From Stieleria maiorica (GTDB lineage Bacteria; Planctomycetota; Planctomycetia; Pirellulales; Pirellulaceae), in contig NZ_CP036264.1 of the NCBI RefSeq assembly GCF_008035925.1, forward strand, positions 705,774 through 769,773: DNA of 64,000 nt. The letters are read 5' to 3'. This document shows positions 1-64,000 of the stretch, piece by piece. Made by a program: the position numbers and the translations under genes. Numbering within the stretch: the first letter of the stretch is position 1; each line of letters starts with the position of its first letter. The notes under the pieces are model-generated. The model made no database searches and was not told the origin of the DNA. It saw only the letters and a program-made list of their open reading frames with translations.

Positions 1-276
1 CGGCGTGACCCGGTCGTGCTGCGATTGGTCCAGGCATTCCATGACGCCAACAAACCGATCGCCGCGATATGTCACGGCGGTTGGATCCCGATCTCCGCGG
101 GTGTCTACCGGGGCATCAACGTGACCGGATCGCCGGGGATCAAAGACGACTTGATCAATGCGGGGGCAAGCTACGTGGACGCCGCCGTTGTGGTTGACCG
201 CAACCATGTGACCAGCCGTCGGCCCGATGACCTGCCGGATTTCTGTCGAGAGCTGATCAAGCTCTGTTGCGATTAG
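1..276 (+). CDS. DJ-1/PfpI family protein, C-terminal part (5' end outside window)
   Basis: The reading frame is open from base 1 and ends with TAG at 276, so this is the last ~91 residues of a gene that starts upstream of the window. The segment AAICHGGW carries the nucleophile-elbow cysteine of the DJ-1/PfpI (class I glutamine amidotransferase-like) fold, and the following hydrophobic strand and the HVTSRRPDDLP stretch near the end match the C-terminal part of PfpI-type proteins. Members act as glyoxalases, deglycases or stress proteins; which applies here cannot be told from a fragment. The next gene is convergent on the opposite strand. Confidence 0.85.
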   Translation, partial: RRDPVVLRLVQAFHDANKPIAAICHGGWIPISAGVYRGINVTGSPGIKDDLINAGASYVDAAVVVDRNHVTSRRPDDLPDFCRELIKLCCD

Positions 277-336
277 AAACAACGCACTCGCCCGGGACAC
301 CGCCGCCCAAGTGTCCTTGTGACCCGACGCGGTTGG

Positions 337-861
337 TCAACCCTTGCGACCCAACGACGCAGCGCCGAACGCTGCGATGCCGCAGCCGACAGCCAAACCG
401 GCGGTGATCACCGCGTTCCAACCCCACCGCGCCTTCTCCGTGACAACCGCGTGGTAGGTGTACGGCGACACCAGATCGAGCGAGCGGACTTCCATGTCCT
501 CAAAATCCAGCACCACCGACGCCGGCTCCACCCGCGCGTAACTCTCTTCGACTTCCTGCAGGTGAGATTCGGTTGTGGTCGTGGTTTCGATCATTGCCCA
601 GCGAACAGCGTTGTATCCCGCCCCCAAGAGCAGCGCCACGGCCACCAAGGCGAGCGCGACGAACGCGACCGCCCCGGCCCCGGTCGCCGTGGCCGGAGCC
701 GTCTCGCTGCCCCCCGTTTCGACGCGCGGCAGTTTTCTCAGCTCACCCAGTTTTGGGATCGGCACGTCACCGCGGCAATGGGGGCATGGCGTGGTGTCAC
801 CCGCCTGGGCAGGGGTGACCGAAAGTTCAGCGTGACAATTTGGGCAAGATAGCAGGTGCAT
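337..861 (-). CDS. Zinc-ribbon membrane protein of unknown function
   Basis: This 174-residue protein starts with a treble-clef-like zinc ribbon (Cys6/Cys9 in CPNC and Cys26/Cys29 in CPHC), then a Pro/Thr/Ala linker, a transmembrane helix at about residues 62-88, a ~55-residue soluble stretch and a second transmembrane helix at about 146-171. Zinc ribbons of this MJ0042-like type in front of membrane helices are common in planctomycetes, and a larger one is encoded at 24912-26117. No enzymatic motif is visible. It is convergent with the DJ-1/PfpI gene, with about 60 bp between stops. Existence of the gene is well supported; its role is unknown. Confidence 0.75.
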   Translation of the reverse strand: MHLLSCPNCHAELSVTPAQAGDTTPCPHCRGDVPIPKLGELRKLPRVETGGSETAPATATGAGAVAFVALALVAVALLLGAGYNAVRWAMIETTTTTESHLQEVEESYARVEPASVVLDFEDMEVRSLDLVSPYTYHAVVTEKARWGWNAVITAGLAVGCGIAAFGAASLGRKG

Positions 862-1611
862 CGGCTAAAATATGAAGAAGATTTGAAGTTGTTGCGGGTG
901 GACCCGACTGATGACGGGACTAAAATCTTACTCGTACTCGATCACGCCACGATACATGCCGCTCCCACACCGGACTGACCGCCCCCGTTAAGCGAGAAAC
1001 GTTCCGTCTCTCTGCTCGATGGACCGCGATCACGACGCCTGTCGGACATCCCCGATGACCCGCGGCTAAATAGCGAACTAGTTTGTTCGTACGAGCGATC
1101 CGGTGGAATCGGATCTGCGACTCAGATTGGTGGCGTGAACACGTCGGGAACGGCATGGATGGCGAAAGTCGAAGTCCAACACCAGCAATGGTTGCGTGGA
1201 TGGTAGGAACGAATTCCCATCGACCGAAAGAGACCTTCGCGTCCAACTTCCAAGCTTTGATCAAGCGGAACCATTCCGCTCGGTCGGGTTCAGGTGGTAC
1301 GCGAGAATCGACTCGACGGTTCATTTTCGTTTACTGTCATCGGTTGCCCAACCGGCGTGAAGTGAAGGCACGAGGTGAAGACAAGGGTCATGCTTGGGGA
1401 AAGTTTGCACGGGAGAGTGACGGGCAGCAGCGCCAGTGCGCTTTCTCGCTCCCGGCAAAGTCAACTCAATCAAGATCAACTGGGACAACTGGAAAGTTTT
1501 TCCAATTGGTCGCGGACGCCAGGGAAGCGTTAGGGGGGTGGTAGAGTTTTCTCAGCGAATTTCAATCACACACCGTTGGATAGCTCGCCATGGTACCCGG
1601 CGATGCGGTTT

Positions 1612-1671
1612 GATCACTGGCAATTGGATCACTGGCAATTGGATGACTGGCAATTGGACCACTGGCAACCC
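1612..1671 (+). repeat. Tandem repeat, 15-bp unit x 4
   Basis: The unit GATCACTGGCAATTG occurs at 1612, 1627, 1642 (one change: GATGACTGG) and 1657 (degenerate: GACCACTGGCAACCC). It lies 120-180 bp upstream of the sigma factor start. The unit length is a multiple of three, so open frames run through it, but no credible protein uses it. Confidence 0.9.
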
Positions 1672-1693
1672 GCCCATTGAACTGGAGTAGCGG

Positions 1694-1712
1694 TTTGGTG
1701 ATTTTCACCAAA
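1694..1712. promoter_or_regulatory. Perfect short hairpin or operator upstream of the sigma factor gene
   Basis: TTTGGTGA (1694-1701) and TCACCAAA (1705-1712) form a perfect 8-bp inverted repeat around a TTT centre, about 78 bp before the TTG start of the sigma factor. It could be an operator or a hairpin in the leader. No matching regulator is encoded next to it, and no clear -35/-10 pair was found, so the function is open. Confidence 0.35.
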
Positions 1713-1789
1713 TCACCCCTACGCCGAACCGACACACTGATCATCATTCATTACAGATACCCTGCACTGTTCCTCTTGGAGTTTTAGTT

Positions 1790-3352
1790 TTGTTCGATAC
1801 CCTCTTGGACGAATTTGAAGACGTCGCCGCACATTCCGCCGAAGCGGTGACCGGTGGCTTTCGCAAACTTCCCATTGATGAGAACGAGGAAGATGGTGGC
1901 GTGGGTTCGCCTTCGCAAGTGGCCGAAGGTGAAGTCCAACTGGACAGTCCAGACGAATTGCTGGCGGTCGAGGAAGCGGAGACTTGGTCCGACGACCCGG
2001 TCCGCATGTACCTGACGCAAATGGGCGAAATCCCCTTGCTGACCCGTCGCCAAGAAATCGAATTGGCCAAACGCATCGAAGAGACGCGTCGACGGTTCCG
2101 AACCAAATTGCTCGAGAACCATTACGTCTTGGTCGAAGCCTACAAGACGCTGAAGAAGGTCTACCGCGGCCAGCTGCCGTTCGACCGCACCGTTCAGGTC
2201 TCCGTGACCGACCGGCTGGAAAAGGAACAGATCATCGGCCGGCTGCCACACAACCTGCTGACCCTGCAAACCCTGCTCAAACGCAACAAGCACGACTGGA
2301 AGGTCGCACTCAGCAAAAGCGCTTCCAAACGCCGCCGTGCGGAAGCCTGGCGGGCTCTGGCACGCCGCCGCCGCCGCGCCGTCCGTTTGATCGAAGAATT
2401 GGGCCTGCGGACCCAGCGGATCGAAACCCGCATCGAATTGCTGGACAAGTTCAGTCGCCGGATCGCCGAAATCGACTCGCTGATCCGCGACCAACGACGC
2501 ACCAAGCACGGCCGCGAAACCCGCGACGCACTGCTGCACGAGCGACGCCAAATCCTGACCGCGTGCCAGGAAACCCCGACGTCGCTCCGCAATCGCGTCC
2601 GGATGCTGAAAATGGTCTATGCCGAGTACCAGCAGGCCAAACGAGAACTCAGCGAAGGAAACCTCCGACTGGTGGTCTCGATCGCCAAAAAGTACCGCAA
2701 TCGTGGACTGTCGTTCCTGGACCTGATCCAGGAAGGCAACGCCGGCCTGATGCGGGCGGTCGACAAATTCGAATACCGTCGTGGATTCAAGTTCTGCACC
2801 TACGCGACGTGGTGGATTCGCCAAGCGATCACCCGCGCCGTGGCCGACCAAAGCCGAACCATTCGGATTCCGGTGCACATGGTCGAAACGATGAGCCGCG
2901 TTCGCAACGTCGCTCGCCAGTTGCTGCAAGAACTCGGACGTGAACCCACGATCGAAGAAACGGCACGCCGAGCCGATGTGACTGTCGAAGAGGCGCGTCG
3001 CGTGCTCACCATGAGCCGCTTCCCGATCTCGCTGGACCGACCGGTCGGCAATAGCGAGGACAGCCAGTTCGGCGACCTGCTGCCCGACGGCACCGCAGAA
3101 AGCCCCCAAATCGGCGCGACGCAAGAAATGCTTCGCGACCGGATCACCAACGTGCTCAAATCGCTCTCCTATCGCGAACGCGAAATCATCAAGCTTCGCT
3201 ATGGACTCGGTGATGGTTACAGCTACACCCTGGAAGAGGTCGGGCACATCTTTAAGGTCACACGCGAGCGGATTCGACAGATCGAAGCCAAGGCGGTTCG
3301 CAAATTGCAGCAACCAAGCCGCAGCCAAGATCTGGTCGGGTTCCTGGATTAG
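1790..3352 (+). CDS. rpoD: RNA polymerase sigma-70 factor, RpoD/SigA type
   Basis: This 520-residue protein directs RNA polymerase to promoters. Region 1.2 is at about residues 64-100 ([17 protein letters not shown]). Region 2 runs from about 290 ([27 protein letters not shown], then the WWIRQAI segment for -10 recognition and melting). Region 3 covers about 365-430, and region 4 about 455-506, ending with the -35-binding helix-turn-helix [16 protein letters not shown]. Between regions 1.2 and 2 lies a ~170-residue, strongly basic non-conserved segment, as in group 1 factors; a typical region 1.1 is not recognisable. The start is TTG at 1790, supported by GGAG at 1778-1781, eight bases upstream. 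Whether it is the main housekeeping factor or a paralogue cannot be decided here. Confidence 0.92.
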
Positions 3353-3391
3353 CAGGGACGATCCAAATCGGCTCTTCACCCCATGACGCTT

Positions 3392-3429
3392 CAAGGGCGA
3401 CGATTGAAAAATCGCCGCCCTTGTTTCTT
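3392..3429 (+). terminator. Probable rho-independent terminator after the sigma factor gene
   Basis: A 14-bp stem with one mismatch (3392-3405 pairing with 3410-3423) around a GAAA tetraloop is followed by the T-rich run TTTCTTC. It lies 40 bp after the sigma factor stop codon. The rest of the 3353-3662 spacer shows no convincing gene. Confidence 0.7.
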
Positions 3430-3662
3430 CAGGTCATGCGGCGTGAACGAGCGGTCGACCGAAACTCAATTCGCGCACCTGCCGATGCCTTCGCAGAGTC
3501 GCCGTGTTCTCCGAACTTGGCGCACTCGAAAAAGCGAAGCTTTACCCCGCGCCGACCTCGGAGAGGACGGCGACTGTCCAGCCCAATCGAAAACGAAGCG
3601 GCGATAGAATACGAGATTATTAGCCTCGTCTCCGCTCTCTCCCCCAACGACAGCTCAACGCA

Positions 3663-5054
3663 ATGCCGTCCGTCGCCGATGTCCTCTCGCAAGGCTGGAA
3701 AGTTCACCAAGCCGGCAAGATCCAGGATGCCCTGCGCGTGTATCAGCACGTCATCAAGCAAGCCCCACGCAACCCCGAAGCGCACGTCTATCTCGGCATC
3801 GCGTTGTTTGACCAGCGCCGCTACCACGAGTCGATCAGCGCCTATCGGACCGCATTGGCGCTCAAAGACGAATTCCCGATCGCCTGGAACAACCTTGGCA
3901 ACTCGCTGCGGATGACCGGCGATGTCGAAGAAAGTGATGCCTGTTTCGAAAAGGCACACGCGCTCGATCCCAACTATTTATCGGTTTACAAGAACCGTGG
4001 AACGCTGTGGATCTGGTCCGGAGAAATCGAACGGGGGCTGCAGTGGTATGAGAAAGGGCTGAAGATCGCGCCCGAAGATCCCGAATTGCACCGCAATCTG
4101 GGTGTGATCTACCTGCTGTTGGGCGATTTCAACCGCGGCTGGCAGGAATACCGTTGGCGCTGGAAAATGGGCGGGCTGCGGCGGCCACAAACGCACGCCC
4201 CGCTTTGGAAGGGAGAGCCGATCGCGGGCCGTTCAATCTTGCTGTATCCCGAACAGGGCCGTGGTGACGAAATGCACTTCATTCGGATCGCCAGCGTGTT
4301 GGCGGCCGAGGGCGCCCGCGTGGTCGTGCAAACCGACCCGCAAATGATCCCGCTGTTCACGTCGGTGCACGGGGTGCAAACGCTGCTGCCGGTGGGTAGC
4401 CAACTGCCGCCGGTGGATTACCACGCGTCCTTTATTGATGCCGTCGACGGATGGTATCAAGCCAACGGCTCGCTGCCTTATGCCGCCGAAAGCTTCCTTC
4501 AACGCGGAGAACACTGCGGCTACCTGAACGTTTCCGATCCGTTGGTCAACTACTGGCACCACTGGATGGAAAAGAACGCCATGGGCAAGGATCATCGAAA
4601 ACGAATCGGCATCGCATGGCAGGGCAACCCCAAGCACCACGCCGATGTGTATCGCAGCATCGCGCTGGAGGAATTCCGACTGCTGGGCGAAGATGAAAAC
4701 TTGCATCTGGTCAGCTTGCAATTCGGATTCGGCAGCGAGCAACTCGATCAAGTCGATTTCGGCAGCAGGATCAGCCGACTGCCAGATGACACCGACACCA
4801 GCGGCGGCGCCTTCACCGACACCGCCGCGGTGATGAAAAACCTGGACCACATCGTCACCACCGACACCTCGGTCGCTCACCTGGCCGGCGCACTGGGCGT
4901 TCCGACCACTGTCATGTTGGGTCGGGTTCCCGATTGGCGCTGGTTATGCGAAGGCGATCAAACCCCTTGGTACCCGAGCATGCGATTGGTCCGCCAACGC
5001 GAAATGGGCAACTGGAGCGACGTCGTCCAGGCCGCTCATCAAACGTTGAAATAG
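3663..5054 (+). CDS. TPR protein with C-terminal glycosyltransferase-like domain
   Basis: The first ~160 residues of this 463-residue protein are tetratricopeptide repeats (four or so 34-residue units with A-x-x-x-L-G-x-A-L and NLG patterns, for example HVYLGIAL and AWNNLGNSL). The remainder looks like the GT-B fold seen in TPR-linked glycosyltransferases of the GT9/GT41-like group: a WKGEPIAGRSILLYPEQGRGDE segment, RIGIAWQGNP, and near the end the nucleotide-sugar-binding-like VTTDTSVAHLAGALGVPT. No signal peptide is visible, so a cytoplasmic role is expected, perhaps modifying a protein or a cell-surface precursor. Donor and acceptor are unknown. It stands alone on its strand, followed at once by a gene remnant. 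Confidence 0.8.
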   Translation: MPSVADVLSQGWKVHQAGKIQDALRVYQHVIKQAPRNPEAHVYLGIALFDQRRYHESISAYRTALALKDEFPIAWNNLGNSLRMTGDVEESDACFEKAHALDPNYLSVYKNRGTLWIWSGEIERGLQWYEKGLKIAPEDPELHRNLGVIYLLLGDFNRGWQEYRWRWKMGGLRRPQTHAPLWKGEPIAGRSILLYPEQGRGDEMHFIRIASVLAAEGARVVVQTDPQMIPLFTSVHGVQTLLPVGSQLPPVDYHASFIDAVDGWYQANGSLPYAAESFLQRGEHCGYLNVSDPLVNYWHHWMEKNAMGKDHRKRIGIAWQGNPKHHADVYRSIALEEFRLLGEDENLHLVSLQFGFGSEQLDQVDFGSRISRLPDDTDTSGGAFTDTAAVMKNLDHIVTTDTSVAHLAGALGVPTTVMLGRVPDWRWLCEGDQTPWYPSMRLVRQREMGNWSDVVQAAHQTLK

Positions 5055-5326
5055 AATGGGATCGGCATGTACAGACCCCTCCCAAGTTGGTCGTTGAGGT
5101 GCTTTCAGAAACCACTCGAGAAAGTGACCTCACCTTCAAGCAGACTCTCTACCGCGATTTCCGGGTGGGAACCTATTTGATTCTGGACCCCGATGACAAC
5201 AGCATCGCGATGTGGACACGCGAGCAAAACGACAATTGGCATCAGACCAAGCCGGCAGGACAGATCGAACTGCGCCCCTGCGGTGATTACGTTTTGACCG
5301 TCGATTGCAACCGCTTTTTCCCATGA
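5055..5326 (+). pseudogene. Beheaded Uma2 (DUF820) family nuclease-like remnant
   Basis: Directly after the stop codon of the TPR gene, the second frame encodes about 90 residues with the core of Uma2 proteins: PKLVVEVLSETTRESDL, K-x-x-x-Y, and YLILDPDDNSIAMW. In the family these carry the acidic and lysine residues of a PD-(D/E)xK-like nuclease site. The N-terminal half is missing and there is no ATG, GTG or TTG start in frame before the core apart from an ATG inside the TPR gene at 4934. I read it as the 3' end of a gene cut by a deletion or insertion. An expressed fusion is unlikely. Uma2 genes are numerous in planctomycetes and cyanobacteria and behave as mobile accessory genes. Confidence 0.65.
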
Positions 5327-5352
5327 GATTCTCCCCGCAACTGAACCACTTG

Positions 5353-6396
5353 ATGAAACACCCAAGACTTTTTGACGTCGTCGCTGCAACGCTGATCCTG
5401 ATCACCACGTCGGGTTCCACCATGGCGGACGAAGGACCGACGCGGTTGGAAGCCCGAGCCAGTGAAATCGATCCGCGATGCAAAGCGCATCCCGAAATCG
5501 GGTTCTTGATCGAAGACGCCAAGGGCCGGCCGGCCGACGTCCAGCATGCCTCGGTCGACACGAACGTTCCTGCCAAAGGCAAGTTGGTGATCTGGTTGAT
5601 GGGCAACAACACGGCCCTGTTCGATCGCTTGAACAGCTATGGGCTGCACGTGATCCGGCCGCACTACGCGAACCGATGGTTTTCGATTTGTTGCCGCCAG
5701 ACGCCGGTCGGAGAACATTGTCGCGGCAACATTCGCTTGGAGGCGGCAACCGGAGAAGACTTTAGTGACGAAGTGGACATTCCCAAGCCCGATGGCATGA
5801 TGGAGCGTTCGCTGCAATTTGTCCGTTGGCTCCGTGAAAGGCATCCCGAAGGCAACTGGGACCAATTCTTGACCGAAGACGGGTCGCAACTTCGCTGGGA
5901 CGATGTGATCGTTTCGGGCAGTTCCCACGGATCCACCACCGCTGCCCGCTTCGCCAAGCACGTCAAAGTGAGCCGCGTGGTGGCGTTGTGCGGCCCGCGG
6001 GATCAGCACCAGGTCTGGCAGGCCCTGCCCTCGGCGACACCTGAAAACCGCTACTTCGGTTTTTCACACGTGCTCGATGGCGGTTGGACCGGCGACCATT
6101 ACTGTCGCAGCTGGGAATTGTTGGGGATGCACAAGTTCGGCCCGATCGTCAACGTCGACCAGACCCAGCCCCCGTACTCCAACACCCGCCGGCTGATCAC
6201 CGATTTCGACGTCGGTGGCGATGCCGGCCGAGCCCACAGCAGCGTCCAGCCCGGCAGCCGGGCCTACAAGAACCCGGCCGACGGATCCTTCATGCACGAA
6301 CCGGTCTGGCGTTATCTCTACACGCACCCGGTCGACCAAGTCGGTGATGCAACACCGCTGGACGAGGGCTGCGACAAGGAGCAACGCCAGGATTGA
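5353..6396 (+). CDS. Secreted alpha/beta-hydrolase-like protein
   Basis: The product (347 residues from this start) begins with a signal peptide of the form MKHPRLF plus a hydrophobic stretch ending near STMADE. The mature part has strands and a GSSHGS segment that fits the G-x-S-x-G-like nucleophile elbow of the alpha/beta-hydrolase fold, here with serine in place of the first glycine spacing. A late histidine in DVGGDAGRAHSSV is a candidate catalytic base. It resembles the poorly characterised BPSS1187-type hydrolases. ATG codons at 5305 and 5323 are also in frame; 5353 was chosen because it gives the shortest and most normal signal peptide. Substrate unknown. Confidence 0.7.
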   Translation: MKHPRLFDVVAATLILITTSGSTMADEGPTRLEARASEIDPRCKAHPEIGFLIEDAKGRPADVQHASVDTNVPAKGKLVIWLMGNNTALFDRLNSYGLHVIRPHYANRWFSICCRQTPVGEHCRGNIRLEAATGEDFSDEVDIPKPDGMMERSLQFVRWLRERHPEGNWDQFLTEDGSQLRWDDVIVSGSSHGSTTAARFAKHVKVSRVVALCGPRDQHQVWQALPSATPENRYFGFSHVLDGGWTGDHYCRSWELLGMHKFGPIVNVDQTQPPYSNTRRLITDFDVGGDAGRAHSSVQPGSRAYKNPADGSFMHEPVWRYLYTHPVDQVGDATPLDEGCDKEQRQD

Positions 6397-6550
6397 GAAC
6401 ACGCTCACTGGCAGGGGGTGCATGATTTCGTGCCTCGTTCCCAGACGCTGCGCAGAACCGGGATTCTGCGGTGGTTCAGAACTCAAGCGAAATCATTCCA
6501 CGATGGACGGTCGACTCACAACCGCCATCGGGCGACGAAACACGAGTGAC

Positions 6551-6638
6551 ATCAGCCGATTCGCGCAAGCGTTCGGGCACCAGCGTCAAAGGAGGGCAGC
6601 GTCGATGGAGGCCCGTAGGCTAGCGCCAAACGGCTGAT
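6551..6638. repeat. Dispersed hairpin element, family 1 (copy A)
   Basis: An imperfect inverted repeat: the left arm starts ATCAGCCGATTCGCGC and the right arm ends GCGCCAAACGGCTGAT, with a ~30-base centre. The same arms occur at 8906-8972, 31224-31315, 35393-35482 and 60630-60717. Flanking bases 6520-6550 (CATCGGGCGACGAAACACG and onwards) are also shared with the copy near 60.7 kb, in opposite orientation. The 6397-6859 spacer holds this and the next repeat but no gene. Confidence 0.85.
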
Positions 6639-6713
6639 CCCAAGAGGGGGCAGCGGAATCGAAAGCGCCAAAATCTTACGAACAAAAAAACGAATCGAAC
6701 GATTTTGCGCAGC

Positions 6714-6790
6714 CCAGGCTCCGCCTCGTCGTCGCAGGCGGTGTGCATGGCGAGAGCCACGGTTGCAGTGCATTCCAAGGCGGAGCCTGG
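6714..6790. repeat. Inverted repeat with CCAGGCTCCGCCT arms, family 2
   Basis: The arms CCAGGCTCCGCCT (6714-6726) and its exact complement (6778-6790) are separated by 51 bp. The right arm lies within CCAAGGCGGAGCCTGGGAA, a motif that recurs (often as TTCCCAGGCTCCGCCTTGG) at 35498 and 35654 and in diverged form near 11410 and 59130. It lies just downstream of the symporter gene on the other strand. Confidence 0.75.
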
Positions 6791-6859
6791 GAACGAGGCA
6801 GAAGCGTCGGGGAACCACCTTCTGGCGAAGGTAGCTACGAAAAAAATGGCGTTGTCCAG

Positions 6860-8446
6860 CTAGAAAAACCGCGCCAGCGTCTCTTCGCTCGGTTTCGGCG
6901 TGACCAACGACACCACGACCATCGTGACCAGCGAACTGGTCAACATCACGACGACCGGCATGATCTCGTATTCCTCGCCTCCCAGGGGCAGCTTCAGCAC
7001 GAACGTCCGCAGCGCGTCTTGCTCGAGCGCCTTGTAGAACAAGATGCTCCAGCTGACGATCGCCGCAAGGATCCCGCTGATCGCGCCGGCCGCGGTTAAT
7101 CCTCGCCAGTAGAGTGCCGCAAAGACGATCGGGAACAGGGCACTGAATCCGCTGAAGCACCACACGCCCATCGCGAACACGCTTTTAACGTTCCCCAGGC
7201 TCAACAGGTAGGTGATCGCGACGATCCCGATGATGAACAGCCGGGTGTAGAGGACTTGCTGTGCGTCCGAGACGTTGTCCTTGCCTTTGTAGTGCGTCAA
7301 CACATCGTTGGTGAAGATCGTCCCGATGCACAGGAATTGGCTGTCCAAGCTGCTCATGATCGCCGCCAGAATTCCCGCGGCCAACAATCCGCCGAGCACC
7401 TTGCCGGTTTGCGTTTTGACCAGGAACGGCAGAATCGTGTTCGGATTGCTCGGCAGCGGCGGTTTGGGCGGAATCAGTTCGCCCGTCGCCCAGATGCCGA
7501 CCAGCACGCAGGGCACCCAGACGATCATGATGAACAGCGGGTGACAAATCACGGGCACCTTGAACGTGTTGGCGCTTTTGGCGGTCATCCAGTGCTGGAA
7601 CAGGTGCGGAAACATGCCGACCGACAGCGGGATTAACAAGTACGTAAAGAACTTGGTCTTGCTCATCTCCATCCGCGTGATCTTCTCTTCGGGGACGGAT
7701 TCGGCCAGCGCCTGCAAGTTCGCCATCAGTCCGTCTTGGCCGCCCAGGCGAGACGCGATCACGTAAAAGGTGACGATGCCCAGGATCATGAACACGATCG
7801 TTTGCAGCGTGTTGGCCCAGGTCGTCCCACGCATGCCGCCGAAGAACACATAGATCAGTACCACCACGCAGATCACCATCGAACCCAGCCAGGGCGGGAC
7901 GCCGCCGTTGAGGGCCACGATCGGATTGCCGTCGGGAGTGAGCGCCTGAAACATTTCCACATTGGGGGCCAAACCCGCGGTCAACGACTGGATCACCGTC
8001 CCGCTGCTGATCACACCGATCAACAGGTACGGCACCACCAGCCCGACCAGGATGGGGAACAGCAACAGTCCGATGAAGTCGCTTTCCAGTCGGTCGCGAA
8101 AGAACTCAATTTGAGTCGTGTACTTGTGTCGCCTCGCGAATTTCCAAACCTTGACCCCGATCAAGAAGAAACACAGCGAGTGAATGATCCCGCTGCTACT
8201 GGCCAGCATCCCGTAGACGCCGATGCCTTCTTTGAACGCTTCGCCGCTGCTGCCGACCAAAGCGAACGCCGTCATCGTCGTCCCGAACAGACTCATCAAA
8301 AGCAGGAACGGACCGATCGAGTGGCTGGCGACCTGGTAGTCTTCTTTGGTGCCCTTGAACAGCCGACTGGACGACAGCCCGAGCAGTAGCAGTAGTCCCA
8401 GGTAGATCAGAATGATGATTAATTGGGGAAGTCCTGGATGGTTCAC
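6860..8446 (-). CDS. Sodium:solute symporter family protein (SSF/SSS)
   Basis: A 528-residue polytopic membrane protein with about 13 predicted helices. The first helices (LIYLGLLLLLGLSSSRLF, then SIGPFLLLMSLFGTTMTAFA) and the helix with GTTWANTLQTIVFMILG match the sodium:solute symporter family, which imports small solutes by Na+ coupling with the LeuT-like fold. The SSLDSQFL segment in the later half is typical for the family. The start is GTG at 8444-8446; GTGA overlaps the stop codon of the small upstream gene, so translation is probably coupled. Substrate is not predictable, perhaps a carboxylate or sugar. Confidence 0.9.
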   Translation of the reverse strand: MNHPGLPQLIIILIYLGLLLLLGLSSSRLFKGTKEDYQVASHSIGPFLLLMSLFGTTMTAFALVGSSGEAFKEGIGVYGMLASSSGIIHSLCFFLIGVKVWKFARRHKYTTQIEFFRDRLESDFIGLLLFPILVGLVVPYLLIGVISSGTVIQSLTAGLAPNVEMFQALTPDGNPIVALNGGVPPWLGSMVICVVVLIYVFFGGMRGTTWANTLQTIVFMILGIVTFYVIASRLGGQDGLMANLQALAESVPEEKITRMEMSKTKFFTYLLIPLSVGMFPHLFQHWMTAKSANTFKVPVICHPLFIMIVWVPCVLVGIWATGELIPPKPPLPSNPNTILPFLVKTQTGKVLGGLLAAGILAAIMSSLDSQFLCIGTIFTNDVLTHYKGKDNVSDAQQVLYTRLFIIGIVAITYLLSLGNVKSVFAMGVWCFSGFSALFPIVFAALYWRGLTAAGAISGILAAIVSWSILFYKALEQDALRTFVLKLPLGGEEYEIMPVVVMLTSSLVTMVVVSLVTPKPSEETLARFF

Positions 8447-8709
8447 GACGCCGCCTCCTCGCTGGAAGTCCCGTCCAGTTTTTCGACCACCTCGTCATCC
8501 AACGGCCAAGCGATCACCGTTGCCAAGGCCCATGTCAAACTGGCACCGATGGAGATACAGGCGTGCCAGAACAAGCCGATCGGAATGAAGCCGAACACCA
8601 GCGTGTCGTCGGTCCAAAACCAATTGTCCTGATGCAGAATCAGCAACAGCACCACCAACGCGGCGATGATCCACATGCCGTTGGATTTGGGAGTCGTGGA
8701 ACTCGTCAT
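8443..8709 (-). CDS. Small two-helix membrane protein, DUF3311-like symporter partner
   Basis: An 88-residue protein with two hydrophobic segments (WIIAALVVLLLIL and LVFGFIPIGLFWHACISIGASLTWALAT) and a short acidic tail. The layout, with a G-x-P-x-x-x-x-x-H/Y pattern in the second segment, fits DUF3311-like small proteins that sit upstream of sodium:solute symporters and probably assist them. An in-frame ATG at 8766 would extend the N-terminus, but the ATG at 8709 gives the usual short hydrophilic start. Its TGA overlaps the GTG start of the symporter gene. Confidence 0.7.
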   Translation of the reverse strand: MTSSTTPKSNGMWIIAALVVLLLILHQDNWFWTDDTLVFGFIPIGLFWHACISIGASLTWALATVIAWPLDDEVVEKLDGTSSEEAAS

Positions 8710-8905
8710 TGAATATCCGATCGAAAATCGTTTTCTAAAGGCGGGAAACGGGGCGGGAGAGCCCAAGAGTGTACCCCGTCAGCCAACCACGCTGGTACCC
8801 GGGGCGAAAACGTTGGTGTTCAGCCTTAAGACGCCCTCCACGCCGCCTTTGGCCGGCGCGGATCGGCGAAAGCCCAAGACCGCGTCAGTTAAGCTCAGCG
8901 CGGAC

Positions 8906-8972
8906 GCCCGGACGCTGGCGCGAACCGGCTGATGTCAAACGAGTATCAGCCGTTTGGCGCGAGCCTACGGGC
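8906..8972. repeat. Dispersed hairpin element, family 1 (two arms back to back, copy B)
   Basis: An arm ending GCGCGAACCGGCTGAT (8906-8933) is followed by an arm starting ATCAGCCGTTTGGCGC (8945-8972). The order of arms is reversed compared with the other copies, as if two elements met head to head and only the neighbouring halves remain. The 8710-9138 spacer also has a family-3 half arm near 8812-8833 (GTTGGTGTTCAGCC) and no credible gene. Confidence 0.75.
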
Positions 8973-9138
8973 CCTGCGACGAGAAAACGACGCTCAACTT
9001 AGCGGTCTTGGACTCGCGTCTAGACACCGACGACTGTGAGAATAGGCATCCGGGTCGACCTCCCGCCGAACCGAGCACCTATCCCGCTCGGGCAGGTCTG
9101 GTATCCTCGGGCGTTGCCCTTCAACCAAGTGAAAACCC

Positions 9139-11370
9139 GTGTCATCGACCCACGACCTTATCGCCACCTGCGCCTTCGGACTCGAAGCGATCGTCCGCCG
9201 TGAACTGGAGACGCTCGGAATCGAAGCCACGATCGGCGAATCCGGACGGGTGCACTTTCGCGGCGACCTGGAAACAATCGCGCTGGCGAATTTGCAACTG
9301 CGCTGTGCCGACCGGGTGCTGATCCGCGTCGCCGAGTTCCCCGCGGCAGACTTCGACGCCCTGTTCGAAACGGTGCGGGCGATCTCGTGGGGGGATCTGT
9401 TGCCCATCGATGCCGAATTTCCGGTCACCGGACGATCGATCAAATCAATCCTCTCCAGCGTCCCGGCCTGTCAACGAACCGTCAAACGCGCGATCGTCGA
9501 CGCGATGCTCCGCGACCACCGGGCCACCACACTGGATGAAACCGGCCCCCTGTTCAAGATCGACGTCGCGTTACTGAAAGACACCGCGACGCTGACCATC
9601 GACACGACCGGGCGAAGTCTTCATCGCCGCGGCTACCGAACCGACATCTCCCAGGCCCCCCTGAAGGAAACCCTGGCCGCGGCCATGGTCCTGCTCAGCT
9701 TTTGGAAACCCGATCGACCGCTGTTGGATCCGTTCTGCGGCAGCGGCACGATCCCGATCGAAGCGGCACGCATCGGCCGCAACATCGCTCCGGGGATCGA
9801 CCGCGACTTCACCTTCGAATCCTGGCCCACGGTCCCCAAGGCACTGCTACCCGATTTGCGCAGCCAGGCAATCGCGGCCCAACTCGACTCGATCGAAGAA
9901 CGGATCCTGGGCAGCGATCTCGAAGGCCGTGTTCTTCGTGCGGCGCGTGATAATGCGGAACGCGCCGGCGTGGCCGATTCGATTCACTTTCAATCCGGCG
10001 ACGCACTCAAGCTGACCAGCCGACGCCGTTTCGGATGTTTGATCACCAACCCGCCCTACGGCAGACGCATCGGCGAGGATCGAGAGCTCGATGCACTCTA
10101 CCACGCCTTGCCGGAGGTGCTGCGTGGGTTGCCGACCTGGTCGCACTACTTTCTGACCGCCTATCCGAATTTCGAACGGGCCGTCGGACGCCAGGCCGAC
10201 CGGCGACGAAAACTCTACAACGGCCGAATCGAATGCACCTACTATCAGTTCCATGGCCCTAAACGCGTCGTCGGCGGTCGGGACGAAGAGGTCGAAGCGG
10301 TGCACGGCGACTCCGATGCGAAACCGCAGGACACCCCGAGTGACCAAACCGCGTCTGGGGAAAAACCGTACACGCACGCCGCCGGACCGGCCGCGTTCGG
10401 ACACTTGGATGCCAAGGCGACGCATCAGGCGGAATTGTTTGCCACCCGGCTGCGCAAACGCGCCAAGCACCTGCGACGCTGGCCGACAAAACGCGACATC
10501 ACCTGCTTTCGGATCTACGAACGCGACATCCCCGAGATCCCGCTGATCGTTGACCGCTACGAAGACCACTTGCACATCACCGAATTTGAACGCCCCCACG
10601 ACCGTGATCCCGCCCAGCACGCCAACTGGTTGGACCTGATGGCGCGGACGGCCGGCGAGACGTTGGAGGTGCCCGCGGCGAACATCCATTTCAAACGCCG
10701 CGGTCGCCAGAAAGGCAACACCCAGCATGAGAAGGTCGATCACACGGGCAACCGGATTGCCGTCCACGAAGGTGGCCTGAAATTCCTCGTCAACTTGGAC
10801 GACTACGTCGACACCGGGCTGTTTCTCGACCACCGCATCGCCCGCTCGATGGTCCGTGATCTCGCCAAAGACAAGTGGGTGCTGAACCTGTTTTGCTACA
10901 CCGGCGCATTCACCGTCTATGCCGCCGCCGGCGGCGCGCGAAAAACAACCAGCGTCGACCTGTCGAACACCTACCTTTCGTGGACCAAGGAAAACCTCCG
11001 GATCAACGGCTTGATCGACGCGAAACGGCAAGACGGGCATTCGTTCATCGCCAGCGACGTCGAGCAATTCATCGCTGATCATCCCGCCGGTGAACGCTAC
11101 GATCTGGTCGTCTTCGATCCGCCGACCTACTCACGCAGCAAGAAGACCGAGAAAGATTGGAATGTCCAAACCGATGCGCTGCCGATGCTGCAAAGTTTGT
11201 TGCCGTTGGTCCGCAAAGGCGGCGTGATTCTGTTCTCCACCAACTTTCGACGCTTCAAATTTGGTCCGGACGCCCTGGACGTGTCGGAGTGTCACGAGAT
11301 CTCCAAACAGACCGTGCCGGAAGACTTTCGCAACCGCCGCATCCACCGCTGCTGGCGGATCGTCCGCTAA
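9139..11370 (+). CDS. rlmL: Bifunctional 23S rRNA methyltransferase RlmKL
   Basis: This 743-residue fusion modifies two guanines in 23S rRNA (m2G2445 by the RlmL half, m7G2069 by the RlmK half, E. coli numbering). The N-terminus has a THUMP RNA-binding domain (about 45-160), then a methyltransferase with LLDPFCGSGTIPIEA (SAM binding) and NPPYG at residues 304-308. A hydrophilic linker follows (about 385-425). The second methyltransferase shows LNLFCYTGAFTVYAA for SAM and FDPPTY at 659-664. Start is GTG at 9139; no stronger start is in frame just downstream. The linker is longer than in E. coli (702-residue protein) and of low complexity. Monocistronic. Confidence 0.95.
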   Translation: MSSTHDLIATCAFGLEAIVRRELETLGIEATIGESGRVHFRGDLETIALANLQLRCADRVLIRVAEFPAADFDALFETVRAISWGDLLPIDAEFPVTGRSIKSILSSVPACQRTVKRAIVDAMLRDHRATTLDETGPLFKIDVALLKDTATLTIDTTGRSLHRRGYRTDISQAPLKETLAAAMVLLSFWKPDRPLLDPFCGSGTIPIEAARIGRNIAPGIDRDFTFESWPTVPKALLPDLRSQAIAAQLDSIEERILGSDLEGRVLRAARDNAERAGVADSIHFQSGDALKLTSRRRFGCLITNPPYGRRIGEDRELDALYHALPEVLRGLPTWSHYFLTAYPNFERAVGRQADRRRKLYNGRIECTYYQFHGPKRVVGGRDEEVEAVHGDSDAKPQDTPSDQTASGEKPYTHAAGPAAFGHLDAKATHQAELFATRLRKRAKHLRRWPTKRDITCFRIYERDIPEIPLIVDRYEDHLHITEFERPHDRDPAQHANWLDLMARTAGETLEVPAANIHFKRRGRQKGNTQHEKVDHTGNRIAVHEGGLKFLVNLDDYVDTGLFLDHRIARSMVRDLAKDKWVLNLFCYTGAFTVYAAAGGARKTTSVDLSNTYLSWTKENLRINGLIDAKRQDGHSFIASDVEQFIADHPAGERYDLVVFDPPTYSRSKKTEKDWNVQTDALPMLQSLLPLVRKGGVILFSTNFRRFKFGPDALDVSECHEISKQTVPEDFRNRRIHRCWRIVR

Positions 11371-11452
11371 CAGCCCCTACACGCCAGCGGGAAGCGTCAT
11401 CCATCCTTGTTCCAGGGCTCCGCCTTGGAACACACTGCCCCGGAGGCTCCCC

Positions 11453-11578
11453 GGGCTGTCGATTTAATCGCAACCGAAACAAGAGTGAGCCGATGGCGCT
11501 AGCCACGGGCCTCGAAGGGCGATGCTGGCACCGCTAGGCCCGCGGCTAGCGCCGTCGGCTCACTAAATCGACAGCCCG
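11453..11578. repeat. Dispersed hairpin element, related to family 1 (copy C)
   Basis: An outer inverted repeat GGGCTGTCGATTTA (11453 on) and AAATCGACAGCCC (ending 11578) encloses inner arms GTGAGCCGATGGCGCTAGCC (11485 on) and GGCTAGCGCCGTCGGCTCAC (ending 11563). The right-hand end recurs after pckA at about 39850-39880. The outer TGTCGATTTA motif also borders copies at 30153 and 31217, tying these elements together. It lies between the convergent rlmL and sulfatase genes. Confidence 0.8.
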
Positions 11579-11624
11579 TCCCGCCTCCCGATTCCCCCTC
11601 GTGCCAGCACACGCACACCGACGT

Positions 11625-13262
11625 TTACCTCGCCCCCGCCCGGTTCCTCGGTTGGCGATTGCGCCGCGGTGAACCCGGATCCGAATCTTCCGGAACCCCG
11701 AACTGCTGCTGTGCCGCGGCCAACTGCTTCATCAACCGCTCTTGCACACTCTCATAATCGGTGCTTCCGTAAACACTTTGCAGCTCATTCGGATCGGCTT
11801 TCAAATCGAACAGCTCCCAGTCATCGATCTTCTTGCCTTCGAGCGCGTAGTAGTGAATCAGCTTGTGTCGCCCATCGGTCACGCCATAGTGACGCGCGAC
11901 GTTGTGCGCTCCGGGATTCTCGTAGTAGTGATAGTAGAACACCTTTCGCCAATCCTCCGGCGTGTTGCCTTGCAGCAACGGAACCAGGGAGCGACCTTGC
12001 ATGTCCGCAGGCACTTCGACGCCGGCCAGGTCCAGGAACGTTTCGGCGAAATCCAAATTGGAAACGATGTCGTTGTTGGTCGATCCGGGGGCGACCTTGC
12101 CGGGCCAGCGGACCAGCAGTGGGGTGCGGAGCGATTCTTCATACATCCACCGCTTGTCGAACCAGCCGTGTTCGCCCAGGTACCAACCCTGGTCGGAGGA
12201 ATAAATCACGACGGTGTTTTCAGCCAGTCCGCTTTCGTCCAGGTAATCCAGGACCTGCCCGATCCCGTCGTCGACGCTTTTGACACAGCGCAGGTAGTCT
12301 TTAACGTAACGCTGATACTTCCACTTGATGATCTCTTCTTCGGTCATCGACTCCCTGGCGGCTTCAAACGCCTTGTTCTTGGGACCGTAGGCGGCGTCCC
12401 AGGCGACCTTTTGTTGGTCGTTCATGTTGCCGTATCCGGACAGCTTCAAATCCCGCGCGTTCAAGTGGGTCTTGATCGTCATCGTTTGACGACTGGCTGA
12501 TTGGGTGCGTCCGGTGTAGTCGTCCCACAGCGTTTCCGGTTCGGGGATCGTCACATCGTCCAACCAGTTCAGGTACTTTGGTGCCGGCATCCAATTTCGG
12601 TGGGGCGCCTTGTGCTGGTACATCACCATGAACGGCTTCTCGGGATCGCGGTCCTCCTTCAGCCACGCCAGCGTCTTGTCGGTGATGATCTCGGTCGTGT
12701 ACCCGGTGTGGGGACGCGTCACCGGTTGCCCTTCGGCCCCCTCGGTGATCATCGGCGGGTTGTAGTAGGGGCCTTGGCCTTTCAAGACATCGTAGTAGTC
12801 ATACCCTTGCGGCGTGGTCGCAAGGTGCCATTTGCCGATGACCGCGGTTTGGTACCCGGCAGCGCGAAGCAGTTTGGGAAACGTCTGTTGGTCACCATTG
12901 AACCGATTGCCGTTGCGGATGAAACCGTTCAGGTGACTGTACTTTCCGGTTTGAATGACCGCCCGACTTGGGCCACAGATCCCGTTGGTCACATAGCAGC
13001 GGTCAAACCGCATGCCCTCGCGGGCGATGCGGTCCATGTTGGGCGTTGTGATCCGCGTCGGATCGTACGCGCTGAGCGCTTGGGTGCAGTGGTCATCGGT
13101 AAAGATGAACACGATGTTGGGCCGATCCGTTTCGGCGGCGACCGTGAGCGATGTCAGGGTGACCAGGCTGCAAAATGACAAGGCCAGCATCAAAAACGGA
13201 CGCGATGGACAACAAGCATGTCGTGCCGTTTTTTTTCGGAGAGTGATCATCGAAGCAATCAT
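11625..13262 (-). CDS. Secreted type I sulfatase
   Basis: About 545 residues from this start. A signal peptide (hydrophobic run [19 protein letters not shown]) precedes [12 protein letters not shown], whose Asp pair binds the active-site calcium. CGPSR (Cys96 from this start) is the C-x-P-S-R signature in which Cys is converted to formylglycine, and GKYSHLNGF follows as in the family. Later GKWHL and [17 protein letters not shown] supply further site residues. It removes sulfate esters from secreted or imported sulfated glycans; the exact substrate class is not visible. ATG at 13250 is an alternative start; the longer frame to 13343 adds an unlikely Pro-rich leader. Planctomycetes of this group carry very many sulfatases. 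Confidence 0.93.
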
Positions 13263-13431
13263 TGGTGGGTCCCGAGGGCAGTCAGGGGGGGCGGGCAGGT
13301 TGGCGAAGCCCTTGATCCTAGCCACTCCCCGCACCGCGCACAAATCCGCCGACGACTTTCTCCAACGGCATCTGAAACTTCTCCTTAATTGATTGTGGGG
13401 CGACGCCCCGAACGAAGCTTCGGGCTCACGC

Positions 13432-13746
13432 TCACCCGTTTTTCGTCATCCGAGCTTGCCTTTGTAGTTCGTCGACTTCATCGATAATCTCCAGCAACCG
13501 TCGCCCAAACGAGGACAGGTCATATTCGACCCTTGGTGGGATTTCGGGATAGCTCGCTCTTTCAACGATCCCATACTCAACAAGACGCTTCAGACGTTCC
13601 GAAAGCACCTTCGCCGTCATCCCGTCGACGGCCCGCTGCAATTGCCCCGGCCGATTGACGCCGTCTTCAATGTGCCGCAGCAGTGCCACCATGTAGCGGC
13701 ACCCCAAGCACTTTTCAAAAACTTCGGTCACCTCTGGATCGCTCAT
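13432..13746 (-). CDS. HxlR-family transcriptional regulator
   Basis: A ~104-residue winged-helix protein. [15 protein letters not shown] followed by [32 protein letters not shown] is the standard HxlR DNA-binding layout, and the C-terminal part ends in a dimerisation helix. Two cysteines (KCLGC) near the start of the domain resemble the position of redox-sensing Cys in YodB/HypR-type members. The start ATG at 13746 was preferred because a purine-rich AAGGAATGGAAAG stretch lies just upstream; the frame could start at 13821. It faces away from an azoreductase gene, a pairing also known for YodB/AzoR1 in Bacillus, so it likely represses that gene. Confidence 0.85.
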
Positions 13747-13896
13747 TGCTTTCCATTCCTTACCTGAAAGAAAGTACCCCACCTCTTTGTGCCCGGTTGC
13801 TCCGACCGATTGCCCGGACATTATACCCGCACGGCCGTGACATCCTTATTCGACACGGTTCCTGGAAATCGTCCCCGCTGAAACTGGAGCATTGTG

Positions 13897-14571
13897 ATGA
13901 CTCACCTCTTGCATATCAACTCAAGCCCGCGCTTTGATCGCTCGCACACACGTCGCCTGACGTCCGACTTCGTGGAGCGATGGAAAAGCATCCATCCGCA
14001 CGGCACGGTGACGTCTCGCGACCTCGGAACAGACCCGTTGCCCCATGTCACACAGGATTGGATCGCCGCCGCCTTTACGCCACCGAACCGGCGTAGCGCA
14101 GACATGCGGGCCGCCTTGCGGTTGAGCGACGAATTGATTGACGAACTCTTCGATGCCGACCTGATTGTCGCCGGCATTCCGTTCTATAACTTCGGCATGC
14201 CGAGCGGGTTCAAGGCCTATGTCGATCAAATCGTTCGCGTCGGTCGGACGTTTGATTTTCACCCCGATGATCCCGATTCAGCCTACACCCCACTGGTCCA
14301 CGGGAAACGCCTGATCGCGGTGGTCTCGCGAGGCGACGGAGGGTACGGTCCCGGTGGTCCCAACGAGATGCGAAACCACCTCGATCCCCACCTGCGCACG
14401 GTGTTTTCGTTCATCGGTGTCGAGCAAGTCGAAATCGTCGCTGCCGAGAATGATGAACACGGTGGGATTGCCCTGGCCGATTCCCTGGACTCCGCTCGCC
14501 GCCGGCTCATGGAACTTGCCGAGGCGAATTTTCCGGCCCCCGAAGTGGTGTCGTCGTGCCGCGCGAATTAG
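13897..14571 (+). CDS. azoR: FMN-dependent NADH-azoreductase
   Basis: A 224-residue flavodoxin-fold protein. LLHINSSPRFDRSHTRRL near the start is the phosphate-binding loop for FMN, GIPFYNFGMPSGFKAYVDQIVRVGRTF in the middle is the family's highly typical segment (MYNF variant), and VSRGDGGYGPGGP contributes the second flavin loop. It reduces quinones and azo compounds with NAD(P)H, a defence against electrophiles. ATG 13897 is preceded by GGAG seven bases upstream; a GTG directly before it is less likely. The 150-bp space to the divergent HxlR gene should carry both promoters. Confidence 0.93.
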   Translation: MTHLLHINSSPRFDRSHTRRLTSDFVERWKSIHPHGTVTSRDLGTDPLPHVTQDWIAAAFTPPNRRSADMRAALRLSDELIDELFDADLIVAGIPFYNFGMPSGFKAYVDQIVRVGRTFDFHPDDPDSAYTPLVHGKRLIAVVSRGDGGYGPGGPNEMRNHLDPHLRTVFSFIGVEQVEIVAAENDEHGGIALADSLDSARRRLMELAEANFPAPEVVSSCRAN

Positions 14572-14679
14572 ACTCTGCAAGGTCAGTGGTTCGTCGGACC
14601 TCCAATGCGGTTCGGACGGCTCCTGTCACACGCTGCAGTTTCCCCCGCCTCGGCTCCCCGAATTGGCTGATTGCCTCCC

Positions 14680-16014
14680 ATGTCATTGCACTTTCACAAG
14701 CTTGGATTTCTTTCCGCCCCGGCGTTGTTCATCGCGGCGCTGCTGATTCCCGCACCGAGTTTTACCCAGGAACCGACGATCATTCCCGGCAAAGGCCCGG
14801 CGTACACGACGCCGCCGACCGACGAGCCGAACTACCCCTTAATGGGTGAGTTTGCCGGTCAAATTCAGGTTCAGGGTGAAAAGAAAAAGAAACAAACCGT
14901 CGCGCTGCAGATCCGCCCGGTCGCCGGCGACCAGTTTCACGCGATGGCCTTCTACGGCGCCCTGCCGGGCGAGCCGAAACACCAAAGCGAAGAAATGCGG
15001 CTGATCGGGCTTAGAGCCAAGGACAGTCTGGTGCTTTCGGGCGGTCCGTGGGCGATCTTCGTCGACCCCAAAGGTTGCAACCTCGTCAGCTCGAGCGGCA
15101 AACTGCTCGGCCGGCTCAAACGCGTCCACCGCGTCAGCCCCACGCTGGGTGCGAAGGCGCCCGAGGGGGCGACCGTCTTGTTTGACGGCACAGGCGTTGA
15201 TCACTTCGTGGGTGCCGAAATGACCGAGGACGGGTTGCTCAAAGAAGGCGCACTGATTTCACCGATGTTCCAGGACTTTGACCTGCACGTCGAATTTCGA
15301 CTGCCCTACATGCCGCAAGCCGAAGGCCAACAGCGCGGCAACAGTGGGCTGTATCTGCAAAGCCGCTACGAGTGCCAGGTGCTCGATTCGTTCGGCACCG
15401 AAAAAATGTTCAACGGACTCGGGGCGCTTTACCGCATGAAAGCCCCCGCCGTGAACATGGCCTTCCCTCCGCTGGTCTGGCAAACCTATGACATCCATTT
15501 TACCGCGCCGCGCTGGGCGTCGGACGGAAAGAAGATTCGCAACGCACGGGTGACCAGCTGGGTCAACGGCGTCAAGGTCCAAGACGACGTCGAATTGCCC
15601 AGTAAAACCGGCGCCGGGAAAGCCGAAGAGCCGACGTTGTCGCCGATCAACATTCAAGACCACGGTGACCCCGTCCGGTTCCGCAACATCTGGATCGTCG
15701 ACCGCGGCATCACCACCGCCGACTTCCCCGTGATCGCGTCCAAGAAACAACGCCAAGAAGCCGCCAAACTGGAATGGAACGAAAAGCCAGCACCGGAACA
15801 AGCCGCGGAAGAGCCGGCGGAGGAATCAGCCGCCAAAGAAACAGCCGAGAAGGCAGCGGCAGCTGAAAAGGCAGACGCGCCGGAGAAGGCAGAGACGCCG
15901 GAGAAGAAGGACGACGCCGAATCAACACCGGCCGCCGAGAAAAACGCTGACGAAAAGCCGGCAGCCAAAGAGGAAGCACCCGCAGAGGAAAAGGCAGAGC
16001 CACAGCAAAACTGA
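14680..16014 (+). CDS. Secreted DUF1080 (3-keto-disaccharide hydrolase-like) protein with Ala/Glu/Lys tail
   Basis: A 444-residue protein with a signal peptide (LGFLSAPALFIAALLIPAPSF). A first ~150-residue region precedes the DUF1080 domain (about 165-345), recognised by VLFDGTGVDHF, LHVEFRLPYMP, RGNSGLYLQSRYECQVLDSF and INIQDHGDPVRFRNIWI. DUF1080 domains have a concanavalin-like fold and act on glycans in known cases. The last ~65 residues are almost only Ala, Glu, Lys and Pro, a disordered charged tail. The ATG at 14680 was chosen; a TTG at 14671 is in frame but gives no advantage. It is convergent with the Wzz-like gene. Confidence 0.85.
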   Translation: MSLHFHKLGFLSAPALFIAALLIPAPSFTQEPTIIPGKGPAYTTPPTDEPNYPLMGEFAGQIQVQGEKKKKQTVALQIRPVAGDQFHAMAFYGALPGEPKHQSEEMRLIGLRAKDSLVLSGGPWAIFVDPKGCNLVSSSGKLLGRLKRVHRVSPTLGAKAPEGATVLFDGTGVDHFVGAEMTEDGLLKEGALISPMFQDFDLHVEFRLPYMPQAEGQQRGNSGLYLQSRYECQVLDSFGTEKMFNGLGALYRMKAPAVNMAFPPLVWQTYDIHFTAPRWASDGKKIRNARVTSWVNGVKVQDDVELPSKTGAGKAEEPTLSPINIQDHGDPVRFRNIWIVDRGITTADFPVIASKKQRQEAAKLEWNEKPAPEQAAEEPAEESAAKETAEKAAAAEKADAPEKAETPEKKDDAESTPAAEKNADEKPAAKEEAPAEEKAEPQQN

Positions 16015-16032
16015 CCACCGATGATCCAGCGA

Positions 16033-16063
16033 TCGCCGCGCGGTGCGTGACCCATCGCGGCGA
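16033..16063. other. Hairpin between convergent genes
   Basis: TCGCCGCG (16033-16040) pairs with CGCGGCGA (16056-16063). It is just after the DUF1080 stop and before the 3' end of the opposing gene. No T-run follows directly, so terminator function is only possible. Confidence 0.3.
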
Positions 16064-16171
16064 CCCTGGCAAAAGATTGATTGGTCAAAGATGGAGTCGG
16101 CTGGATGCTTCATTTTTTGACCCGCCCATTTTTTGACCAAACTTCTTCCGGCCCGGTATTTCCCCCTGCCG

Positions 16172-17029
16172 CTACCAGATTGGTCGCCGCCGCGTTCCCC
16201 AAGCCAAACCCATCAACTGAGGGATGATCAGCCCGATGGTCATCGCCGTGACAATCTTGTTGGTCGGGAAGCCGTTCAATGGATGCGGCGGGGCAACTGC
16301 CCTGGAAACCAATTGGACCGAATTGCCCGACTTGGCCTCCGCGTGAACTTGGGCCATGCGATCGGTCAATTTGGCCAGTAATACCTGCGTCCGTTCCAGG
16401 TCATCCGTCGCGAACTGCAGCTTCGCACTGGGTTCTGGCGATTCACGCGATAAATCGACGACGCGTTGCTGCTGTTCCTCCAGCCTTTCTTTCAGCAATG
16501 TGATCTCCGATTCAAGGAGTTGCTTCAAGGTAGAAAATCGCTTGCGATCGAACTGGATACAGCGTTCCAGGTATTCCTCGGCAATCAAGTTGCAAACCGC
16601 CGCCGATGCCGTGCGGTCGTAATCAATAAAACGAAGACTCATCACGCTTCCGTCGTCGCCCGGATCGACGGACAGATACATCGCCAAGTTCTCTTTCGCC
16701 GTTTCGGGATCGGAGAGCATCGGCGAATTTGCGATTGTGGGATGGGAAAGCACCGCCTCGGAGATGGCATCGCTGAGAATGACATGCCTCACTCCGCGGG
16801 TCAGGCCTCCTGGCGGTCGTAACGCACCGCTATCCGCGTTGACGGCTAGCACTGCCGATGCTTGATACCACGGCCGGTAGTCGCGCAGAAATGTCAGGCT
16901 GAACGCCACGCCGATGCCCAGCCCCAGCGGAACAGACCACCAGAGTCTCCTCCGGAATGAGCTTCGTTTGCGGACCGGGAACAGATCAGGTTCAACGTCA
17001 CGTGCGGGAGACTGGTTGCCTTCGGTCAT
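16172..17029 (-). CDS. Wzz-like polysaccharide co-polymerase protein
   Basis: About 285 residues. A basic N-terminus (VRKRSSFRRRLWW) leads into a first transmembrane helix; a periplasmic part follows with a coiled-coil stretch (ITLLKERLEEQQQRVVDL), then a Pro-rich PPHPLNGFPTNK segment directly before the second transmembrane helix. That order is the hallmark of Wzz/GumC chain-length proteins, which set the length of exported polysaccharide. There is no C-terminal tyrosine kinase. The ATG at 17029 removes an unlikely Arg/Ser-rich extension up to 17263. It lies 110 bp downstream of opgH on the same strand. Confidence 0.72.
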   Translation of the reverse strand: MTEGNQSPARDVEPDLFPVRKRSSFRRRLWWSVPLGLGIGVAFSLTFLRDYRPWYQASAVLAVNADSGALRPPGGLTRGVRHVILSDAISEAVLSHPTIANSPMLSDPETAKENLAMYLSVDPGDDGSVMSLRFIDYDRTASAAVCNLIAEEYLERCIQFDRKRFSTLKQLLESEITLLKERLEEQQQRVVDLSRESPEPSAKLQFATDDLERTQVLLAKLTDRMAQVHAEAKSGNSVQLVSRAVAPPHPLNGFPTNKIVTAMTIGLIIPQLMGLAWGTRRRPIW

Positions 17030-17139
17030 CAATCGACTCGGTGTGGACGGGGATGCAACGGAGTTCAACAACCATGAATATGCTAATCGATGCTCCCAAG
17101 CCCCGCACCCATTTCGTCTTTCCGAAGAATTGCTAGCGA

Positions 17140-19125
17140 CTACCGAACCCAGGCTTCCAGATGCAGCTGTTGAAAAAACCTGCTGTCCTGCAGGATCGCG
17201 CGGTGCAGACTGGGCGGAATGGCGTGGGCGCCGTGGGACATCAATAGCGACCTTGCCGTACACGCATCTGCCGGATTCATCGCGATGATCGCACTGCTTG
17301 CGTCCTGAATCCTGCCATGCAAAACGTTCAGGGCAGGATCCAGCAAGAATTGTTCAAACAGCGGCCGACGATCGATCGGGTAGCGAAATGACTCGCTGCA
17401 ACGCAACGCTCCCTCGTGGTATCGGATGACCTGCGGAGGTGATTGCTCCTCGGCGATCAGTAGCAACCCGCAGGCTCGCAGCGACTGCCCCAGCGTCACG
17501 CTGCTCGCCAGCTTGGCGATCGGAATCGACAACAGCAGTCCGCTGATCATCGGCAAGAACCAGGGCAACAACGACGGCATCGCCCAGGCGATCAAGGCCA
17601 AACAGGTGATGCCCAACAGTGTGAACCCCGCGAACTGTCTCGCAGCCTCCCGCCACGTCAACACGTGTTCATTTCGCTGCTGCGTCGACCAGCGTACGTT
17701 CACGCCCGCGAGGGCGGCGAGGATGAACCAGGAGTGAAAGCACGCCATGATGGGCGACAACAGAACCGACGCAACCGTTTCGATCAACGCACTCAACGCG
17801 TGTGCGATGCGACCGTCCGGCGCGCGTGAAGGATGTCGGATCACCAGCAAAACACTCCAAAGTTTTGGCAACAAGAGTAACGCCATCGAGACCGCGAACA
17901 GGAGCAGGGCGGTCTCGCCTGCGGAATTTGAAGCGGTTGTCGCATCGGATGCACTGTGTCGCTCGACGGCGGCACCGACCACGCACAGAACGGTGAACGC
18001 GATCCAAAGCGGCGCGGTGGCGAACGCGAGCACGCCATTGGCAAAGTGGAATCGGCTGAGCGCACGAAAGTTCTCGGCAGCCACCAACTTGGTGTGCTGA
18101 AGGTTGCCTTGGCACCAGCGTTGGTCGCGGATGGCATAGTCGGCCAGCGTCGTCGGGCATTCTTCGTAACTGCCGCCCAGATCCGTCGCCAGCTGAACCT
18201 TGAATCCGGCACGCAGCATCAATGCCGCTTCGACGAAGTCATGGCTCAGAATCTCACCGCCCAGCGGGGCCTTGCCGGGCAAGACCGGAAGATCGCAGTG
18301 ATCGAGGAATGCCTGCACGCGAATGATCGCATTGTGTCCCCAGTAATTCCCTTCATCACCGGCCCACAAGGAAAACCCCTGAACATAGATCGGCCCGTAG
18401 GCTTGCGCGGCGAACTGTTGTAGCCGGGCGAACAACGAGTTTCTGCCGACCGGGGTGGGGGGGACCTGCAGGATGCCGATTTTGGAATCTTGCGAGATCC
18501 GCCGCACCATTTCGATCATCGTCGACGCGGACATCAAACTGTCGGCATCCAGAACAATCATGAACAGGTATTCTTGTCCCCAACGCTCACAAAAATCTGC
18601 GATGTTGCCTGCCTTGCGGGCAACATTGCGCGGACGACGTCGGTAAAAAACCTTGCTGGTCTCCCCCAGTTCTTCGCTCAAACGCGCCCAGGCAACTTCT
18701 TCCTGCAACCAGGTTTCCGGGTCGGTGGTATCGCTGAGCACATAAAAGTCGAATGTGGAAGCTGCGCCGTGATCGGCCAGATCTTGGATCATCGCCTGGA
18801 TCCCCGCGAAGACACGCTCCGGCGACTCGTTGTAGACAGGCACAAGAACCGCCGTCCGCGCTGTTGTCATAGCCTCACGTTGATGAATCGCCTCCCCACC
18901 CCGGTTACGCGCCAGCGCAAGGCTCGCAGCTCCCACGGTTGCCAGGCAAAACGAAAACGTGATCCAAGCGAACAACAACGCGAACAGCGGAACGGTCAAC
19001 ATCTCGGCGATCTGAACACCCGGGCCGCCCGCAATGACAACGTAGTAGTGGCTCGTCGCGATTACGGTGGCAACCAATGTCACCATGATCACCACAGCGC
19101 GAAAAAGACGTGTACGGTCCATCAC
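17140..19125 (-). CDS. opgH: Glucans biosynthesis glucosyltransferase OpgH (MdoH)
   Basis: A 661-residue membrane glycosyltransferase of family GT2 that builds the beta-1,2-linked backbone of osmoregulated periplasmic glucans from UDP-glucose. Two N-terminal helices are followed by the catalytic domain: VLVPVYNE (about 93-100), DADSLM (193-198), HDFVEAALMLRAG (295 on) and the acceptor-site motif RDQRWCQGN (333-341). Several helices follow. It lacks the long N-terminal extension of the 847-residue E. coli protein. GTG at 19125 and ATG at 19122 are both possible starts; the GTG directly follows the TGA of the upstream gene. Confidence 0.93.
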   Translation of the reverse strand: MMDRTRLFRAVVIMVTLVATVIATSHYYVVIAGGPGVQIAEMLTVPLFALLFAWITFSFCLATVGAASLALARNRGGEAIHQREAMTTARTAVLVPVYNESPERVFAGIQAMIQDLADHGAASTFDFYVLSDTTDPETWLQEEVAWARLSEELGETSKVFYRRRPRNVARKAGNIADFCERWGQEYLFMIVLDADSLMSASTMIEMVRRISQDSKIGILQVPPTPVGRNSLFARLQQFAAQAYGPIYVQGFSLWAGDEGNYWGHNAIIRVQAFLDHCDLPVLPGKAPLGGEILSHDFVEAALMLRAGFKVQLATDLGGSYEECPTTLADYAIRDQRWCQGNLQHTKLVAAENFRALSRFHFANGVLAFATAPLWIAFTVLCVVGAAVERHSASDATTASNSAGETALLLFAVSMALLLLPKLWSVLLVIRHPSRAPDGRIAHALSALIETVASVLLSPIMACFHSWFILAALAGVNVRWSTQQRNEHVLTWREAARQFAGFTLLGITCLALIAWAMPSLLPWFLPMISGLLLSIPIAKLASSVTLGQSLRACGLLLIAEEQSPPQVIRYHEGALRCSESFRYPIDRRPLFEQFLLDPALNVLHGRIQDASSAIIAMNPADACTARSLLMSHGAHAIPPSLHRAILQDSRFFQQLHLEAWVR

Positions 19126-19614
19126 TCATTCGTCCGTGAGAGAGGGGCGGACGGATGATCCAACGCGTGCGATGCCACTTTGCGTGAATCGCTGCGTGGC
19201 CAAGCCGGACCAAAATCTCGGCCGGAGCCAACAAACAGCGCGGACCTCCTCCGCCTCGGCCATCGCCGCGGGTGTCTCCACCGGCACCACGCTCGGTAGC
19301 ACGCCGGTCGCGATGGCATCCATCCTCTCGGCGGCCAACCGCAGCGCACTGCGTTTGAATTCGCTTGCGGTGACCTTGTCGCAATTGCCGAGTGTACGTT
19401 CGACCTGCGCGACGACACGCTCCGCTTCTTGGTCGATGACTTCCTCCTTCACCATGCGGCTTTCACGCAGGTAGCGTTCAACCAAACGCAACGTCGGTCC
19501 GCGATGCTCCATCCGCACTGCAGGCGTGTTCACCGCAGATGGACGTGTGGATACAAACGATGAAACCGAGAGATCAGGCGTCCAGACGGGCGCCGTGGTA
19601 TTGTCGAATGACAT
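19126..19614 (-). CDS. Small protein of unknown function preceding opgH
   Basis: About 162 residues from the ATG at 19614. The central part (VERYLRESRMVKEEVIDQEAERVV, then ALRLAAERMDAIATGVLPS) is helical; there is no signal peptide, transmembrane helix or domain I recognise. Its TGA abuts the GTG start of opgH with no spacer, so it is in the same operon and its translation probably feeds opgH. A role in regulating or assembling glucan synthesis is an inference from position only. The open frame continues upstream to 19779, but the shorter start fits better. Confidence 0.6.
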   Translation of the reverse strand: MSFDNTTAPVWTPDLSVSSFVSTRPSAVNTPAVRMEHRGPTLRLVERYLRESRMVKEEVIDQEAERVVAQVERTLGNCDKVTASEFKRSALRLAAERMDAIATGVLPSVVPVETPAAMAEAEEVRAVCWLRPRFWSGLATQRFTQSGIARVGSSVRPSLTDE

Positions 19615-20292
19615 GGACTTGCTTTTTGAGTTGAGAGAAGGGGCTACACCGCACTCGATCCATAAACGACCAAGTGAAAGCGGAGAGCTTCGGTTGATAA
19701 GACGGTTCAAACGCTGTACCGATTCTCTTGGGCAATTCCAGAATTCCGTCGGTCGGATGGAATCAGGAGTTGCTACCAAGGTCCCCGAATGGGATTAGCG
19801 TGAATCGAAGCACCGTTGGAAGATAAGAACGGGGCAGACTTGAATTCACGCCGCAGCACAGCGTTCGGCTCCCGCGTGAGCCATTTCATGAAACTTACAT
19901 ACGCGGTGGAATCAATTGATGTCAACGGCAAGAAAATCGAGCAGCCGTTGCGCGATTTCCGATCAATGTGAAGTGTCGCGTCGAAGGCGCGTCGAAGCAT
20001 TCATCGATTGAGAACCTTTGGGTACCGTTTGATCACGTAGCCGACGGGTGACGTTGGGATGATCGCAATTGAATTATGGGCTCGAGTTTCTGATGGAACC
20101 GAGTCTTTGATGGCACGGAAACTGCAACTGCGCGTGGAAACTGCAACTGCGCGTGGAAACTGCAACTGCGCGTGGCGTCGCCAGTGTACGCACCACACCT
20201 TTTTGCAACGACCGCATTTCTAGTCTGCTGATGGACGTTCCTTCGCTGCGACGCTGGCTCGTGTTTCAGTTCTTCTCTGGTTTTCTTAATTC
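19615..20292. other. Divergent promoter region between the opgH operon and opgG
   Basis: About 680 bases separating the two transcription units. No convincing gene is present; short open frames on both strands have no domain. It should hold the promoters for both the opgH operon and opgG. A 19-bp tandem repeat at 20117-20173 is listed separately. Confidence 0.5.
20117..20173 (+). repeat. Tandem repeat, 19-bp unit x 3
   Basis: GGAAACTGCAACTGCGCGT is present three times without change at 20117, 20136 and 20155, about 120 bp upstream of opgG. Perfect identity suggests recent expansion. Confidence 0.95.
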
Positions 20293-21888
20293 ATGCGTAG
20301 GGGTATTCCGGTGGATCTTTCGCAATGTTCCTCATTCGGTCTAGCCGTCGTGGTGATGTTCGGCGGCTTCGCGTGCCGATGCTCCGCACGTGATCCGCTT
20401 TCGACGATCCGTTGTTTCAGTGACCTTCAACAACTCGCTCGCCAGCGATCAACTCAATCGGCCCCGCCGCGAGCCACGTTGCCCGCGGCGCTGGCCGATC
20501 TGCCTTACGAGCAGTACGAGCGAATTTCGTACAAGCCCGATCTTGCGATCTGGCGCGAGGAACGTCGGACATATTTTGAGACCTTCCATCGCGGATTCGT
20601 CCAGCGCGACAAGGTGCGTGTGTTTGCGGTCACGCCATCAGGCACCGCTGAAGTCCCTTTCCAGAAAGCCAACTTCACGTATGGCGAGCAACTCGATCCC
20701 GCTTTGATTGACGACGATGCGGGACACGCCGGGATCAAACTGATCAGCACGCTGGACGGGATGCCGGGCGGGCAAGAGTTGTTGACGTTTCTCGGTGCGA
20801 GCTACTTTCGTGGCCGGAGTGCCGAGACACGCTACGGCACCTCCGCTCGGGCGTTGGCGGTCGACGTGGCACTCAATCACGACGAAGAGTTTCCGTTTTT
20901 CCACGCGTTCTGGGTCGTTCAACCGGAACCGCCCGAGTCAAAGGTGCAGGTCTTGGCACTGCTGGAAAGCCCCAGCGTGGTCGGCGCGTACCGGTTCATG
21001 TTCACACCCGATCGATGGGAGTCTCGGCTGGATGTCCGCAGCACGTTGCACTTTCGCAGTCCTGTGGAAAAGGTTGCCTTGGCTCCGCTGACGAGCATGT
21101 GGATGTGGGGCGACGGCCTGGCCGGTCCGCCCAAAGACAGTCGTCCGGCTTGCCACGACGCGGACGGGTTGCTGATCCGTCAAGCAAGCAAAGGCGGACA
21201 GTCGGAATGGATCTGGCGCGCCTTCGCGCGGCAGAGCTATCCATCGGTCAGTCGGATTGATGTGGCGCAGCTTCGCGGATTCGGATTGCTTCAACGCAAT
21301 CGAGCGTTCTTTCATTTCGACGACCACAACGCGCGCTACGATTTGCGGCCCAGTGTTTGGGTCACGCCCAAAGAACCTTGGCGTGACGGTGTCATCGAAT
21401 TGCTGGAGCTGCCCGGCGCCCACGAAGGCGTCGATAACATCGGCGCCTATTGGGTTCCCCGAGAGCAACCAAAGCCCGGAACGCCGCTTGAGCTGGATTA
21501 CACGGTCGGGTTCTTTGCCGGCGATCACGGCCAGCAGCGTTACGTCGGCCGGGCCACCGACTTCAATCTCAAACGCGGTGAGTCGAATGACAGCGTAGAG
21601 ATCGCGATACGTTTTGCCGGTACTGCGGTCGCCCAGATGTCCGAAGCATCCAGCATCCATGTCGACGTCGAAACGATCCGCGCAACCGTGGTGAAGAAGG
21701 CGGTCGAGCGGACCGACGCGGGAGACTGGATTGCCACCGTGACGCTGCGGCTGAACGAAGACGCGCCGGCCGAGATAAGTGTCCGGCTACTCGACGCAGG
21801 CCGAGCACTCACCGAGCAATTTCGCTACCTCTGTCCGCCACGAACGCCCGAGTTCGTCTACCCCGCCGTTTACACGCGAGAAGAATAG
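20293..21888 (+). CDS. opgG: Periplasmic glucan biosynthesis protein OpgG/OpgD (MdoG)
   Basis: A 531-residue exported protein: a signal peptide (GLAVVVMFGGFACRCSA) precedes the MdoG fold. Recognisable segments are LPYEQYERISYKPDLAIWR, TLDGMPGGQELLTFLGASYFR, YGTSARALAVDVA, FTPDRWESRLDVRSTLHFR, PLTSMWMWGD, DADGLLIRQASKGGQSEWIWR and LQRNRAFFHFDD. In proteobacteria OpgG modifies or helps release the backbone made by OpgH. Length is close to E. coli OpgG (511). It is divergent from the opgH operon rather than leading an opgGH operon as in enterobacteria. Confidence 0.93.
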   Translation: MRRGIPVDLSQCSSFGLAVVVMFGGFACRCSARDPLSTIRCFSDLQQLARQRSTQSAPPRATLPAALADLPYEQYERISYKPDLAIWREERRTYFETFHRGFVQRDKVRVFAVTPSGTAEVPFQKANFTYGEQLDPALIDDDAGHAGIKLISTLDGMPGGQELLTFLGASYFRGRSAETRYGTSARALAVDVALNHDEEFPFFHAFWVVQPEPPESKVQVLALLESPSVVGAYRFMFTPDRWESRLDVRSTLHFRSPVEKVALAPLTSMWMWGDGLAGPPKDSRPACHDADGLLIRQASKGGQSEWIWRAFARQSYPSVSRIDVAQLRGFGLLQRNRAFFHFDDHNARYDLRPSVWVTPKEPWRDGVIELLELPGAHEGVDNIGAYWVPREQPKPGTPLELDYTVGFFAGDHGQQRYVGRATDFNLKRGESNDSVEIAIRFAGTAVAQMSEASSIHVDVETIRATVVKKAVERTDAGDWIATVTLRLNEDAPAEISVRLLDAGRALTEQFRYLCPPRTPEFVYPAVYTREE

Positions 21889-21894
21889 TTTTCG

Positions 21895-21969
21895 CTGGTG
21901 TCCAGGCTTTAGCCGCCACATTTCGCTGCTCCGCAGCGTAGGGGAAGTCGCCTAAACGCTAAACACCAG
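21895..21969. terminator. Hairpin between convergent opgG and PEP-CTERM genes (family 3 repeat)
   Basis: Outer arms CTGGTGT (21895 on) and ACACCAG (ending 21969) with inner CGCTGC-TCC-GCAGCG. The same architecture recurs at 37792-37866 and a half arm at 8812. Its place six bases after the opgG stop and 110 bp from the opposing stop suits a two-way terminator, but no T-run is evident. Confidence 0.5.
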
Positions 21970-22081
21970 CACGGGTGTCGCTGCTTCAAGTACGATGCCC
22001 TTCCGGGCTGTCGCCCCCCAGTCGCACCGCGACGATCACGGAAAGCGACCGGCCCGTTGATCGTGAAGCATCGCGTAATGC

Positions 22082-22939
22082 TTACGCCTGCTGGGATCGG
22101 CGTCGCCGCCAGCTGGCGGCGGTGATGCTCAAGAGAATCACCGCGGTGGTGGCCGGTTCGGGGATGGCGGTGACTTGGCCGGACAGGATCAGGTTGTCGA
22201 TGCCGAAGTCTTGGTCGCTCGTCGCACCTTCGCTGCCGTACAGTCGCAGCGCAAACGTGTTGGTGCCAGCGGCCGCTTGCACACCGTTCAAGTCGATCGG
22301 ACCGGTGTTCCAACGCCCGGTCGAAAAATCCTCGCCCGTCGATTCGGCTCCCGCTTCACCCGGTGCGTGATGGTCGTGTGCCACGTTGGTCAGAAAGTCG
22401 GTGTCGCCGAGCAAGCCGTCAACCGCAGGGTCACCCTCTGGGTTGACGAACAAGGAATAGGTGACGCGGGCACCACTGGTGTTCGTCCCGCGAGTCTTCA
22501 AGGAGTCGAAACTGATCGATTGCAGATTCAGTCGGAATCCGACGTGGACGTTGACGTCAAAGTAAACGACTTGATTCGTGAACTCGAGTGATCGATCGTC
22601 ATTCTCGTCGGTGCTGAATCCGAGCGCATTGTCGTAGTCATCGGCGGCGAAGCCGAGTGCGGCCGTGGGATCCAGGTTGCGAGAAAACTGCAATTCGCTA
22701 ACCGTCACACCCGCGTTGGAGACGCTGCTGGATAGGTTCAGCCCCGTGTTGAATCCGCTCGGATTGCTGGTCTCGGTGGTGTAGTCGTTGCCTTCAAATT
22801 CAAAGCGTGCGATGACATCGGCTTGCGCCATCTGGCTCCATCCGATGACCAAACAAAACAGACAGGCCGGGATGAATGGGGTGAAGGTGCGCCAGGGACT
22901 TCGGTTCACCGGACGCGGGGTTCGTTGACGCAGCGGCAT
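22082..22939 (-). CDS. PEP-CTERM exported protein
   Basis: A 285-residue secreted protein. A basic N-terminus and hydrophobic run (PACLFCLVIGWSQMAQA) form the signal peptide. The middle is a beta-rich domain with Asn/Asp/Thr-rich strands of the kind seen in bacterial surface proteins. The C-terminus has the sorting signal: IPEPAT, a hydrophobic helix (TAVILLSITAASW) and the basic end RRRRSQ. Such proteins are processed by exosortase and usually end up in the outer envelope or exopolysaccharide matrix. GGAG lies five bases before the ATG at 22939, which fixes the start. Confidence 0.88.
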   Translation of the reverse strand: MPLRQRTPRPVNRSPWRTFTPFIPACLFCLVIGWSQMAQADVIARFEFEGNDYTTETSNPSGFNTGLNLSSSVSNAGVTVSELQFSRNLDPTAALGFAADDYDNALGFSTDENDDRSLEFTNQVVYFDVNVHVGFRLNLQSISFDSLKTRGTNTSGARVTYSLFVNPEGDPAVDGLLGDTDFLTNVAHDHHAPGEAGAESTGEDFSTGRWNTGPIDLNGVQAAAGTNTFALRLYGSEGATSDQDFGIDNLILSGQVTAIPEPATTAVILLSITAASWRRRRSQQA

Positions 22940-23480
22940 GTCAGCTCCGCGGTACAAATGGGGGCGGATAGGAAATATAAATCGTCGCAGTGCCCCGGTT
23001 GATGTCGGGCACTATAGCGAATGGGATGTTATTCCGCGCCGGGATGTACAAATGATCGAAGTTCGGTGCGACGACCGGGCGCACCTTGCGGGTTGAACGC
23101 GGGTGCCGGAGATCAGACACTGGGCCCGTCGATCACTGGCTACTGGAATGGATCAACAGCGAAAACCCACGGATGGCAAGGCGTCCCCGCGGATCCCAGG
23201 CTGGATGACATCCGTGCGTACGCCTTGCCATCCGTGGGCCGATTTTTCGAAGTACACCATCGCAACGAGACGCGCCGTGACATGTGCCCGCAACGCACAC
23301 GCATCAATGCTCCAGGGCCGGTCGCTCCTCCGCCGGATCCGGAATCTTTGGCCGTTGAAATGACCACCCCGCTGTCGGAACGCGTCCGCGACAATTAATC
23401 TTGTGCGATGGCTCGCTCGGTGAAACCGCTCTGCAATGACGCAGGCCACCGGGACGCTCGGTTCTTGATTCGAAAAGTCG
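22940..23480. other. Intergenic region with two dyads, no gene
   Basis: About 540 bases. GTGCCC (22990-22995) and GGGCAC (23007-23012) make a short dyad about 50 bp before the PEP-CTERM start that could be an operator. A long inverted repeat at 23166-23238 is listed separately. Open frames crossing this inverted repeat are judged non-coding. Confidence 0.4.
23166..23238. repeat. Perfect 19-bp inverted repeat with 35-base loop
   Basis: CCCACGGATGGCAAGGCGT (23166-23184) is perfectly complementary to 23220-23238. The right arm is followed by CCGATTTTTCG. Such a perfect, long stem in an intergenic region looks like a mobile hairpin element or a structured RNA; no second copy was noticed in this window. 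Confidence 0.85.
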
Positions 23481-24839
23481 ATGTCCAGACAAGACTCCCT
23501 GCCCGATTATGGACGCACGTTTCCGCTGTACGTGCCGCCGATCGACTGGTTTTTTCTGATCGACGACAGCCCCGAGTACACGATGTCGTTCTTCTTGGAC
23601 CTGGATTTTTCTGGCCAATTGGACCAAGACCTCTTCCAAGCCGCGCTCGACGAGGCGCTATCACGCCATCCGCTGCTGTTCTGCGTCATCGAACTGGCCA
23701 AAAAGAATCGCCTCTGCTGGGTTCTGGCTCCCGACAAAGTTTCACCGGTCGATTGGGCCGACGGCGACGTGCCGGTGGAGTTCAAGAACAACGGCTACAT
23801 CGACATTCGCACCGAAACAGGGCTCCGCATCTGGGTCCGGCAGTCGGCCGATTCGGCCCGCGTCACGATGCAATTTCACCATTCGGCCTGTGACGGCACC
23901 GGCGCCTACCGCTTCGTCGGCGACCTGCTGGGGTGTTACATGAAGCGGTTGTCCAGCTGCGAAGGCAAGGTCGAACTGGGTAATTATGACAGTGCCCTCT
24001 TGAAAGTCCGCCGGTCGAAAATGCGCAGCATCCGCATCCACGACAGCGGCTTTAAGAAACTGAAGATCGCGGTCGCCGAAGGCTGGAACCATCTCAGCAC
24101 CCGAACCGCCCCGCTGCGACCTCCCGCCTCGCCGCCCAACAAGTTCGTCTTGCCGGGAATGGTCAAGCAGGAGTTCTCCGCCGGCGATCTGGCGACGCTG
24201 CGGACCGCCGCGACCTCTCAAGGTGGCACGCTGAACGACCTGTTCCTGTGCAAGATGTTTCAAGCGGCGCTGAAGTGGAACGGGCCGACGACCGGATCAC
24301 GCAAGATCCGGATGCTCGTTCCCGCCGACATGCGCGACGGACAAGATTTTGAGATCCCGGCCTGCAACATGACCGCCTGCACCTTCGTCACCAAGTCGGC
24401 TGCCGAGATCGAAGACGACAAGCGATTGATGGATTCGGTCATCAAAGACACATTGGCGCTCAAAAACGGCGCGCCCCAATCGGCCTTCGTCAACGCGCTG
24501 ACGTCGGCCATGGAAGGTTCGGTGATGCAAAAGCTGCTCAAGTACGGCGGCTGTCTTGCCACCGGCGTGTTTTCCAACGCCGGCGACCCTTCACGCCGCT
24601 TCACCGGCCGACTGCCCAAGCAACGCGGCAAGATCGCTTGCGATGAATTCACGCTCGAAGCGATCACCGGCGTGCCCCCGCTGCGCAAACACACCCGCAG
24701 CACGCTGTCGTCCAGCATCTACGGTCGCAAACTGTGCTTTTCACTCCGCTGTGATCCCTATCTGTTTGGCGAACGCGACACGAAAGAGCTGCTGGAATTG
24801 TTTTGCGACCAACTCAGGCCGTTGACGCAGAAGGCGTAA
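23481..24839 (+). CDS. Stand-alone condensation-domain-like acyltransferase
   Basis: A 452-residue soluble protein. HHSACDG at residues 133-139 is the HHxxxDG catalytic motif of the condensation-domain/carnitine-acyltransferase-like superfamily, which joins amino acids or fatty acyl groups to amines or alcohols. The N-terminus (PPIDWFFLIDDSPEYTMSFFLDLDFSGQLD) and the second half with GGTLNDLFLCKMFQAALKWN and MLVPADMR are in keeping with this fold (compare PapA-type and alcohol O-acetyltransferase-like proteins). No carrier protein or adenylation domain is near. Likely an acyl transfer to a lipid or sugar; substrate unknown. Confidence 0.8.
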   Translation: MSRQDSLPDYGRTFPLYVPPIDWFFLIDDSPEYTMSFFLDLDFSGQLDQDLFQAALDEALSRHPLLFCVIELAKKNRLCWVLAPDKVSPVDWADGDVPVEFKNNGYIDIRTETGLRIWVRQSADSARVTMQFHHSACDGTGAYRFVGDLLGCYMKRLSSCEGKVELGNYDSALLKVRRSKMRSIRIHDSGFKKLKIAVAEGWNHLSTRTAPLRPPASPPNKFVLPGMVKQEFSAGDLATLRTAATSQGGTLNDLFLCKMFQAALKWNGPTTGSRKIRMLVPADMRDGQDFEIPACNMTACTFVTKSAAEIEDDKRLMDSVIKDTLALKNGAPQSAFVNALTSAMEGSVMQKLLKYGGCLATGVFSNAGDPSRRFTGRLPKQRGKIACDEFTLEAITGVPPLRKHTRSTLSSSIYGRKLCFSLRCDPYLFGERDTKELLELFCDQLRPLTQKA

Positions 24840-24935
24840 TGCCAGCCCGCCGCGAATGCCAGCCCGTCGCGTAAGCAAGGGGCACGTGGTGGTTGAAAGG
24901 AGGCCGCTCGCTTACGCGTCCCGCTGGCAATCCTC
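24840..24935. repeat. Dispersed repeat with TGCCAGC and GTCCCGCTGGCA ends
   Basis: The first 45 bases (TGCCAGCCCGCCGCGAATGC onward) recur inverted at about 31379-31425. The right end (CTCGCTTACGCGTCCCGCTG) recurs at about 35623-35645 and 35782-35801 and in diverged form near 31204 and 59070. It reaches into the 3' end of the next gene (stop at 24912), supplying its last codons. Confidence 0.7.
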
Positions 24936-26117
24936 TTCGCTGTTGATTCCCAGCGAATAGGCAAACCGTCCCAACATGGCGGCGTACAGGAAAGCGATGG
25001 CGACACAGATCGCTGCACCAACGCCCGCGTAAATCGGTTCGGGCGGCGCGAACGCGAAATACACCAGCGGCACCGCCAACGTCGCTCCGGCGGCAAAGTA
25101 AAACAGCCGAGACGCGCGCCGGGAACGCTGAAAGCCACGAAACACGTCAAAAGAAACCGGCGCCATCACGGTCTGGTTGTCTAAGATCGACAGCACCACG
25201 TACGGAAACATCAGGTGCGCCCCCAGCAGCATCAGGCTCACCGTGACGAGCGTATGCGTTGAAAACAACGTCGCCAAAAACAGCGCCGGTGTCACCGAGC
25301 AAACCAGCGCCGCCCCGACGATCAAACAAGACTCCAGCCATGCGTACAGATCGATCGTCGGCCAGTCTTCCACGGTCCGGCTGCCGTTGGCGACCGCATC
25401 GACGATCGCCAGTCCGCAGGTCATTGCCAGTGAAAACCCGATCGCCATCACGGGGAACGTCGCAAACCCAAGCCGCGGCCGTGCGACCGTCGCCGCGACC
25501 GAAACCGCCAGCAGCGAAGCGACGGCGACCAGATGAATCACGACGCCCGGATCGACGAACACACTGGTGACAGATTTGACCCAGCTGTTCATCGCGTTTT
25601 CGGTGCGGCTAAGATCCTCCGCCTCCTGCTCCACCACCACCTCGGCCGACTTCATCAAGTTATCGATCACCAGCCCGGCGTTTTCGGTGCGGCGTTCGAA
25701 GGGATGGAGTTCGCTACTCGGAAACGAATCCGGTAGTGGCGCCGATTGGGAAGCGGACGATGACGATGCGACAAGCTTCTTCGGTGGCCGAGGGACCCTG
25801 ACCCTGCTGTGACAATCATTGCAGCGCACCGTGCTGCCGACCTGACGGACGCTGACGTACTTGACGCTCTCACACTTGGGGCAACGCAGGCGAAATTGCT
25901 CCGTGCCTTGCGATGCTTGCGGCGCGAAGTTTGAATCGGAAGGCGAATCCTCCAGCCCCAGCCAATCTTCGCCCTGATGATCGCCAGCGGAGTTCTCGGC
26001 GGCCGGCGCGGTCAAAAACGGCTGCGAGCACGCCGGGCATCGCACCCGCCGACCGGCCTGCCGTTCACGGACCGAAACACGGGCGTTGCATTTCGGACAG
26101 AGAACGATTTGTGCCAT
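24912..26117 (-). CDS. Membrane protein with two zinc ribbons
   Basis: A 401-residue protein. The N-terminal MJ0042-like ribbon (CPKC near residue 8, CPAC near 28) and a second ribbon (CPKC, CNDC, about 77-102) are followed by a Ser-rich linker and a membrane domain with about six helices (for example VVIHLVAVASLLAVSVAA and FATFPVMAIGFSLAMTCGLAIV). No catalytic motif. Related in design to the protein at 337-861. Possibly a sensor or a scaffold; unknown function. The last few codons lie in a dispersed repeat. Confidence 0.78.
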   Translation of the reverse strand: MAQIVLCPKCNARVSVRERQAGRRVRCPACSQPFLTAPAAENSAGDHQGEDWLGLEDSPSDSNFAPQASQGTEQFRLRCPKCESVKYVSVRQVGSTVRCNDCHSRVRVPRPPKKLVASSSSASQSAPLPDSFPSSELHPFERRTENAGLVIDNLMKSAEVVVEQEAEDLSRTENAMNSWVKSVTSVFVDPGVVIHLVAVASLLAVSVAATVARPRLGFATFPVMAIGFSLAMTCGLAIVDAVANGSRTVEDWPTIDLYAWLESCLIVGAALVCSVTPALFLATLFSTHTLVTVSLMLLGAHLMFPYVVLSILDNQTVMAPVSFDVFRGFQRSRRASRLFYFAAGATLAVPLVYFAFAPPEPIYAGVGAAICVAIAFLYAAMLGRFAYSLGINSEEDCQRDA

Positions 26118-26164
26118 GGTCGCCGCTGGGAAACGAGTTTCAAAGATGACTCACGCCATCCTGT

Positions 26165-29100
26165 TCACTGCTGCAGCCGTTCATCATACAGCATGATCGA
26201 TCGGAGGATGGGCAACAGGTTGTCGCTCCGCCGGATCGTCCGCACCCGCTTGCCCGCCCTGTCGTAGATGATCGATCCGATACCATCGGATTGGCCGTAA
26301 CGTTCCGTCACACGTGCCTGCGGGTTATCGATCGCGATCGGGAAGTCGTTCTTCTCCAACAGTCGTTTTGTCGCCGGGGAACCAGCTTGTTGAGAACTCA
26401 CGACACCCACAACGTCCAAGCCCTGGTCACCATAAATCTGTTGGCAGAGTTGCGTTTCTGCGAACTGTCCTGGATGCCAGACAAACGAAATCAAGACGAA
26501 TTGCCCCCGAAGTGCGTCGACATCAAGACGTCGGCCATCGAACCAGTCGACTTGGCCGAAGGGCTGGATCTCCAGAGGTGCCTCGCGATACGAAGAAACG
26601 GTTTCAAGCTGGGCGATTAAATCGGGCGACACTTCGATTTCGATAGGCGCGGCAGGCAGGTTGGGGACCGTATGCCAATCACTACGGCTGACGGTGCGAT
26701 CACCAAAACGTGCGCGCGAACTGCCTTCGACAGCCAACCCATATTCCAGGCCTTCACTAAGTCCGGCGAATCGGACAAAACCGTATTCATCGGTGAAATC
26801 TCGGAGCAACGTGGTTCGAAAGCTTGATCTGGCCCGACCGCCCAGGTTGCCAGACCGGACACCAAGCCCTACCGGGACGCCGGATAATGTTTTGCCGGCT
26901 CTGTCACGCAGGACGCCGGTGAGAACGCCTTCGGGTGCGAGGCGAATCCGCAGGTCTTGCCCGTCGGTCGGAGCGGCGACGACACGGGAGAGTCGCTGGT
27001 GGGGATGAAACGCTTGAATCGTTCGCATGCGTCGGGACGGTTCGAGCTCGAAGTCGCCGTTTTCGTCGGCGATGACCGGCGACTCACGTAGGTGAGGAAC
27101 GATGATCGCACTCGGAACTCCTTCTCCCGATGCGAGTACGACGCGTCCCCGAATCATGGATTCCGGCTGGACCGAGAGCGGCTCGATCGACGTGGTGTTC
27201 GACGCCGCAACTTCCACGGATACCTCCGTCTCGGACGATTTCCACTTCCCAGAGGCCATGTCGACCGAAACGCGATACTCCCCTTCGGCAAGCGTGCACT
27301 GATAACGGCCGTCAGCATCGGTTCCGACCTGCTTGATCACGCGGTTGTCCTGGACGAAACGCACGCTGACGTTGGCAACGCCTTGACCGCTGGTCGCATG
27401 GACGACCGTTCCCTCGACGACACCGGTCCGGTGCAACGTAAACGGCATCTCGGGCTCCGCCGGACGATAGAAATACCACGGCAACCCTTCAAGCGTCGGG
27501 TGTGCGATGTTGATGGTGGTGTGTCGGTCGCGCAGTCGCCCTTGGACCACGCCGCTCGCATCGACATCGAATGTCAACACGCTGTGGCCACCGTCCTCCG
27601 AGACGGTGGCTTCGATCGTCGCCTGGTCGATCAGATCAGGGTCGCTTTTGCACGTGACGACGAAGCGAACTGCATTCCCTTTTTCGATCACTGCTCGCAG
27701 CGGCTCGTTTCCAAACTCGACTTCCCATACCGGCGTCGCAGCGTACTGCGGATGTGACAGCCGCAAGTCGTAGTTGCGTGACCGATCGATCGACGGAATG
27801 GTCAGTCGCCCCGCGGCATTCGAGCGGGGCGATTCCAGATCGAAGGCTGCCCAGTCTTCTGGAAAGATATAGAGATTGCTGGCGTGATCGCCGTTGGTGT
27901 TGATTTGTTCGACCAAGACATCCGAAACCGGTTCGCCTTGTTCGTTCACGACATCGACCACGCAAGCATCCGCGGCCACCAACGACACGTCGATGTCCTC
28001 CAGTTCGGTGAACGAATCCGGTTGCGAGAGATAGCGAGTCACGTTTTGCTGTCCGATCGCATATCCGGATGCATGAACGCGTATGGAGATGTAAGGCAGT
28101 TCCGACGAACCGACCGGCAGATCACCAAACCGATAGCGTCCCGATCTGTCGGTCTTTGAAGTGGTCCGATGGAGTTGGCGGTCTTCGCCGACACGGTACA
28201 CCAACAATACCGTCGCGTCGGCGATCGGTTGCCCGTCTTCGTTATGTACCGTCCCCTGGATCGGCGTGTCGGGTTCGGTGTCCCCTGTTTTCGTCTCGAT
28301 TGGATCGGAATCGGCGTCGTCTGTCTCTGCGGAAACGGGTTCAGCGGTCGGCTGATTCGTCGGCGTTTGAGGATTCTCGATCCCCCACGCCATCGACGCC
28401 AGACTGCCCAGCCCGACCGCGATGCAGGTCGCCATCGCCACGGCGATCCATCCACGCGTGGAAACCCGCGTCGATCGATTGCGGCGACGATCCAGAAGCG
28501 ACGCGATGCGATGTTCCAGTTTCCACTGCGATGAAAACAGACCGGCGACGACCATCGGTGCACCATGTCCGCTGCGTCGCTGGGCAATGTCCAACAAGGT
28601 TTGACTGTATTGCACTCCATCGGTGACCGCCAACACATGGTTGTCACAAACATCCTCGCGGGCCTGGCCAAGCCGCCGATTGACGCGGTGGACCAGGGGA
28701 TGCCACCAATACAGCGCCGCGGCAAGGTGCTGAAGCAACACGACCATCTGGTCACGCCGCGCGACGTGCGCCAGTTCGTGAATCAGCACCTCCAGCAGTT
28801 GCTGCCGTGTCGCGGTTCCCGGCATTTCAGCGGGCAAAACGATGCAAGGACGCAGGATGCCGGTCGCCAAAGGTGTATCAGTGCGGTCGGACGTCGCAAG
28901 GGCGATTCGGTGCTTGTCCGCGCCCAAGTGCTTGCAGGCCTCGGCAAAAACATCCAACGCGCCGGAATCACAGACCGGTCGAGCCCTCTGCAGCAGGAGA
29001 CGCACACGCAACAAGCTGACCGTCATCCGAATCAGCAAGACCAAGCCGCCAAGAAACCATGTCGCCGAGGCAAATGGTGTCAGGGCGTGCATCCAGTCCA

Positions 29101-29575
29101 CCCATCGCGATTGAGTTTCGGGTGCCGGTGTTGCCGACTGCACGTCGGGTCGTTGGGCCAGAGGTGCGGATGGTGTCGCCAGACTCACGTCGTCCCTCAA
29201 GTCCGTTCTCTCGATCGGTGATTCAGCGAGTGCAGCGATGATTGGAGAGTCGTCCGCTTGATCAGTGACGTTATCGGGCGAATTTTGATGCGTCGTCGGC
29301 GTCGGCTGTTCCATCACAGCCGGTTCGACCGGTGCCGATTCGGCCGCCGACCGGGACGGGCCGGCCCAACTGACACGCAGCCACCCCGGATCCAATCGCT
29401 GCAACAACACGATCGAGATCGGCGCGGCCAAGATCAGGACGATCGCCGCGACGTTGATCCAGTGACGCAGCGCCGCAAGCCGAGCGGCCGCCATGTCGAA
29501 ACCGATCGCGACGCCCAGAATGACGGTGACGTGCAAAACGAGACCGCCCATCCAGGAAACATCAAAGACGCTCAT
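26165..29575 (-). CDS. M56 (BlaR-like) metallopeptidase fused to carboxypeptidase-regulatory and redoxin-like domains
   Basis: A 1136-residue membrane protein. The first part has transmembrane helices (residues ~10-60 and ~165-190) and the M56 zinc site: HELAH at 266-270 and AREDVCDNHVLAV about 45 residues later. A helix near residue 390 ends the BlaR-like sensor part. The next ~550 residues hold three or four carboxypeptidase-regulatory-like beta-sandwiches (PIQGTVHNEDGQPIADATV, MIRGRVVLASGEGVPSA, LTGVLRDRAGKTLSGVPVG). The final ~110 residues look like a redoxin domain (LRGQFVLISFVWHPGQFAETQ) without a CxxC. The gene overlaps the BlaI-type repressor gene by four bases. In the family, the protease cleaves or signals to the repressor when a ligand binds outside the cell. 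Confidence 0.88.
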   Translation of the reverse strand: MSVFDVSWMGGLVLHVTVILGVAIGFDMAAARLAALRHWINVAAIVLILAAPISIVLLQRLDPGWLRVSWAGPSRSAAESAPVEPAVMEQPTPTTHQNSPDNVTDQADDSPIIAALAESPIERTDLRDDVSLATPSAPLAQRPDVQSATPAPETQSRWVDWMHALTPFASATWFLGGLVLLIRMTVSLLRVRLLLQRARPVCDSGALDVFAEACKHLGADKHRIALATSDRTDTPLATGILRPCIVLPAEMPGTATRQQLLEVLIHELAHVARRDQMVVLLQHLAAALYWWHPLVHRVNRRLGQAREDVCDNHVLAVTDGVQYSQTLLDIAQRRSGHGAPMVVAGLFSSQWKLEHRIASLLDRRRNRSTRVSTRGWIAVAMATCIAVGLGSLASMAWGIENPQTPTNQPTAEPVSAETDDADSDPIETKTGDTEPDTPIQGTVHNEDGQPIADATVLLVYRVGEDRQLHRTTSKTDRSGRYRFGDLPVGSSELPYISIRVHASGYAIGQQNVTRYLSQPDSFTELEDIDVSLVAADACVVDVVNEQGEPVSDVLVEQINTNGDHASNLYIFPEDWAAFDLESPRSNAAGRLTIPSIDRSRNYDLRLSHPQYAATPVWEVEFGNEPLRAVIEKGNAVRFVVTCKSDPDLIDQATIEATVSEDGGHSVLTFDVDASGVVQGRLRDRHTTINIAHPTLEGLPWYFYRPAEPEMPFTLHRTGVVEGTVVHATSGQGVANVSVRFVQDNRVIKQVGTDADGRYQCTLAEGEYRVSVDMASGKWKSSETEVSVEVAASNTTSIEPLSVQPESMIRGRVVLASGEGVPSAIIVPHLRESPVIADENGDFELEPSRRMRTIQAFHPHQRLSRVVAAPTDGQDLRIRLAPEGVLTGVLRDRAGKTLSGVPVGLGVRSGNLGGRARSSFRTTLLRDFTDEYGFVRFAGLSEGLEYGLAVEGSSRARFGDRTVSRSDWHTVPNLPAAPIEIEVSPDLIAQLETVSSYREAPLEIQPFGQVDWFDGRRLDVDALRGQFVLISFVWHPGQFAETQLCQQIYGDQGLDVVGVVSSQQAGSPATKRLLEKNDFPIAIDNPQARVTERYGQSDGIGSIIYDRAGKRVRTIRRSDNLLPILRSIMLYDERLQQ

Positions 29576-30027
29576 GATTGTTTTCCCCGTCGTTTGCCGC
29601 GTTTGGAAGTTTTGTTTTCGGATTCACTCGGACCATCGCCCGAGTCGCGTTCGGCATCCTGAATCATCTTGCGGATCCGCTGCGATTCCTCGCTGGTCAG
29701 ACCGCGGTACTCGATCAGTGCGTTCACCATGTCTTCGGGCGAACCGGCAAAGAACCGATCGATCAGCTGTGAAACCTTCACACCGAGCGATCGCTTTCGC
29801 TGCCGCAGCGCGGAATAGACGAAGGTTCTGCCCTCGCTGCGGTGTTGCAGCCATCCCTTCTCTTCCAGCCGCACGATCATCGTTTGCACGGTGTTGCGGG
29901 CGACGGAGCGACCTTGGGCCTCCAGTTGCTCGCGCACCTGGCTGACGGTGGCTTCCCCGTGCTGCCAGAACACTTCCATCAGTTCCCGCTGTACATCGGT
30001 CAACGGCGGCGGCTCGGCCCGGTTCAT
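29572..30027 (-). CDS. BlaI/MecI/CopY-type transcriptional repressor
   Basis: A 151-residue winged-helix repressor. PPLTDVQRELMEVFWQHGEATVSQVREQL and RNTVQTMIVRLEEKGWLQHRSEGRTFVYSAL are the DNA-binding part; FFAGSPEDMVNALIEY is the dimerisation part; the tail is rich in Lys and Ser. GAGGAG lies seven bases before the ATG at 30027, which is preferred to an upstream GTG at 30033. ATGA overlap with the M56 gene indicates a two-gene operon, the standard blaI-blaR arrangement, controlled by cleavage of this protein. Two dyads just upstream fit its operator. No beta-lactamase is nearby, so the target is something else. Confidence 0.92.
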   Translation of the reverse strand: MNRAEPPPLTDVQRELMEVFWQHGEATVSQVREQLEAQGRSVARNTVQTMIVRLEEKGWLQHRSEGRTFVYSALRQRKRSLGVKVSQLIDRFFAGSPEDMVNALIEYRGLTSEESQRIRKMIQDAERDSGDGPSESENKTSKRGKRRGKQS

Positions 30028-30054
30028 CGGCACTCTCCTCGATCGGCTGGTTGA

Positions 30055-30091
30055 CTACAAGGTGTAGGCATTGTTGCCGACAGTGTGTCGG
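30055..30091. promoter_or_regulatory. Two dyads upstream of the BlaI-type gene, probable autoregulatory operator
   Basis: CTACA-AGG-TGTAG (30055-30067) and CCGACA-GTG-TGTCGG (30077-30091) are perfect inverted repeats whose centres are 23 bp apart, about two helical turns. The first contains TACA-n-TGTA, the core known for BlaI/MecI operators. They start 28 bp upstream of the repressor start. Remaining bases of the 30028-30483 spacer hold repeat fragments (see next entry) and a TGTCGATTTGG-bordered family-1 half arm near 30153-30185. Confidence 0.65.
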
Positions 30092-30193
30092 TAATGCAAG
30101 GGAAAGTTGCCAAAAACTCAAAAGAGGGGGGCGCGAACGGGACGCATTAGGGCTTGTCGATTTGGTCAGCCGTTTGGCGTCAGCCCAAATGTT

Positions 30194-30228
30194 TCATCAT
30201 TCTGCCCCGTATCATTCTGCCATCCCTC
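30194..30228. repeat. Dispersed short repeat with CAGAATGAT motifs
   Basis: Read on the minus strand it is GGCAGAATGATACGGGGCAG followed by AATGATG. A near-identical copy is at 48211-48238, and a diverged one at 31149-31174 (inverse orientation to 48.2 kb). All three are intergenic. Confidence 0.75.
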
Positions 30229-30483
30229 TCCTAATTCCCATCGACATGACAACACGCCTCGGCTGGCTGGAGAGGTAAGAAGATTGGCGAAATCGATTCA
30301 GTCGGAATCTGGCGATCCTGCGCCCCTTGCTCACGCGGCGGGCTGGCATGTTCGGCATGCGAGTTGCGTCCACGCCGTTTCCGATACCGAGATCCACGCG
30401 CCCTGGCTCCCTTTCATCCACCGCGCCTCGATTCGGTCAAATGCAAACCACTTGAATCCAACCTGTTGATCGAGAAACGACCA

Positions 30484-31140
30484 ATGTCCACGAAACCAAC
30501 CACAACTGATCCAGCTTGCAACCGGCAGACACCATCATCGCGGCGTTACCGCTGGACCCTCGCGGCTATGATTTTCGCCGTGATCTTCACTCACGCCAGT
30601 CACCAACCCGCCACCGCCCAGGAAACCGTCGCGACCAACGACCGCGGTTCAAGATCGATCGACGCGATCATCATTGAACTGGACCAATTCAAGACCGATT
30701 CGATTGCGGACCCGGTCGATGCGGAGGCGATTGATGGAAAACCGGTGCTGGGCGTCTCGCTGGAGGACGCAGCACTGGGTGTCGAGGTGGTTCGTGTGGC
30801 CGATGGGTTGGCCGGCGACCGAGCGGGTTTGATCGAAGGCGACAAGATCGTGCGAATCGATGAAGCCGACATCGAGACTCCGTTGGACGCCCAGACGGCG
30901 CTGTTGAACCATCCGTTGGGTTCGCCCCTGAAACTAGTTTACATCCGTAACAACCGAGAGTACGAACGCGAAATCCGATTTAGCGGCGCCGACGACGTGG
31001 AGGGGCAGATTCGCCAAGCGACGGCGGCTCGAGTGGTCCGTCTGGAACGTGAAGTCGCAATGCTGCGCAGGCAAATGGTTTTGATGCGAGATGCGATTCG
31101 GATCCTCGCGGCAGAACATCACCACGATGTCACCGAGTAA
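30484..31140 (+). CDS. Secreted PDZ-domain protein
   Basis: A 218-residue exported protein. A long signal peptide ends near ATAQE (residues ~20-45). The PDZ domain (about 80-160) is recognised by LGVSLEDAALGVEVVRVADGL, DRAGLIEGDKIVRIDEADIETPLDAQTAL and the final strand KLVYIRN. A C-terminal helix with a coiled-coil look (RVVRLEREVAMLRRQMVLMRD) suggests oligomerisation. There is no protease domain, so it is a stand-alone periplasmic PDZ adaptor. The ATG at 30484 was chosen; the open frame extends 40 codons upstream without a signal-like start. Confidence 0.8.
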   Translation: MSTKPTTTDPACNRQTPSSRRYRWTLAAMIFAVIFTHASHQPATAQETVATNDRGSRSIDAIIIELDQFKTDSIADPVDAEAIDGKPVLGVSLEDAALGVEVVRVADGLAGDRAGLIEGDKIVRIDEADIETPLDAQTALLNHPLGSPLKLVYIRNNREYEREIRFSGADDVEGQIRQATAARVVRLEREVAMLRRQMVLMRDAIRILAAEHHHDVTE

Positions 31141-31216
31141 ACGATCAACATCATTCTGCCCGAATCATACTGCACTTCCTCCGCGGCCAGCGCCCGGTGT
31201 CTCATGCCAGCGGGAC

Positions 31217-31347
31217 GCGTTACGGCCTGTCGATTTAATCAGCCGTTTGGCGCGAGCCTACGGGCGCCAGAGCGTTTTCTTGGTACAGGAAGCCCGTACG
31301 CTCGCGCGAAACGGCTGATCCCACGTGTGATCGGACTAAATCAACAG
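31217..31347. repeat. Dispersed hairpin element, family 1 (copy D)
   Basis: Arms ATCAGCCGTTTGGCGCGAGC (from ~31230) and GCTCGCGCGAAACGGCTGAT (ending ~31319) around a ~27-base centre, with outer borders TGTCGATTTA on the left and AAATCAACAGGCC on the right. Copy E at 35366-35487 is the same element inverted, sharing the arms and 35 bp of flank but not the centre. The rest of the 31141-31442 spacer is other repeat fragments (TGCCAGCGGGACGCG near 31204; a 45-bp match to 24840 at 31379). Confidence 0.85.
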
Positions 31348-31442
31348 GCCGGTTAGCGAGCGGCCTCCGGTCAATCGCACCGTGCCCCTTGCTTACGCGA
31401 CGGGCTGGCATTCGCGGCGGGCTGGAAGCCTGTCCCACTGGT

Positions 31443-33155
31443 TCACAACCCGCTTTCAAAACGACTCGGTCGCCCGTCTCCTTTGCGTTCGGCCAGTCGG
31501 CGATACAGACCGGTCTTGCCCGTGGTGATCGCAACACCCACGCACAGGCACATCAATCCCGAAGCGATCGGCCAGTTGATCCGCCGCAGTTTGCCGGTAC
31601 GGTGCCCCTGATAGCTGAACGTTCCGCAAAACAACACCGCTTGCAACACCGCGACCGCAAACCAACCGCGACGACGAACCAGAAACGCGTAACTCACCGA
31701 AACGATTGCCATTCCCGCCACCACGTACAGGATCAAACCGCGCGGGTCCTGCAGGAAACGGAACACGATCACCGTCGCCGCGAAGCACATCACCCCGGCG
31801 GCCGAGTAGCGCAAGAACACCGCCAGCTGAGTCTTGAAGGTCGCCCCGATCACCAGCATCGCCAGCGTCGCAAACGCCACTCCGGCGATCAGCCCGTCGG
31901 TCTGCCGGCCGTAGGCATCGCCGACCATCGCGATCGTCGTCGCCGCCATGCCCGCAAGCGCCGCCCACAACCAATCGGCATCGATGCGGCCCAGGGTCAT
32001 CACCAACAGGATCACACAGGCCGCTGCGGGGAACATCCACGACCCCAGACCATAGGTCTGTCCGATTTCCGGAATCGGCGCGGCCAGTCCTGTTACCAAC
32101 AAGGTCGTCGGCACTGCGAACGAGGCATAGCGCACGCCGCGGAGCGCCATCCACGAATAAACCAAGAAGACCACGCCCAGCGTGACCGTCAGCGAAGATC
32201 CGAACCAATAGGCCAAGTCACTTTGGATCGGCAACCAAGTCGCTCCCCCGCGGGTCGACGCACAAAGCAACAAGCCTGACGTCGAAACAACCGCCAGGCC
32301 TTGCAAGGTTCGATTGCGTTGGCCCAGTCCGGCTTCGGCGATCAACACGATCACGGCGGCCAGAATCGGCAATAACAAAAACGGTTCAAACTTTCCGGCC
32401 ACCCCGTAAAAGCCGAACGACATCCAAATCGCGTGGGATCGAATGCCCGCCAACACGATCAAAACCACGAACGCCGACAGCGGATACAGCGGCCAAGTCC
32501 AGGGCGTTCCGTTCTCTCGCACCGACTGCTGACCGCGCCGCACTGCCGGAATCAGCAACAAGACACTCGCGCCGATTGCCGCCGAAAACAAGACCGATCC
32601 CCAGTTGGCGAGCGGGTCATTGCGCGTCGCAACGGCATTCCCGAGCAAGAGGGGGAATCCGATCAGAACCGCGAAATGAGCGTACAAAGCGATCCGATAC
32701 CAGAAACTCAATCGGATCCCACATGACCAGAGCACGCTTTCGACGACCAGCAACACGAGCGCCGCGGCGACACAAGCAAACGCCCTGGCCATCGGTTGAT
32801 CCCCGATACAAAGTTCGTCAAAGCCGGTCGTGACTGCGACCAAACTGATCACGACGACCAGAAAGATCGACCGCGCGTCATCCCAAACCTTGGCGATTCG
32901 CACCACGCCGACGCAGACCACCGCCATCAGCAACGTGTAGGTGGCAATCCCTCCGGCCATCGAAAGCGACTTGTCGATCAATCCGCCGCCGGAAACCGCG
33001 AGACTTTGGCACCCGTAGATGACCAACAAACAGCTGATCAGATAGAACGGATTCTGGTTGTACAGAAACCGGGCGAAAGACGCTCGACCGGGCGGGGAGG
33101 CGTTGACCGGGGAAGCAAGTTCCGACGTGGCAACAGAATCCTGATCACCATCCAT
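31443..33155 (-). CDS. Large polytopic membrane protein of unknown function
   Basis: About 570 residues with some 16 hydrophobic helices, starting at residue ~40 after a hydrophilic leader. Examples are FYLISCLLVIYGCQSLAV, ALVLLVVESVLWSCGIRL and FEPFLLLPILAAVIVLIAEAGL. No transporter signature, glycosyltransferase motif or conserved charged cluster stands out. The ATG at 33155 starts a reasonable hydrophilic N-terminus; 33179 is an alternative. It is divergent from a small ORF and lies between inverted copies of the family-1 repeat. Confidence 0.75.
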   Translation of the reverse strand: MDGDQDSVATSELASPVNASPPGRASFARFLYNQNPFYLISCLLVIYGCQSLAVSGGGLIDKSLSMAGGIATYTLLMAVVCVGVVRIAKVWDDARSIFLVVVISLVAVTTGFDELCIGDQPMARAFACVAAALVLLVVESVLWSCGIRLSFWYRIALYAHFAVLIGFPLLLGNAVATRNDPLANWGSVLFSAAIGASVLLLIPAVRRGQQSVRENGTPWTWPLYPLSAFVVLIVLAGIRSHAIWMSFGFYGVAGKFEPFLLLPILAAVIVLIAEAGLGQRNRTLQGLAVVSTSGLLLCASTRGGATWLPIQSDLAYWFGSSLTVTLGVVFLVYSWMALRGVRYASFAVPTTLLVTGLAAPIPEIGQTYGLGSWMFPAAACVILLVMTLGRIDADWLWAALAGMAATTIAMVGDAYGRQTDGLIAGVAFATLAMLVIGATFKTQLAVFLRYSAAGVMCFAATVIVFRFLQDPRGLILYVVAGMAIVSVSYAFLVRRRGWFAVAVLQAVLFCGTFSYQGHRTGKLRRINWPIASGLMCLCVGVAITTGKTGLYRRLAERKGDGRPSRFESGL

Positions 33156-33253
33156 CACACCGACCCCCTGCTTAAACACAGTTCAGCTCGGTTCGCTCAC
33201 AAAGCAAGGGAACCGTCAGTCAACGTGAAGAGGTTCTACGGCCCTGCGACAAA

Positions 33254-33520
33254 ATGGGTTCGCAACTTGTGCGACGTTTTTTGTCGTCGGATTGGTCAGC
33301 GGCGTTGGAGTTGTGCGCCGGTGACCGGGCGCTGCTCGTCGATATCTTGCGGGCGCTCGGGCTGGCTTCGATGGGCGAGCTCGCCTTTCAGATCGAACAG
33401 CAAGCCAGCGACGGCTCGCTCAGCAACACCGGCCCCATCGCGATCCAGCTTCGTCAGCAACTCGATGCCGCGGTCGCCGATGCCCGCCGGCTGGTTGATC
33501 GCGGGCAAGTCGCAAAGTGA
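33254..33520 (+). CDS. Small hypothetical protein
   Basis: An 88-residue, mostly helical protein without signal peptide or known domain (SAALELCAGDRALLVDILRALGL, then IAIQLRQQLDAAVADARRLVDRG). The amino-acid composition is that of a soluble protein, unlike shadow frames here, and it lies alone between divergent and convergent neighbours. No strong ribosome binding site was seen, so the call is tentative. Confidence 0.45.
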   Translation: MGSQLVRRFLSSDWSAALELCAGDRALLVDILRALGLASMGELAFQIEQQASDGSLSNTGPIAIQLRQQLDAAVADARRLVDRGQVAK

Positions 33521-33656
33521 ATCTCAGGTGCTAGATCGATGTGGTGCTGTCTGCCTGGACAACGCCACTTTGACGCAGCGACGCTCGTCAGAGCGTGGGG
33601 ATCCGCGGCGATCCTGGCATCGCAGTCCGCTGCAGATCATTGTTCGGGTTCGTGTC

Positions 33657-33736
33657 GTAGCGGAAGCCGCCAAGGCTTTCGGCCTCCCGGAGCGGCGTCG
33701 CCGCGCCGGCGCGAAACTCTTGGCGAGTTCCGCTAC
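33657..33736. repeat. Dispersed hairpin element, family 4 (copy 1)
   Basis: Left arm GTAGCGGAAGCCGCCAAGGC and right arm CTTGGCGAGTTCCGCTAC form an imperfect stem around a GC-rich centre. A second copy with the same arms and a shorter centre is at 55844-55905. Confidence 0.85.
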
Positions 33737-33785
33737 TCGAGAACCGAGCTACGGCGGACTACTAAAATCCAACAGAACCAACGCA

Positions 33786-35084
33786 CTAACGCCAGTCCAT
33801 CGGAACATAGTCGCGCGTCGTCGGCCCGCTGTAGATTTGCCGCGGCCGGTAGATCCGGCTGTTGCTGTCATGCACTTCTTTCCAGTGCGCGATCCAGCCC
33901 GGCATGCGACCGATGGCAAACATCACGGTGTACATGTTGACCGGGATTCCGATCGCTCGCAGCAGGATCCCAGAGTAGAAGTCGACGTTGGGATAAAGGT
34001 TGCGGCTGACGAAGTAGTCATCGCTCAGCGCGATCTCCTCCAGCTCCTTGGCGATCTCTAACAACGGATCGTTGCGACCCAATTTGCCCAGCACCTTGGG
34101 GACGTGACGACGAAGGATTTCGGCCCGCGGGTCATAGCTCTTGTAGACTCCGTGACCGAACCCGTAAAGCTTCTCCTTCTTTTGCTTCACACGCTCGATC
34201 AGTTCCTTGACGCTGATTCCGGAACTCTTGATCCGTTTCAGCTGTTCCATCACGGCCACGTTGGCTCCGCCGTGCAGCGGCCCCCACAAGGCACAAACGC
34301 CGGCGGAACAGGACGCGAACAGATTTGCCCCCGAGGAACCGACCATCCGCACCGTCGATGTGCTGCAGTTCTGTTCGTGATCGGCGTGCAGAATCAGGAA
34401 CAAGGTCAACGCTCGAACGACATCGGGATCCGGTTCATAATCTCGGTTGGGCGTGGAAAACATCAGGTGCAGGAAGTTGCGACAATAACTCAGTTCCGGG
34501 CGCGGGTAGATAAGCGGGTGACCGATCGACGTCTTGTAAGCATAAGCGGCGACGGTTCGGATTTTGGAGATCAAGCGGGCCGCCGCGTTTTCAAACGTCG
34601 CTTCGTCTTCCATCACCATCACATCGGCGTTGTAACATGACAGCGTGTTGATCATCGAGGACAAGATCGCCATCGGATGGCCATGCGTCGGGTAACCCAA
34701 GAACGAGTTCCGCATCCCTTCATGAATCATCTCGTGCTCGGTCAGCAGCGAACGAAAATGCGCCAGGTGTTCGGCCGAAGGGAGTTCGCCATAGATCAGC
34801 AATAGCGCCGTTTCGATGAAGTTTGATGATTCGGCGAGCTGCTCGATCGGAATCCCGCGGTAACGCAGCACACCTTCTTCGCCGTTGATGAAGGTGATCC
34901 CGGACCGCACCGAACCGGTGTTTCGGTAGCCTTCGTCCAGGGTGATGAATCCGGTTTTGCTGCGAAGGGCCGAGATGTCGATGGCACGTTCATTTTCCGT
35001 CCCAACGACCACCGGCAGCTCGACTCGCGATTCGCCAAGGTTCAGTTCAGTGGTTTCCGCGGAATCGATGGTTTCTGCACTCAT
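33786..35084 (-). CDS. gltA: Citrate synthase
   Basis: A 432-residue type II citrate synthase that condenses acetyl-CoA and oxaloacetate at the entry of the TCA cycle. Catalytic residues are visible: His in SIGHPL, His in GPLHGGAN, GFGHGVYKSYDPRA, and Asp in PNVDFYSGILL; RYRGIPIEQLAESSNF and GYPTHGHPM are typical. The frame is open up to 35291, but MSAETIDSAE at 35084 is the correct length and start. Hexameric NADH-sensitive type II enzymes have this length. Monocistronic; pckA lies 3.1 kb away on the other strand. Confidence 0.95.
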   Translation of the reverse strand: MSAETIDSAETTELNLGESRVELPVVVGTENERAIDISALRSKTGFITLDEGYRNTGSVRSGITFINGEEGVLRYRGIPIEQLAESSNFIETALLLIYGELPSAEHLAHFRSLLTEHEMIHEGMRNSFLGYPTHGHPMAILSSMINTLSCYNADVMVMEDEATFENAAARLISKIRTVAAYAYKTSIGHPLIYPRPELSYCRNFLHLMFSTPNRDYEPDPDVVRALTLFLILHADHEQNCSTSTVRMVGSSGANLFASCSAGVCALWGPLHGGANVAVMEQLKRIKSSGISVKELIERVKQKKEKLYGFGHGVYKSYDPRAEILRRHVPKVLGKLGRNDPLLEIAKELEEIALSDDYFVSRNLYPNVDFYSGILLRAIGIPVNMYTVMFAIGRMPGWIAHWKEVHDSNSRIYRPRQIYSGPTTRDYVPMDWR

Positions 35085-35365
35085 GGGGCCGGTCGGGTGT
35101 GGCAAGTTTCGGGATCGGAAAGGGGTGAGGGTGAATAGGAAGATTTTTCTAAAGCATCTCCTGTGCCGTTCAACCACCGTCCCTCCGGTCTCGTTGCACG
35201 TGCCTTTTCGCACACGCGAAAACGCAAGAAAAGACGCTCTGTGGGGCGAACGGTTGCCAAAGTTGAGCACCTGCGGCACACGTGCCGACAATCCGATTTA
35301 CCCCCCGTCGCCCGAAATCTGAGCAACCGCTGCTGACGGACAAGGCAGGTCCAAGCCGTTCGCTA

Positions 35366-35487
35366 GCCGGCCTGTTGATGTCATTCGATCACACGTGGGA
35401 TCAGCCGTTTCGCGCAAGCGTACGGGCCTCCAATCCCAACAAAATGCACTGTCGCCCGAAGGCTCGCGCCAAACGGCTGATTCAATC
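35366..35487. repeat. Dispersed hairpin element, family 1 (copy E)
   Basis: Borders and arms match copy D in reverse orientation: GGCCTGTTGATG, CGATCACACGTGGGATCAGC, then the arm to TACGGGC, a ~27-base centre that differs from copy D, and the arm GGCTCGCGCCAAACGGCTGA. Confidence 0.85.
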
Positions 35488-35491
35488 AACG

Positions 35492-35803
35492 CCCTCGTTC
35501 CCAGGCTCCGCCTTGGAACGCGATTTCGGTGTGGCTCCGCCACACGTCGCGGACCACCGCGAGGCGGAGCCTCCGGCACAACGTGTCCCCGGGCGGAGCC
35601 CGGGAACAAGGCGCAGGGCCGCTCGCTGACGCGTCCCGCTGGCATCGCCCTCGTTCCCAGGCTCCGCCTTGGAACGCGATTTCGGTGTGGCTCCGCCACA
35701 CGTCGCGGACCACCGCGAGGCGGAGCCTCCGGCACAACGTGTCCCCAGGCGGAGCCAGGGAACAAGACGCGGGGTCGCTCGCTGACGCGTCCCGCTGGCA
35801 TGG
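35492..35803. repeat. Tandem duplication of a 156-bp family-2 element
   Basis: CCCTCGTTCCCAGGCTCCGC begins at 35492 and again at 35648. The two copies differ at only a handful of positions, for example CCCCGGGCGG versus CCCCAGGCGG and a few bases near the end. Each contains its own inverted repeats (AGGCTCCGCC and GGCGGAGCCT; TGTGGCTCCGCCACA). Long frames pass through both on both strands, giving repeated peptides, but these are by-products. Confidence 0.9.
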
Positions 35804-36022
35804 GATCGGCGTCGATTCCTCGCGTGGTGCTGATTCAACGTTTGCGAAACAATCGTCGGATGTCCTTGACAGAAACTCTGATTTTCTTGTCAGCCATTTT
35901 CCTGTCGCTTATCTTGGCCACCGAGCACACGCCGTTCGGACCAATGGTCGTGGCGATGCGGCGCGCCCAGTTCGCGATCCGGTTGTGCCGGCCAGGGAGC
36001 CGCTTCCGCCTCAGAAAATTCC
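35804..36022. other. Leader region before the paired membrane-protein genes
   Basis: About 220 bases; the whole gltA-to-36023 spacer (35085-36022) has no credible gene. TTGACAGAAA and TTTTCTTGTCA near 35870-35895 form an imperfect dyad that begins with a -35-like TTGACA, but no -10 box is evident. Confidence 0.35.
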
Positions 36023-36853
36023 ATGCGTTTTTCCATCCGATCACTACTCGCGATCATGCTGGTGTGCGCGATCTTGTTCCCTTTGGTGATGGAGATCCGC
36101 AATTTTCGCCGCGACGAAGCGATCCGGTTGCAGTTGCGACTGGAGGCGGAAGCGCTTCGGCAGCGATTGGCGTTGGACGATCCCGAGCGGCAATGGGTCC
36201 GGCAGCACCAGCGCGAGGAATACGCCTCGATGGGCACGGTGCGCAAGCGGGCCGAACGACAATTTGAGAGGATCCAGCAGAAGTACGGCGGTATCGAGGT
36301 TCGTGGGGCCGATGTCCTTTCACTGCGGACCGTCCCGCAGTTGAGTCTGGGCCAATCGCAACCGCCGGTCGTTTATCGCCTTCTCGTGCCGACCGATCGA
36401 GAGGTTTGGTTGAAGTATGCCGTGGTTCCGGCGGAGGGCATTTCCCGGTCGCCCGACAAGCTTGACCAGTTGCAGACACCGGTTGAAGCGAGCGGATTCG
36501 CCGACCCCGGTCCCTATCAACTGCGACTCGCGCCCGGCGAGCAACTGCTGGCGGTTCAAACCGGACCGTCCAACGGTCGGGAGCTGCCGATCGCGATTCG
36601 GATCGACGACAAACCGCTTCTGGATTCATCCTTTCGTAGTGAGGGTGTGCCGAGCTCCGGCGCCCATCACATCAGCGGATTGCGACAGTTCGACGTCCTG
36701 AAATCGCGCCGCTTGCCTTGGCTGCAGAGCATCCAAATCAAGGTGACGATGGAAGACGAAACCCGACAGGACGCAGCCCATCACGGCAGTCTGTGGCTGA
36801 GTGATCAACCGAGCGGCTTCGATCCCTTTCCCGGCATCGTGAATCAACCATGA
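36023..36853 (+). CDS. Single-pass membrane protein of unknown function (first of pair)
   Basis: A 276-residue protein: a transmembrane helix at residues ~5-23 (IRSLLAIMLVCAILFPLVM), a helical coiled-coil-prone stretch to ~92 rich in Arg, Gln and Glu, then a beta-rich periplasmic domain. No enzyme motif. Its stop overlaps the next gene's start by four bases (ATGA), and both proteins share the same plan, suggesting they form a complex anchored in the inner membrane. Confidence 0.72.
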   Translation: MRFSIRSLLAIMLVCAILFPLVMEIRNFRRDEAIRLQLRLEAEALRQRLALDDPERQWVRQHQREEYASMGTVRKRAERQFERIQQKYGGIEVRGADVLSLRTVPQLSLGQSQPPVVYRLLVPTDREVWLKYAVVPAEGISRSPDKLDQLQTPVEASGFADPGPYQLRLAPGEQLLAVQTGPSNGRELPIAIRIDDKPLLDSSFRSEGVPSSGAHHISGLRQFDVLKSRRLPWLQSIQIKVTMEDETRQDAAHHGSLWLSDQPSGFDPFPGIVNQP

Positions 36854-37773
36854 CCTCGAAAACTCGGCTCCCTAATTTCTCGACGGTTCTGTTCTTCATC
36901 ACCGTGGCGGCCCTGGTCGCCGGATTCGGCTGGGTGATCGCGGCCCGCCGTGCGCTGGCCGGTCGGATCGAAGCGACAAAGCGAGAACTTGCCGAACTCA
37001 ATCAACAGGGCCGAATCCGACAAGAACAGGAACGTCAATACAACCGGGATCTGGACGTGGTGTGGGACGTGCTGCGGCAGTGCCGATCGGCCGATGATGT
37101 GGGCGCGCTCGGCGGCGACCGCATCCTGTCCAATTTGAACGGCGCTGATGCTGTCACGTTCTATGTTCCCGAAGGCGGTCATCGATTGTCCGTCGATCTC
37201 TCGTGGACGGTCACTCCCACGAACGGCTCGGCGAATGGGGCAGGGGATGCTGCGGAAAAGGATACCGAGATTCCACCGGGCGAAAAAACGTGGTCCGTTC
37301 CGCTGCTGGCCGATCACGCCTATCGCTTTGAGATCCTGGACTCTTTCCAGAAAGAAGCTCCGATGCAATGGGAACTGTCCAGCGACGCAGCCGATTTTGA
37401 AACTCAGCGTCAGACCCTGCCGCCGCCGCCGTTTCGATCCGTCGGTGCGTCGTGGAGCGGCTACCGCCAAGCCGTGTTTCCAAATCAGGTGGGGATACAG
37501 CAACTGATCCGCCAACCCGGCAGCGCATTCGTTCCGGTACCGGTTCGAATCGCCGCGTGGACCAAGCGTGGACTCGGCCATGACAACACCAACATCGCAA
37601 TTAAATTCGAATTGTCCCTCCTCTCGGACAACCCACCGGTCCTCTCGGCGACCGACGTGCAGACGGTTTGGAACCCGCAGCGCCGCGACCTGATCGGCGA
37701 GTACCTCGGCGGCGGACGGTATCGCGCCCGGCTGCGAAATGAGAGCGGGAACGAATCTCGCGGGTATCGGTGA
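36850..37773 (+). CDS. Single-pass membrane protein of unknown function (second of pair)
   Basis: A 307-residue protein with one transmembrane helix (residues ~12-32), a helical stretch rich in Glu, Arg and Gln (~35-75) and a beta-rich remainder of ~230 residues. The layout matches the upstream gene product (helix, coil, beta domain with a SLGQ- or SVDLSW-like strand and a VQTGP- or VPLLADHAYRFE-like strand), so the two are probably paralogous or at least structural partners. Translationally coupled to the preceding gene. Confidence 0.72.
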   Translation: MTSKTRLPNFSTVLFFITVAALVAGFGWVIAARRALAGRIEATKRELAELNQQGRIRQEQERQYNRDLDVVWDVLRQCRSADDVGALGGDRILSNLNGADAVTFYVPEGGHRLSVDLSWTVTPTNGSANGAGDAAEKDTEIPPGEKTWSVPLLADHAYRFEILDSFQKEAPMQWELSSDAADFETQRQTLPPPPFRSVGASWSGYRQAVFPNQVGIQQLIRQPGSAFVPVPVRIAAWTKRGLGHDNTNIAIKFELSLLSDNPPVLSATDVQTVWNPQRRDLIGEYLGGGRYRARLRNESGNESRGYR

Positions 37774-37791
37774 AACGAGATTCAGCAACCG

Positions 37792-37866
37792 TTGGTGTTT
37801 AGCCTTGAGGCGATTCCCGGTCGCTGCGACGCAGCGAAACCGGGCGGCTAAAGCCTGTACACCAAC
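37792..37866. repeat. Family-3 hairpin element (copy 2) after the membrane-protein pair
   Basis: Outer arms TTGGTGTTTAGCC (37792 on) and GGCTAAAGCCTGTACACCAA region (ending 37866), with an inner stem CCCGGTCGCTGC and GCAGCGAAACCGGG. It is 19 bp after the gene pair and resembles the element after opgG (21895-21969), so a terminator role is likely. Confidence 0.7.
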
Positions 37867-38192
37867 ACCAATGCCCCCGTTTGTCGCGGATCGTTAGAGT
37901 CCGGGAAGCGGCACCTGGGCGCGCGGTTTTCGCACGACAACGCGGTGTCACTGTGCTCTATCGCGCGCGATCGACGGGAGGTACGATTGCGACCCTCGTG
38001 GGCAATCTCTCGAGTTTTCGCCGCAACCGGGTCAAAGAGGCGGATCGAAGGACAAACGATTCGGTGCACGGATTTGGCGCGCGGTGTGCCGTGGAATTCA
38101 AGTTCGACGTGGGAAGTTGTGTTGACGATCCTCCGGGACGACCTCGTTTCACCAACCATGGATTCTCAGGGATAAAGTGCAGTATCAGAAAA
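37867..38192. other. Long leader upstream of pckA
   Basis: About 325 bases before the pckA start that stay open in the pckA frame from 37881 but encode an Arg-rich, non-conserved peptide, so I treat them as untranslated. No clear promoter, riboswitch or Shine-Dalgarno (only AGAAAA before the ATG) was identified. Confidence 0.4.
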
Positions 38193-39791
<1,599 letters not shown>

Positions 39792-39807
39792 GAGCGTCAC
39801 CAGGTAC

Positions 39808-39848
39808 GACGGTCCCTTCCGGGCCGTCGCTTTGAACCCCGCGGGTTC
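39808..39848 (+). terminator. Double hairpin after pckA (dispersed family-5 element)
   Basis: GACGGTCCC-TTCC-GGGCCGTC (39808-39828, one bulged T) is followed by GAACCC-CGC-GGGTTC (39834-39848). The same pair occurs after the kinase gene at 48126-48166. A partial copy of the first hairpin is at 39923-39948 and a diverged one near 21991. Position 17 bases after the stop makes termination likely. Confidence 0.65.
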
Positions 39849-39957
39849 AGCCGTCGGCTCACTAAATCGACAGCCCGTGAAGGAGGGGACAACCCGGAAG
39901 GGATGTCCTACGGGGATTGATTGTACGACGATCCCTTTCGGGCCGCCGGCACAGAAC

Positions 39958-39987
39958 TTGACACCTCGCGATCTTGCGATATATGAT
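39958..39987 (+). promoter_or_regulatory. Sigma-70 promoter of the arsR-like gene
   Basis: TTGACA (39958-39963) and TATGAT (39982-39987) are separated by 18 bp; a shifted TATATG would give 16 bp. The predicted start of transcription is about 20 bases before the arsR-type start at 40013. The TTGCGATATATGATAG stretch is AT-rich and dyad-like, so autoregulation by ArsR is possible. Confidence 0.65.
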
Positions 39988-40012
39988 AGGCGTCGCCCGC
40001 AGAGGAAATCTG

Positions 40013-40354
40013 ATGACCAGCAAATCGACGTCCAACAGTTCGACCAAACCCCGCGGCAGCGTCCAGGCGTTCGCCGACGCCGCCGAATGTCTGAAAACAC
40101 TGGCCCACCCGGTCCGGTTGCGGATCGTCCAACTGCTGCTCCACGGCCGCTACACCGTGGGCGAGTTGGCCGAGGATTGTGAGATTCCCGACAACGTCGC
40201 GTCGGAACACTTGCGGTTGCTCAAGCGCTGTGGGTTCCTCAACAGCGAGCGCGACGGGCGGCGGGTGTATTACCAGGTCGCCGAACCGCACTTGGAACAG
40301 CTGATGGCCTGTGTCGAAGGGCGTTTCCTGCAGCAGACCGCCAAACGTCGCTAG
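40013..40354 (+). CDS. ArsR-family transcriptional regulator
   Basis: A 113-residue winged-helix protein: FADAAECLKTLAHPVRLRIVQLLLHGRYTVGELAEDCEIPDNVASEHLRLLKRCGFLNSERDGRRVYYQVAE is the full ArsR fold. Cysteines occur at AAECLKTL, EDCEIP, KRCGF and MACVEG, so a thiol- or persulfide-based sensor is possible; the standard CxC metal site is absent. ATG 40013 is preceded by AGAGGA seven bases before. The genes after it suggest a sulfur-related regulon (see the next two entries). Confidence 0.88.
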   Translation: MTSKSTSNSSTKPRGSVQAFADAAECLKTLAHPVRLRIVQLLLHGRYTVGELAEDCEIPDNVASEHLRLLKRCGFLNSERDGRRVYYQVAEPHLEQLMACVEGRFLQQTAKRR

Positions 40355-40440
40355 TGGGGCGGCCCATTTTTTTAGAACCATACATCGTCGCCTCTCGATA
40401 TGTCGCTTTTTTGTTCTTCACCGTCGACGGAACCCCAGCC

Positions 40441-40506
40441 ATGAAGATCGTCATCATCGGCGGCGGAGACACGCTGTGGTGTCGCTACAACGACGGAAAC
40501 ACCTGA
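40441..40506 (+). pseudogene. Remnant of an FAD/NAD-dependent oxidoreductase start
   Basis: A 21-codon frame reads MKIVIIGGGDTLWCRYNDGNT. The first nine residues are the beta-strand and G-x-G turn that begins flavoprotein disulfide reductases (for example CoA-disulfide or persulfide reductases that follow ArsR genes). It then leaves the family pattern and ends. I infer that the body of the oxidoreductase gene was deleted between the arsR-type and DsrE-type genes. It is also possible that it is a short leader peptide. Confidence 0.45.
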
Positions 40507-40549
40507 TCCCTTCCCCCGCCACAACCTCCCTTTCTGCCGAGAGACCCTC

Positions 40550-41602
40550 ATGAAACGATCTGCACTTCTGGTCTTCACCGTTGCCCTTTCGTTGATGATC
40601 GTCGAACCCGTGTTTGCTCAAAGCGGCCCCGGGCAGGGGCGAGGTTTTCGAGGCGGACGCGGTCCCGGTTTTCAGGGCGGACGCGGTCCGGGTCAGGCTC
40701 ACGGACAAGACGAACGTCATGACGCCGATCACGAAGTCTTTCAGTTCTTGCTCAGCAATCACGACAAGATCGACCGCACCGTCAAAGAATTGCCCGACGG
40801 TGTCGAGACGCTGACCGAGTCGGACACCCCCGACATCGCCGACAAGATCAAAGAACACGTCGAGTGGATGGAGTACAGGATCAAGAACACCAAACCGATC
40901 CGGATGCGAGATCCCCTGTTTGCCGAACTGTTTCGCCACACCGACAAGATCAAGATGGTCCACGAAGACACGGAGAAAGGAGTGCGAGTCACCGAGACGT
41001 CCGCTGATCCCTACGTCGCAAAACTGATCCAGGAGCATGCCAAGGTCGTCTCGGGTTTTGTCCGACGTGGGTTTGCCGAAGCGATGAAGAACCACGCCGT
41101 TCCCCGGCAGGGGGAAGTTGCTCAGGCAAAGCCTCGCTACCCGAGCATCAAAGGGCACGGATCGGTCGTGCCACTACCCCAGGCGGCGCACCAGCCGCGC
41201 TCGGGAACCAAGTTGCTGGTCGATGTGACGCGTGGCGGTGATCCGAGCAAGTTGAATACGGCGATCGAAAAGGTGGCCAAGTACGTCAACATCTACGCCG
41301 GAGCCGGCGCGGAACCGGCGGACGTTCAAATCGCCGTCGTGTTTCATGGCGACGCCACACTTGCCGTGCTCAATTCCGATGCCTACGCGACCGCCTTGGA
41401 CGTGCCGTCGAATCCCAACTTGGACCTGCTGCATGAACTCCACGAATCCGGCGTCGAACTCTACGTCTGTGGCCAGTCATTGATCTCCAAGGGATCCGAC
41501 CCGGGCGACGTCGCGGTCTTCGTTGACACCGCCGTCTCGGCACTGACCGCCGTCGTCAATCTCCAATCCGACGGCTACGCCTATCTGCCGCTGGGGAATT
41601 AA
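40550..41602 (+). CDS. Secreted protein with C-terminal DsrE-like domain
   Basis: A 350-residue exported protein: signal peptide (LLVFTVALSLMIVEPVFA), a Gly/Arg/Pro-rich stretch (~26-52), an all-helical region with many His and Asp (about 55-185, DHEVFQFLLSNHDKIDRTVKELPDG), then a DsrE/DsrF-like domain (about 218-350: KLLVDVTRGGDPSKLNTAIEKVAKYVNIY, IAVVFHGDATLAVLN, GVELYVCGQSL, with Cys in YVCGQ). Such domains carry a sulfur-binding cysteine. The signal peptide suggests a periplasmic function. Close after the ArsR gene and the flavoprotein remnant, it fits a sulfur-transfer or thiol-stress regulon. Confidence 0.75.
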   Translation: MKRSALLVFTVALSLMIVEPVFAQSGPGQGRGFRGGRGPGFQGGRGPGQAHGQDERHDADHEVFQFLLSNHDKIDRTVKELPDGVETLTESDTPDIADKIKEHVEWMEYRIKNTKPIRMRDPLFAELFRHTDKIKMVHEDTEKGVRVTETSADPYVAKLIQEHAKVVSGFVRRGFAEAMKNHAVPRQGEVAQAKPRYPSIKGHGSVVPLPQAAHQPRSGTKLLVDVTRGGDPSKLNTAIEKVAKYVNIYAGAGAEPADVQIAVVFHGDATLAVLNSDAYATALDVPSNPNLDLLHELHESGVELYVCGQSLISKGSDPGDVAVFVDTAVSALTAVVNLQSDGYAYLPLGN

Positions 41603-41628
41603 TATTCCGCCGCAGCCCGGTTGTCCGG

Positions 41629-41694
41629 GTAGTGGGCGAGGCGACGAGTCCATTCGGATTGCGAACTGCATGGACTCCTCGCGTCGTCCACTAC
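41629..41694. repeat. Long imperfect inverted repeat after the DsrE-like gene
   Basis: The 25-base arms at 41629-41653 (starting GTAGTGGGCGAGGCGACG) and 41670-41694 (ending GCGTCGTCCACTAC) differ at only four positions and enclose a 16-base loop. It lies 26 bases after the DsrE-like stop and may end its transcript. No second copy was noticed in the window. Confidence 0.75.
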
Positions 41695-41735
41695 TGCGGA
41701 CTGGCACACGCTGCAGGCCCGACTCACTGAATGAC

Positions 41736-41785
41736 TTGATTGAACACCCCCCGAACGATAAGCTGGTCCACTCTGCAGAGTGGAC
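41736..41785 (+). promoter_or_regulatory. Promoter with overlapping 20-bp perfect palindrome
   Basis: TTGATT (41736-41741) and TAAGCT (41759-41764), spaced by 17 bp, are a plausible -35/-10 pair. The palindrome made of GTCCACTCTG and its complement (41766-41785) covers the expected transcription start. This is the classical place for a repressor operator. The regulator is not obvious; the ArsR-type protein upstream and an unlinked repressor are both possible. Confidence 0.6.
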
Positions 41786-41814
41786 TAACATTGCATTCGC
41801 GAAGGGGACGCACC

Positions 41815-42669
41815 ATGAGCATACCAGTCAAGGGCACCGCAACGACGACCTGTGATCTGTTGTTGTCAACGGACTACCGGGGAGGCCAGCGGTTGCGGCA
41901 GACCGTTGTCGGCGTAGGGGCAGATCTGACCCGAACCGTCATCCGCATCGTTCCCAGGGAAGCAAACCTGATCGGCGTCAAGAACAATGCTGCGACGTTC
42001 ATCTCGCAGGTCACGGTCTCACCGATCCAGAACATGTGCAATTTCAATTTGCGGATGCGGCGTTTCCAATTCGGTCGAGCCGCGTTGGGCGCCGACCACA
42101 TCGAGTTTGCCGCCCTGTCACGCGGCGACGTCCGTGCCCGGATTCGCGTCGCGACCACGCTGACGACCCTCAGCACGGATGCGGTTTCCACGAAATCCTT
42201 GACGCGCGCAGATGCCTTTGAATGCTTTGTCAACGCGGATGCGTCGACCGAACTGACATTGCCTCGGGCCGTCCGGGGCAACGTGGGGCTGGAGTACTTC
42301 TTCGCGGTCAATCCTACCGTCGATGGTGGGACACTGAAAATCCTCTGCCATCCTCGTGATGCGATTCAAATCAGAGAGTCTCAGAAACTTGATCCGGTGC
42401 AAGTGGTCGGCCGCAAGCCGACCAACGGAATCGTCGACGACCCCGTCGTCAAACGGGTGGTTTCGATCGAAGCGACTCGAACAGAAGCCAACAAAAACAG
42501 AACGTCGGTTGTCATGGCCTGTCGTGCGCCCGGGGTCTGGGTCGCCGAAAACCCGGCTGCCCAAGCGGTACCGCCCGACGAGACAGGCGCTATCGATCCA
42601 CCCTATCATTCACTTTGGACGCTGGGCGATACGGCTGAGGACCCCGAAGAAGAATCCGAGGAAACATGA
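41815..42669 (+). CDS. Protein of unknown family, first gene of the glycosyltransferase-sulfotransferase cassette
   Basis: A 284-residue soluble protein without signal peptide. The region of about residues 30-190 is beta-rich with a TLPRAVRGNVGLEYFFAVNP segment; such a strand-turn motif is found in viral tail-like or surface beta-helix proteins, but this is too weak to name a family. GVWVAENPAAQ and the acidic tail DTAEDPEEESEE end it. AAGGGG seven bases before the ATG at 41815 sets the start. It lies directly downstream of the palindromic promoter. Its stop overlaps the next gene's ATG by four bases. Confidence 0.7.
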   Translation: MSIPVKGTATTTCDLLLSTDYRGGQRLRQTVVGVGADLTRTVIRIVPREANLIGVKNNAATFISQVTVSPIQNMCNFNLRMRRFQFGRAALGADHIEFAALSRGDVRARIRVATTLTTLSTDAVSTKSLTRADAFECFVNADASTELTLPRAVRGNVGLEYFFAVNPTVDGGTLKILCHPRDAIQIRESQKLDPVQVVGRKPTNGIVDDPVVKRVVSIEATRTEANKNRTSVVMACRAPGVWVAENPAAQAVPPDETGAIDPPYHSLWTLGDTAEDPEEESEET

Positions 42670-42854
42670 TGAATACACCTGAGGAATCGACGGATAAAAC
42701 GGTGAACCAATCCTCCGAGACGGAACCGCATCACGCGATGGACGGCATCAGCGAGACGGTCGACGGCACGATCGATGCCCGAGCGGCAAATGCGTCCGCC
42801 CAGCAAAATTTCGGCAGCCCGCCACCCGGAGCGGAATACGGGTACGGGATCTAG
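42666..42854 (+). CDS. 62-residue acidic peptide of unknown function
   Basis: A 62-residue hydrophilic protein, rich in Glu, Asp, Ser, Thr and Ala, with no hydrophobic helix or cysteine. The last dozen residues (SPPPGAEYGYGI) are Gly/Pro-rich with two tyrosines, one next to an acidic residue. GAGGA precedes the ATGs at 42666 and 42669, and the stop TAG is directly followed by the ATG of the sulfotransferase fusion gene. The overlap with both neighbours supports real translation. It could be a substrate, carrier or regulatory subunit for the flanking proteins. Confidence 0.6.
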   Translation: MMNTPEESTDKTVNQSSETEPHHAMDGISETVDGTIDARAANASAQQNFGSPPPGAEYGYGI

Positions 42855-44726
42855 ATGACACCCAAGACGGTTTTGTTGGTCGCCGGTTCGGCCGGGTTTT
42901 CGACCCGCGATGTTTGGGAAGGCTATCGCCAAGGGCTGGCCCAGTGCGGCGTCAACGTGATTCCCTACGCGACGTTCTCGATGCTGCGCGTGCTCAGCCA
43001 CGAAGCGGTCGGCAACGATATCGTCGGCAAGGCCCATGACGTGCGCAACGGCGTCGACGCGGTCGTGTTTATCGACGGCATGCATTTCAGCGGCGAGCGG
43101 GCTTGGGTCCCGGCGACGCTGCGTGACTCGAACATCCTGACCGCCGTCATCAAGACCGACGATCCCTATTGCCCGATCGCGGACACACAGCGGCTGTACC
43201 ATCTGGTCTGCACCAACGAGCTGTACCAAAAGCCCGACGCCGAGGCCTACCTGCCGACCGCCACACTAGCGGCTCCGGAAATTTCCGCGCGGGTCGGTCA
43301 AGAACCCGAAAGCGACGTCGTTTTTATCGGCACGCTGTTCGAAGACCGAGTGGCGACGATGTTGAAACTTGCCGAACACTGCGACCGCCGCGGGCTGCGG
43401 TTTCGCATGGCCGGCAACTTCCCCGCCGACGCGACACAGTTCAAACGCATTCCCGCGGTCGATTTCTCCTCCGGAACGGTCCGCCCCGACGCGAAGTGGC
43501 GGATGTATGCGGCCAGCAAGCTGGTTCTGAACCTGTTCCGTGCGGCCGACCAAGCGGTCTCCCCCAGCCCACGCGTGTTCGAAGTCACCGCGCTCGGCAG
43601 TCCCGCATTGTTGACCGGCGTCCGACGCGACGAGGTGACTCGAATCTTCGGCGATTCGGTCTATCACTTCGACGACGCCGATGAACTGTGCCAGCAAGTG
43701 GACCGAGCGATCGCCAATGACGCCGACCGTCGCCGCCGCGTCGCACAGGCCAAATTGATCACCGACCAGGCACATCTGTACCGCCACCGCAGCGAAACCC
43801 TGCTAAAGTTGCTGGCCCGTCAGCGGGCGAGGTTTTCGACCCTCCGCGTGACCTCCGCCAGGCCCGATGCGGCCGACACTCCCGCCGAATCGGGAGCCAC
43901 GCTCAAACCCGATCGAATCCCCGAAGAGCGTTTGGCGTGGCTGATCGGTTGCGGACGAACCGGATCGACCTGGTTGTGCGAGATGCTTGACGCGCTGCCC
44001 GAGATGCGAGGTTGGCACGAGCCCTATTTCGGTCGTTTGGTTCAACATTTGGCCGAGCGGCCGGACGAACGCAAACGCCCCAGCGCTTTCTTCTTTGATG
44101 GCAACGGGAAAGCCGGCTTGCGCGCCATCCGAGCAGCGTTCTACGAAGTTGCAAAGGAACGCTATCCGGGGTTTGGCGCCGAGGCGTTGGTCGTCAAGGA
44201 GGTCAACACGCCGGAGTTGTTTGCGATGATCGAAGAACTGTTTCCGCTCAGCCGAATGTTGTTTCTGGTCCGAGATCCGTTCGACGTGCTCGATTCTTAC
44301 ATCGACATGCGCCAACCCGGCAGCTGGAATCGAGCGTCCAATGATCGGGCCTCCAGCGACCCGAAACATCTCGCCAAGCACATTGCCAGTGCGTACGCTC
44401 GCGCTGCCGACGCCTTTGAGGCGTTCGAAGTCTCGCAAAGGCTCCAGGTGCGGTACGAGTCGATGATCACCGACGCGGCAGGCGAACTGGTTCGGATCGC
44501 TTCCTTCTTGGGGACGCAAGCGAACGTGGATGAAATCGATCGCGTGGTGGATCGGTTTCGTTTTGACCGTCACAAAGACACCGGACCGGGAGCGTTTCGT
44601 CGCCACGGCCGACCGGGCGTCTGGCAAGACTCGCCGCATTTTACCCGCCAGGTACACGAAACGGCCGAAAGCATATTAGGCGAGCTGCGGGAACGATTCG
44701 GCTACACTGCAACGTCCCCGCGTTAA
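42855..44726 (+). CDS. Glycosyltransferase-sulfotransferase fusion protein
   Basis: A 623-residue protein with two parts. Residues 1 to about 320 look like a CgeB-type GT-B glycosyltransferase: TVLLVAGSAGFSTRDVWEGYRQGL, VVFIGTLFEDRVATMLKL, then SKLVLNLFRAADQAVSPSPRVFEVTALGSPAL. After a linker (~320-360) comes a sulfotransferase domain: GCGRTGSTWLCEML at 365-378 is the PAPS 5'-phosphosulfate loop, and FLVRDPFDVLDSY at 470-482 is the 3'-phosphate motif. It could add a sugar and then a sulfate to the same acceptor. No signal peptide, so it acts in the cytoplasm. It is the last gene of the cassette, with the start codon touching the previous stop. Confidence 0.85.
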   Translation: MTPKTVLLVAGSAGFSTRDVWEGYRQGLAQCGVNVIPYATFSMLRVLSHEAVGNDIVGKAHDVRNGVDAVVFIDGMHFSGERAWVPATLRDSNILTAVIKTDDPYCPIADTQRLYHLVCTNELYQKPDAEAYLPTATLAAPEISARVGQEPESDVVFIGTLFEDRVATMLKLAEHCDRRGLRFRMAGNFPADATQFKRIPAVDFSSGTVRPDAKWRMYAASKLVLNLFRAADQAVSPSPRVFEVTALGSPALLTGVRRDEVTRIFGDSVYHFDDADELCQQVDRAIANDADRRRRVAQAKLITDQAHLYRHRSETLLKLLARQRARFSTLRVTSARPDAADTPAESGATLKPDRIPEERLAWLIGCGRTGSTWLCEMLDALPEMRGWHEPYFGRLVQHLAERPDERKRPSAFFFDGNGKAGLRAIRAAFYEVAKERYPGFGAEALVVKEVNTPELFAMIEELFPLSRMLFLVRDPFDVLDSYIDMRQPGSWNRASNDRASSDPKHLAKHIASAYARAADAFEAFEVSQRLQVRYESMITDAAGELVRIASFLGTQANVDEIDRVVDRFRFDRHKDTGPGAFRRHGRPGVWQDSPHFTRQVHETAESILGELRERFGYTATSPR

Positions 44727-44750
44727 AGCCCCCCGCCGCCGCAACCTGCC

Positions 44751-47700
44751 ATGCCAGCTGAGCCCAACCACGAAGACGATCCCGGCGATCCGGACGAGCC
44801 GGGGCAATCGACCTTCTTGCACGACAGCGAGTTGCCGAGCAGCAGTGACGACTTTGTTGATCTCACCAAGCAGACACATCGCAACGTCGGCGAACAGCAG
44901 GAGACGCTCAGCCACGCCAGTGATTCGTTGTTGGGAGAAACGATCACGCTCAATGCGGACGGTGACCATGTGCTGGGTAACTTTCGAATCCTCAGCAGAC
45001 TCGGTTCGGGCGGCTTCGGGACGGTTTACAAAGCCGAAGACCTGCGATTAGAGCGATTGGTTGCGCTCAAAGCCGCGCTGCCGCGCTCTTCCGACCGAGG
45101 TGACGGCCAATACAAACGCGTTATTCACGAAGGTCGCGCGGCCGCCGCACTCGACCACCCCAACATCGTCTCGATCTACGACGTGGCCGACCTGGATGGC
45201 AAACCCTACATCATCTCGCAGTTGATCGACGGCGCGACGCTGAAGGAGTGTCTTGCTTCGGGGCCGGCCAATCACACGTGGACCGCGGAAATCATGGTGG
45301 CGATCGCCCGGGCCGTCGATTATGCCCACGGCAAAGGCATCATTCATCGTGATTTAAAACCCGGCAACATTCTGTTGGATCAGAATGAAACCCCACATGT
45401 CAACGATTTCGGCATCGCCAAACACAGCGACAGCGATGAAACGATTTCCAACGAAAGTTCGATTATCGGTACACCGGCCTACATGTCGCCCGAACAAGCC
45501 GCCGGGCACTCGCGGGACGCGGACCGCCGCAGCGACATCTATTCTTTGGGCGTGATCCTGTACGAACTGGCGACGGGCGAAAAACCGTTTCGCGGCAGTT
45601 CGCGGATGTTGATTCATCATGTGATTCACACTGATCCACAGCCGCCGAGGATGCTCAATCAAAGCGTCCCCCTGGACTTGGAAACCGTTTGCCTGAAGTG
45701 TTTGGAAAAAGACCCTGATCGGCGTTATCAGACGGCCGCGGACTTGGCCGATGACCTGCAGCGCATTCTCGACGGCGATCCGATCCAGGCACGCCCCGTG
45801 TCGGGAATCGAGCACTTCGTTCGCCGCTGTCGCCGCTACCCGGGGACGACCGCCAGTGTGGCCGGATTGATGGCCGCGATCGTCATCGGATTGGCCGGAG
45901 TGACATGGCAATGGCGCCGCGCCGAGCACAATCGGCGACGAGAAGTGATCGCCAGAGAAGAGGTCGAACGCTCGCGTGAAGAACTCAAAGAAGAGGTCGC
46001 TTACTCCAAACAGATGCTGCACGACGCCGAATCAAAGCTGGCGTTCCAATCGATGACGGCCGGCGATCATCGTTTGGCACAGCAATCGCTCAACGTGCTG
46101 CGTCCGCTCGGCGACGTGGAGTTTCAGCTGTTGCGAAACATCGAAAGCCGTTACCAAGAACTCCTGCGCCATGTTGAAATGATCACCGACATCGCGATCT
46201 CCGACGACCAGCGGCTGATCGCCGCGACAGGACTGCGGACGCTGTTGGTGTGGGACACCGAAACAAAACGAATCGTTTACCGTTTCCGCGAAAAAGGAAA
46301 ACAACTCCGCTGCGTGGATTTTGCACGCTCCAGCCATCGTCTGGCTTGGGGGGGAGAACTCGGCAGAGTCTATCTGAAAACGATCGGCGTGGCGGATACG
46401 CCGATGCGAACATTGAACCATGGATCGCCTCTGGAAGTGATCCGTTTTTCCGCCGACGGTTCGAAACTGTTATCGGCCGGTGCTGGCGGAAACGTTGTTG
46501 TCTGGACGTCCGAATCTGGAACCAAGGACGTTGCCCACTCGGTCACGACCTCCACCATCCTTGCCGCCGATTTTCTAGGCGGCGAGGGGATCCTGACCGG
46601 CGATCAAAGTGGCCGGGTCATCCGCTGTGAACTCCCGTCGGGCCGTTGTGACGAGATCGCAAAAAACGCGTTTCCGATTCTGTCGCTGGACACCAACGCC
46701 GACGCCACCCAATTTGCCGCGGGGACGCAAGACAATCGATTCATGGTCGGACGTGTCGACGATCCTGAATCCGTTCGACGGATCATGACCACCCATGGCC
46801 CCATCATGGACGTCGAGTTCTGGGACCAAAAAGACGCTCTGGTCACGACCAACCTGTACGGCCAATTGGGCATTTGGAAGCTGCCGGACTTACACGTCCG
46901 CGAGTGCCATCGCTACTTTCAGGGCGTCGGACACTTTGCCATCGACCCGGGTTCCGATCGACTATTGCTCGGCGGTGGTGATGGCGGCGTCGTTTCGATC
47001 AACGTCGACGGCGTCCGGCCCGATGTCGTTCAAACCCCGCATGGTGCGATCACGGATCTGGCATTCGTCGACCAATCCATCGTGGTCTGTCATGCGACGG
47101 GCCCGGCCAGCCTGTTGCATCGGAGTTCCGGCCGAATGCTGCGAACGATCCCCGGCGAAACCGATTCCCCACCCGGCAACCACTCCCTGCCGCAGGACCT
47201 GACGTGCGTGGCGTGTTCACCAGACCAAAAGCGGCTCGGCTTCGGCACCAGCGACGGACGGATCTTGGTCTGGGAATCCGACACCGGTGAAATTCGCTTG
47301 CACGGCACGGCGACCGACAAGTCGATCGCTCAGATCGAATTGGCGGATGACGGCTTGAGCGCCTGGACGGGCGGATTCGACGGCAGCGTGCGGCATTGGG
47401 ATTTGACCAAAGCCGATTCCAGCACCGGGATCGCGGCCTTGGGCGGCGTCGTTCGCGGCTTGCGATTGTCTGGCGACCGGAGCCGCGCCGTGGCCGTTTC
47501 GGCCAACGGCGTTGCCGTCCTGATCGACGTGGACGAGCAAACGGAACTCGCGCGGGCCGAACTCGGCAATTCGTTGCACTGCGTCGCGTGGTCCGGCGAT
47601 TCATCCCAACTCGCGATCGGCGACGCGCGGGGAACCGTCCATCTGTATCCGAGTGACCTGTCCGGCGTCGCCAGCACCATCGAGGTGCACACCGGCCCGA

Positions 47701-47918
47701 TCAGCTCGGTCGCGTTCTCCCCGTCCGGCCAGCGACTCATCACCGCCGGCCATGACGAACAGATCGCGTTTTCCAATCTGGTGACCGGCCGATCCGGCGC
47801 GATCGTCGAAAGCAGTCATCCGATCAGCATTCGTGATTTGGCGCTCAGCGACGACGCCCAGTGGATGGTCACCGGCGACGTCGGCGGCAACCTCCGAATC
47901 TGGTCGGTCGCAAAGTGA
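44751..47918 (+). CDS. Transmembrane Ser/Thr protein kinase with WD40 repeats
   Basis: A 1055-residue protein. The kinase domain is at about 83-350: glycine loop LGSGGFGTVYKAEDL, catalytic Lys in VALKAA (~108), HRDLKPGNILL (~199), DFGIAK (~220) and the SPEQAAG activation segment. A transmembrane helix (TTASVAGLMAAIVIGLAGVTW) is at about 366-388, followed by a coiled-coil stretch (~392-425), then WD40-like repeats from ~470 to the end, seen in RHWDL and SLGVW-like repeats such as LLVWDTE, LGIWKLP, ILVWES, LRIWSV. Large kinases of this kind are common in planctomycetes; cytoplasmic kinase and external propeller are inferred. It starts 24 bp after the fusion gene and may be cotranscribed. Confidence 0.92.
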   Translation: MPAEPNHEDDPGDPDEPGQSTFLHDSELPSSSDDFVDLTKQTHRNVGEQQETLSHASDSLLGETITLNADGDHVLGNFRILSRLGSGGFGTVYKAEDLRLERLVALKAALPRSSDRGDGQYKRVIHEGRAAAALDHPNIVSIYDVADLDGKPYIISQLIDGATLKECLASGPANHTWTAEIMVAIARAVDYAHGKGIIHRDLKPGNILLDQNETPHVNDFGIAKHSDSDETISNESSIIGTPAYMSPEQAAGHSRDADRRSDIYSLGVILYELATGEKPFRGSSRMLIHHVIHTDPQPPRMLNQSVPLDLETVCLKCLEKDPDRRYQTAADLADDLQRILDGDPIQARPVSGIEHFVRRCRRYPGTTASVAGLMAAIVIGLAGVTWQWRRAEHNRRREVIAREEVERSREELKEEVAYSKQMLHDAESKLAFQSMTAGDHRLAQQSLNVLRPLGDVEFQLLRNIESRYQELLRHVEMITDIAISDDQRLIAATGLRTLLVWDTETKRIVYRFREKGKQLRCVDFARSSHRLAWGGELGRVYLKTIGVADTPMRTLNHGSPLEVIRFSADGSKLLSAGAGGNVVVWTSESGTKDVAHSVTTSTILAADFLGGEGILTGDQSGRVIRCELPSGRCDEIAKNAFPILSLDTNADATQFAAGTQDNRFMVGRVDDPESVRRIMTTHGPIMDVEFWDQKDALVTTNLYGQLGIWKLPDLHVRECHRYFQGVGHFAIDPGSDRLLLGGGDGGVVSINVDGVRPDVVQTPHGAITDLAFVDQSIVVCHATGPASLLHRSSGRMLRTIPGETDSPPGNHSLPQDLTCVACSPDQKRLGFGTSDGRILVWESDTGEIRLHGTATDKSIAQIELADDGLSAWTGGFDGSVRHWDLTKADSSTGIAALGGVVRGLRLSGDRSRAVAVSANGVAVLIDVDEQTELARAELGNSLHCVAWSGDSSQLAIGDARGTVHLYPSDLSGVASTIEVHTGPISSVAFSPSGQRLITAGHDEQIAFSNLVTGRSGAIVESSHPISIRDLALSDDAQWMVTGDVGGNLRIWSVAK

Positions 47919-47940
47919 TCGCACCGCCCGATCGCCGCCG

Positions 47941-48129
47941 TACGACGCCACTGTACGACGCCACTGTACGACGCCACTGTACGACGCCACTGTACGACGC
48001 CACTGTACGACGCCACTGTACGACGCCACTGTACGACGCCACTGTACGACGCCACTGTACGACGCCACTGTACGACGCCACTGTACGACGCCACTGTACG
48101 ACGCCACTGTACGACGCCACTGTACGACG
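47941..48129 (+). repeat. Tandem array, 13-bp unit x 14 plus partial
   Basis: TACGACGCCACTG is repeated 14 times without a change from 47941 to 48122, and a partial TACGACG runs into the double-hairpin element at 48126. It begins 22 bp after the kinase stop. Because 13 is not a multiple of three, all frames give a 13-residue repeated peptide; these are not genes. Confidence 0.97.
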
Positions 48130-48166
48130 GTCCCTTCCGGGCCGTCGCTTAGAACCCCACGGGTTC
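48126..48166 (+). terminator. Double hairpin after the kinase gene (family 5, second copy)
   Basis: GACGGTCCC-TTCC-GGGCCGTC (48126-48146) and GAACCC-CAC-GGGTTC (48152-48166), matching the pair after pckA. The array unit TACGACG equals the first bases of this element (TACGACGG), so the array may have grown from its edge. Confidence 0.65.
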
Positions 48167-48210
48167 AACCGTCTTGCCCTGTCGATTTGGTGGAAATTGG
48201 CAGTGGGAGG

Positions 48211-48238
48211 GCAGAATGATTCGGGGCAGAATGATGAA
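48211..48238. repeat. Dispersed short repeat with CAGAATGAT motifs (second copy)
   Basis: GCAGAATGATTCGGGGCAGA followed by ATGATGAA; matches 30194-30228 inverted. The 48167-48465 spacer otherwise shows no gene. Confidence 0.75.
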
Positions 48239-48465
48239 ATGCATGTAAGCCAGGGTCAGAATCCCCGAACAAATGATAGGGCAGAGTTTTCTGCCACAAT
48301 CACTGGCTGAAACAACGGCAAAATCGAGCATCACACGGTCGCGCCGGTCGGTTTGTGAGTTTCCGCGTAGTGCGTGGTAAGATAATCGCGAGCGGAAACT
48401 GATTGTCCTTGCGTGACGATCGTCTCAGAAACAGAAACAGAAACACCCCCGGCGAGCGAGTTCTC

Positions 48466-51090
48466 ATGGATCGGTGGTTTTGCAGAGATGTCACCATGGT
48501 TCGTGCTGTGCTGTTGACTGCGTTGACGTTGGCGCCGAGCCTGCGATCGGTCGCCGATGACACACTTGGCAGTCTACTGGAACGCCATTGCCAGCAGTGC
48601 CACGGGGCTGACGACCCAGAGACCAATCTTCGAGTGGACAATCCGGATTTTTCGCTCGCGCCCGACTCGCCTGAATACGCCGCCGCAGGGAAACTGTTGG
48701 AGAGGGTGTACAACGCAGTCGACAGCGGTCAGATGCCGCCCGAGGATGCCGAGCCGCTGGCGATTTCGTCGCGACGGCAGTTGCTCCGCCTGCTCCGGAA
48801 CCGGCTCCTGCAGGTCGCGAAAAACTCACCCGAGCGATCCCCGCATCGGCGTCTGACGGTAGAAGAGTACAACTACACCCTCAAGACACTCTTTGGTGTC
48901 GACGCCGAGTTCGCTGACATGCTTCCGGCGGATCCGATCTCCGAATCGGGATATCGAAATGCCCGCTCTCAGCTCGGTCTATCGTCACTGCAAATCGAGG
49001 CGTATTTGGACAGCGCCCGCCGCGCGGTCCAGCGTTATGTGCAATTTGGACCGATCGAAGACGATGTGATCCGATACCACATCGAATTCGAGGATCTGTA
49101 TTACGCAACCGGTGATCGCTACGGAACTCGGAAACGTGCGCCCGCGGCAATCGATCGTGAAACCATGCTGGCACGTCGCGAACGAAATCTTGCTCAGACA
49201 CCAAAGTACGTTGACCCGTTGGGGCCCAAGCTGCCGGGCGCCCATTCCGATGACGAAAAATTACGGGCGGCGATTCCCAAATTGAATCAACAGTACGTCG
49301 CGATTCCCCGCCGGCTGTCGACCGGCGAAATGGTCATCCGCCTACGGGCCGCCGGAACCGCTGACCGCAACGGGCGTTTCCCCCGCTTGCGCGTCGAGGC
49401 AGGGATCACACTCGGCGACGGTTGTTCGATTGACAGGCGATTGCTCGGCGAAGCGGATGTCACCGCACCAACTGACGATCCAGCGGTCTACGAATTCCGC
49501 ATTCGCCTTGAAGATGTGCCGACCAAGGGGCCGCAGCGCCAGGAGGACACGTTTGATCGGTTAAGCGTGTTCGACATGGACCAGATCTACATTTCCAACG
49601 TCTCCTGCGACCCTCACGCCGTCTTCACGCTCGGCCGCGGAGGCTATCCCGATCCCGAAATCGGCTCTCAACGGATCGCTGGTGCGATCGATCAGATGGA
49701 TCGAGATGGCGTCAATTTTCTGATGTTGGATTGCATGGAGATCGAGATGTTTCCTGGCCGGTCCGAATCGACGCCATCCTATCGTTGGCAGATCCCCAGC
49801 GTTGCCGTGGATCAAGATGATCGAGACGAGGCCATGATCGCAGAGTCGCTGCTCGCCGAGTTCATGCGCCAAGCTTACCGCCGGCCGGTCAGCGCCGATG
49901 AGATTTCCCAAAAGCTGAAATTATTCGGTGCCTTGCGGACCCGGTCTTATTCCTTTGAAGACAGTCTTCGCGAAACGATGACAGCGGTCCTCGTTTCGCC
50001 TGCGTTTCTGTTTCTGGAAGTCCCTTCCCCGACTCCGGCAAAGCGACGATCCGACTCGTCCTGCCCGCATCAGTTGGCGTCGCGGTTGTCCTACCTGCTA
50101 TGGCTGTCGCCTCCAGATGATCATCTGATGATTCGCGCCAACGACGGATCATTGTTACAGCCCTGCGTGTTACACGAGGAAGCGGAACGGATGCTCGCCG
50201 ATCCGCGGTGTCGCCGATTTCTGGAAAGCTTTTGTCGACAGTGGTTGCGTTTGGGGAGGTACCACAACATTGCGGTCGATCGTGACGCTTATCCGACCTA
50301 TGACGAGGACTTTGCCGCGGCATCGATCCGAGAGACGATCGAGTGTTTTGTGGAGGTGTTTCAGAGCGATGCGAACGCCCTGGACCTGATTGATTCGGAT
50401 TATGTGATCGTGGACGATCGGTTGGCCGAACACTACGGGCTGGCCGCCCCAACGTCGGGCGAGATGCAAAAGGTCTCGTTGCCGAAGGATTCCGTACGAG
50501 GCGGATTGCTGACGCAGGCAAGCCTGATGACCCTCAACTCCGACGGTGTCGATTCACACGCGATCCGTCGCGGCGTTTGGTTGCTGGACCGGATGCTCAA
50601 TTCACCGCCGCCCCCACCGCCGCCAAACATTCCCGCAATCGAAATCGACGATCCCGAATTAGAAGGCCTGTCGCTGAAAGAGAAAATCCAACGCCACCGA
50701 GAACCGGGGGCCTGTCGCAATTGCCATGCGAAGATCGATCCCTGGGGCATTCCCTTTGAAAACTTTGATGCGACGGGGCGTTGGCGAAACGAGTGGCTTG
50801 CGTTTGAGGGCGATCAACGGGTGCGACGAGTCATTGATCCAGCAACGGTACTTCCAGACGGGCAGCGAATCGAAAACATCGTTGAATTGAAGCAGCACCT
50901 GCGACGTCAGCGAAGCGAGCAATTTGCCGATGCTCTGGTTCATCACCTGTTGACGTATACGCTGGGGCGTTCGCCCGACTATGCTGATCGACAGGACGTC
51001 GACGAGATCCGAAAACGTTTCAAAGCGTCCGGATACAAGCTGCGTGAGCTCGTCTTGGCGATCGTCGACAGCAAACTATTTCGGATCTAA
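48466..51090 (+). CDS. Planctomycete-type cytochrome/DUF1592-family secreted protein
   Basis: About 874 residues. A signal peptide (MVRAVLLTALTLAPSLRSVADD, start at 48496 also possible) precedes LERHCQQCHG, the CxxCH heme site at 42-46. The order then follows the DUF1587/DUF1595/DUF1592/DUF1588/DUF1585 set: HRRLTVEEYNYTLKTLFGVD, VFTLGRG-type middle, FMRQAYRRPVSADE, LASRLSYLLWLSPPDD, RRFLESFCRQWLRLGRYHN, YVIVDDRLAEHYGL, GVWLLDRMLNSPPPPPPPNIP, GACRNCHAKIDPWGIPFENFDATGRWR and HLLTYTLGR. A second CxxCH lies in CRNCH. Function is not known; in planctomycetes these genes lie next to DUF1552 genes, as here, where the next start is 22 bp away. Confidence 0.9.
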   Translation: MDRWFCRDVTMVRAVLLTALTLAPSLRSVADDTLGSLLERHCQQCHGADDPETNLRVDNPDFSLAPDSPEYAAAGKLLERVYNAVDSGQMPPEDAEPLAISSRRQLLRLLRNRLLQVAKNSPERSPHRRLTVEEYNYTLKTLFGVDAEFADMLPADPISESGYRNARSQLGLSSLQIEAYLDSARRAVQRYVQFGPIEDDVIRYHIEFEDLYYATGDRYGTRKRAPAAIDRETMLARRERNLAQTPKYVDPLGPKLPGAHSDDEKLRAAIPKLNQQYVAIPRRLSTGEMVIRLRAAGTADRNGRFPRLRVEAGITLGDGCSIDRRLLGEADVTAPTDDPAVYEFRIRLEDVPTKGPQRQEDTFDRLSVFDMDQIYISNVSCDPHAVFTLGRGGYPDPEIGSQRIAGAIDQMDRDGVNFLMLDCMEIEMFPGRSESTPSYRWQIPSVAVDQDDRDEAMIAESLLAEFMRQAYRRPVSADEISQKLKLFGALRTRSYSFEDSLRETMTAVLVSPAFLFLEVPSPTPAKRRSDSSCPHQLASRLSYLLWLSPPDDHLMIRANDGSLLQPCVLHEEAERMLADPRCRRFLESFCRQWLRLGRYHNIAVDRDAYPTYDEDFAAASIRETIECFVEVFQSDANALDLIDSDYVIVDDRLAEHYGLAAPTSGEMQKVSLPKDSVRGGLLTQASLMTLNSDGVDSHAIRRGVWLLDRMLNSPPPPPPPNIPAIEIDDPELEGLSLKEKIQRHREPGACRNCHAKIDPWGIPFENFDATGRWRNEWLAFEGDQRVRRVIDPATVLPDGQRIENIVELKQHLRRQRSEQFADALVHHLLTYTLGRSPDYADRQDVDEIRKRFKASGYKLRELVLAIVDSKLFRI

Positions 51091-51112
51091 TCTCCCCGGG
51101 GCAAGGCCAGCG

Positions 51113-52501
51113 ATGCGAACTTCGGAACCCACTCTACCGCGACGCCGGATCTTAACCGCGGCCGGATACACGATCGCGCTTCCGATGTTCGCATCCTTGC
51201 GCGACGTCCCGTTCGTACGCGAGGTTTGTGCAGCGGAACCGGAACGTTCGTCGTCCGATACCGAACACCAGCTGCCGAAACGGTTTTGTTGCATCTTTTT
51301 CCCCAATGGCGTCAGTCTGCCGCCGGCGGGACATCCGGCTCATGACGATTGGCACTGGTTTCCCCACCGTGAAGGACGCGACTACGTCCTCACACGTCCG
51401 CTGGAGCCCTTGGCCAACTATCGCGACGAACTGACCATTTTGTCTGGGCTTTCCCATCCCGCGATGCGATCGTCGATCGCTCATCTCACCGCCGATAGTT
51501 TTTTGACCGGAGCCGATTCGTCGCGTGAATACACCAACAGTATTTCGTTGGACCAGTTGATCGCCAAACACCTGGGAGCTCAGACCCGTTTTCCTTCATT
51601 GACTCTATCGAGTGACGGAGGAGTAGGAACGCCCGGCCGTACCCAAACGCTTTCGTTCTCCGCGTCAGGACGTCCGATCCCGAGTCTTTCGCAACCCCGC
51701 GCCATCTTTAACCGTTTGTTCGGCGTCCAGGAACAGACGGTCGCCGAACAACGCCGACGGTTCGGCCGAGATCAAAGCATCCTCGACAACGTCTTGGAGG
51801 AGACCGCAACGCTCGGTCAAGGGTTGTCCGCGGGCGACCGCCGACGCCTTGATGAGTACACGACATCGGTCCGGGAAATCGAAAAGCGATTGGCAAGCTC
51901 CGACCGGTGGCTGGACGTCCAGCGGCCGAACGTCGATCCGGCAGATTTTGAACTCGCGGCCACACCGCACGACGACGTTCAGGAGTACATCCGCGTGATC
52001 TACGATCTGATGTACGTCGCGTTTCTCACCGATTCCACTCGATCGATCACCTACCAGATCACGAGTGAAGACGCGAAAGGAATCGGCGATCGTTTCCCCA
52101 GTGCGATCGGATTGCCGGGACACCACTCTCTCAGCCACGGGACCGGCAAAGAAAACGGCTACGAGAACTGGGCACGGTACGATCAATTCCTGACGACGCA
52201 GTTCGCTTACTTCATCGAACGTCTTCGATCGACCTCCGATCCGTTCCAGCAAGGCTCGTTGCTTGATCACAGCTGCATCTTGTATGGGTGCAGCACGAGT
52301 CGCACCCACCAAGCCGTCAACTACCCGCTGATCCTTGCCGGTGGCAAAGCGATGGGATTCTCACACGGAACACACAAACGCTTCGACGAGTCTCGCTACC
52401 GCCTATCGGATCTTTACGTCACCCTCCTTCAGCAGTTTGGAATCGAAGCCGACCGGTTCGCCGACAGCACGACGTCGCTGAGTGAGGTTCTTGGCGTTTG
52501 A
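51113..52501 (+). CDS. DUF1552 family protein with Tat-like signal
   Basis: A 462-residue protein. The N-terminus (PRRRILTAAGYTIALPMFA) has the twin-arginine pattern followed by a hydrophobic stretch. The body shows DUF1552 features: RFCCIFFPNGVSLP, RDELTILSGLSHP, TADSFLTGAD, GDRRRLDEYTTSVREIEKRL, and the final LYVTLLQQFGIEADRFADST. The two-gene unit with the DUF1592-type protein is standard in planctomycetes; the biochemical role is unknown. The frame is open further upstream into the previous gene, but the ATG at 51113, 22 bp after that gene, gives the Tat signal. Confidence 0.9.
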   Translation: MRTSEPTLPRRRILTAAGYTIALPMFASLRDVPFVREVCAAEPERSSSDTEHQLPKRFCCIFFPNGVSLPPAGHPAHDDWHWFPHREGRDYVLTRPLEPLANYRDELTILSGLSHPAMRSSIAHLTADSFLTGADSSREYTNSISLDQLIAKHLGAQTRFPSLTLSSDGGVGTPGRTQTLSFSASGRPIPSLSQPRAIFNRLFGVQEQTVAEQRRRFGRDQSILDNVLEETATLGQGLSAGDRRRLDEYTTSVREIEKRLASSDRWLDVQRPNVDPADFELAATPHDDVQEYIRVIYDLMYVAFLTDSTRSITYQITSEDAKGIGDRFPSAIGLPGHHSLSHGTGKENGYENWARYDQFLTTQFAYFIERLRSTSDPFQQGSLLDHSCILYGCSTSRTHQAVNYPLILAGGKAMGFSHGTHKRFDESRYRLSDLYVTLLQQFGIEADRFADSTTSLSEVLGV

Positions 52502-52604
52502 CCGAGGAAAAGGGGGCAGATACCAAAAACGCGAATCACCCTTCGGGCCATTCGGTTCTTTGTACCTGACAAACGCAACCCGAAGATTTGATGCTGACAG
52601 AGCA

Positions 52605-52925
52605 CTAAAGTCTTCGCACCGGAGTCTTTCCGCCCAGCGACAGGGCAAGCACCAGGACCAGAATCCCGCCGATCAATAGGCCTCCGCCGACGCCCAGGGC
52701 TTCTGCCGGCGAGGCGATGTAGAGCTGATGCCAATCCAGCGGACGCAGCTCGTCACCGCGGATCACCGCCGAGATCGCCCAGATCAAGAAACCGGCCCCG
52801 GTGACAAACAGGGCCACCGAAATCAGGCACGCCAGGATACGGCCGACTCGGGGAACCGCCAGCGCGACCCCGACGGTCGCCCCGATCAATCCACCCACGA
52901 TCAAGCTGGTGATGTCAAATTGCAT
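52605..52925 (-). CDS. Small membrane protein with three helices
   Basis: 106 residues with three hydrophobic segments (IVGGLIGATVGVALAV, ILACLISVALFVTGAGFLIWAI and the C-terminal GVGGGLLIGGILVLVLALSLG). The ATG at 52925 was chosen because it opens on MQFDITSLIVGG; a longer frame to 53048 adds an unlikely leader. No domain recognised; the glycine-rich helix pairs resemble small holin- or DUF-type proteins. Monocistronic. Confidence 0.65.
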   Translation of the reverse strand: MQFDITSLIVGGLIGATVGVALAVPRVGRILACLISVALFVTGAGFLIWAISAVIRGDELRPLDWHQLYIASPAEALGVGGGLLIGGILVLVLALSLGGKTPVRRL

Positions 52926-53090
52926 GGTTGAGATTCTCGTTGTCGTTTCGGTCGATCGCCATTCAGACGTAGCGACCATCGCCAGTAGGTAATCCCCCAG
53001 AGCGTCTGACGCTCCGCGGGCGGACTTCCACGCTCCGGCGAGCGTCACTGGGCGGGTGTCGATCAGGCGGGCGGTGTTGCATCATCCGAT

Positions 53091-53669
53091 TCAGGGTGTT
53101 GGGGCGGTCGCCGTTCCAGCGGGCAGCAGACGCAACACTTGTTCGACCTGGCGGAGGTTTTCTTGCGTCTCGGGCTTGGAAAGCAGTTCTAAAATCGCGG
53201 CCGTCTGCCGAAGCATCTCCGGCATCCTCGTCACCACGTCCAGGAACTCGTCCGCGACGACCTCGCCCCCTCCCAGCCGCTCGGCCGATTCGTCGCCCAG
53301 TCGTTCGACGGTCGCCCGATCTAGTTGCAGCGTGATGCTGCCCTTGCCATGGATCGCGTTGCCGAAGCCGAGGTCGAGCTGGAACGCACCGTCAAGCTGC
53401 AGCCGGATCGGAGTCTCGGCGGGCGTGGTTGCAGAGTGTTTAGGCCGCTTGCCCTGTCTTTTTCTCCGCCCACGCTTTTTCAATCGCTTTTCGTTTTGGC
53501 CATCATCAGCGGGCCGGTCAACGGAATCGCGTTGTTGCGGTCGGTCCTGTGCATTGGCCGGGGCGTGCACGACCGCGACCGAAAGCAACAACACTCCGAC
53601 CATCACGACGATGCCACGACCGCAGGAACCGCGACGCAGGCCAAATATTGTGTCTCGATCCAAATCCAT
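53091..53669 (-). CDS. Secreted hypothetical protein
   Basis: About 192 residues: signal peptide (IVVMVGVLLLSVAVVHAPANA), a very basic stretch (KRLKKRGRRKRQGKRPK, residues ~60-80) and a globular rest (LQLDGAFQLDLGFGNAIHGKGSITLQLD, VADEFLDVVTRMPEMLRQTAAILELL). The basic linker could bind nucleic acid or polyanionic glycan. No family recognised. The start at 53669 avoids an Arg-rich leader. Confidence 0.6.
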   Translation of the reverse strand: MDLDRDTIFGLRRGSCGRGIVVMVGVLLLSVAVVHAPANAQDRPQQRDSVDRPADDGQNEKRLKKRGRRKRQGKRPKHSATTPAETPIRLQLDGAFQLDLGFGNAIHGKGSITLQLDRATVERLGDESAERLGGGEVVADEFLDVVTRMPEMLRQTAAILELLSKPETQENLRQVEQVLRLLPAGTATAPTP

Positions 53670-53877
53670 CCTTCCCCGCCTCGCGGTATTACAGCGTCTT
53701 TCGGCAAACCGGACATCGTAATCAAACACGTCGGCGGACGTGTGGGGCCAAGCCCGTGACGAAGGGCGACGCGGCCAATCTTCACACGAAAACCTCGTAG
53801 AATGGATCCCCTACCTCCCTAATCTTCCTACCCCATCAACTTCCTCCGCTGCCCACCTTTGAAATCGGATTCAGCCC

Positions 53878-55383
53878 ATGCCCCTTACCCGACATGTCCT
53901 CCTGGTCCTTGCCATCGCCTTCGCATCCCAGGCACGTGCCGATCGCTCGGATTGGGTGGAAGGCTCCTCCGCTCAAACCGACGGAGCGAACCGTGAACAC
54001 TACAACCGCGCCGCGATCCTGCCCTGGAAGCACTTCATGGGAGATTGGCGCGACGCCACCGATGTCGCGCAAGGGGATGCCGCGTATGCCGAAGTCGAGG
54101 TCATCGACAACGACACGCCCAAACCGGTGCGTTGGAACGTCACGACGCTTGTCAAACAGTGGACGGCGCACGAGTTTCCCTGCCAAGGCATGTTCTTGCG
54201 CGTCACCGGTGATCGGGGCCGGATCGCCTTTGCCAGTCGAGAGCACGAGGATGCATCGCTGCATCCGACACTGCAGATCCGAGGGCCGAGCGGCACGATC
54301 AAGCTTACCGCCATCGCCGACACCCACCTGACCGCATCGACGTATCGCAGCCAAGGCCGCGCGAGGAAACTACGCGTCTCCGCCGAACCGGAACACCTGC
54401 TGGTCCGCTTCGATTGGAGCGATCTGGATCGATTCGGAGCGATCGATGAAGCGACGCTTGTTCTGCATTCGACCGAGCAATACGGGTCAGCGCGGATCGG
54501 TGTCTTTCGCTGTCGCCAGGGCCACGACGAACCGCCTTCGCCTCCGCGGTTGGGAATCGCCGCAAAATATGATCGTGACCGAGGGATTGAAGCCGATCCC
54601 CAGGTGGTCTTCGCCACCGGATTCGAACGTGACGACTGGCGCGAGGAATGGACCGTTGCCGAACCGGAAGACAAGATCGACGTGATCGCCGCCGACGCGA
54701 ACTTTCAAAACTTTGAAGCTCTACAAAAGCGTGCCCTGCGTTCACGCATCGCCAAGGGAGCGTTTACTGCACTGAACACGACCTACAAGTTCGAGAAAGA
54801 AACGGGTGACGAGCCCGAAGAGATCTATTTCCGCTACTACCTGCGGTTGGCCGATGATTGGAATCAGACCCTTCAAGGCGGCAAGCTGCCGGGGATCAGT
54901 GGCACGTACGGACGTGGTGGCTGGGGCGGTCGCAAGAGTGACGGCGTCAACGGCTGGTCCGCGCGGGGACTGTTTCGCATGACCGTTCCGGATGGCAATC
55001 CGCTCGCCGGAACGACGCCGGTCGGATTTTATTGTTACCACGCCGATATGAACGGAAACTACGGCACCAACTGGATCTGGAACAAGGACTACCGCGGCTA
55101 TCTGGAAACGAACCGTTGGTACGCGATCGAGCAACACTGTCGGCTCAATACGCCCGGCGAAATCGACGGCGTGTTAAGAGCCTGGGTCGACGGCCGGTTG
55201 GCGTTCGAGAAAGCCGATGTCCGCTTTCGCTTGACCGATGCATTGAAGATCGAGCAAATCTGGATGAACGTGTACCACGGCGGCAAACAAGCCTCGCCCC
55301 ACGACCAGCACCTGTTCATCGACAACGTCGTCATCGGCAAAGACTACATCGGACCGATGATGGCTACCGCCAATAACCGTTGA
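53878..55383 (+). CDS. Secreted protein with DNRLRE-like front end and PL14-like lyase domain
   Basis: A 501-residue protein with a signal peptide (VLLVLAIAFASQARA). The first ~220 residues read as one or two DNRLRE-type beta-sandwiches (ATLVLHSTEQYGSARIGVFRC, WNVTTLVKQW), as in large secreted glycan-binding proteins. The last ~260 residues fit a polysaccharide lyase 14-like jelly roll: VVFATGFERDDWREEW, RYYLRLADDWNQTLQGGKLPGISGTYG, NGWSARGLFRM, GFYCYHADMNGNYG, NRWYAIEQHCRLNTPGEIDGVLRAWVDG and HLFIDNVVI. PL14 enzymes cut alginate- or glucuronan-like polymers. Substrate is not certain. Confidence 0.78.
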   Translation: MPLTRHVLLVLAIAFASQARADRSDWVEGSSAQTDGANREHYNRAAILPWKHFMGDWRDATDVAQGDAAYAEVEVIDNDTPKPVRWNVTTLVKQWTAHEFPCQGMFLRVTGDRGRIAFASREHEDASLHPTLQIRGPSGTIKLTAIADTHLTASTYRSQGRARKLRVSAEPEHLLVRFDWSDLDRFGAIDEATLVLHSTEQYGSARIGVFRCRQGHDEPPSPPRLGIAAKYDRDRGIEADPQVVFATGFERDDWREEWTVAEPEDKIDVIAADANFQNFEALQKRALRSRIAKGAFTALNTTYKFEKETGDEPEEIYFRYYLRLADDWNQTLQGGKLPGISGTYGRGGWGGRKSDGVNGWSARGLFRMTVPDGNPLAGTTPVGFYCYHADMNGNYGTNWIWNKDYRGYLETNRWYAIEQHCRLNTPGEIDGVLRAWVDGRLAFEKADVRFRLTDALKIEQIWMNVYHGGKQASPHDQHLFIDNVVIGKDYIGPMMATANNR

Positions 55384-55672
55384 CGTCTTGAAAGAACTGA
55401 TAATTGGCCGGCGGTGCACCGATGGCGCCGGGCCAGTCGTGGCGGCCCTTGATCCGCGGGCCGTTGGCCGCCGGTTGCGACTGGCGGGACCACGTCGACG
55501 TCTTTCGCCAAGACGAAACAGGTTGCCGGGTCGAGTAAGTGCGGGGGACCGAATACGTGCGGCCGCGGAACAGCCGGAACCCGCGGCCCGCCGTGGCTGT
55601 CCCCACGTCACCCAGATTGATTGTCCCCATAACGACGACAGCCGCGAATAACCACACACAGGATCGACGCAT
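55364..55672 (-). CDS. Small secreted basic protein
   Basis: 102 residues with a signal peptide (MRRSCVWLFAAVVVMGTI) and a mature part rich in Arg, Ser, Tyr and Pro (RGFRLFRGRTYSVPRTYSTRQPVSSWRKT). No domain recognised. It overlaps the convergent lyase gene by 20 bases. Its ORF also includes an ATG one codon earlier. Confidence 0.55.
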   Translation of the reverse strand: MRRSCVWLFAAVVVMGTINLGDVGTATAGRGFRLFRGRTYSVPRTYSTRQPVSSWRKTSTWSRQSQPAANGPRIKGRHDWPGAIGAPPANYQFFQDVNGYWR

Positions 55673-55843
55673 CACTTCTCTTCCTCGATTTCAAATTTCA
55701 GGCGGGCCATTGGTTACCGCTCGATCGAACCGCCGCAACCAACACTTCAGTTTACCAAGCGGAAGGGGTGAAATTGTGTTACGAGCAAACCGGAAAAAAA
55801 CTGGCCGAGTGTATTGCCCAAAACCAGCATCAGGATCCCGGAG

Positions 55844-55905
55844 GTAGCGGAAGCCGCCAAGGCTTTCGGCAAGCGGCAGGCGAAACTCTTGGCGAGTTCC
55901 GCTAC
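55844..55905. repeat. Dispersed hairpin element, family 4 (copy 2)
   Basis: GTAGCGGAAGCCGCCAAGGC and CTTGGCGAGTTCCGCTAC, as at 33657-33736, with a shorter centre. The 55673-56042 spacer has no gene; it should hold the gcvP promoter, which was not recognised. Confidence 0.85.
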
Positions 55906-56042
55906 CCTCGACCGAGCTGCGGTGCCGCCCCGGGGCGAATTCACCCTCCCGGCACACGATTTAGCCCGCTGACACAATCTTCTCACTGTTCTACGATAGG
56001 CCTCTCCAGAATTCTTCCCACGCAACGAAGAACACCTTTCCG

Positions 56043-59033
56043 ATGAGCATCGCGTCGACCCAGCCTTCCTCCGGCACACCTATGTCCAGCGAATCGCGAA
56101 CCAATGGCTCCGCAGCCACCCGTATCCTCAACTTTGTGGACGGGTTCTCCAAACGGCACATCGGGCCCTCCCCGTCGGACCTGGAAACCATGCTCGCGAC
56201 GGTCGGTTTTGACTCGCTGGAGGGGCTTTCCGACGCGACCGTTCCCGGCGACATTCGGCTCGAATCGGAGCTGGAGATTCCCGAGGCGCGGGGCGAACGA
56301 GAGTTTTTGTCGGCACTGAAAACGATCGCAGGCAAAAATAAGGTTCACCGGTCGTGCATCGGCATGGGCTACACCGACACGGTCACCCCGCCGGTGATTC
56401 TGCGCAACGTGTTGGAGAATCCGGGCTGGTACACCCAGTACACGCCCTACCAGGCGGAAATCGCCCAAGGCCGGTTGGAAGCATTGTTGAACTTCCAGAC
56501 CATGATCGCCGACCTGACCGGATTGCCGTTGGCCGGTGCCAGTCTGTTGGACGAAGCGACCGCGGCGGCCGAAGCGATGACGATGTGCTATTCGATCGCC
56601 TCGCATAAGAAAACCGGCTTCTGGGCCAGTGATGATTGCCACCCCCAAACACTCTCGTTGCTGCAAACACGCGCCGACGGACTTGGGATCGACCTGAAGA
56701 TCGGCCCCATCGAAGACATCGATTTCGAGCATGGCGCAGGCGGGTTGTGTGGGTTGCTGGTTCAATACCCGACCAGCGATGGCCGCATCGAAGATTACCG
56801 CGACGTCGCCGACAAAGCCAAACAGTGCGGCTGCATGACGGTTGCGGCGGCCGACATCCTGGCGCTGACCGTGTTGACGCCGCCGGGCGAGTGGGGCGCG
56901 GACATCTGTGTCGGCAGCGCCCAACGCTTCGGCGTGCCGATGGGCTTGGGCGGACCGCACGCGGCTTACATCGCGACACACGATAAACATGCCCGCAAGC
57001 TGCCCGGACGCATCATCGGGATCTCCAAAGACGTGCACGGCAATCGCGCACTGCGGATGGCGATTCAAACCCGCGAACAACACATTCGCCGCGACAAGGC
57101 CACCAGCAACATCTGCACCGCCCAGGCCTTGCTGGCGATCATCAGCTCGTTCTATGGCGTCTACCACGGCCCCGACGGCTTGACCGATATCGCCCGCCGC
57201 ACCCAAGCCTACACCGCCGCCCTGGCCAAGGGCCTGGCGCGACTGGGGCACGAAACACTCGGCGGCGGACCGATCTTTGACACCATCCGCATCCGGCTTG
57301 GCAAAGGCCGCACGCATGCAGCCCGTCAGGTCGCCGATGCCGCCCGCGAACGGCTGATCAACCTGCGTGAATACGAGGACGGGACCCTGGGCGTCACGTT
57401 GGACGAAACCGCCGACCGCGCGCTCGTGGCCGACCTGCTGGCCGCGTTCAACTTCGGGCACTACACCGGATTCGACGTCGATGAACTGGTCAACGAAGCC
57501 GACGCCGACGGGACCTTGGACCTGGGCGCGTTCACCCGCACGTCGGACTTCATGACCCACGAAGTCTTTCACAGCTATCGCAGCGAAACCGAATTGCTGC
57601 GTTACATCTTTAAGCTGATGGGCCGCGACCTCTCGTTGGCCAACAGCATGATCCCGCTGGGGTCCTGCACGATGAAGTTGAACGGGACCAGCGAGATGAT
57701 CCCGGTGACCTGGCCCGAATTCGCGAACATCCACCCCTTTGCCCCCGACGTCCAGTGGCGCGGCTACACGCACATGTTCCGCGAACTGGAACGCTGGCTG
57801 TGTGAAGTCACCGGATTCGCCGCGGTCAGCTTGCAACCCAACGCGGGATCGCAAGGTGAATACGCCGGGTTGTTGGTGATCCGGGCCTACCACGAACACA
57901 TGGCCAGGAAGGAAGGCCGGGAAAATGTTCGCAACGTTTGCTTGATCCCGACTTCCGCTCACGGAACCAACCCGGCATCGGCGGTGATGGCCGGAATGAA
58001 AGTCGTGGCGATCAAGTGTGACGACCGCGGCGACATCGACATGGATGACCTGCGAGCCAAAGCGTCACAGCACGCTGATCACTTGTCCGCGTTGATGATC
58101 ACCTACCCTTCCACCCACGGCGTCTTTGAACCGACGATCCGTGAAGTGTGTGACGTGATTCACCAGCATGGCGGTCAAGTCTACATGGACGGGGCCAACA
58201 TGAACGCCCAGGTCGGTTTGACCAGCCCGGGCATCTGTGGCGCCGACGTCTGCCACTTGAACTTGCACAAGACGTTCTGCATCCCCCACGGCGGCGGCGG
58301 CCCCGGCATGGGCCCGATCGGCGTGGCCAAACAACTCGTGCCGTTCCTGCCCGGACACCCCGTCGAACGCCCCGACACCGCCGGCGAATTTGCGATCGGC
58401 CCAGTCGCCGCGGCCCCGTATGGCAGCCCCAGCATTCTGACGATCAGCTACGTCTACATCGCCCTGATGGGCGCCGCGGGGCTGAAGAAGGCCACGCAAG
58501 TCGCGATTTTGAACGCCAACTACATGGCCAAGCGACTCTCCGAACACTATGACGTGCTCTACACCGATGCCAACGGATTCGTCGCGCATGAATTCATCAT
58601 CGATTGCCGCAGCTTCGAGAAAACCGCCGGCATCAAAACCGACGACATCGCCAAGCGTTTGATGGATTACGGATTCCACGCGCCGACGATGTCCTGGCCC
58701 GTCGCCGGAACGCTGATGATCGAACCGACCGAGAGCGAATCCAAGGAAGAACTGGATCGTTTCTGCGACGCCTTGATCGCGATCCGCAAAGAGATTGCGA
58801 CGATCGAAGACGGCCAGATGGATCGCGACGACAACCCGCTGCACAACGCCCCGCACACGATGCATGAAATCGGCAGCGATGACTGGTCGCACCCGTACAC
58901 TCGCGAGCAAGCCGCCTGGCCAGCACCCTGGTTGCGCGACGCAAAATTCTGGCCCACCGTCGGTCGCATCGACAACACCTACGGCGATCGCAATCTGGTC
59001 TGCGCCTGCGTCCCGATGAGCGATTACGAATAG
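56043..59033 (+). CDS. gcvP: Glycine dehydrogenase (decarboxylating), single-chain P-protein
   Basis: A 996-residue P-protein of the glycine cleavage system. It decarboxylates glycine with pyridoxal phosphate and passes the aminomethyl group to the H-protein lipoyl arm. Motifs: [61 protein letters not shown] in the N-terminal half; [12 protein letters not shown], and [22 protein letters not shown] in the second half with the PLP lysine at about residue 743. Both halves (alpha and beta types) are in one chain, as in E. coli. The ATG at 56043 is the first after AAC-rich leader. The gcvT and gcvH genes are not adjacent. Confidence 0.96.
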
Positions 59034-59213
59034 CAGCCAGGGAGAGGCTGCGAGCCCGTCGGTCGCATCCCACGCCAGCGGGAAGCGTGAGCGAGCGACC
59101 CGGGGTCACTCGCCCCAACACCAGCGACCTCAGTCGGAGCCTTGGAACGAGGTCGGAGCGTGGGGTAAGATCTCGGCCTGTCGCTCAACCCACCAACCGG
59201 ACTGTTAGAAACC

Positions 59214-60566
59214 ATGAAGCCCACCGACATTCGCATCACCGGCGTTCGCACCAGTTACGAACACCACGATTACCGCACGACGATGAAATTCGGCGGCGTG
59301 CCGGTCGACAAAGCGACGGTGTTGAACGTCCACTGCGACGTCGTCACCCGCGACGGCAAGACGGCGACCGGATTCGGATCCATGCCGTTGTCGAACATCT
59401 GGGCGTTCCCGTCGCGTCAGATGGATTACGACCAGACCCTGGGGGCGATGACGACACTGGCCGGGCGATGTGAAGCGATCGCCGCCGATTACGCCGAATT
59501 CGGCCATCCGGTCGATCTTGGTATGGCACTCGAACACCTGTACTTGGGCGCGGCGGCGGATGTCAGCAAGGAATTGAACCTGGTCGAACCGATTCCGATG
59601 CTGGCCACGATGGTCACCGGCAGCCCCTTCGACGCAGCGATCCACGACGCCTTCGGCAAAGTCCATGGCAAAAACTGTTTCCAGACCTACGGCCAGGATT
59701 TCATGAGCCGAGACGTCGGTGCGTACCTCGGCGCCGACTATGCCGGCGACTGGATCGGCGACTTCTTGTTGGACCGGCCCAAGCCTCAAATGCCGCTGTA
59801 TCACCTGGTCGGCGCGCTCGACCCGCTCGACGACGGCGAATTGGACAAGCCCACCGGCGACGGATTGCCCGACACGTTGCCCGAGTGGATCCGGTACAAC
59901 GGATTGACGCACATGAAGCTCAAGCTGAACGGCGACGACGTCAAATGGGACCTGGAACGGATCGTCAAAGTCGACCGCATCGCCACGGAAACCCAGGCCG
60001 AACGGGGCGTCGACACCTGGTTCTATTCGTTGGACTTTAACGAACGTTGCCCCCACGTCGATTATCTGATCGAGATGCTCGAAAAGCTACGCGAGCGAAC
60101 CCCCAAGGGGTTTGATCGCGTCCAGTACATCGAACAACCGACCGCGCGTGACTTGAAGGCGCACCCGGAAAACAAGATGCACGAAGCGGCGAAGCTGAAA
60201 CCTGTCGTGATCGATGAATCGTTGACCGACTTGGAATCGCTGATGCTGGCTCGCGAGATGGGCTACACCGGCGCGGCGCTCAAAGCGTGCAAGGGTCAAT
60301 CGCAATCGATGTTGATGGCCGTCGCCGCGCAGAAACTGGGGCTGTTCCTATGTGTCCAGGACTTGACCTGCCCGGGCGCCTCGCTGATTCACTCGGCCGC
60401 CATCGCCGCCCACGTCCCCGGCGTTGCGGCGATCGAATCCAACTCGCGGCAGTACTGCCCCAAGGCCAACCTGCCCTGGGAAGACAAGTTCCCCGGGATC
60501 TTTGTCGTGCGAGACGGGTCGATGGACACCAGCTGCCTGGACGGCGTCGGCCTGGGTGCGGTGTGA
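59214..60566 (+). CDS. Enolase-superfamily enzyme (mandelate racemase/muconate lactonising type)
   Basis: A 450-residue protein. The N-terminal capping domain starts at [20 protein letters not shown]. The barrel carries MKLKLNGDD (Lys-x-Lys, 235-237), LDFNERC (Asp274, Glu277), YIEQPTARD (Glu307) and [10 protein letters not shown] (Asp334-Glu335) as metal and acid-base residues, in the usual order of the superfamily. Members abstract a proton from a carboxylate substrate, for example sugar acid dehydratases or amide epimerases; the exact reaction cannot be told. It is longer than most (~370-400), with an extra N-terminal part. Spaced 180 bp after gcvP, so not clearly cotranscribed. Confidence 0.85.
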
Positions 60567-60629
60567 AACCGGCCCCCTGTTAGAGGTTGTTGGATTTTGG
60601 CATTTTCGATTCCGCTGAACTCTCTTGAG

Positions 60630-60755
60630 ATCAGCCGTTTGGCGCCAGCCTACGGGCTTCCATTGACACGGGCCTCCATTGGCACGGGGGCCCGAACGCT
60701 TGCGCGAATCGGCTGATATCACTCGTGTTTCGCCGCCCGATGGCTACTGTAAGTC
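60630..60755. repeat. Dispersed hairpin element, family 1 (copy F)
   Basis: Arm ATCAGCCGTTTGGCGCCAGC at 60630 and arm GCTTGCGCGAATCGGCTGAT ending 60717, with a ~35-base centre carrying a short internal repeat (CCATTGACACGGG, CCATTGGCACGGG). The flank 60718-60755 (ACTCGTGTTTCGCCGCCCG and onward) matches copy A at 6520-6550, inverted. Confidence 0.85.
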
Positions 60756-60849
60756 TTGACGGGGACCTTGGGCGATGCCCAAGGCTTTGGGTGTGAATGG
60801 CCTTTGGCCGAATTCTCTCGGTGCAAGCCACTTCGATCAACACGAGCAA

Positions 60850-63800
60850 TCAATCTTCCGGAACCCGGTTGATCGTCCAGTAAATCTCTTCTTCGAAATC
60901 CTGGCCGTCGCGGGCCTTGACCTTCAACAACACGTGAACTTGATCGACCGGTTTTAGGTCGGGGACGTTCAACAACACGCTCTTGCCGTCGCTGCCCAGC
61001 GAGACGCTGGTGACGTTCATCGGGTCGACGCCGATCTGGCCGGTTTCCGGTGAATACATCTCCGACCCATAAGATTTCTCCCAGCGATAGTTCCAGTGGG
61101 TGACGTCATAGGAGGCCAAGTCGGTTGCCGAGACGACATCGAGCGGGAAATTGAACCGCAGCTTCAATCCGTCGGCTTGGACCTTGCAGTCGCTGACCAT
61201 CTTGTGCGGTCGCCCGGTGTAGCGGAGCCGCTGGATCCCTTTGTCGGCCAACCCGATCCGGCCGCCGCCGTTCCAGCCTTGCAGCCCGGTGGCGTAGACC
61301 TGGCCGTCGCCCGGATTGACTCGGGCACGCATGATGCCGGTGCTGAAATCGAACGGCAGCTTGATGATTGCCGCTTGAGAAACATCAGCGAAATCTTGAA
61401 TCATCGTGTAGTACATCCATCCTTTGCCGAAACTGGTGTGCAGCAAGTGCCCCGACAACGGTCCCCAACGCTCGTCATCGACCCAGGCTTGCCCGCCACA
61501 GGAGTTGTCGAATTCCTGGGGCATCCAAACCAGCGGCGGGTCAAACGATTCCGGCGGGACGACCTTGTCCAAGTCGATCGTTCCGCCGCCGGGCGACCAC
61601 ATTCCGGGGATCGAATAGTTGCCGACCCAGCCGTAGAAACCGCCCGGTTTCAGCAGGCTGATCTTGGATGCCGGTGTCCATTGCCCTTGATTGTCGCTGG
61701 CGACGATGCGTCCGTCGGGCAAGCTGCCCATTCCGTTGGGCGTGCGGAATCCGGTGCAGTACACTTCGCGATGCCGACCGTCGGCGGAAACCTTGATCAC
61801 GGCGCCGGGGATGTCGGAGTCGGTGCCATGGCCGCTTTTGGCATAGTAAAAGTTCCCTTCGTTATCGGTTTGCAAGTCAAAGTTGAAGGCGTGAAAGTTG
61901 ACCGAAACATCTTGGTCGGCGCTATAACTCTCATAGAAATCCGCTTCGCCGTTTGAGTCGACGTCATGCAATTTGACCAACCGGTCTTTGCAGGTCACGA
62001 ACACGTTCCCATCGACGACTTTAACGCCGAAGGGTTCGTACAAGCCGCCAGCGAATCGCTTCCATTTCAAATTCAACAAGTCGGCGTCGATTCCCGAAAC
62101 AATCCAAATGTCACCGCCGTGTGTGGCCAGCGCCATGCGTCCGTCGGGAAAAAAGTCCAACGCGGATGTTCGGAACCAAGTGTTGTACGGCGTGGATTCG
62201 GGAATGGTGATCGTGTCGAGTGCATAGGCACCGCGTTCCAAGCCGAGGTAACCGGTGGTGGTCAGCACGTCCGGCCACAACAGCGGACCGCCGGATATCA
62301 ATCGATCGAAGTCCAGCGGTGATGCGGCGGGACGATGCTGGGCGATGTGAGCTTGGAATTGGGCCAGCGAAGCGTGATCGTCTGGAGCACTCGCCCCAGT
62401 CGTTGACCGACCTGAAATGCAGTGGACGTCGATCTGTCGTGTGTGCTCGCTCGCCGGAATCACGAGTTGCAAGCGGTTCTTTGCGTCGATCTTCCAGGTC
62501 AATCCGCCGACATTGCCGCGGACGGCCGCGGCGGTGAATCGATCGAACGATGCTCCCGTTTTGTCGGTGACCACGGCGATCACTTCGGCGGCATCAGCCT
62601 TCGAAGTGTTGACTTGATGGCGTCCGCCGTCGACCGGAACCCACCTCGGCCCCTTCCAAGATGCGTCTGCCTGGGCGACTGCCAGCACAAGCGATTTCCC
62701 CGGCCCGATCCGCAGCGAATGTCGCACCGAATTTTGCAGCGTCCCTTGCGTCGGCATCTCTAGGATCTCCCGACCGTCGATGGAGTAGCGAAGCACCAAC
62801 TGGTCGCCGTGCAGGTAGTGGCCGCGATAGTCCATCCATTTCGTCGGCATCGGCCCGCGTGGCAACAACTCCTCACGCGAGTAGTCGAGCGTTCCATCAT
62901 GACCCCACTGCCAACCCGCCAGCCCATCGATCAGGTTGCCCGACGGGTTTGCCGTTCCCTCGCCGCGTCCACGAACGTGCTGGGTGTTGCTCAAATCCAG
63001 AAATCCGTCACGCCAGATCCCGGCCTGGTTCATCGTGTGCAAGTCGTACGAAATGGTCAGCTCCCCCAACTTGACCGTCAGCACGCTGCTGAACTTGCGT
63101 TCCAATTGGGAAGCCAGCGCGGGTCCGAAATCGCGCTCGACATTTTCGATTTCGGTGCCGTCTTTGGTTCCCGCTGGCAGGCCAGCCAGGTAGGCCTTGT
63201 CGACTTTGAAGTAATCGGGGTTGGCCGGCTTCATGAACTGCTCGCGGATGTAGTGCACGACCTGATAACGTTCTTTGGGCGTCAGGTGTGACATCGGAGC
63301 CATCAACCCGTTGCCCTGCGTCAGCGTCATGAACATCCGGTAGGGATCGCTACCGAACTTCAGTTTTTGAGTCCCGAAGGCACGGGCGGTGGGCAGGGAG
63401 GGCGTGTTGCCGTCATTGCCGTGACAGTTGAAACAATAGCCGTGGTAGATCGCTTTGCCGGCATCGAAGTCACGCGATCGCATCCCCTTGATGATGCCCG
63501 CGTGATCCAGATCCACCGAGTCGTCTTTGACGGCCAATTGCTGCGGCGACGGCTTGAGTGCGGCGGCCCGGTCACGTCCGCCCGCGGCGACTTCGGTGAT
63601 GTAGCGGACCAGGTCCAGAAAGTCGCGCTGTTCGCCCAGCGATCCGACCAGCCCCTCCGGCATCATCGACTTGGACGCCGGTTTCATTTGAGTGATTTCG
63701 TCACGCTGAAGGACCGTTTCGCGAGTCAAGTCCGAAGCCGATCGAAGCGTGACGGAGTCCGCGGTCTCGGCCGCGATCAATCCCGTCACCACCGTCCCGT

Positions 63801-64000
63801 CGTCCATCAGCACGTTGGTCGTCTGGTATCCCTGGCGGATTTTCTTGGACGGATCCAACAACGATTCGATGACGTCTTGCTCGCTGACGGCCCCGAGCGT
63901 GGCCAAATCGGGCCCCAAGGGCGTCGCATCGTCTCCGCTGCCATGGCAATTTACGCAGGCGGCCGCCGATTTATAGAACACCAACGCGCCGCGCCGTGCG
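60850..64000 (-). CDS. PVC-type heme-binding CxxCH protein, 5' end outside window
   Basis: At least 1049 residues; the frame is open to the edge, so the N-terminus is missing. CVNCHG near the first visible residues and CFNCHG about 170 residues later are two c-type heme sites with the nearby Met/His. A membrane-bound-dehydrogenase-like beta-propeller part follows: FFPDGRMALATHGGDIWIVSG, PFGVKVVDGNVFVTCKDRLVKLHDVDSNGEADFYE, TPNGMGSLPDGRIVASDNQGQWTPASKI, GFYGWVGNY. The C-terminus is a beta-domain (YTGRPHKMVSDCKVQADGLKLRFNFPLDVVSATDLASY). Such proteins are many in planctomycetes and are thought to oxidise sugars; the substrate is unknown. Confidence 0.88.
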   Translation of the reverse strand, partial: ARRGALVFYKSAAACVNCHGSGDDATPLGPDLATLGAVSEQDVIESLLDPSKKIRQGYQTTNVLMDDGTVVTGLIAAETADSVTLRSASDLTRETVLQRDEITQMKPASKSMMPEGLVGSLGEQRDFLDLVRYITEVAAGGRDRAAALKPSPQQLAVKDDSVDLDHAGIIKGMRSRDFDAGKAIYHGYCFNCHGNDGNTPSLPTARAFGTQKLKFGSDPYRMFMTLTQGNGLMAPMSHLTPKERYQVVHYIREQFMKPANPDYFKVDKAYLAGLPAGTKDGTEIENVERDFGPALASQLERKFSSVLTVKLGELTISYDLHTMNQAGIWRDGFLDLSNTQHVRGRGEGTANPSGNLIDGLAGWQWGHDGTLDYSREELLPRGPMPTKWMDYRGHYLHGDQLVLRYSIDGREILEMPTQGTLQNSVRHSLRIGPGKSLVLAVAQADASWKGPRWVPVDGGRHQVNTSKADAAEVIAVVTDKTGASFDRFTAAAVRGNVGGLTWKIDAKNRLQLVIPASEHTRQIDVHCISGRSTTGASAPDDHASLAQFQAHIAQHRPAASPLDFDRLISGGPLLWPDVLTTTGYLGLERGAYALDTITIPESTPYNTWFRTSALDFFPDGRMALATHGGDIWIVSGIDADLLNLKWKRFAGGLYEPFGVKVVDGNVFVTCKDRLVKLHDVDSNGEADFYESYSADQDVSVNFHAFNFDLQTDNEGNFYYAKSGHGTDSDIPGAVIKVSADGRHREVYCTGFRTPNGMGSLPDGRIVASDNQGQWTPASKISLLKPGGFYGWVGNYSIPGMWSPGGGTIDLDKVVPPESFDPPLVWMPQEFDNSCGGQAWVDDERWGPLSGHLLHTSFGKGWMYYTMIQDFADVSQAAIIKLPFDFSTGIMRARVNPGDGQVYATGLQGWNGGGRIGLADKGIQRLRYTGRPHKMVSDCKVQADGLKLRFNFPLDVVSATDLASYDVTHWNYRWEKSYGSEMYSPETGQIGVDPMNVTSVSLGSDGKSVLLNVPDLKPVDQVHVLLKVKARDGQDFEEEIYWTINRVPED

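Follow-up and report, generated by a model that had tools for sequence, protein, structure and literature searches.

A gene for a 62-residue peptide, located in a 64,000-nt stretch of Stieleria maiorica DNA (the window), accompanies a gene encoding a glycosyltransferase-sulfotransferase fusion, and probably encodes a ribosomally made acceptor peptide that receives from the fusion both a sulfate, on tyrosine, and a sugar. That the gene 2 peptide is the substrate of the fusion is well supported but indirect; beyond this, we infer the tyrosine as the sulfated residue, the place of the sugar, export and the biological role. The recurrence of the peptide-fusion pairing in other planctomycetes suggests a family of modified bacterial peptides that has so far not been described. 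The features of the locus are as follows.

41735..41764, + strand: promoter-like box CTTGA-N19-TAnnCT, defined by invariant alignment columns in four upstream regions
41766..41785, no strand: perfect 20-nt palindrome GTCCACTCTGCAGAGTGGAC, a single exact site in the window
41815..42669, + strand: gene 1 (284 aa, ATG start), accessory protein, mostly-beta, of no known family
42666..42854, + strand: gene 2 (62 aa), candidate precursor/acceptor peptide with C-terminus ...SPPPGAEYGYGI, its Tyr-x-Tyr tail common to peptides of other fusion loci
42831..42851, + strand: last seven codons of gene 2 (AEYGYGI), the Tyr-x-Tyr tail and proposed modification site
42855..44726, + strand: gene 3 (623 aa), GT-B glycosyltransferase and PAPS sulfotransferase fusion
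44751..47918, + strand: Ser/Thr protein kinase with WD40 repeats (Pfam PF00069 and WD40 models)

The three genes of the original prediction, with their coordinates and lengths of 284, 62 and 623 aa, were confirmed from the sequence, as were the ATGA overlap of genes 1 and 2 and the direct abutment of the gene 3 ATG on the gene 2 TAG. This abutment is kept in 4/4 genomes (the window, G164, G197 and G172). The prediction had also called for a search of related genomes for all three genes side by side; these and the downstream kinase do remain clustered, both in the window and in three further genomes of the genus, but gene 1 lies outside the core of the module. The palindrome to which a promoter had been ascribed exists (one site in the window against none in 100 shuffles), but its promoter role was not confirmed: the palindrome is nearly intact only in G164, the closest of the three other cassette genomes, and is absent from G197 and G172, and it could at best be an operator in the closest relatives. 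Common to all four upstream regions are the CTTGA-N19-TAnnCT box, just 5' of the palindrome, and the gene 1 ATG. A promoter at this box is also putative, because a sigma-70 consensus scan lists no site there.

Gene 3 had been predicted to fuse a CgeB-like GT-B domain to a PAPS sulfotransferase, which agrees with its Pfam matches to PF13524 (residues 177-317, E 6.7e-19), PF13469 (364-555, E 4e-18, 66.9 bits against a cut-off of 27) and PF00685 (E 2.4e-12, 47.2 bits against a cut-off of 22). The GT-B domain occupies residues ~1-328, followed by a low-confidence linker (330-352) and the PAPS sulfotransferase domain (~357-620). In the predicted structure the C-terminal half folds as a sulfotransferase, a point on which the prediction could have failed, while the PF13524 match and the GT-B fold place the N-terminal half among GT-B (GT4-like) enzymes. 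Both motifs cited earlier for the domain calls, GCGRTGSTW and FLVRDPFDVLDSY, are present. PAPS sulfotransferases are recognized by motifs named 5'-PSB and 3'-PB, found here as GCGRTGSTW and R473...S481 in a domain that also exceeds the curated cut-off. In an alignment (A3) of 63 fusions, consisting of the window and 62 of the 120 matches listed among 179, residues W362, G365, R368, G370, S371, T372, W373, E389, K448, R473 and S481 are invariant in 63/63 sequences (5'-PSB and 3'-PB are named as in PMC9372746). Literature searches found no published description of the gene set, in line with the original prediction that no such system had been described, but the fusion itself is not peculiar to the window, with 179 proteins matching at E<=1e-10.

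Among the 50 Foldseek matches listed for the fusion, 14 are sulfotransferase chains, of which 13 are tyrosylprotein sulfotransferases (TPSTs) and one is NDST1. The nearest solved sulfotransferase folds among the matches listed are human TPST1/TPST2 and tick TPST (best E 1.9e-9, target TM 0.55-0.68, 17-22% identity); the TPST-like fold call comes from Foldseek, the VIA-align rows spanning the GT domain only. By sequence profile (A3), the sulfotransferase domain best matches CurM, retinol dehydratase and cytosolic SULTs, and no TPST appears among the 57 PDB sequences at E<=10. Thus, the link to tyrosine rests on the fold together with the peptide.

The peptide family is defined by its tail. Of 142 matches to the peptide, 120 are listed, and 118 of these carry YxY no more than 30 residues from the end, preceded by proline in 105 of the 118. 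The two listed sequences without YxY in the last 30 residues are P0164, in which YAY is followed by a glycine-rich extension, and P0243, a 128-aa ORF. Outside the clade of the window, the peptides have a twin-arginine leader: RR.F is present in 16/16 aligned Tat-type peptides, 14/16 match TIGR01409 at E<=0.1, and RR.F plus L/I/V/A occurs in 115/120 of the relatives listed. The only invariant columns among the 16 are R16, R17, F19, D41, Y63 and Y65. The gene 2 peptides of the window, G164, G197 and G172 contain no RR and do not qualify as Tat-type. Pairwise comparison of the final 21 gene 2 codons between three genomes of the genus gives dN of 0.04-0.07 against dS of 0.59-0.97, and the tail is under purifying selection in these genomes; the core in G172 is less conserved (dN 0.62-0.70 versus the other three genomes, with gap placement uncertain). 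Overall, the layout is that of a RiPP precursor, with a variable leader and a conserved C-terminal core that co-occur with a candidate modifying enzyme, the Tat-type leader being conserved as well.

At 20/21 loci the fusion is closely preceded by a short ORF that has YxY among its last 35 residues, against 16/3900 (0.41%) of the other ORFs of the same stretches under equal limits and with true peptides excluded; these loci are related, so the counts are not independent events. A first background count, with slightly different limits and true peptides included, gave 32/3455 ORFs. The set of 21 loci includes G761, where a contig end cuts the fusion after its GT half, and leaves out G496 (only fusion residues 282-618 found) and G431 (N-terminal part missing). 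In the remaining genome, G200, the peptide ends in HGYTYAGGVP and lies 1.8 Mb from the fusion, accompanied by a kinase and a repeat protein. A fusion match was found in 15/170 genomes of one planctomycete family. Strong peptide matches (E<=4.7e-15) occur in 13/170, all 13 with the fusion, as judged with a profile built partly from 12 of these same 13 genomes; the other two of the 15 (G431 and G496) show only part of the fusion. No strong peptide match occurs in the 155 genomes without a fusion match at E<=1e-30, and the six weak matches among them end no later than model position 45 of 65, short of the tail. The original proposal of one protein acting on one acceptor gains strength from gene 2, an acceptor candidate that almost always accompanies the fusion.

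Gene 1 behaves differently. Neither gene 1 nor gene 2 has a Pfam match at E<=1, and residues ~116-253 of gene 1 bear a borderline resemblance to phage baseplate/tailspike adaptor domains. Only nine relatives of gene 1 were found, and the gene occurs in 4/241 genomes of the bacterial family. At other fusion loci its position is taken by a repeat protein with no detectable relationship to it (hhalign probability 0.1, E 0.43). At 17/21 loci the peptide gene has a second protein gene next to it, namely gene 1 at four and that of the repeat protein at 13. The constant partner of the fusion is gene 2, not gene 1, which is not part of the core.

In the proposed precursor, a variable leader at the N-terminus would be followed by a short C-terminal tail carrying Tyr-x-Tyr. 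In the cytoplasm, the sulfotransferase domain would move sulfate from PAPS onto one or both tail tyrosines. The GT-B domain would use a nucleotide donor to attach a sugar to this tail as well, on the other tyrosine or another residue. With two active sites on one chain, both steps could take place on one bound peptide. In lineages with a Tat leader, the finished peptide may then be exported by the Tat pathway, which handles cargo already matured in the cytoplasm; the clade of the window lacks the Tat leader and has a different partner protein, gene 1. The kinase probably regulates the module.

A competing explanation, which we consider unlikely, is that the peptide is a protein anchor on which the glycosyltransferase places a first sugar at the tail tyrosine, after which the glycan grows and the sulfotransferase sulfates sugar, yielding a sulfated surface glycoprotein. 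We take this arrangement to resemble CgeA/CgeB of Bacillus spore crusts, where a small protein adjoins a PF13524-type glycosyltransferase in a spore-coat setting; to our knowledge, CgeA/CgeB involves neither a sulfotransferase nor a YxY tail. The GT domain of gene 3 is itself PF13524, the fusion P0054 carries the source annotation CgeB, and the one non-TPST sulfotransferase chain listed, NDST1, is a glycan enzyme, but the other 13 of the 14 are protein-tyrosine enzymes. A GT-only paralog bears on both readings. Across 397 genomes of the class, members of the GT subfamily (E<=1e-25) are either fusions (one of which is partial) or this paralog. The paralog has a separate sulfotransferase nearby and an upstream ORF that likewise ends in tyrosines (LYAGYFGGNE), in favour of the acceptor-peptide reading, but their spacing is YxxY, not YxY. 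At 5/5 paralog loci there is an O-antigen-ligase relative 4.7-6.2 kb downstream (PF04932 in the genome of the window) and a 220-236-aa gene, read as a putative sugar transferase, that has no Pfam match. The O-antigen-ligase-type gene fits a glycan role; however, no such gene was seen to recur beside the fusion, where 19 of the 21 loci and two partial ones were clustered.

It is still less likely that the enzyme modifies gene 1, the repeat protein or a cell-surface glycan, with the small gene acting as an adaptor, chaperone or localisation tag bound via YxY. The leader residues RR.F and D41 are as invariant as the tail, and a second protein at 17/21 loci would be consistent with such a role. 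On the other hand, gene 1 and the repeat protein have no detectable relationship yet interchange position while the tail stays constant, which makes them poor candidates for a common substrate. That gene 2 is merely a translated spacer coupling genes 1 and 3, with no peptide function, is highly improbable. The genes do overlap or abut in the genus of the window, but YxY persists in relatives where 16-206 nt separate the peptide stop from the fusion match, the G200 peptide exists 1.8 Mb from the fusion, and the tail is under purifying selection in three genomes. A peptide modified at its tail by the fusion remains our preferred reading; counting against it are the profile matches of the sulfotransferase domain to enzymes other than TPSTs, the weaker tail conservation in G172, the lack of a Tat signal in the peptide of the window and the distance between peptide and enzyme in G200.

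The closest known parallel is RaxX/RaxST of Xanthomonas, a sulfated tyrosine peptide and its TPST (PMC6637879; PMC9372746). RaxX is made on the ribosome as a 60-residue precursor in which an N-terminal leader precedes a C-terminal core with the tyrosine, and its gene adjoins that of a PAPS sulfotransferase (PMC6637879; PMC9372746); a small precursor with an acceptor tyrosine beside a sulfotransferase is likewise what 20/21 fusion loci present. Unlike RaxST, the planctomycete sulfotransferase shares its chain with a glycosyltransferase; the peptide tail contains two tyrosines, and the leader is Tat-type or hydrophilic, whereas that of RaxX is of the double-glycine type. In addition, a kinase and a further protein accompany the planctomycete pair, the named hosts are planctomycetes, and no RaxA/RaxB-like gene was recognised in the neighbourhood stretches read by eye. 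Tyrosylprotein sulfotransferases of human and tick are secretory-pathway proteins in which a glycosyltransferase domain is absent. They differ from gene 3 in setting and architecture (PMC9372746), and do not match it by sequence profile at E<=10, although their folds are the nearest solved ones among the matches listed for its C-terminal domain. Animal TPSTs mostly require Asp just before the tyrosine (PMC9372746), whereas the planctomycete peptides usually have Pro at that place. Phytosulfokine, made by a plant TPST, carries sulfated tyrosines at positions 1 and 3 (PMC9372746), the same Tyr-x-Tyr spacing as the planctomycete tail whose sulfation is proposed; it is a eukaryotic peptide, and no sequence relation is claimed.

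Bacterial TPST genes are described as sparse in a few lineages and often beside genes for extracytoplasmic proteins (cited as unpublished in PMC9372746), and raxST homologues occur in several phyla with other neighbours (PMC6637879). The available portions of these two papers mention no fused glycosyltransferase or YxY peptide family. According to a 2019 paper, no tyrosine sulfation other than that of RaxX by RaxST had been documented in bacteria (PMC6637879). The planctomycete system could be a further case, with a substrate candidate already named, and its enzyme could be a rare one that combines glycosyl and sulfo transfer in a single polypeptide. As a tentative extension, it is possible that planctomycetes make a class of ribosomal peptides, which most lineages export by Tat. 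A single enzyme with two domains would place either two sulfates or a sulfate and a sugar on their C-terminal Tyr-x-Tyr, and a dedicated eukaryote-like kinase would control the system. Such peptides would be a bacterial counterpart of phytosulfokine-like sulfopeptides and a case of bacterial tyrosine sulfation outside the RaxX type.

On reading the loci by eye, no protease, exporter or immunity gene was recognised. When 19 of the 21 fusion loci were clustered together with two partial loci, the gene groups extending past near relatives were those of the fusion, the kinase and the repeat protein, plus four two-member groups (each in two lineages). The kinase, which starts 24 nt downstream of gene 3 in the window, is a probable member of the module. 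It lies on the same strand at 12/21 loci, upstream at eight (one split in two ORFs) and downstream at four. At G770 it is divergent, and at G220 and G229 it is on the other strand ~0.8-1.0 kb past the end of the fusion; no kinase is present in the stretch at G761 or at the G200 fusion, and at G402, G453, G536 and G652 the upstream stretch is cut by contig ends within 1.3 kb. Given 106 kinase-domain matches in the genome of the window, the kinase-fusion association is suggestive, and the system may explain what one of the numerous kinases in these bacteria does. The same genome also contains APS kinase and TatC genes.

The three-gene cassette of the original prediction is present in the Stieleria maiorica genome, a single contig of 9,894,293 bases of which the window is G000:C1:705774-769773. 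All three genes lie on the same strand and a kinase gene follows.

Cassette genes and adjoining kinase gene (window coordinates)
41815-42669, + strand, gene 1, 284-residue protein
42666-42854, + strand, gene 2, 62-residue candidate acceptor peptide with a Tyr-x-Tyr (YxY) tail
42855-44726, + strand, gene 3, 623-residue fusion of a GT-B glycosyltransferase (GT) and a PAPS sulfotransferase
44751-47918, + strand, kinase gene starting 24 bases past gene 3

Named relatives include Rhodopirellula sp. JC639 (92% identity) and Planctomycetes bacterium TBK1r (86%). The palindrome to which promoter activity had been ascribed (perfect over 20 nt, 41766-41785) is real and occurs once in the window, but it is absent from two of the three relatives carrying the cassette; the conserved element is CTTGA-N19-TAnnCT just upstream of it, a candidate promoter at most. 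Elsewhere in the window, the ORF list shows a short tandem repeat at 47900-48110, which can be read without a stop in several frames on either strand, and repeated segments (RCGSATRRGPPRGGASGTTC) within overlapping open frames at 35400-35750.

Gene 2 is the constant partner of the fusion. Overlapping searches of 199, 397, 396 and 170 genomes yielded 21 fusion loci, the partial fusions of G431 and G496 being excluded. At 20 of these, a short ORF with Tyr-x-Tyr in its last 35 residues ends no more than 206 bases before the fusion match, against a background of 16 in 3900 other ORFs (at least 35 aa, six frames, same DNA). Tails include AEYGYGI (window), IHYGYGP, HNYDYDGGQ, SPYAYVDGGS, MPYPYHGG, LPYAYHEGPR and HYSYIPD. 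The sole exception is genome G200, in which the YxY peptide lies 1.8 Mb from the fusion, beside a kinase and a repeat protein. At this fusion-less site (L094, G200:C1:1739000-1749000), the peptide is followed by a 298-aa gene and then by a gene that reads, by eye, like a sulfatase.

Among 170 genomes of Planctomycetaceae, the family of genome G254, strong peptide matches were found in 13, every one of them a carrier of the fusion; the 155 genomes without a fusion match gave none. The two genomes with a fusion match but no strong peptide match are those with partial fusions. Counting all 15 fusion genomes, the co-occurrence gives a Fisher p of about 1e-17, a value that ignores kinship. Because the peptide profile was built largely from the same genomes, the informative part lies in the 155 negatives and in G200, which is not in the profile. 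Further, 28 of the 58 listed peptide relatives on contigs longer than 3 kb lie on a contig equal in size, to the base, to that of a listed fusion; shifting the sizes by small amounts gave 0 to 2 matches.

Peptides from lineages other than the window's clade have a twin-arginine leader, and the six invariant columns among 16 aligned peptides are two Arg and a Phe of the leader, one Asp and two Tyr. The profile search returned 142 relatives at E<=10. Among the 120 listed, 115 have the RR.F pattern and 118 have YxY no more than 30 residues from the end, preceded by Pro in 105 of these 118. In the window's genus the leader is missing and the tail is kept: over the last 21 codons, pairwise comparison of three genomes gave dN of 0.04-0.07 and dS of 0.59-0.97. 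The fourth genome, G172, diverges more (dN 0.62-0.70), perhaps partly from alignment.

The analysis establishes the parts, their predicted folds, their co-occurrence and their conservation; the substrate, the residues modified, the order of steps, export and biological role are inferred. Most likely, the peptide is a substrate sulfated and glycosylated by the fusion and, in Tat-type lineages, exported by Tat. The ribosomally made peptide would be bound in the cytoplasm by the fusion, which would sulfate one or both tail tyrosines with PAPS as donor and would also glycosylate the tail. Once complete, the peptide of the Tat-type lineages would leave via Tat. APS kinase and TatC genes were found in the window's genome. 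The claim of sulfation and glycosylation is specific and directly testable, and hence of high interest.

A paralog with the GT part alone, sharing 45-48% identity with the fusion's N-terminal half, occurs in the window's genome (L041, G000:C1:3712076-3725074) and in four others of the genus (L039, L040, L042 and L043). Its locus runs kinase, small gene, GT and a convergent downstream gene for a separate PF13469 sulfotransferase, and also holds a class V aminotransferase gene. The small gene encodes a basic 123-aa product with a Tyr-ending tail spaced YxxY rather than YxY (LYAGYFGGNE in the window's genome, LYTGYFCGND in G185). At E<=1e-25, in 397 genomes of the class, the GT subfamily comprises only intact or partial fusions and this paralog (14 genomes). 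That the same parts exist both as separate genes and in fused form is an argument for a single acceptor, or a single product, receiving both sugar and sulfate. In a rival reading, a glycan would be built on the peptide as primer and the sulfate placed on the sugar; its best support is that, in each of the five genomes, the paralog is followed at a distance of 4.7-6.2 kb by an O-antigen-ligase-type gene (PF04932). As to sulfation of the tail itself, its tyrosine spacing is that of phytosulfokine, in which both tyrosines of Tyr-x-Tyr are sulfated (PMC9372746), a parallel that is suggestive at most.

The nearest described system is RaxX/RaxST, in which a small peptide, made up of a leader and a tyrosine core, is encoded beside a tyrosylprotein sulfotransferase. 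The cassette follows this overall plan but departs from it in its fused glycosyltransferase, double tyrosine, leader, companions and host phylum. The review PMC9372746 describes bacterial tyrosylprotein sulfotransferases as sparse and often encoded beside genes for extracytoplasmic proteins; further cases were therefore expectable. As originally supposed, no described system with this gene set was found in the literature searched, most subscription journals lying outside it.

Conservation beside the fusion, predicted for both upstream genes, holds for gene 2; gene 1 is kept there in the window's genus, and at other loci the repeat protein stands in its position. The order at other loci is kinase, repeat protein, peptide and fusion; in the window's genus, gene 1 stands in place of the repeat protein and the kinase comes after the fusion. 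The repeat protein, built of repeats of about 100 residues (RSGRF...YRxFNSG...IEGIYEFL), adjoins the peptide at 13 of the 21 loci and at the separate site in G200; members of its family lie upstream of the peptide at loci L036, L037, L038, L060-L063 and L065. Three examples scanned gave no Pfam family above cut-off, and comparison detected no relation to gene 1. Gene 1, predicted to be mostly beta, has nine relatives, some in Stieleria mannarensis and Stieleria neptunia, and was found in four of the bacterial family's 241 genomes, each of which also carries the fusion. Three of its relatives (P0126-P0128) lie on contigs equal in size to those of fusions of about 60% identity. In G179, another genome of the genus, little of the cassette survives between the conserved flanking genes (about 5935-6178 of L044, G179:C76:16037-28195): the C-terminal 21 residues of gene 2, the N-terminal 38 of gene 3 and a short fragment of the kinase. 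The cassette can evidently be lost almost in its entirety. The whole S. maiorica genome gave 106 protein kinase domain matches.
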